From the NCBI GenBank assembly GCA_015655565.1, contig JAATEU010000267.1, positions 1 to 12,319 of the forward strand: a stretch of 12,319 nucleotides of DNA. Reading direction: 5' to 3'. The first letter of the stretch is position 1. Each line of letters begins with the position of its first letter. The notes below the pieces were generated by a model. It saw nothing but the letters and a program-made list of their open reading frames with translations. It ran no database searches and was not told the origin of the DNA. Source of the stretch: Clostridiales bacterium. GTDB lineage: Bacteria; Bacillota; Clostridia; Lachnospirales; Lachnospiraceae. Below, piece by piece: positions 1 to 12,319 of this stretch. Position numbers and translations under genes: made by a program.

Positions 1-1
1 G

Positions 2-1633
2 AAAAAGAAAAACTTGAAGAAATGGACAGCTTTGCTGCTTATATCCGTAATAACGGCAGGAATGCTGGCAGGCTGCGGCAGCAGTTCCGGCAGTAATTCG
101 CCGGAAGGCAGCGGTGTAACAGATACTTCGTCGGCAAGCGGAAAGGAAGATTTTTCAGAACATCTTGATATCAGCATTGCCTTTTGGGATGTGGAATCAT
201 CATTGACGGGGACTTCTGATGACAAGGTGCTCAAAACCCTGGAGGACAAATTTAATGTGACATTTGTTCCGCAAAATATATCATGGGATGATTATGAACA
301 GAAGCTGCAGTTGTGGGCGGTATCAGATACATTGCCGGATATTTTCATGGGTGCCTCAAGAACAACGGCAAATTTTGCAAAGTGGGCAAATGAAGGTCTG
401 TTAAAGGAAATCCCTGCTGATCTTACCGCTTATCCGAATCTTGCGGAATATATGGACAGCCCGGAGCTTTCCACCTGCCAGGTAGGCGGGAAAACATACT
501 GTATTTTCCGGCAGACTTATACGGATCAGGCTTCAACGGTTCTTGACCGTGAGGTTGCTTACCGCTGGGACCTGGCACAGGAAGCGGGAATTACCAAAGA
601 ACCGGAAACCTGGGATGAATTCCGTGATATGATACAGGCAGTCATGAAAGCAGACCCGGAAGGAAAAGGGGTTCAGGGTATGACTGCCAAGGGGTATAAA
701 TTAATGAGCGGAATGTTTTTCCCATATTCCATGCCTTTAGGGGCAGTTAGCGGTGTCACCTTCTATTGGGTGGAGGATAATGCGGGGGGTTATATACCTG
801 TCTATTTTGCCGGTGAAGAATTAGGAGCAGAGGCACTTCCCACCTGGAATCTTCTAAGGGAAATGTATACGGAAGGAACTATAGAGAAAGACATTGCCGT
901 TACAACTTCAACTCAGGCACTGGAGAAGTTCCTTCAGGGGTCTAATGCAGCCATTCTGATTGATGGCAGCGCTACAAATATTTATAATGATGTAGGAAAA
1001 TATTGGGAAGAAATTTATAGTGAAAGCTTTTTAAACGATGTGAAGTTTCTAAATATCATGAAGGATAAGGACGGCAATAAGCGTTGGCCGATCTGGGATT
1101 ATGCATGGTCTGAATCCTACGTCAGTTCACGTGTAGATGAGGAAAAAATGGACAGAATCCTCTCTATCTATGATTATTTGCTTTCCAGGGAAGGCGTACT
1201 TCTTAGCAGATGCGGTATTGAAGGAGAAACATATGGGGTGGATGCAGACGGCAAAATAAATTATGAAGGATATGGCACGGGTGTCCCGGAAGAAACATAC
1301 AATAGTATTAAAACTTTTGCGTATCTTGTATCCTGGACTCCCGGTATGGAAAATCCGGATGAATTTCCAAGTGCCATTCCGCAGGAATATGTTGATATTA
1401 ACAATGCCCATGTGGCAGAGGCAAGAACATTGGAGATTCCTGAATATAATTATGACTGTACATCCGCCTATGTCGGCATGGAATCCGATTTTGCCCTGAA
1501 TGTGGAGGATGATATGCTTAATATTATGACCGGTTCTGAGACTGTGGAGAAGATATGGAATGACATTATCAGTAATTATAAAGAGGCAGGCCTGGAGGAT
1601 ATTATAAAGCAGGTTAATGCGGCTGTAAAATAA
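2..1633 (+). CDS. ABC-transporter extracellular solute-binding lipoprotein (carbohydrate type)
   Basis: This is a substrate-capturing lipoprotein of a sugar ABC importer, anchored outside the membrane. It starts with a lysine-rich n-region, a hydrophobic stretch and a lipobox MLAGC (Cys21 counted from the TTG at 14). A Ser/Gly-rich tether follows, then a type-2 periplasmic-binding fold of about 500 residues, the size usual for LplA-like proteins. Start: TTG at 14 is possible, but the frame is open to base 2 and reads K-K-K-N-L-K-K-W. Base 1 is a G, so the true start is probably an ATG whose first two bases lie just outside the window. No permease gene is inside the window; by family habit they would lie upstream. 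The next gene, on the same strand about 106 bp on, is a glycoside hydrolase, which suggests an oligosaccharide as ligand. The sugar itself cannot be read from sequence. Confidence 0.9.
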   Translation, partial: KKKNLKKWTALLLISVITAGMLAGCGSSSGSNSPEGSGVTDTSSASGKEDFSEHLDISIAFWDVESSLTGTSDDKVLKTLEDKFNVTFVPQNISWDDYEQKLQLWAVSDTLPDIFMGASRTTANFAKWANEGLLKEIPADLTAYPNLAEYMDSPELSTCQVGGKTYCIFRQTYTDQASTVLDREVAYRWDLAQEAGITKEPETWDEFRDMIQAVMKADPEGKGVQGMTAKGYKLMSGMFFPYSMPLGAVSGVTFYWVEDNAGGYIPVYFAGEELGAEALPTWNLLREMYTEGTIEKDIAVTTSTQALEKFLQGSNAAILIDGSATNIYNDVGKYWEEIYSESFLNDVKFLNIMKDKDGNKRWPIWDYAWSESYVSSRVDEEKMDRILSIYDYLLSREGVLLSRCGIEGETYGVDADGKINYEGYGTGVPEETYNSIKTFAYLVSWTPGMENPDEFPSAIPQEYVDINNAHVAEARTLEIPEYNYDCTSAYVGMESDFALNVEDDMLNIMTGSETVEKIWNDIISNYKEAGLEDIIKQVNAAVK

Positions 1634-1671
1634 TCACAGAATGCATATTATGATTATGCTGGAGTAGATCT

Positions 1672-1714
1672 GGCAGCGGGGTCCCATGTTATAACAGGAG
1701 GGTATGCCGCTGCC
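1672..1714 (+). promoter_or_regulatory. Intercistronic GC-rich hairpin between binding protein and hydrolase
   Basis: GGCAGCGG (1672-1679) and CCGCTGCC (1707-1714) form a perfect 8-bp stem with a 27-nt loop. The loop holds the palindrome GTTATAAC (1688-1695) and an AGGAGG (1697-1702). No T-run follows, so this is not a standard terminator. It may stabilise or process the mRNA, setting unequal levels of binding protein and enzyme. That role is inference. Confidence 0.4.
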
Positions 1715-1739
1715 TTGTTGCATAGGGAGAAGAAAATAT

Positions 1740-3695
1740 ATGAAGGATTTGTACAGCGGAGAATTACTTGCACCCTCAAGCGGATTGGAATTGCCCATCT
1801 GGGATGAGGAAAAAAAGATACCCTGGCAGGATGCCAGGTATCTGGTTCTGGTGCTAAAAAATAACGAAAATCATACCTTGACTTTTAATGTGGATTTCTA
1901 CACGGATAAGAAGGCTGAAGAATATGCCTTGAGGGTGACCTTCAGTATATTGCCTCATATAGATTGTACGGTACCCATTGATCTGAACCTGTTCGGTTCC
2001 CAGACATTAATTGTTCCAAGAACTAAGGGCAGACTGCGTATGATGGTGTACGGAAAGCCTCTCAGACAGGAAGAGATAGTGGGGCTTAAGCTTACGATAT
2101 TAAAGTGCTGCAAAGAACAATCCGTCATTTTGAGGCATATGTATCTAAGTTATGAGATGCCGGATTTGACATTACCGGAGGAGCCTTTGATGGATGAAAT
2201 GGGCCAATGGATTCAGAAGGAATGGGACAGTAAACTCCACAGTGTGGAGGAGTGTACAAAAATACTGAGAGAAAGACTGGATCTGGCAGAAAAAGAAAAT
2301 TGCTGTTACGATAACCAAGAATGGGATGTCTACGGAGGCTGGAAGAAGAAAAAATTTAATAAAACAGGCTGGTTTCATGTGGTGGAAGATGGAAAGAGGT
2401 ACTGGCTTGCGGATCCTGAAGGAAATGCTTTTTTTTCCACTGGTATTGATTGTATGCATGCAGGAAACGATACACCTGTTTATATGGAAGCAGAACTTTG
2501 TAAATGGATACCGGACAGGAATGATTTGGAATATTCCGATGGATGGGAGAAGGAGGGCAGAAGCTTTAATTATGGAATCGCTAATCTGATTCGTGCTTTT
2601 GGCAGAAGAAAATGGAAGGAAAGCTTTTATAAAATCTTAAAAAGTTATTTATATAAATGGCATATAAATACTATTGGAAACTGGTCGTCACTTGAATTTA
2701 TCCGATATGCTAAAATGCCCTATGTGCTTCCCCTGGATGCCATGGGTGCACCTTTCCCGGGGACAGAAAAGTCAATTTTCAGAGACTTTCCGGATGTTTT
2801 TTCAGAGGAATATAAGCAGAATGCGGTTAAATATGCTCAGAATATAAAACCGTTTGTTGATGATCCTTATCTGATTGGATATTTTATGAGGAATGAACCA
2901 AGCTGGGGATTTGTTTTTAATATGCTGATAGCCGAAGAAATGCTGGAATCAGAAGAGAATTTTGTCAGCCGGCAGATTTTTATCCGGAGACTGGCAGAAA
3001 AATATAAAATAGTGGAAGCACTTAACTTTGCATGGAATGTACAATTGTCTTCTTTTGCGGATTTAAATAAGCCTTTGCGGCATGCCGCGGACTATTCGGG
3101 AAGTGCAAGAGAGGACATAAAGGAATTTTCAAAGGAAATGATTGAAAGATATGTTCAGATACCTGCTTTGGAATTGCGGAAGCTGGATCCGAATCACTTA
3201 AATCTGGGAATGCGTTACGCCTTCGTAACCGATCCTGTTATGTTAAGCGGACATGAATATTTTGATGTTTTTTCTATGAACCTTTATCAAATGAGTCCCT
3301 ATAGAGAGTTGGCGGAAATCGGAGAAATTCTTCATATGCCTATTATGATCGGCGAATTTCATTTTGGAGCCCTGGATAAAGGACTGTTGTCCACCGGGCT
3401 GCGGGCGGTTGCCAGTCAGAGAGAACGGGGAAAAGCATACAGGTACTATATGGAGCAGGGAGTAAAATCCGGGTATTTTCTGGGGGCGCATTATTTTCAG
3501 TTGGTAGATCAGAATTGCCTCGGCCGCTTTGACGGTGAAAATTATCAAATAGGAATTGTAGACCTGGCATTGCAGGAATACAAAGATATGACAGAAATTA
3601 TGACGGAATGCAACAAGCATATCTATAAGGTTATTAATGGGGAGCAGCCTGTATTTGCGGATGCTGTTAAAGAAATACCGGCAGTGCACTGTTAA
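1740..3695 (+). CDS. Clan GH-A glycoside hydrolase, agarase/GH50-like, cytoplasmic
   Basis: This is a probable retaining beta-glycosidase of 651 residues. The N-terminal ~180 residues look like a beta-sandwich. A catalytic barrel follows, opening with GWFHVVEDGKRYWLADPEG and FFSTGID, a signature I associate with GH50-type agarases. The clan GH-A acid/base is probably E386 in RNEPSWG, and the nucleophile E539 in IGEFHFGALDKG, close to the SEFHFGA(L/T)DRG seen in GH50. I chose ATG 1740 because AGGGAG lies 10 bp upstream. An in-frame ATG at 1704 has AGGAGG only one base away and would add 12 odd residues. There is no signal peptide, so it should act in the cytoplasm on oligosaccharides brought in by the transporter encoded just upstream. 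The family is fairly sure as an agarase-like GH-A enzyme. The substrate (agar-type galactan, another beta-galactoside, or something else) is not. Confidence 0.8.
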   Translation: MKDLYSGELLAPSSGLELPIWDEEKKIPWQDARYLVLVLKNNENHTLTFNVDFYTDKKAEEYALRVTFSILPHIDCTVPIDLNLFGSQTLIVPRTKGRLRMMVYGKPLRQEEIVGLKLTILKCCKEQSVILRHMYLSYEMPDLTLPEEPLMDEMGQWIQKEWDSKLHSVEECTKILRERLDLAEKENCCYDNQEWDVYGGWKKKKFNKTGWFHVVEDGKRYWLADPEGNAFFSTGIDCMHAGNDTPVYMEAELCKWIPDRNDLEYSDGWEKEGRSFNYGIANLIRAFGRRKWKESFYKILKSYLYKWHINTIGNWSSLEFIRYAKMPYVLPLDAMGAPFPGTEKSIFRDFPDVFSEEYKQNAVKYAQNIKPFVDDPYLIGYFMRNEPSWGFVFNMLIAEEMLESEENFVSRQIFIRRLAEKYKIVEALNFAWNVQLSSFADLNKPLRHAADYSGSAREDIKEFSKEMIERYVQIPALELRKLDPNHLNLGMRYAFVTDPVMLSGHEYFDVFSMNLYQMSPYRELAEIGEILHMPIMIGEFHFGALDKGLLSTGLRAVASQRERGKAYRYYMEQGVKSGYFLGAHYFQLVDQNCLGRFDGENYQIGIVDLALQEYKDMTEIMTECNKHIYKVINGEQPVFADAVKEIPAVHC

Positions 3696-3787
3696 AGGCA
3701 ACGTGCCTGAACTGCTACTGCTAATTTCATAGAATGGCTCACCCTATATCCAAAAGAATTTAATATGACAGTCAAAGAACTCCGTGG

Positions 3788-3795
3788 GGATAATG
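3788..3795 (+). repeat. 8-bp target-site duplication, left copy (GGATAATG)
   Basis: GGATAATG abuts the left terminal inverted repeat of the element at 3796-3891. It is identical to the copy directly after the right end (3892-3899). Confidence 0.75.
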
Positions 3796-3891
3796 GAGGC
3801 TGCTGAAAAAGTCCCTTTCACAAACTTGGCATGAATATAGATACACCTTTATTCATTCAGCTTCCTAAAAAAGGACTTTTTCAGTAGCCTC
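3796..3891. mobile_element. 96-bp MITE-like non-autonomous element
   Basis: The ends are 19-bp inverted repeats: GAGGCTGCTGAAAAAGTCC (3796-3814) and GGACTTTTTCAGTAGCCTC (3873-3891), with one mismatch that is a G-T wobble. About 58 AT-rich bases lie between them with no coding capacity. Perfect 8-bp direct repeats flank the element, which is the mark of transposition and not of a simple hairpin. Size, inverted ends and lack of a transposase fit a MITE moved in trans by a resident IS that makes 8-bp duplications. I cannot name that IS family from sequence. The long stem lies between the convergent hydrolase and motB genes, so it could also act as a two-way transcription terminator. Confidence 0.75.
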
Positions 3892-3899
3892 GGATAATG
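3892..3899 (+). repeat. 8-bp target-site duplication, right copy (GGATAATG)
   Basis: Identical to 3788-3795 and directly abutting the right inverted repeat. The insertion is probably fairly recent, since neither copy has drifted. Confidence 0.75.
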
Positions 3900-4081
3900 T
3901 GATAGAGTTAAATACAGGTTCCCTGTATTGTATCTTTGGCATGGATATCAACGAGTTTTATGAAATGTACTATACCGGAAATTTAAGGGTCATTCGAAAA
4001 GGGAGGAAAAGTATGACAAGTCTGCGGTATGCAATGGGAGCAAGATTGAAAATAATCTGGACTGGTGGTCTTGACTGTTTT

Positions 4082-4819
4082 CTACTCCTCCGCTGCCTCA
4101 ATGAAGAAGTCCACTCGTCTGTTTTTAGCCCTTCCAACCGTGGTATCGTTGTCGGCAATAGGATAGAACTCACTGTAGCCGACAGCAGAAAATTTCTTCG
4201 GCTCAAATTCGGATATCTCCAAAAGCCGTCTCAGAACATTAACAGCCCGGCTTGTAGACAGTTCCCAGTTACTATCAAACTGTTTGGTGTTTATTGGAAG
4301 GTTGTCGGTGTGTCCCTCTATCCGTATTATTTTAATAGAGTCGTCATATACTGTCAGTATATCTGAAATCTTGTTAAGTAAGGGTTCCGCAGTGGGATTG
4401 ATATCGGCCCGGCCTGAGTCAAAAAAAACGGAAGCCGCCACACGTAACAGGATTTCTTTATTACCTTGCTTCGTTACGCTCAGCTGATTAGAAAGTCCGG
4501 TCTCATTGATGTAAGCTTTTATGTATTCGTAGAGGTTATTAAAGCTTTCCTGGTCGGGCAAGACGCTGTCTTGCCCTGGCAATATACTGTCATGGCTGGG
4601 CAATATTGTTGATTCCGCGAATTCAGCTATTACATTTTGTCCGTTCGCCGACGTGGACTTGGATGCTTCAATCGCTTGACTCATCATGGCAAATGAAAAC
4701 AGAATCACGAATATCGCAAGCAAGTCTGTCATCAGGTCACTATAACTATCCTGCCAATTAGCTTCGTCACCATCCTCATCTTCATCGTTTAATCTGCTGA
4801 ATTTACTTCTGCTATTCAT
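4082..4819 (-). CDS. motB: MotB, flagellar stator peptidoglycan-anchoring subunit
   Basis: MotB (245 aa) anchors the ion-driven MotA/MotB stator to peptidoglycan. A charged cytoplasmic N-terminus rich in Asp/Glu leads into one membrane helix (about 28-46, DLMTDLLAIFVILFSFAMM). D28 in the SYSDLMTD motif matches the ion-carrying aspartate of E. coli MotB (YADFMTA). A periplasmic linker follows, then an OmpA/MotB peptidoglycan-binding domain (about 105-240) with FFDSGRADI, EGHTDNLPI, LSTSRAVNVL and KNRRVDFFI. The linker holds three imperfect 7-residue tandem repeats (72-92). The ATG overlaps the motA stop as ATGA, so translation is probably coupled. Ion choice (H+ or Na+) cannot be settled here; a soluble or non-flagellar MotAB-like role is unlikely given the sigma-D promoter. 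Confidence 0.93.
   Translation of the reverse strand: MNSRSKFSRLNDEDEDGDEANWQDSYSDLMTDLLAIFVILFSFAMMSQAIEASKSTSANGQNVIAEFAESTILPSHDSILPGQDSVLPDQESFNNLYEYIKAYINETGLSNQLSVTKQGNKEILLRVAASVFFDSGRADINPTAEPLLNKISDILTVYDDSIKIIRIEGHTDNLPINTKQFDSNWELSTSRAVNVLRRLLEISEFEPKKFSAVGYSEFYPIADNDTTVGRAKNRRVDFFIEAAEE
4544..4606 (-). repeat. Three 21-bp tandem repeats in the motB linker
   Basis: Three 21-bp units (4586-4606, 4565-4585, 4544-4564, reading the minus strand) encode ILPSHDS, ILPGQDS and VLPDQES, MotB residues 72-92. The units are imperfect at DNA level. They lie between the membrane helix/plug region and the peptidoglycan-binding domain and would change linker length if copy number varied. Confidence 0.7.
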
Positions 4820-5643
4820 AGTTGACTAGTCATCTCCTTTGCTTTAAATGCATCGTCCTGCTCCTGCTCCTTTTCCTCTGGTGCATCCGGGTCTAAATTC
4901 GCATATGCCGATAATTCTTCTTTTATTAGCTTGGGATTTTTCCCCTGCTGAATAGCTGCAAGTCCCTCAATTAGCAATTCTCTTCTTGATTCTTCTTCTT
5001 TATTCATAATCTTCAACCTTTTAGCCAGTGGCGAAAATACTATATAAGCTATGAAAGCTCCATAAAATGAGGAAACCAGTTCAAGTGCCATCATAGGTCC
5101 CAGCGCAGTTGGATCTTCTAAGTTATTTAACATAGGTATAAGACCTACATAGGTTCCAAGGAGACCTAATGCCGGTGCTGTAGCTGCTATCATATCTAAC
5201 ATTGAAGCCCCTTTTTGATGTCTTTGTTTCATGAAGTAGGTTGAGCCCTCCAATAAATTTCTGAGTTGCTCCTCGTCTGCGCCGTCCACGATAAGCTGTA
5301 TTCCTTTCTTCACGAAATCATCCTCAGTAAACTGATCAACAAAATCTTCAAGAGCCAGTATGCCTTCTCTTCTTGATATTTCAGCGAACTTTACTAAAAT
5401 AACGATATCTTCTCTTAAATCATATTCATCCTTTTTAAAAGCCCTTTTTATAACTGACCCGATAGTTTTTAGCCTTTGGGCCGGAAAAGCTATTACAACG
5501 GCTCCCAATGTACCGCCAAATATAATAAATGCCGATGGTAAATTCCAGAATAAAATCGGCTCTCCCGTTACTATTATTGAACCAACTACAAAGGATACAC
5601 CTATTATCAGTCCAATCAGTGTTGTGTTTCTTAATTTTGACAA
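4816..5643 (-). CDS. motA: MotA, flagellar stator ion-channel subunit
   Basis: MotA (275 aa) is the membrane subunit that couples ion flow to flagellar torque. Four membrane segments are visible at about 8-26, 35-52, 152-172 and 183-206. They are separated by the long cytoplasmic loop that contacts the rotor, including ISRREGILALE (89-99). Family motifs are FGGTLGAVVIAFP, ATAPALGLLGTYVGLIPML (with the conserved prolines) and LGPMMALELVSSFYGA. The start is TTG at 5643, supported by AGGAGG (5652-5657) 8 bp upstream. The C-terminal tail is acidic and extends past the usual end. A sigma-D-type promoter lies about 150 bp upstream, and the stop overlaps the motB start. Confidence 0.94.
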   Translation of the reverse strand: MSKLRNTTLIGLIIGVSFVVGSIIVTGEPILFWNLPSAFIIFGGTLGAVVIAFPAQRLKTIGSVIKRAFKKDEYDLREDIVILVKFAEISRREGILALEDFVDQFTEDDFVKKGIQLIVDGADEEQLRNLLEGSTYFMKQRHQKGASMLDMIAATAPALGLLGTYVGLIPMLNNLEDPTALGPMMALELVSSFYGAFIAYIVFSPLAKRLKIMNKEEESRRELLIEGLAAIQQGKNPKLIKEELSAYANLDPDAPEEKEQEQDDAFKAKEMTSQL

Positions 5644-5793
5644 TGTGAAAACCTCCTATTTAGTCGCAGCTTTATGTATTCATGACCATTCTTTGGCAAT
5701 ACAAAAGAACTTACTGTCATTCATGCTATTACGAATTTACCTCCACAAAAATCCAAAATTTACCTTTGCGCTTTTGCATAATAGATAAAATAT

Positions 5794-5820
5794 ATATCGG
5801 CTACTTTGGGAATTGGGTTA
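5794..5820 (-). promoter_or_regulatory. Sigma-D (sigma-28) flagellar promoter for motAB
   Basis: On the minus strand: TAAC (5817-5820), exactly 15 bases, then GCCGATAT (5794-5801). The family consensus is TAAA-N15-GCCGATAA, so 10 of 12 key bases match at ideal spacing. It points to motA and would give an mRNA leader of about 140 nt. This ties stator expression to the late flagellar regulon. Confidence 0.75.
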
Positions 5821-5944
5821 ACACCTTTTATTAAAAAACATAATTTTTATTAGTAAAAGAAATCAGAAAAAAGATTAACCTCTTAATGTTTGGAAGTTTT
5901 ATTATTTTTTACATTGTTTTTACTTGTTATCCTTAATAATATGA

Positions 5945-5950
5945 TATAAT
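5945..5950 (+). promoter_or_regulatory. Candidate -10 box of the mini-ORF/reductase transcript
   Basis: A perfect TATAAT sits in a very AT-rich stretch, 18 bp before a strong Shine-Dalgarno sequence. No good -35 lies at 16-18 bp. The nearest candidate is TTTACT at 5919-5924, with 20-bp spacing. The site may need an activator, or may be chance in AT-rich DNA. Confidence 0.35.
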
Positions 5951-5984
5951 TTAATAATAATAAATCTAGGAGGAGTATTTTTTC

Positions 5985-6014
5985 ATGAAGTTAAGCAGAG
6001 AAGAAAGATCATGA
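5985..6014 (+). CDS. Nine-codon mini-ORF (MKLSREERS) with strong RBS
   Basis: ATG at 5985 follows AGGAGGAG (5968-5975) with 9-bp spacing, one of the best ribosome binding sites in the window, yet the frame stops after MKLSREERS. It may be a leader peptide regulating the reductase genes 142 bp downstream, or the surviving 5' end of a lost gene. Nothing after the stop up to 6156 looks coding. I do not recognise the peptide. Confidence 0.35.
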   Translation: MKLSREERS

Positions 6015-6103
6015 ATATTAATTGATTGCGGCAATTCTTCGATAGGCTTTTAACTTTAAATTTAACACTTTTGTAATTTTATAAGTTTATCCTGTTCAAT
6101 ATT

Positions 6104-6111
6104 TTATCGGC
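6104..6111 (-). promoter_or_regulatory. Second GCCGATAA box (possible sigma-D -10)
   Basis: The minus strand reads GCCGATAA, a perfect sigma-28 -10. Fifteen bases upstream is TATT, a poor match to TAAA. The core TATCGGCTACT recurs at 5795-5805 in the same orientation. It may be a weak second motAB promoter, a leftover duplicate, or chance. Confidence 0.25.
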
Positions 6112-6156
6112 TACTATAACATTATTAATATTCGAAATAACGGGGAGAAATGAGAT

Positions 6157-6399
6157 ATGGCTGTTGAATTTGATTATGATGATGAATACTGCACTGGCTG
6201 TATGGCCTGTGTCCAAGCATGCAAGGACTTCTATGATCTTCCTTGTGGTAATAATTTTCGTACCGTTACTGTAACAGAGGCATTTAAGGGCGACGGTACT
6301 TTGGAGGTAACTTTTAAAAGCCGATGCCAAAACCCCTGTAAGAATCATGTCTGTGTCCCTGCTTGTCCTATAAGTCTGATTACCGTAAAGAAGGAGTAG
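6157..6399 (+). CDS. Two-cluster [4Fe-4S] electron-transfer protein, half-length DmsB-like
   Basis: This 80-residue ferredoxin-like subunit probably passes electrons to the reductase encoded next. Two cysteine sets are visible: C12-x2-C15-x2-C18-x3-C22 (CTGCMACVQACKDF) and C57-x3-C61-x4-C66-x3-C70 followed by Pro, enough for two [4Fe-4S] clusters. The opening closely follows the first half of E. coli DmsB (CTGCKTCELACKDF), but that protein is about 205 residues with four clusters. Here the second half is absent and the stop is clean. No signal peptide or membrane helix is present. A GGGGAG stands 9 bp before the ATG. The next start codon lies 8 bp after the stop, so the two genes form one operon. 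A small ferredoxin of another pathway is possible but less likely in this setting. Confidence 0.85.
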   Translation: MAVEFDYDDEYCTGCMACVQACKDFYDLPCGNNFRTVTVTEAFKGDGTLEVTFKSRCQNPCKNHVCVPACPISLITVKKE

Positions 6400-6407
6400 A
6401 TAATACC

Positions 6408-9296
6408 ATGAATTCAACCATTAAAGCCTTTACCAGGCTTCCTGCTGTATATACTTTTTTCGGTAAGACCTTTCTTACCTGCCCGGCTCAATGTTTAGAG
6501 GATTATAACCTCTGCCGTTCCTTGTTTTTTACGGAATGTAACGTTGATATCTGCAAAGTTTCCCAGGAAGAGTTTAGTTCCATAATAGAAGATACTTGTG
6601 GTGATCATATCTTCCTGTGGGAATCCGTCTACCATGGAAATCAAGGGACCTTACTTGATGCAAACACTTTAATTGTGCAAGAAATATACGAACACTTTCA
6701 CCTAAAGGCAAACCCGTCCTTTCATCAGCTGTGTGACCACTTAAGCTTTGAATTATTATTTGCCGGACATTTATCTTCCTTGTTTAGCAAAGGGACAGAG
6801 GAATATCCAAATGGGCTCTTATACTATCTTCGGAATTATATAAAAAATCATGTCCTTTTTTTAGTAAGTAACGTATGGCCTCATACTTATGGTTATTATA
6901 AAGAATGGCTTATTTTCCTGGAACAGGAACTGCGGGAGCACCTTACTGCCATTGATACACTCTTAGGACCGGTTAAATACACAAAAGATGAACTGGCCGA
7001 AATTCTTTCAGAAGGTATCAAAGAATTTATGGGTGCAGGAGAACCTTACGGTTTTATTCGTACAGACGCTGCCAATGTATGTAACCGGGTATTTCACTCC
7101 TCCGGACGCAATAACTGCGGCGGAAGGTGTGTCATAAATGTCCATGAAAAAAAAGGGAATATCTTAAGGCTTTCATCTGTTTCTGATAAAACCAATTGTC
7201 CAAAGGCCTGTGTACGTGGATATGGATATCGGCAGACCAATCTTTCCCCGGAGCGGCTCCGTTACCCTCTAAAACGTGTGGGAGAGCGGGGAGAAGGACG
7301 GTTTGTCAGGGTTACCTGGCAGGAAGCCATTGATACTATCACCAGTGAAATCAAACGAATCACGAAAATCTACGGACCCGAATCCAGATACGTAAACTAC
7401 GCTTCCGGCGTCAATGCCATGATACGTCCAAACCTGATGGCAACGCGGTTATTTTCATTAGACGGAGGTTTCCTTGACAGCTATAACAGCTACAGCAGTG
7501 CCTGCACCGATATTGCGACGCCTTACACCTATGGTACCGGTTATACCGGAAGCAGCAGCCATTTCTTTGGGCAGTCCAAATTGATTATCTTATGGGGCCA
7601 TAATCCTTCTGAGACCATTTTCGGTTCTGAACTGTTAAAAGAATTACTAAAAGCCAAGAAAAATGGCTGCAAAATCATCTCCATAGATCCCCGCTTTAGT
7701 GACACAACAGCAGCTTTTGCTGACCGATGGATTGGAATCAAACCTTCCACCGACAGCGCCTTAACCGATGCCATGGCTTACGTCATCCTTTCTGAAGGGC
7801 TGGAAGACAGGGATTTTATGGATACATTCTGCCTTGGCTTTGACGAAGACCACATGCCGGAAGGTATTCCTTGTGGCGAAAGCTATGAAAGTTATCTGTT
7901 TGGCAAAAAGGATGGCATAGTAAAAAACCCGGAATGGGCAGAAACTATCACCGGAATTCCAAAAGATACCATCATCTCCTTGTCCAGGGCATATGCAACA
8001 AGTAAACCGGCTGCCCTGGTGCAGGGGCTTGGCCCCCAGCGAACCTGTAACGGCGAGCAGACGGCAAGAAGTTCAACTCTGCTGCCTTGTCTTACGGGAA
8101 ATGTGGGTATCCCCGGCGGTTATGCTGGCGGCAATGGATTTATACAGCTCAGGCCTATGCCGGTCATCCATTCCCTGCCAAATCCTTATCCGGCAGTAAT
8201 ACCAAGCTTCTTGTGGACCGATGCCGTTGTCCGTGGAAAGGACATGACCCAAACAGACGACATGATCCGTGGAGCAGAACGTTTGAAATCCCCTGTTAAA
8301 TTAATATTTAACTTAGCCGGCAATACTTTAATCAACCAACATTCCGATGTCAACAAGACGGCTCAGATACTAAAGGATACCAGTCTTTGTGAATTCATCG
8401 TGGTATCTGATCTGTTTATGACACCAAGTGCAAAGTTTGCAGATATCCTTCTGCCGGGCACCTCTTTTTTAGAAAGTGAGAATATTACTTATCCCTGGAG
8501 GGAAGGCGATTTCTTTTTATACAATCCAAAAGTAATCGATCCTTTATTTGAAAGCCGGTTTGAATATGACTGGCTTAAAGAGCTTGCTGCAAATCTTGGT
8601 GTCTATGAAGAATTTACCGCTGGTAAGGATACCGTCCTTGATTGGGTAAAGGCCGCTTATGAAGACTGTAAGAAGAACGAAGCAGCTCTTCTTCCGCCCT
8701 TCGCGGAATTTTCTGAGGGCGGAGGATATTTCTACAAGGAACCTTCTAACTTCATAGCCTTTCAAAAGCAAATTGAGGATTTTGAACACAATCCATTTTC
8801 TACGCCTTCCGGTAAAATTGAGATTTTTTCCAAAGCTCTTTATGATTTTCATAAACCGGAAGAGATTCCTGCCATTCCCAAATATATAGAAGGCTTTGAA
8901 GGACCTTTAGATCCACTGACGAAGAAATATCCTCTGCAGCTTATAGGCTGGCACACCAAACGGCGCTGTCATTCCACTCACGACAACAATCCCTGGATGG
9001 AAGAAATCGAACCACCAAGAGTGTGGATTAATCCAACCGATGCCCAAAACAGGAATATTGAAGACGGCCAGCTTACCAAAATCTTTAATGACCGCGGTAC
9101 CATACACATGAAAGCTCATGTAACCAACCGGATCATTCCTGGTGTTATCGCAATCTCCCAAGGTGTCTGGTATACCCCTGACAAGGACGGTACTGATATT
9201 CGTGGCAATATTAACACCTTAACAACCCTGCGGCCAACCCCTCTTGCCAAAGGCAATCCCCAGCATACTAATCTTGCGGACATAAAAGGGCTGTAG
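6408..9296 (+). CDS. dmsA: TorD-like chaperone domain fused to DmsA-type molybdopterin oxidoreductase
   Basis: This is a 962-residue reductase of the DMSO reductase family (bis-MGD molybdenum cofactor), probably acting on S- or N-oxides. Residues 1 to about 190 look like a TorD/DmsD maturation chaperone: WESVY at 71-75, helices with CDHLSFELLFAGHL (109-122), and a C-terminal helical bundle. From about 220 on it follows E. coli DmsA closely: RLRYPLKRVGERGEG, YSSAC with the likely Mo-ligand serine (363 or 364), GHNPSET, PAALVQGLGPQR, NTLINQHS, SAKFADILLPGTS, TPSGKIEI, and a C-terminus with RPTPLAKGNPQHTNL. The Fe-S motif keeps C237, C241 and C268, but the usual first Cys is Ser/Gly (S232-G233). 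No Tat signal is present. ATG 6408 is set by AAGGAG (6391-6396); an in-frame ATG at 6363 overlaps the preceding gene. Membrane anchor DmsC is not nearby. The family is certain, the substrate unknown. Confidence 0.92.
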   Translation: MNSTIKAFTRLPAVYTFFGKTFLTCPAQCLEDYNLCRSLFFTECNVDICKVSQEEFSSIIEDTCGDHIFLWESVYHGNQGTLLDANTLIVQEIYEHFHLKANPSFHQLCDHLSFELLFAGHLSSLFSKGTEEYPNGLLYYLRNYIKNHVLFLVSNVWPHTYGYYKEWLIFLEQELREHLTAIDTLLGPVKYTKDELAEILSEGIKEFMGAGEPYGFIRTDAANVCNRVFHSSGRNNCGGRCVINVHEKKGNILRLSSVSDKTNCPKACVRGYGYRQTNLSPERLRYPLKRVGERGEGRFVRVTWQEAIDTITSEIKRITKIYGPESRYVNYASGVNAMIRPNLMATRLFSLDGGFLDSYNSYSSACTDIATPYTYGTGYTGSSSHFFGQSKLIILWGHNPSETIFGSELLKELLKAKKNGCKIISIDPRFSDTTAAFADRWIGIKPSTDSALTDAMAYVILSEGLEDRDFMDTFCLGFDEDHMPEGIPCGESYESYLFGKKDGIVKNPEWAETITGIPKDTIISLSRAYATSKPAALVQGLGPQRTCNGEQTARSSTLLPCLTGNVGIPGGYAGGNGFIQLRPMPVIHSLPNPYPAVIPSFLWTDAVVRGKDMTQTDDMIRGAERLKSPVKLIFNLAGNTLINQHSDVNKTAQILKDTSLCEFIVVSDLFMTPSAKFADILLPGTSFLESENITYPWREGDFFLYNPKVIDPLFESRFEYDWLKELAANLGVYEEFTAGKDTVLDWVKAAYEDCKKNEAALLPPFAEFSEGGGYFYKEPSNFIAFQKQIEDFEHNPFSTPSGKIEIFSKALYDFHKPEEIPAIPKYIEGFEGPLDPLTKKYPLQLIGWHTKRRCHSTHDNNPWMEEIEPPRVWINPTDAQNRNIEDGQLTKIFNDRGTIHMKAHVTNRIIPGVIAISQGVWYTPDKDGTDIRGNINTLTTLRPTPLAKGNPQHTNLADIKGL

Positions 9297-9319
9297 CTTT
9301 TATCATGCTACAATCCTTT
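9285..9319. terminator. Hairpin terminator overlapping the dmsA stop, possibly bidirectional
   Basis: AAAGGGCTGTAGC (9285-9297) pairs with GCTACAATCCTTT (9307-9319) through 6 bp, a C-A mismatch, a G-T wobble and 5 bp, with a 9-nt loop. TTTTCCTT follows on the plus strand. On the minus strand the stem is followed by TTTTATG, so it could also stop the converging mobAB transcript. The T-runs are short and the strength is uncertain. Confidence 0.5.
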
Positions 9320-9401
9320 TCCTTAATCAACGTCGCAAATTGAAAACATCTTTCATCATAATCCCTTTAATCTTTTATTTTCAAATCAAATTAGTTAGTC
9401 A

Positions 9402-10460
9402 TCAAATATTATAATCAAAGTAATCAAGTACTATGTTAACAAGTTTCTTTGTATCATTCAGATTTACTAAACTTGTATCACCTGCATTTATTACCTGCTC
9501 TAAATCCGTTGCAATTGCAATCAGGCTTTCCTTCTTGCACACACTTTCCTTGGAAATGCCTTTTCTCACAACCTCAATTTTAGGATATTCACTATATTTT
9601 AGTCCCTCCAATATAATCAAATCCATATCCTTCATGGACTCAATGATATCTGTTTCCTTTTTCACAAGTTTCTGGCTCATGACTGCAGCATGTTCCCTGG
9701 AATAGATTCCCGCCATAGACGCACCTGCACTCATAAAGCGCAGGGTATCCGTTCCTTCCCTATCAATGGTAAAATCATGTCCGTCATGCTTCACTACCCC
9801 AATTCTAGGAAACTCATCAATCAGTTCATTTATAATTCTCTCAATAAGACAGGTCTTTCCACTGTTTTTTATCCCACTGACACAAAATACAACAGGCTTA
9901 ATGGCTTGCTTATATTCTTCATTTGTATTAATATTGCAAACTACTTTTTTGTCAAAACAGGTAAACTTAAGCGGGATGTACTTCGTGGGGCAACGATCTA
10001 ATAGGGTTGAAAGCCGATACTCTTTCTCGAGAAGCATCTGCACAATAACATTACACACTCTTTTAGAATATATGGCACATAGCGGCTGCTTTCTCTTATC
10101 ATCTTCCAGGATATAACAGTCATAGTCACTGGATATAAATTCTTTCATATACTCCACTAATTCTTTTTTGATAAAGGGCATATCGGTGGCGCAGACAAAG
10201 ACATAATCATTTCTGGCATGGTAAAGCAGCTGGCGGATACCCTCCAGGGGGCCAGCTCCCTTATATTCGTCCTCCACACAGGAATAAGGCAGAACGGTAT
10301 ACTTATCCATATAGTCCACTGATACCAGCTGTTCATTAAAACCGATTAATTCCTTCATGATCCGATTTAAAAATGTCTCTTGATTTAACTTAAGCAGTGC
10401 TTTATTGGTTCCCATCCTGGTACTTTTGCCACCAATTAACACACCAACACTTAACTTCAT
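9402..10460 (-). CDS. mobAB: MobA-MobB fusion, molybdenum cofactor guanylyltransferase with GTP-binding adaptor
   Basis: This 352-residue protein joins two steps of MGD formation. Residues 1 to about 185 are MobA, which adds GMP to molybdopterin: VLIGGKSTRMGTNKALL (7-23) is the GTP-binding loop, and GAGPLEGI (68-75) and CATDMPFI (90-97) carry the usual glycine turn and metal-binding aspartate. Residues about 188-352 are MobB: Walker A GIKNSGKT (196-203), VKHDGHDFTIDREGTDTLRF (223-242) and LIILEGLKYSEYPKIEVVR (281-299). The ATG at 10460 has AAGGAGG with 8-bp spacing. It lies 81 bp downstream of moeA on the same strand and probably shares its transcript. The dmsA-type enzyme converging on it is a bis-MGD enzyme and an obvious client. 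Confidence 0.93.
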   Translation of the reverse strand: MKLSVGVLIGGKSTRMGTNKALLKLNQETFLNRIMKELIGFNEQLVSVDYMDKYTVLPYSCVEDEYKGAGPLEGIRQLLYHARNDYVFVCATDMPFIKKELVEYMKEFISSDYDCYILEDDKRKQPLCAIYSKRVCNVIVQMLLEKEYRLSTLLDRCPTKYIPLKFTCFDKKVVCNINTNEEYKQAIKPVVFCVSGIKNSGKTCLIERIINELIDEFPRIGVVKHDGHDFTIDREGTDTLRFMSAGASMAGIYSREHAAVMSQKLVKKETDIIESMKDMDLIILEGLKYSEYPKIEVVRKGISKESVCKKESLIAIATDLEQVINAGDTSLVNLNDTKKLVNIVLDYFDYNI

Positions 10461-10541
10461 GCCAATCGCCTCCTTGCAGGATAAACCGCCGTCTAATCCA
10501 TCCTTCCATCCATCCCATCTGATTTCATCCCATCTGTTAAT

Positions 10542-11813
10542 CTAAATCATCACTATCTGAACTTCCATCCCTGCCTTTAATTCTGCCCCTGCCGGCTGTA
10601 CAACTATGCAATTACAGTCAAGCATATTAGACAATACGGAGGACGCATGTGTCAGCGCATTTATTACTACTTTCCCATTTGCTTCCTTTGCCCTCACAAT
10701 TCTGGTTAACTTGCTTTTCTTTAGATAACCTTCTTCTATAACAGCCTTCCTTGTTTCATTCCTTTTAGAAGCATCCTGTGTAAAATAAGCTGCTACCGGT
10801 AAAAACAACATATGATAATGGGCAAGTACTGCGTAGGGATTACCGGAAAAACTAAGGATCCAAGTATCCTTACATCTTGCACATATGGTAGGTGTTCCCG
10901 GCTTAATCTTGATGCCCTGATAAATCTCATCACTAATCTGCCCCAGCACTTTAGGCATCAAATCTTTTTTGCCAACGGACACGCCCCCTGTAGTAATGAT
11001 TATATCCGCCTTATTTGTCTGTTGCAGGAGAAACTCTTCTATCTCTTTCTCATCATCCACAAGATGATGCCGAAAGACTACCTCAATTCCCTTACTATCT
11101 AAGGCTGTTTTTAAAATATAGCCACAGCTGTTATATATTTTACCTGGTAGAGGTTCCTGCCCAGAAATTACAAACTCTGTTCCCGCCCCCGCAAGCTTCT
11201 CTTCTTTAACAAAAAGTACTGGTTTCAATTCTTCGAGAAACCCCGGCTCCAGCAGTTCTGTCCCTATACTCAGCACACCTGCTTTCATGGGTTTATAAAC
11301 AGAAACTTTAAGGATACCCAGGCTAGCTAATACCCCAATTGCGATTTCATCAAGTTTACGGTACTTTGAAAGCACCAACTGCCCCTGTTTTAAGTCCTCC
11401 CCTACCTTACAATAATTCTCATAGGGTTCCGCATCTTTATATATGGTCACCTTCCGTTCTCCATAATCCGTATCCTCCTGCCTGATTACGCAGTCAAAAC
11501 CAATCGGAACGAAGCTGCCTGTCATCACCCTCACTGCTTCACCTTGACCGGCAGTTATATCTTTACATTCCCCTGCTAATATCTCCCCTACTACCTGAAG
11601 CTTTTTTGGTTCATCCTTAGATGTGCCCTTACTATCCTCGCTTCGGATAGCATATCCGTCCATGGCTGACTTTGGAAAATGTGGTACATTCATAGTGGCA
11701 TAGAGGTTCTCAGCAAGAATTCGTCCTCTTGATTCCAGAATCGATACTGTTTCCGTTTGTTTCTGAACTCCCATGGAAGTACTGATTATCTTAATTATAT
11801 TATCCAATTCCAC
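10542..11813 (-). CDS. moeA: MoeA, molybdopterin molybdenumtransferase
   Basis: MoeA (423 aa) inserts molybdate into adenylylated molybdopterin in the cytoplasm. Motifs in order: SAMDGYAIR (49-57), VRVMTGSFVPIGFDCVIRQE (94-113), LSIGTELLEPG (181-191), ADIIITTGGVSVGKKD (269-284, the MPT-binding loop), KIKPGTPT (302-309), SGNPYAVLAH (323-332, where most family members have GLPGNPVS) and the C-terminal beta-barrel domain. About 25-30 residues after GTELLEPG (192-221) look inserted, since KIYNS normally follows closely. The start is GTG at 11813 with AGAGGTG 7 bp upstream; the frame is closed just above. It is first in the moeA-mobAB unit behind a consensus promoter. No mogA, moaA or moaC is in the window. 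Confidence 0.93.
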   Translation of the reverse strand: MELDNIIKIISTSMGVQKQTETVSILESRGRILAENLYATMNVPHFPKSAMDGYAIRSEDSKGTSKDEPKKLQVVGEILAGECKDITAGQGEAVRVMTGSFVPIGFDCVIRQEDTDYGERKVTIYKDAEPYENYCKVGEDLKQGQLVLSKYRKLDEIAIGVLASLGILKVSVYKPMKAGVLSIGTELLEPGFLEELKPVLFVKEEKLAGAGTEFVISGQEPLPGKIYNSCGYILKTALDSKGIEVVFRHHLVDDEKEIEEFLLQQTNKADIIITTGGVSVGKKDLMPKVLGQISDEIYQGIKIKPGTPTICARCKDTWILSFSGNPYAVLAHYHMLFLPVAAYFTQDASKRNETRKAVIEEGYLKKSKLTRIVRAKEANGKVVINALTHASSVLSNMLDCNCIVVQPAGAELKAGMEVQIVMI

Positions 11814-11838
11814 GTTCTAACACCTCTGCCTTTCTTGC

Positions 11839-11861
11839 ATTCATAGTTATTTACTATGAAT
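11839..11861 (-). promoter_or_regulatory. Operator-like 9-bp inverted repeat in the moeA leader
   Basis: ATTCATAGT (11839-11847) and ACTATGAAT (11853-11861) are perfect inverted repeats around TATTT. They fall about 10 to 32 bases after the expected transcription start. The site fits a dimeric repressor, or a small RNA hairpin before the moeA ribosome binding site. It does not match the ModE consensus that I know. Confidence 0.5.
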
Positions 11862-11877
11862 TGTGGGATATAGTTAT

Positions 11878-11906
11878 ATTATAGTACTGCCCAAGGAGGG
11901 TGTCAA
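11878..11906 (-). promoter_or_regulatory. Consensus sigma-A promoter of moeA-mobAB
   Basis: The minus strand reads TTGACA (11901-11906), 17 bases, TATAAT (11878-11883). This is a perfect match to the housekeeping consensus in both boxes and in spacing. It lies about 65 bp before the GTG of moeA. So strong a core promoter next to an operator-like repeat suggests that control is by repression. Confidence 0.85.
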
Positions 11907-12029
11907 TCTTGTTGCCTTAATCCTTTGTTTTTTATTTTCACTTGCTCCCATAAGCATGGAACAACTGTAAAATTGCATCAAAATTATAAAAACAGGAAAA
12001 ACAACCCTAATGTATCTGAACAAACACAA

Positions 12030-12073
12030 ATCCATTTGCTATACTTACGAAAGCAGATTGATAACAAATGGAT
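12030..12073. repeat. 9-bp inverted repeat ATCCATTTG / CAAATGGAT
   Basis: Perfect 9-bp arms (12030-12038 and 12065-12073) lie 26 bp apart, just before the transposase-associated fragment. They may be part of its control region or of a mobile-element end. The rest of 11907-12081 shows no credible gene. Confidence 0.3.
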
Positions 12074-12081
12074 AAAAATAT

Positions 12082-12238
12082 ATGGCGGGATACTCAGCCG
12101 GATCTTTTACCCGGGAAGATATTGAGCTGATTCTATAGACCAGGGAAACAGTATCCTGCTCATTCAAGAGCAGAGATTGTATCAACGGTCTGTGAATTTC
12201 TTGGCTGGACTACGGATGCCGGCCGGCACAAAGACTGA
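12082..12238 (+). pseudogene. Fragment of a DUF4338-type (transposase-associated/DruA-like) protein, frameshifted
   Basis: Frame 1 gives MAGYSAGSFTREDIELIL and then a stop at 12136. One frame over, without a gap, comes RPGKQYPAHSRAEIV, STVCEFLGW and TTDAGRHKD, stopping at 12236. The two pieces together match how DUF4338 proteins begin as I recall them: FT-x-(E/D)-x-E-L-I, then SRxELxxxVCExLGW with a GRxKD ending. A single indel near 12130-12137 would join them. Everything after the KD is missing, so only about the first 50 of some 200-300 residues remain. There is no clear Shine-Dalgarno sequence. These proteins occur in IS-like elements and defence islands; this copy is dead. Confidence 0.5.
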
Positions 12239-12319
12239 AAATCATGGTTTGGGCCTGGAGAGTGTAAACAAATCAGTTGAGGAGTATAACGGTATAATGA
12301 ATATCATGAACATAGATAA
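12210..12319 (+). pseudogene. C-terminal fragment of a GHKL sensor histidine kinase, runs off the window
   Basis: In frame 3 the DNA encodes LRMPAGTKTENHGLGLESVN and then KSVEEYNGIMNIMNID, open to the last base. HGLGLxSV followed by EEYNG is the G2 box and final helix of the GHKL ATPase domain in AgrC/LytS-like kinases. Everything upstream (sensor, dimerisation, N and G1 boxes) is absent. The frame overlaps the end of the DUF4338-like fragment in another frame, so the exact junction is unclear. Probably a relic left by a deletion or insertion. It could continue normally to the right. Confidence 0.5.

Follow-up and report, generated by a model that had tools for sequence, protein, structure and literature searches.

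A TorD-type chaperone fused to a DmsA/YnfE-type molybdoenzyme in a single protein without a Tat leader

Our analysis of a 12,319-nt stretch of Clostridiales DNA (the window) confirms that a TorD-type chaperone and a DmsA/YnfE-type molybdoenzyme are joined in a single protein that lacks a Tat leader (Table 1). We consider it probable that this protein represents a cytosolic branch of S- or N-oxide reductases in which the mature enzyme is served in cis by a built-in TorD chaperone. More tentatively, as a reading that is quite possible though short of probable, we propose that this DMSO-reductase-type branch is widespread and apparently undescribed, that TorD is permanently docked on the mature cytosolic enzyme, and that many members draw on an NAD(P)H-type flavoprotein rather than on quinols. 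In these proposals, we infer the substrate, the electron donor, the action of the chaperone in cis, and its permanent docking.

Table 1 Features of the fusion protein and of its neighbors in the window
Feature	Position	Strand	Basis
Ferredoxin, 80 aa, 8 Cys, resembling the first half of DmsB	6157..6399	+	DmsB model, NCBIfam, Fer4 models
TorD-DmsA fusion protein, 962 aa, without Tat leader	6408..9296	+	ORF, family matches, homologous fusions
TorD/DmsD-type chaperone domain, residues 1-190, all-helical	6408..6977	+	PF02613, profile match to DmsD/TorD, fold
W71-E72-S73, at the P-W-G-S stretch of DmsD	6618..6626	+	Alignments
D110-H111, at the E-D-H stretch of DmsD	6735..6740	+	Alignments
Linker, residues 191-226, poorly conserved	6978..7085	+	Column conservation in alignment
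DmsA/YnfE-type molybdopterin oxidoreductase, residues 227-960	7086..9287	+	TIGR02166, PF00384, PF01568, 1eu1, folds
FS0-type Fe-S motif G-x3-C-x3-C-x26-C, first Cys position Gly	7104..7211	+	Sequence
Ser363, invariant	7494..7496	+	Alignments
MobA-MobB fusion, Mo cofactor guanylylation	9402..10460	-	PF12804, PF03205, NCBIfam
MoeA-type molybdopterin molybdotransferase	10542..11813	-	PF03453, PF00994, PF03454

The reading frame of the fusion opens with the ATG at 6408, which has a Shine-Dalgarno-like AAGGAG 11 nt upstream and is preferred over an alternative TTG start at 6363 that overlaps the ferredoxin gene. The first-pass annotation had claimed that the chaperone domain lies where a DmsA precursor would carry its Tat signal, and this is borne out: residues 1-235 of the 962-aa protein contain no RR, KR, or RK pair, and the fusion therefore lacks a Tat leader. 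The structure prediction of the full-length protein is confident overall (pLDDT 91.2, pTM 0.92), and we read it as a defined arrangement of TorD and DmsA. The same annotation had named a missed stop near position 7000 as an outcome that would separate the two parts; neither a stop nor a frameshift lies between them. A joining of torD and dmsA by an assembly or base-calling error might have been suspected in a contig from a draft genome in 632 contigs, but it is refuted by homologous fusions that recur in many separate records at overall identities from 73% down to about 44%, among them a 970-aa fused protein encoded on a 4.06-Mb contig of Treponema primitia ZAS-2, and we give it virtually no credence.

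The TorD identity of the first ~190 residues, proposed from the letters alone, holds on profile and model evidence. With PF02613, the model of the TorD/NarJ chaperones (curated cut-off 22.2), the fusion protein reaches 38.1 and 41.4 bits; a profile of the domain matches solved DmsD/TorD, and structure prediction gives the N-terminal domain the all-helical TorD fold. NarJ with the NarG signal peptide (8jzd) is in the list of structural matches of the domain; the TorD structure 1n1c is not among the matches listed, which excludes nothing, and a phmmer search with the TorD part alone as query matched no TorD structures. Identity between the TorD domain of the window and other fused TorDs is low (13-26%). 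W71, S73, and D110 are nevertheless invariant in an alignment of 34 mixed free and fused TorDs, in 29 fused TorDs, and in the window protein together with 14 chosen nearest fused homologs. In the 34-TorD alignment, the residue after D110 is His in free TorDs and Tyr in flavoprotein-linked fused proteins. By analogy with the family, the fused domain would bind the apo-enzyme and take part in cofactor insertion.

The catalytic part scores 881.3 bits against TIGR02166, the model of the DmsA/YnfE subfamily (curated cut-off 777.7), and matches PF00384 and PF01568; its closest solved sequence is 1eu1 (E 5.5e-81), and the folds nearest to it are those of TorA, MtsZ, and DMSOR. Ser363 aligns with the serine that coordinates Mo in DMSO reductase. 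By homology, the enzyme of the fusion is presumably an S- or N-oxide reductase. FS0 of DmsA-type enzymes presumably has four canonical Cys, the first of which is Gly in the fusion. Because C-x3-C-x3-C is absent in 77/80 relatives of all three classes described below (best 80 of 551), the missing first Cys appears to be a trait of the whole branch, with the TIGR02166 score still above its cut-off. We considered that loss of this Cys is tied to the fusion and rejected the idea, as Tat-type and most leaderless relatives also lack it.

Fused proteins are common among the closest relatives. When relatives are ranked by catalytic domain, each of the 12 best (counting the window's own) is fused. Of 6012 proteins found, the nearest 120 were listed, and 78 of these (again counting the window's own) have PF02613 together with PF00384. 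Of 61 proteins retrieved with a TorD query from another fused clade, 58 have both domains according to the Pfam annotation in the database. A search via shared words from residues 1-215 gave one homolog besides the window's own, and the search with the catalytic domain gave closer ones. In a sample of 397 genomes from the window's family, PF02613 occurs in 20, six of them with it in TorD-DmsA frames of 965-1172 aa; in a phylum-wide sample of 398 genomes it occurs in 79, three of them (the window's included) with it in frames of >900 aa. The TorD-DmsA fusion is therefore a recurrent minority design. A survey of this domain order in Clostridia had been proposed for the window; the order is found there, but it is not confined to them and extends to Synergistaceae, Spirochaetaceae, and Erysipelotrichaceae, so that the fusion is kept over several phyla. 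Longer chains also occur, with DmsB-TorD-DmsA in two Lachnospiraceae genomes and a flavoprotein-TorD-DmsA chain of about 1356 aa in Erysipelotrichaceae. A seeming 214-aa extension at one further locus (L101) was discarded, being out of frame with the upstream gene; the enzyme there begins later.

Class counts were made over named loci for the best 80 of 551 relatives, and they comprise 40 TorD-DmsA fusions, 18 DmsA with a Tat leader, and 22 leaderless enzymes without TorD in the locus, the last figure including L095, L116, and L119, which begin at contig edges and may belong to another class. The Tat-type class is defined by the motif RRx[FL][LIVMK], hence its presence in 18/18; before the catalytic domain of fused proteins this motif occurs in 2/40, both times inside folded domains (residue 79 in L055, residue 330 in L076). 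Within the same best 80 of 551, a separate TorD is present within 4 kb at 16/18 Tat-type loci versus 0/40 fused loci, and in 14 of these 16 torD is immediately 5' of dmsA, which is the gene order that the fusion requires. Partner genes follow the same division (best 80 of 551). DmsC lies within 4 kb of 11/18 Tat-type loci versus 0/40 fused loci, as judged by a model for which 9 of the 11 matched loci were seeds, two seeds being confirmed as PF04976. An NAD(P)H-type flavoprotein is found upstream or in the chain at 23/40 fused loci versus 0/18 Tat-type loci, 8 of the 23 having been seeds of the model; it is absent from 17/40 fused loci, 11 of which have >2.5 kb of upstream sequence.

The distribution of TatC differs likewise between the two classes, being present in 17/17 Tat-type genomes (a count that leaves out L090) versus 11/37 fusion genomes searched (Fisher p 5e-7, uncorrected for kinship, which makes relatives non-independent; the searched set contains incomplete genomes). 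It is present in all five Synergistaceae fusion genomes searched and in 6/18 genomes of the leaderless class. The search of fused loci covers L059 and L079 as G048 and G298, and its scope excludes L083, L088, L098, L099, L102, and L127. Together, the missing leader, the missing anchor, the neighbor pattern, and the TatC pattern suggest that the fused enzyme is cytosolic, and the earlier proposal that the enzyme stays in the cytoplasm is strengthened by these comparisons. In favor of export or membrane attachment via another route are TatC in 11 of the 37 fusion genomes and a membrane protein without Pfam match encoded 4 nt downstream of the fused gene in L103; against this stand the lack of a leader and of any DmsC found, the DmsB-like and flavoprotein genes that adjoin fusions, and the 26/37 fusion genomes in which TatC was not found, and we regard such a route as extremely improbable. 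Other membrane neighbors of fused genes that were checked as anchors are SecF and a transport permease. A PF09819-like protein is encoded near 9/40 fused loci (best 80 of 551) and has no match among the ORFs of the window. Given such neighbors, some fused enzymes may have a membrane partner of a new kind.

In the window, the stop of the ferredoxin gene lies 8 nt 5' of the fusion start. This ferredoxin scores 52.9 bits (E 9.4e-16) against a DmsB model built here from related loci and 32.9 bits (E 5.8e-8) against NCBIfam DMSO_dmsB, far under the cut-off of 214.1; a four-cluster DmsB was not found in the window, which has just this half-size protein. The DmsC model built here has no match in the 12-kb window or in the five fused loci of the window's family, one of which has a separate DmsB and flavoprotein and two of which have DmsB in the chain. 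The flavoprotein model has no match in the window either, and its matches elsewhere in this incomplete genome are weak (28-30% identical). At 63% completeness, the absence of a TatC match and of a second TorD from the genome is weak evidence; of its congeners, one has TatC and one does not. The MobA-MobB and MoeA genes beside the fusion fit the cofactor-loading reading; the MobA-MobB neighbor is not general, because a MobA-like gene lies near just 4/40 fused loci (best 80 of 551).

The first-pass annotation had also suggested that the chaperone is kept for cofactor loading. We still infer loading in cis, but the suggestion fails if it is meant as a requirement that holds throughout the family: no TorD match was found in 16/18 genomes searched with a leaderless, unfused enzyme (18 of the 22 leaderless loci were searched for TorD and TatC), and genomes G175 and G058, with a leaderless relative, are also without any TorD match. 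The notion that all leaderless relatives keep TorD is thus ruled out; cytosolic members of the family can dispense with the chaperone, and not all of them need it.

The fused domain could then be a relic, retained merely by being in frame, and its low identity to other fused TorDs as well as the leaderless relatives that manage without TorD would agree with this. However, the fused TorDs of relatives are, as judged from codon comparisons, under purifying selection: 12/13 close pairs have a TorD dN/dS of 0.04-0.28, with dS saturated in the remaining one and >2 in two more, the pairs being hand-picked and non-independent. The median dN of TorD relative to DmsA is 2.0 for fused TorD (13 pairs) versus 3.5 for free TorD (10 pairs), i.e. 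slower relative evolution of the fused domain. These figures come from relatives, and the stem of the window's own TorD is long. The invariant residues in the window protein and its 14 chosen homologs and the retention of the fusion over several phyla also argue against a relic, which we consider very unlikely. TorD and DmsA distances are correlated (Mantel rho 0.75 for 45 fused proteins, 0.72 for 61 rows).

A more serious alternative is that the TorD domain has lost its chaperone action and is now a structural or docking part that binds the ferredoxin or flavoprotein or acts as a lid on the cofactor funnel. That the domain stays attached, that the full-length prediction is confident, that a flavoprotein or DmsB can be fused directly before the TorD domain, and that the His position of free TorDs is occupied by Tyr in flavoprotein-linked fused proteins are all compatible with such a role. 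Nevertheless, W71, S73, and D110 are common to free TorDs and DmsD, and leaderless relatives dock any partners without a TorD domain. Moreover, in 27/31 fusion genomes every PF02613 match lies in a frame of >900 aa, with no separate TorD seen there, and loss of chaperone action would leave the chaperone role unfilled; in one genome (G444, locus L124) the fused TorD itself falls under PF02613 detection. We therefore regard a purely structural role as unlikely.

In the preferred model of a chaperone acting in cis, the TorD domain would fold first and keep the apo-enzyme open by binding to the mature part of the enzyme, at the "second site" of work on NarJ, DmsD, and TorD. The docked domain would favor insertion of bis-MGD and would remain attached thereafter. 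The fusion would thus drop the leader function of the chaperone and retain the second, mature-enzyme function alone. Electrons would come from soluble partners, perhaps the 80-aa ferredoxin in the window, and a DmsB-like ferredoxin together with an NAD(P)H-type flavoprotein in many relatives. Several statements in passages of a 2023 review bear on this model: besides the leader, chaperones of the TorD/DmsD family recognize a second site, which lies on the mature enzyme; TorD aids cofactor insertion even without a signal peptide and binds MobA; and DmsA without its leader yields soluble DmsAB that is active in the cytoplasm (PMC10609526). By analogy, the fused TorD domain may raise the yield or stability of the enzyme rather than being indispensable, which would agree with E. 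coli, where, in the same passages, TorA is twofold less abundant but still active without TorD (PMC10609526).

Among known systems, DmsABC with free DmsD (in E. coli and in Tat-type loci of Bacillaceae, Tissierella, and Sporomusa) shares with the fusion the DmsA/YnfE catalytic part, a TorD/DmsD chaperone, and a nearby DmsB-like ferredoxin; unlike that system, the window has one chain instead of two, without a Tat leader, no DmsC gene is seen, and DmsB is just half-size. In NarJ-NarG, a chaperone of the TorD/NarJ family presumably serves a cytoplasm-facing enzyme as well, but NarJ is a separate protein and its client is nitrate reductase. NarX of mycobacteria, of which we take one part to be NarJ-like and the whole not to be a full catalytic subunit, is a further parallel. 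This "fused-domain nitrate reductase" likewise combines components of a respiratory molybdoenzyme complex in a single chain, although it belongs to another family and its function is described as unclear (PMC7759655). Maturation partners are likewise combined in one polypeptide in the eukaryotic Moco sulfurase, as passages of the review describe (PMC10609526), but there two maturation factors are joined, not a factor and its client enzyme. For TorA-TorD and DorA/MtsZ/BisC, the likeness lies in the catalytic part, which is closest in sequence and fold to the solved DMSO reductase, TorA, and MtsZ, and in the ability of TorD to act without a signal peptide, again according to passages of that review (PMC10609526); TorA and DorA are periplasmic, however, and TorD is free. 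We found no description of a TorD-DmsA fusion in the open-access literature searched, a scope outside of which most subscription papers and preprints fall.

According to the same review, a definitive account of how these chaperones recognize their partner enzyme, consistent with complex stoichiometry, "awaits further investigation" (PMC10609526). In a natural fusion the two are present at 1:1 and the signal-peptide function is gone, leaving the second function alone to be studied. If TorD is indeed permanently docked, the fusion would be a naturally trapped chaperone-client complex, from which one could read the position of a TorD-family chaperone on a bis-MGD enzyme at the stage of cofactor insertion. 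It would also uncouple the DMSO-reductase type from Tat export and the membrane and provide anaerobes, many of them without a TatC match, with a soluble electron sink.

Finally, a single origin of all fusions is unsupported as a simple picture. The fused protein of Natroniella (L055) lies inside the Tat-type clade, and its TorD groups with free TorDs. On a quick tree, which omits L059, L079, and L126 as coming from the same genomes as L041, L045, and L046 (equal contigs), the fused state changes three times without the three contig-edge rows named above and six times with them. Because of the Natroniella fusion inside the Tat-type clade, the joining probably occurred more than once, or was undone elsewhere. 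Existing databases already list proteins of this design, for instance as "anaerobic dimethyl sulfoxide reductase subunit A", and display their Pfam architecture.

The FS0-type Fe-S motif at the start of the catalytic part of the TorD-DmsA fusion, which reads G-x3-C-x3-C-x26-C in the window, lacks its first Cys, and the same residue is absent from 77 of the 80 related loci (the best 80 of 551 relatives). The loss occurs in fused, Tat-type and leaderless loci alike, and C-x3-C-x3-C is kept in only three of these 80 loci, all leaderless. For leaderless DmsA-like enzymes, a TorD-family search gave zero matches in the genomes of L046, L047 and 16 further genomes. The leaderless DmsA-like chain of L080 carries a C-terminal GDSL lipase/acylhydrolase domain, detected by a Pfam scan, and L100, with a frame of similar length, is a candidate for this design.

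TorD also occurs in other fused chains. In the Lachnospiraceae, the family of the window, a second kind of TorD fusion has an AsrA-like Fe-S protein as partner (PF02613 and PF17179); next to the fusion lie a DmsB-like gene and a sequence for the C-terminal end of a molybdoenzyme. A PF02613 search of sampled genomes of this family returned seven candidate frames of 573-672 aa, two of which were checked by Pfam and two more by reading. In the Erysipelotrichaceae, an NAD(P)H-type flavoprotein is fused in front of TorD-DmsA in a single chain of ~1356 aa, as scanned with Pfam in L104.

Among the best 80 of 551 relatives, a conserved small membrane protein lies close to nine of the 40 fused genes and to one leaderless gene. 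Three of the copies tested scored barely over the cut-off for PF09819 (ABC_cobalt, permease component) and the remaining copies tested had no Pfam match; if this protein were part of a vitamin-type importer, it could hint at the substrate. In L103, a 265-aa membrane protein that starts 4 nt downstream of the fused gene had no Pfam match, nor were relatives of it found in the other related loci. Within the window, MobA and MobB are also joined as one gene (Pfam), adjoining the TorD-DmsA fusion, and two overlapping genes, judged from their translations, resemble flagellar motor MotB and MotA.

Features in the window and in related loci or genomes (own coordinates)
Feature	Source	Positions	Strand
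Fe-S motif without first Cys	window	7104-7211	
MobA-MobB	window	9402-10460	-
MotB-like, MotA-like (putative)	window	4082-5643	-
TorD-AsrA-like fusion	L022	1345-3282	
TorD-AsrA-like fusion	L024	1210-3021	
TorD-AsrA-like frames, 573-619 aa	G343, G103, G224, G050, G395		
Flavoprotein-TorD-DmsA	L104, L076, L088, L097, L098, L099, L102		
Leaderless, genome without TorD match	L046	4914-7115	
Leaderless, genome without TorD match	L047	5929-8103	
DmsA-like-GDSL	L080	5932-8808	
DmsA-like-GDSL (putative, by length)	L100	5953-8823	
Small membrane protein	L058	3256-3879	+
Small membrane protein	L060	8811-9584	+
Small membrane protein	L065	8940-9530	+
Small membrane protein	L071	8757-9557	+
Small membrane protein	L083	3665-4213	-
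Small membrane protein	L088	8743-9303	-
Small membrane protein	L097	8885-9430	-
Small membrane protein	L098	6087-6620	-
Small membrane protein	L099	8761-9312	-
Small membrane protein	L110	4558-5115	-
265-aa membrane protein	L103	2978-3775
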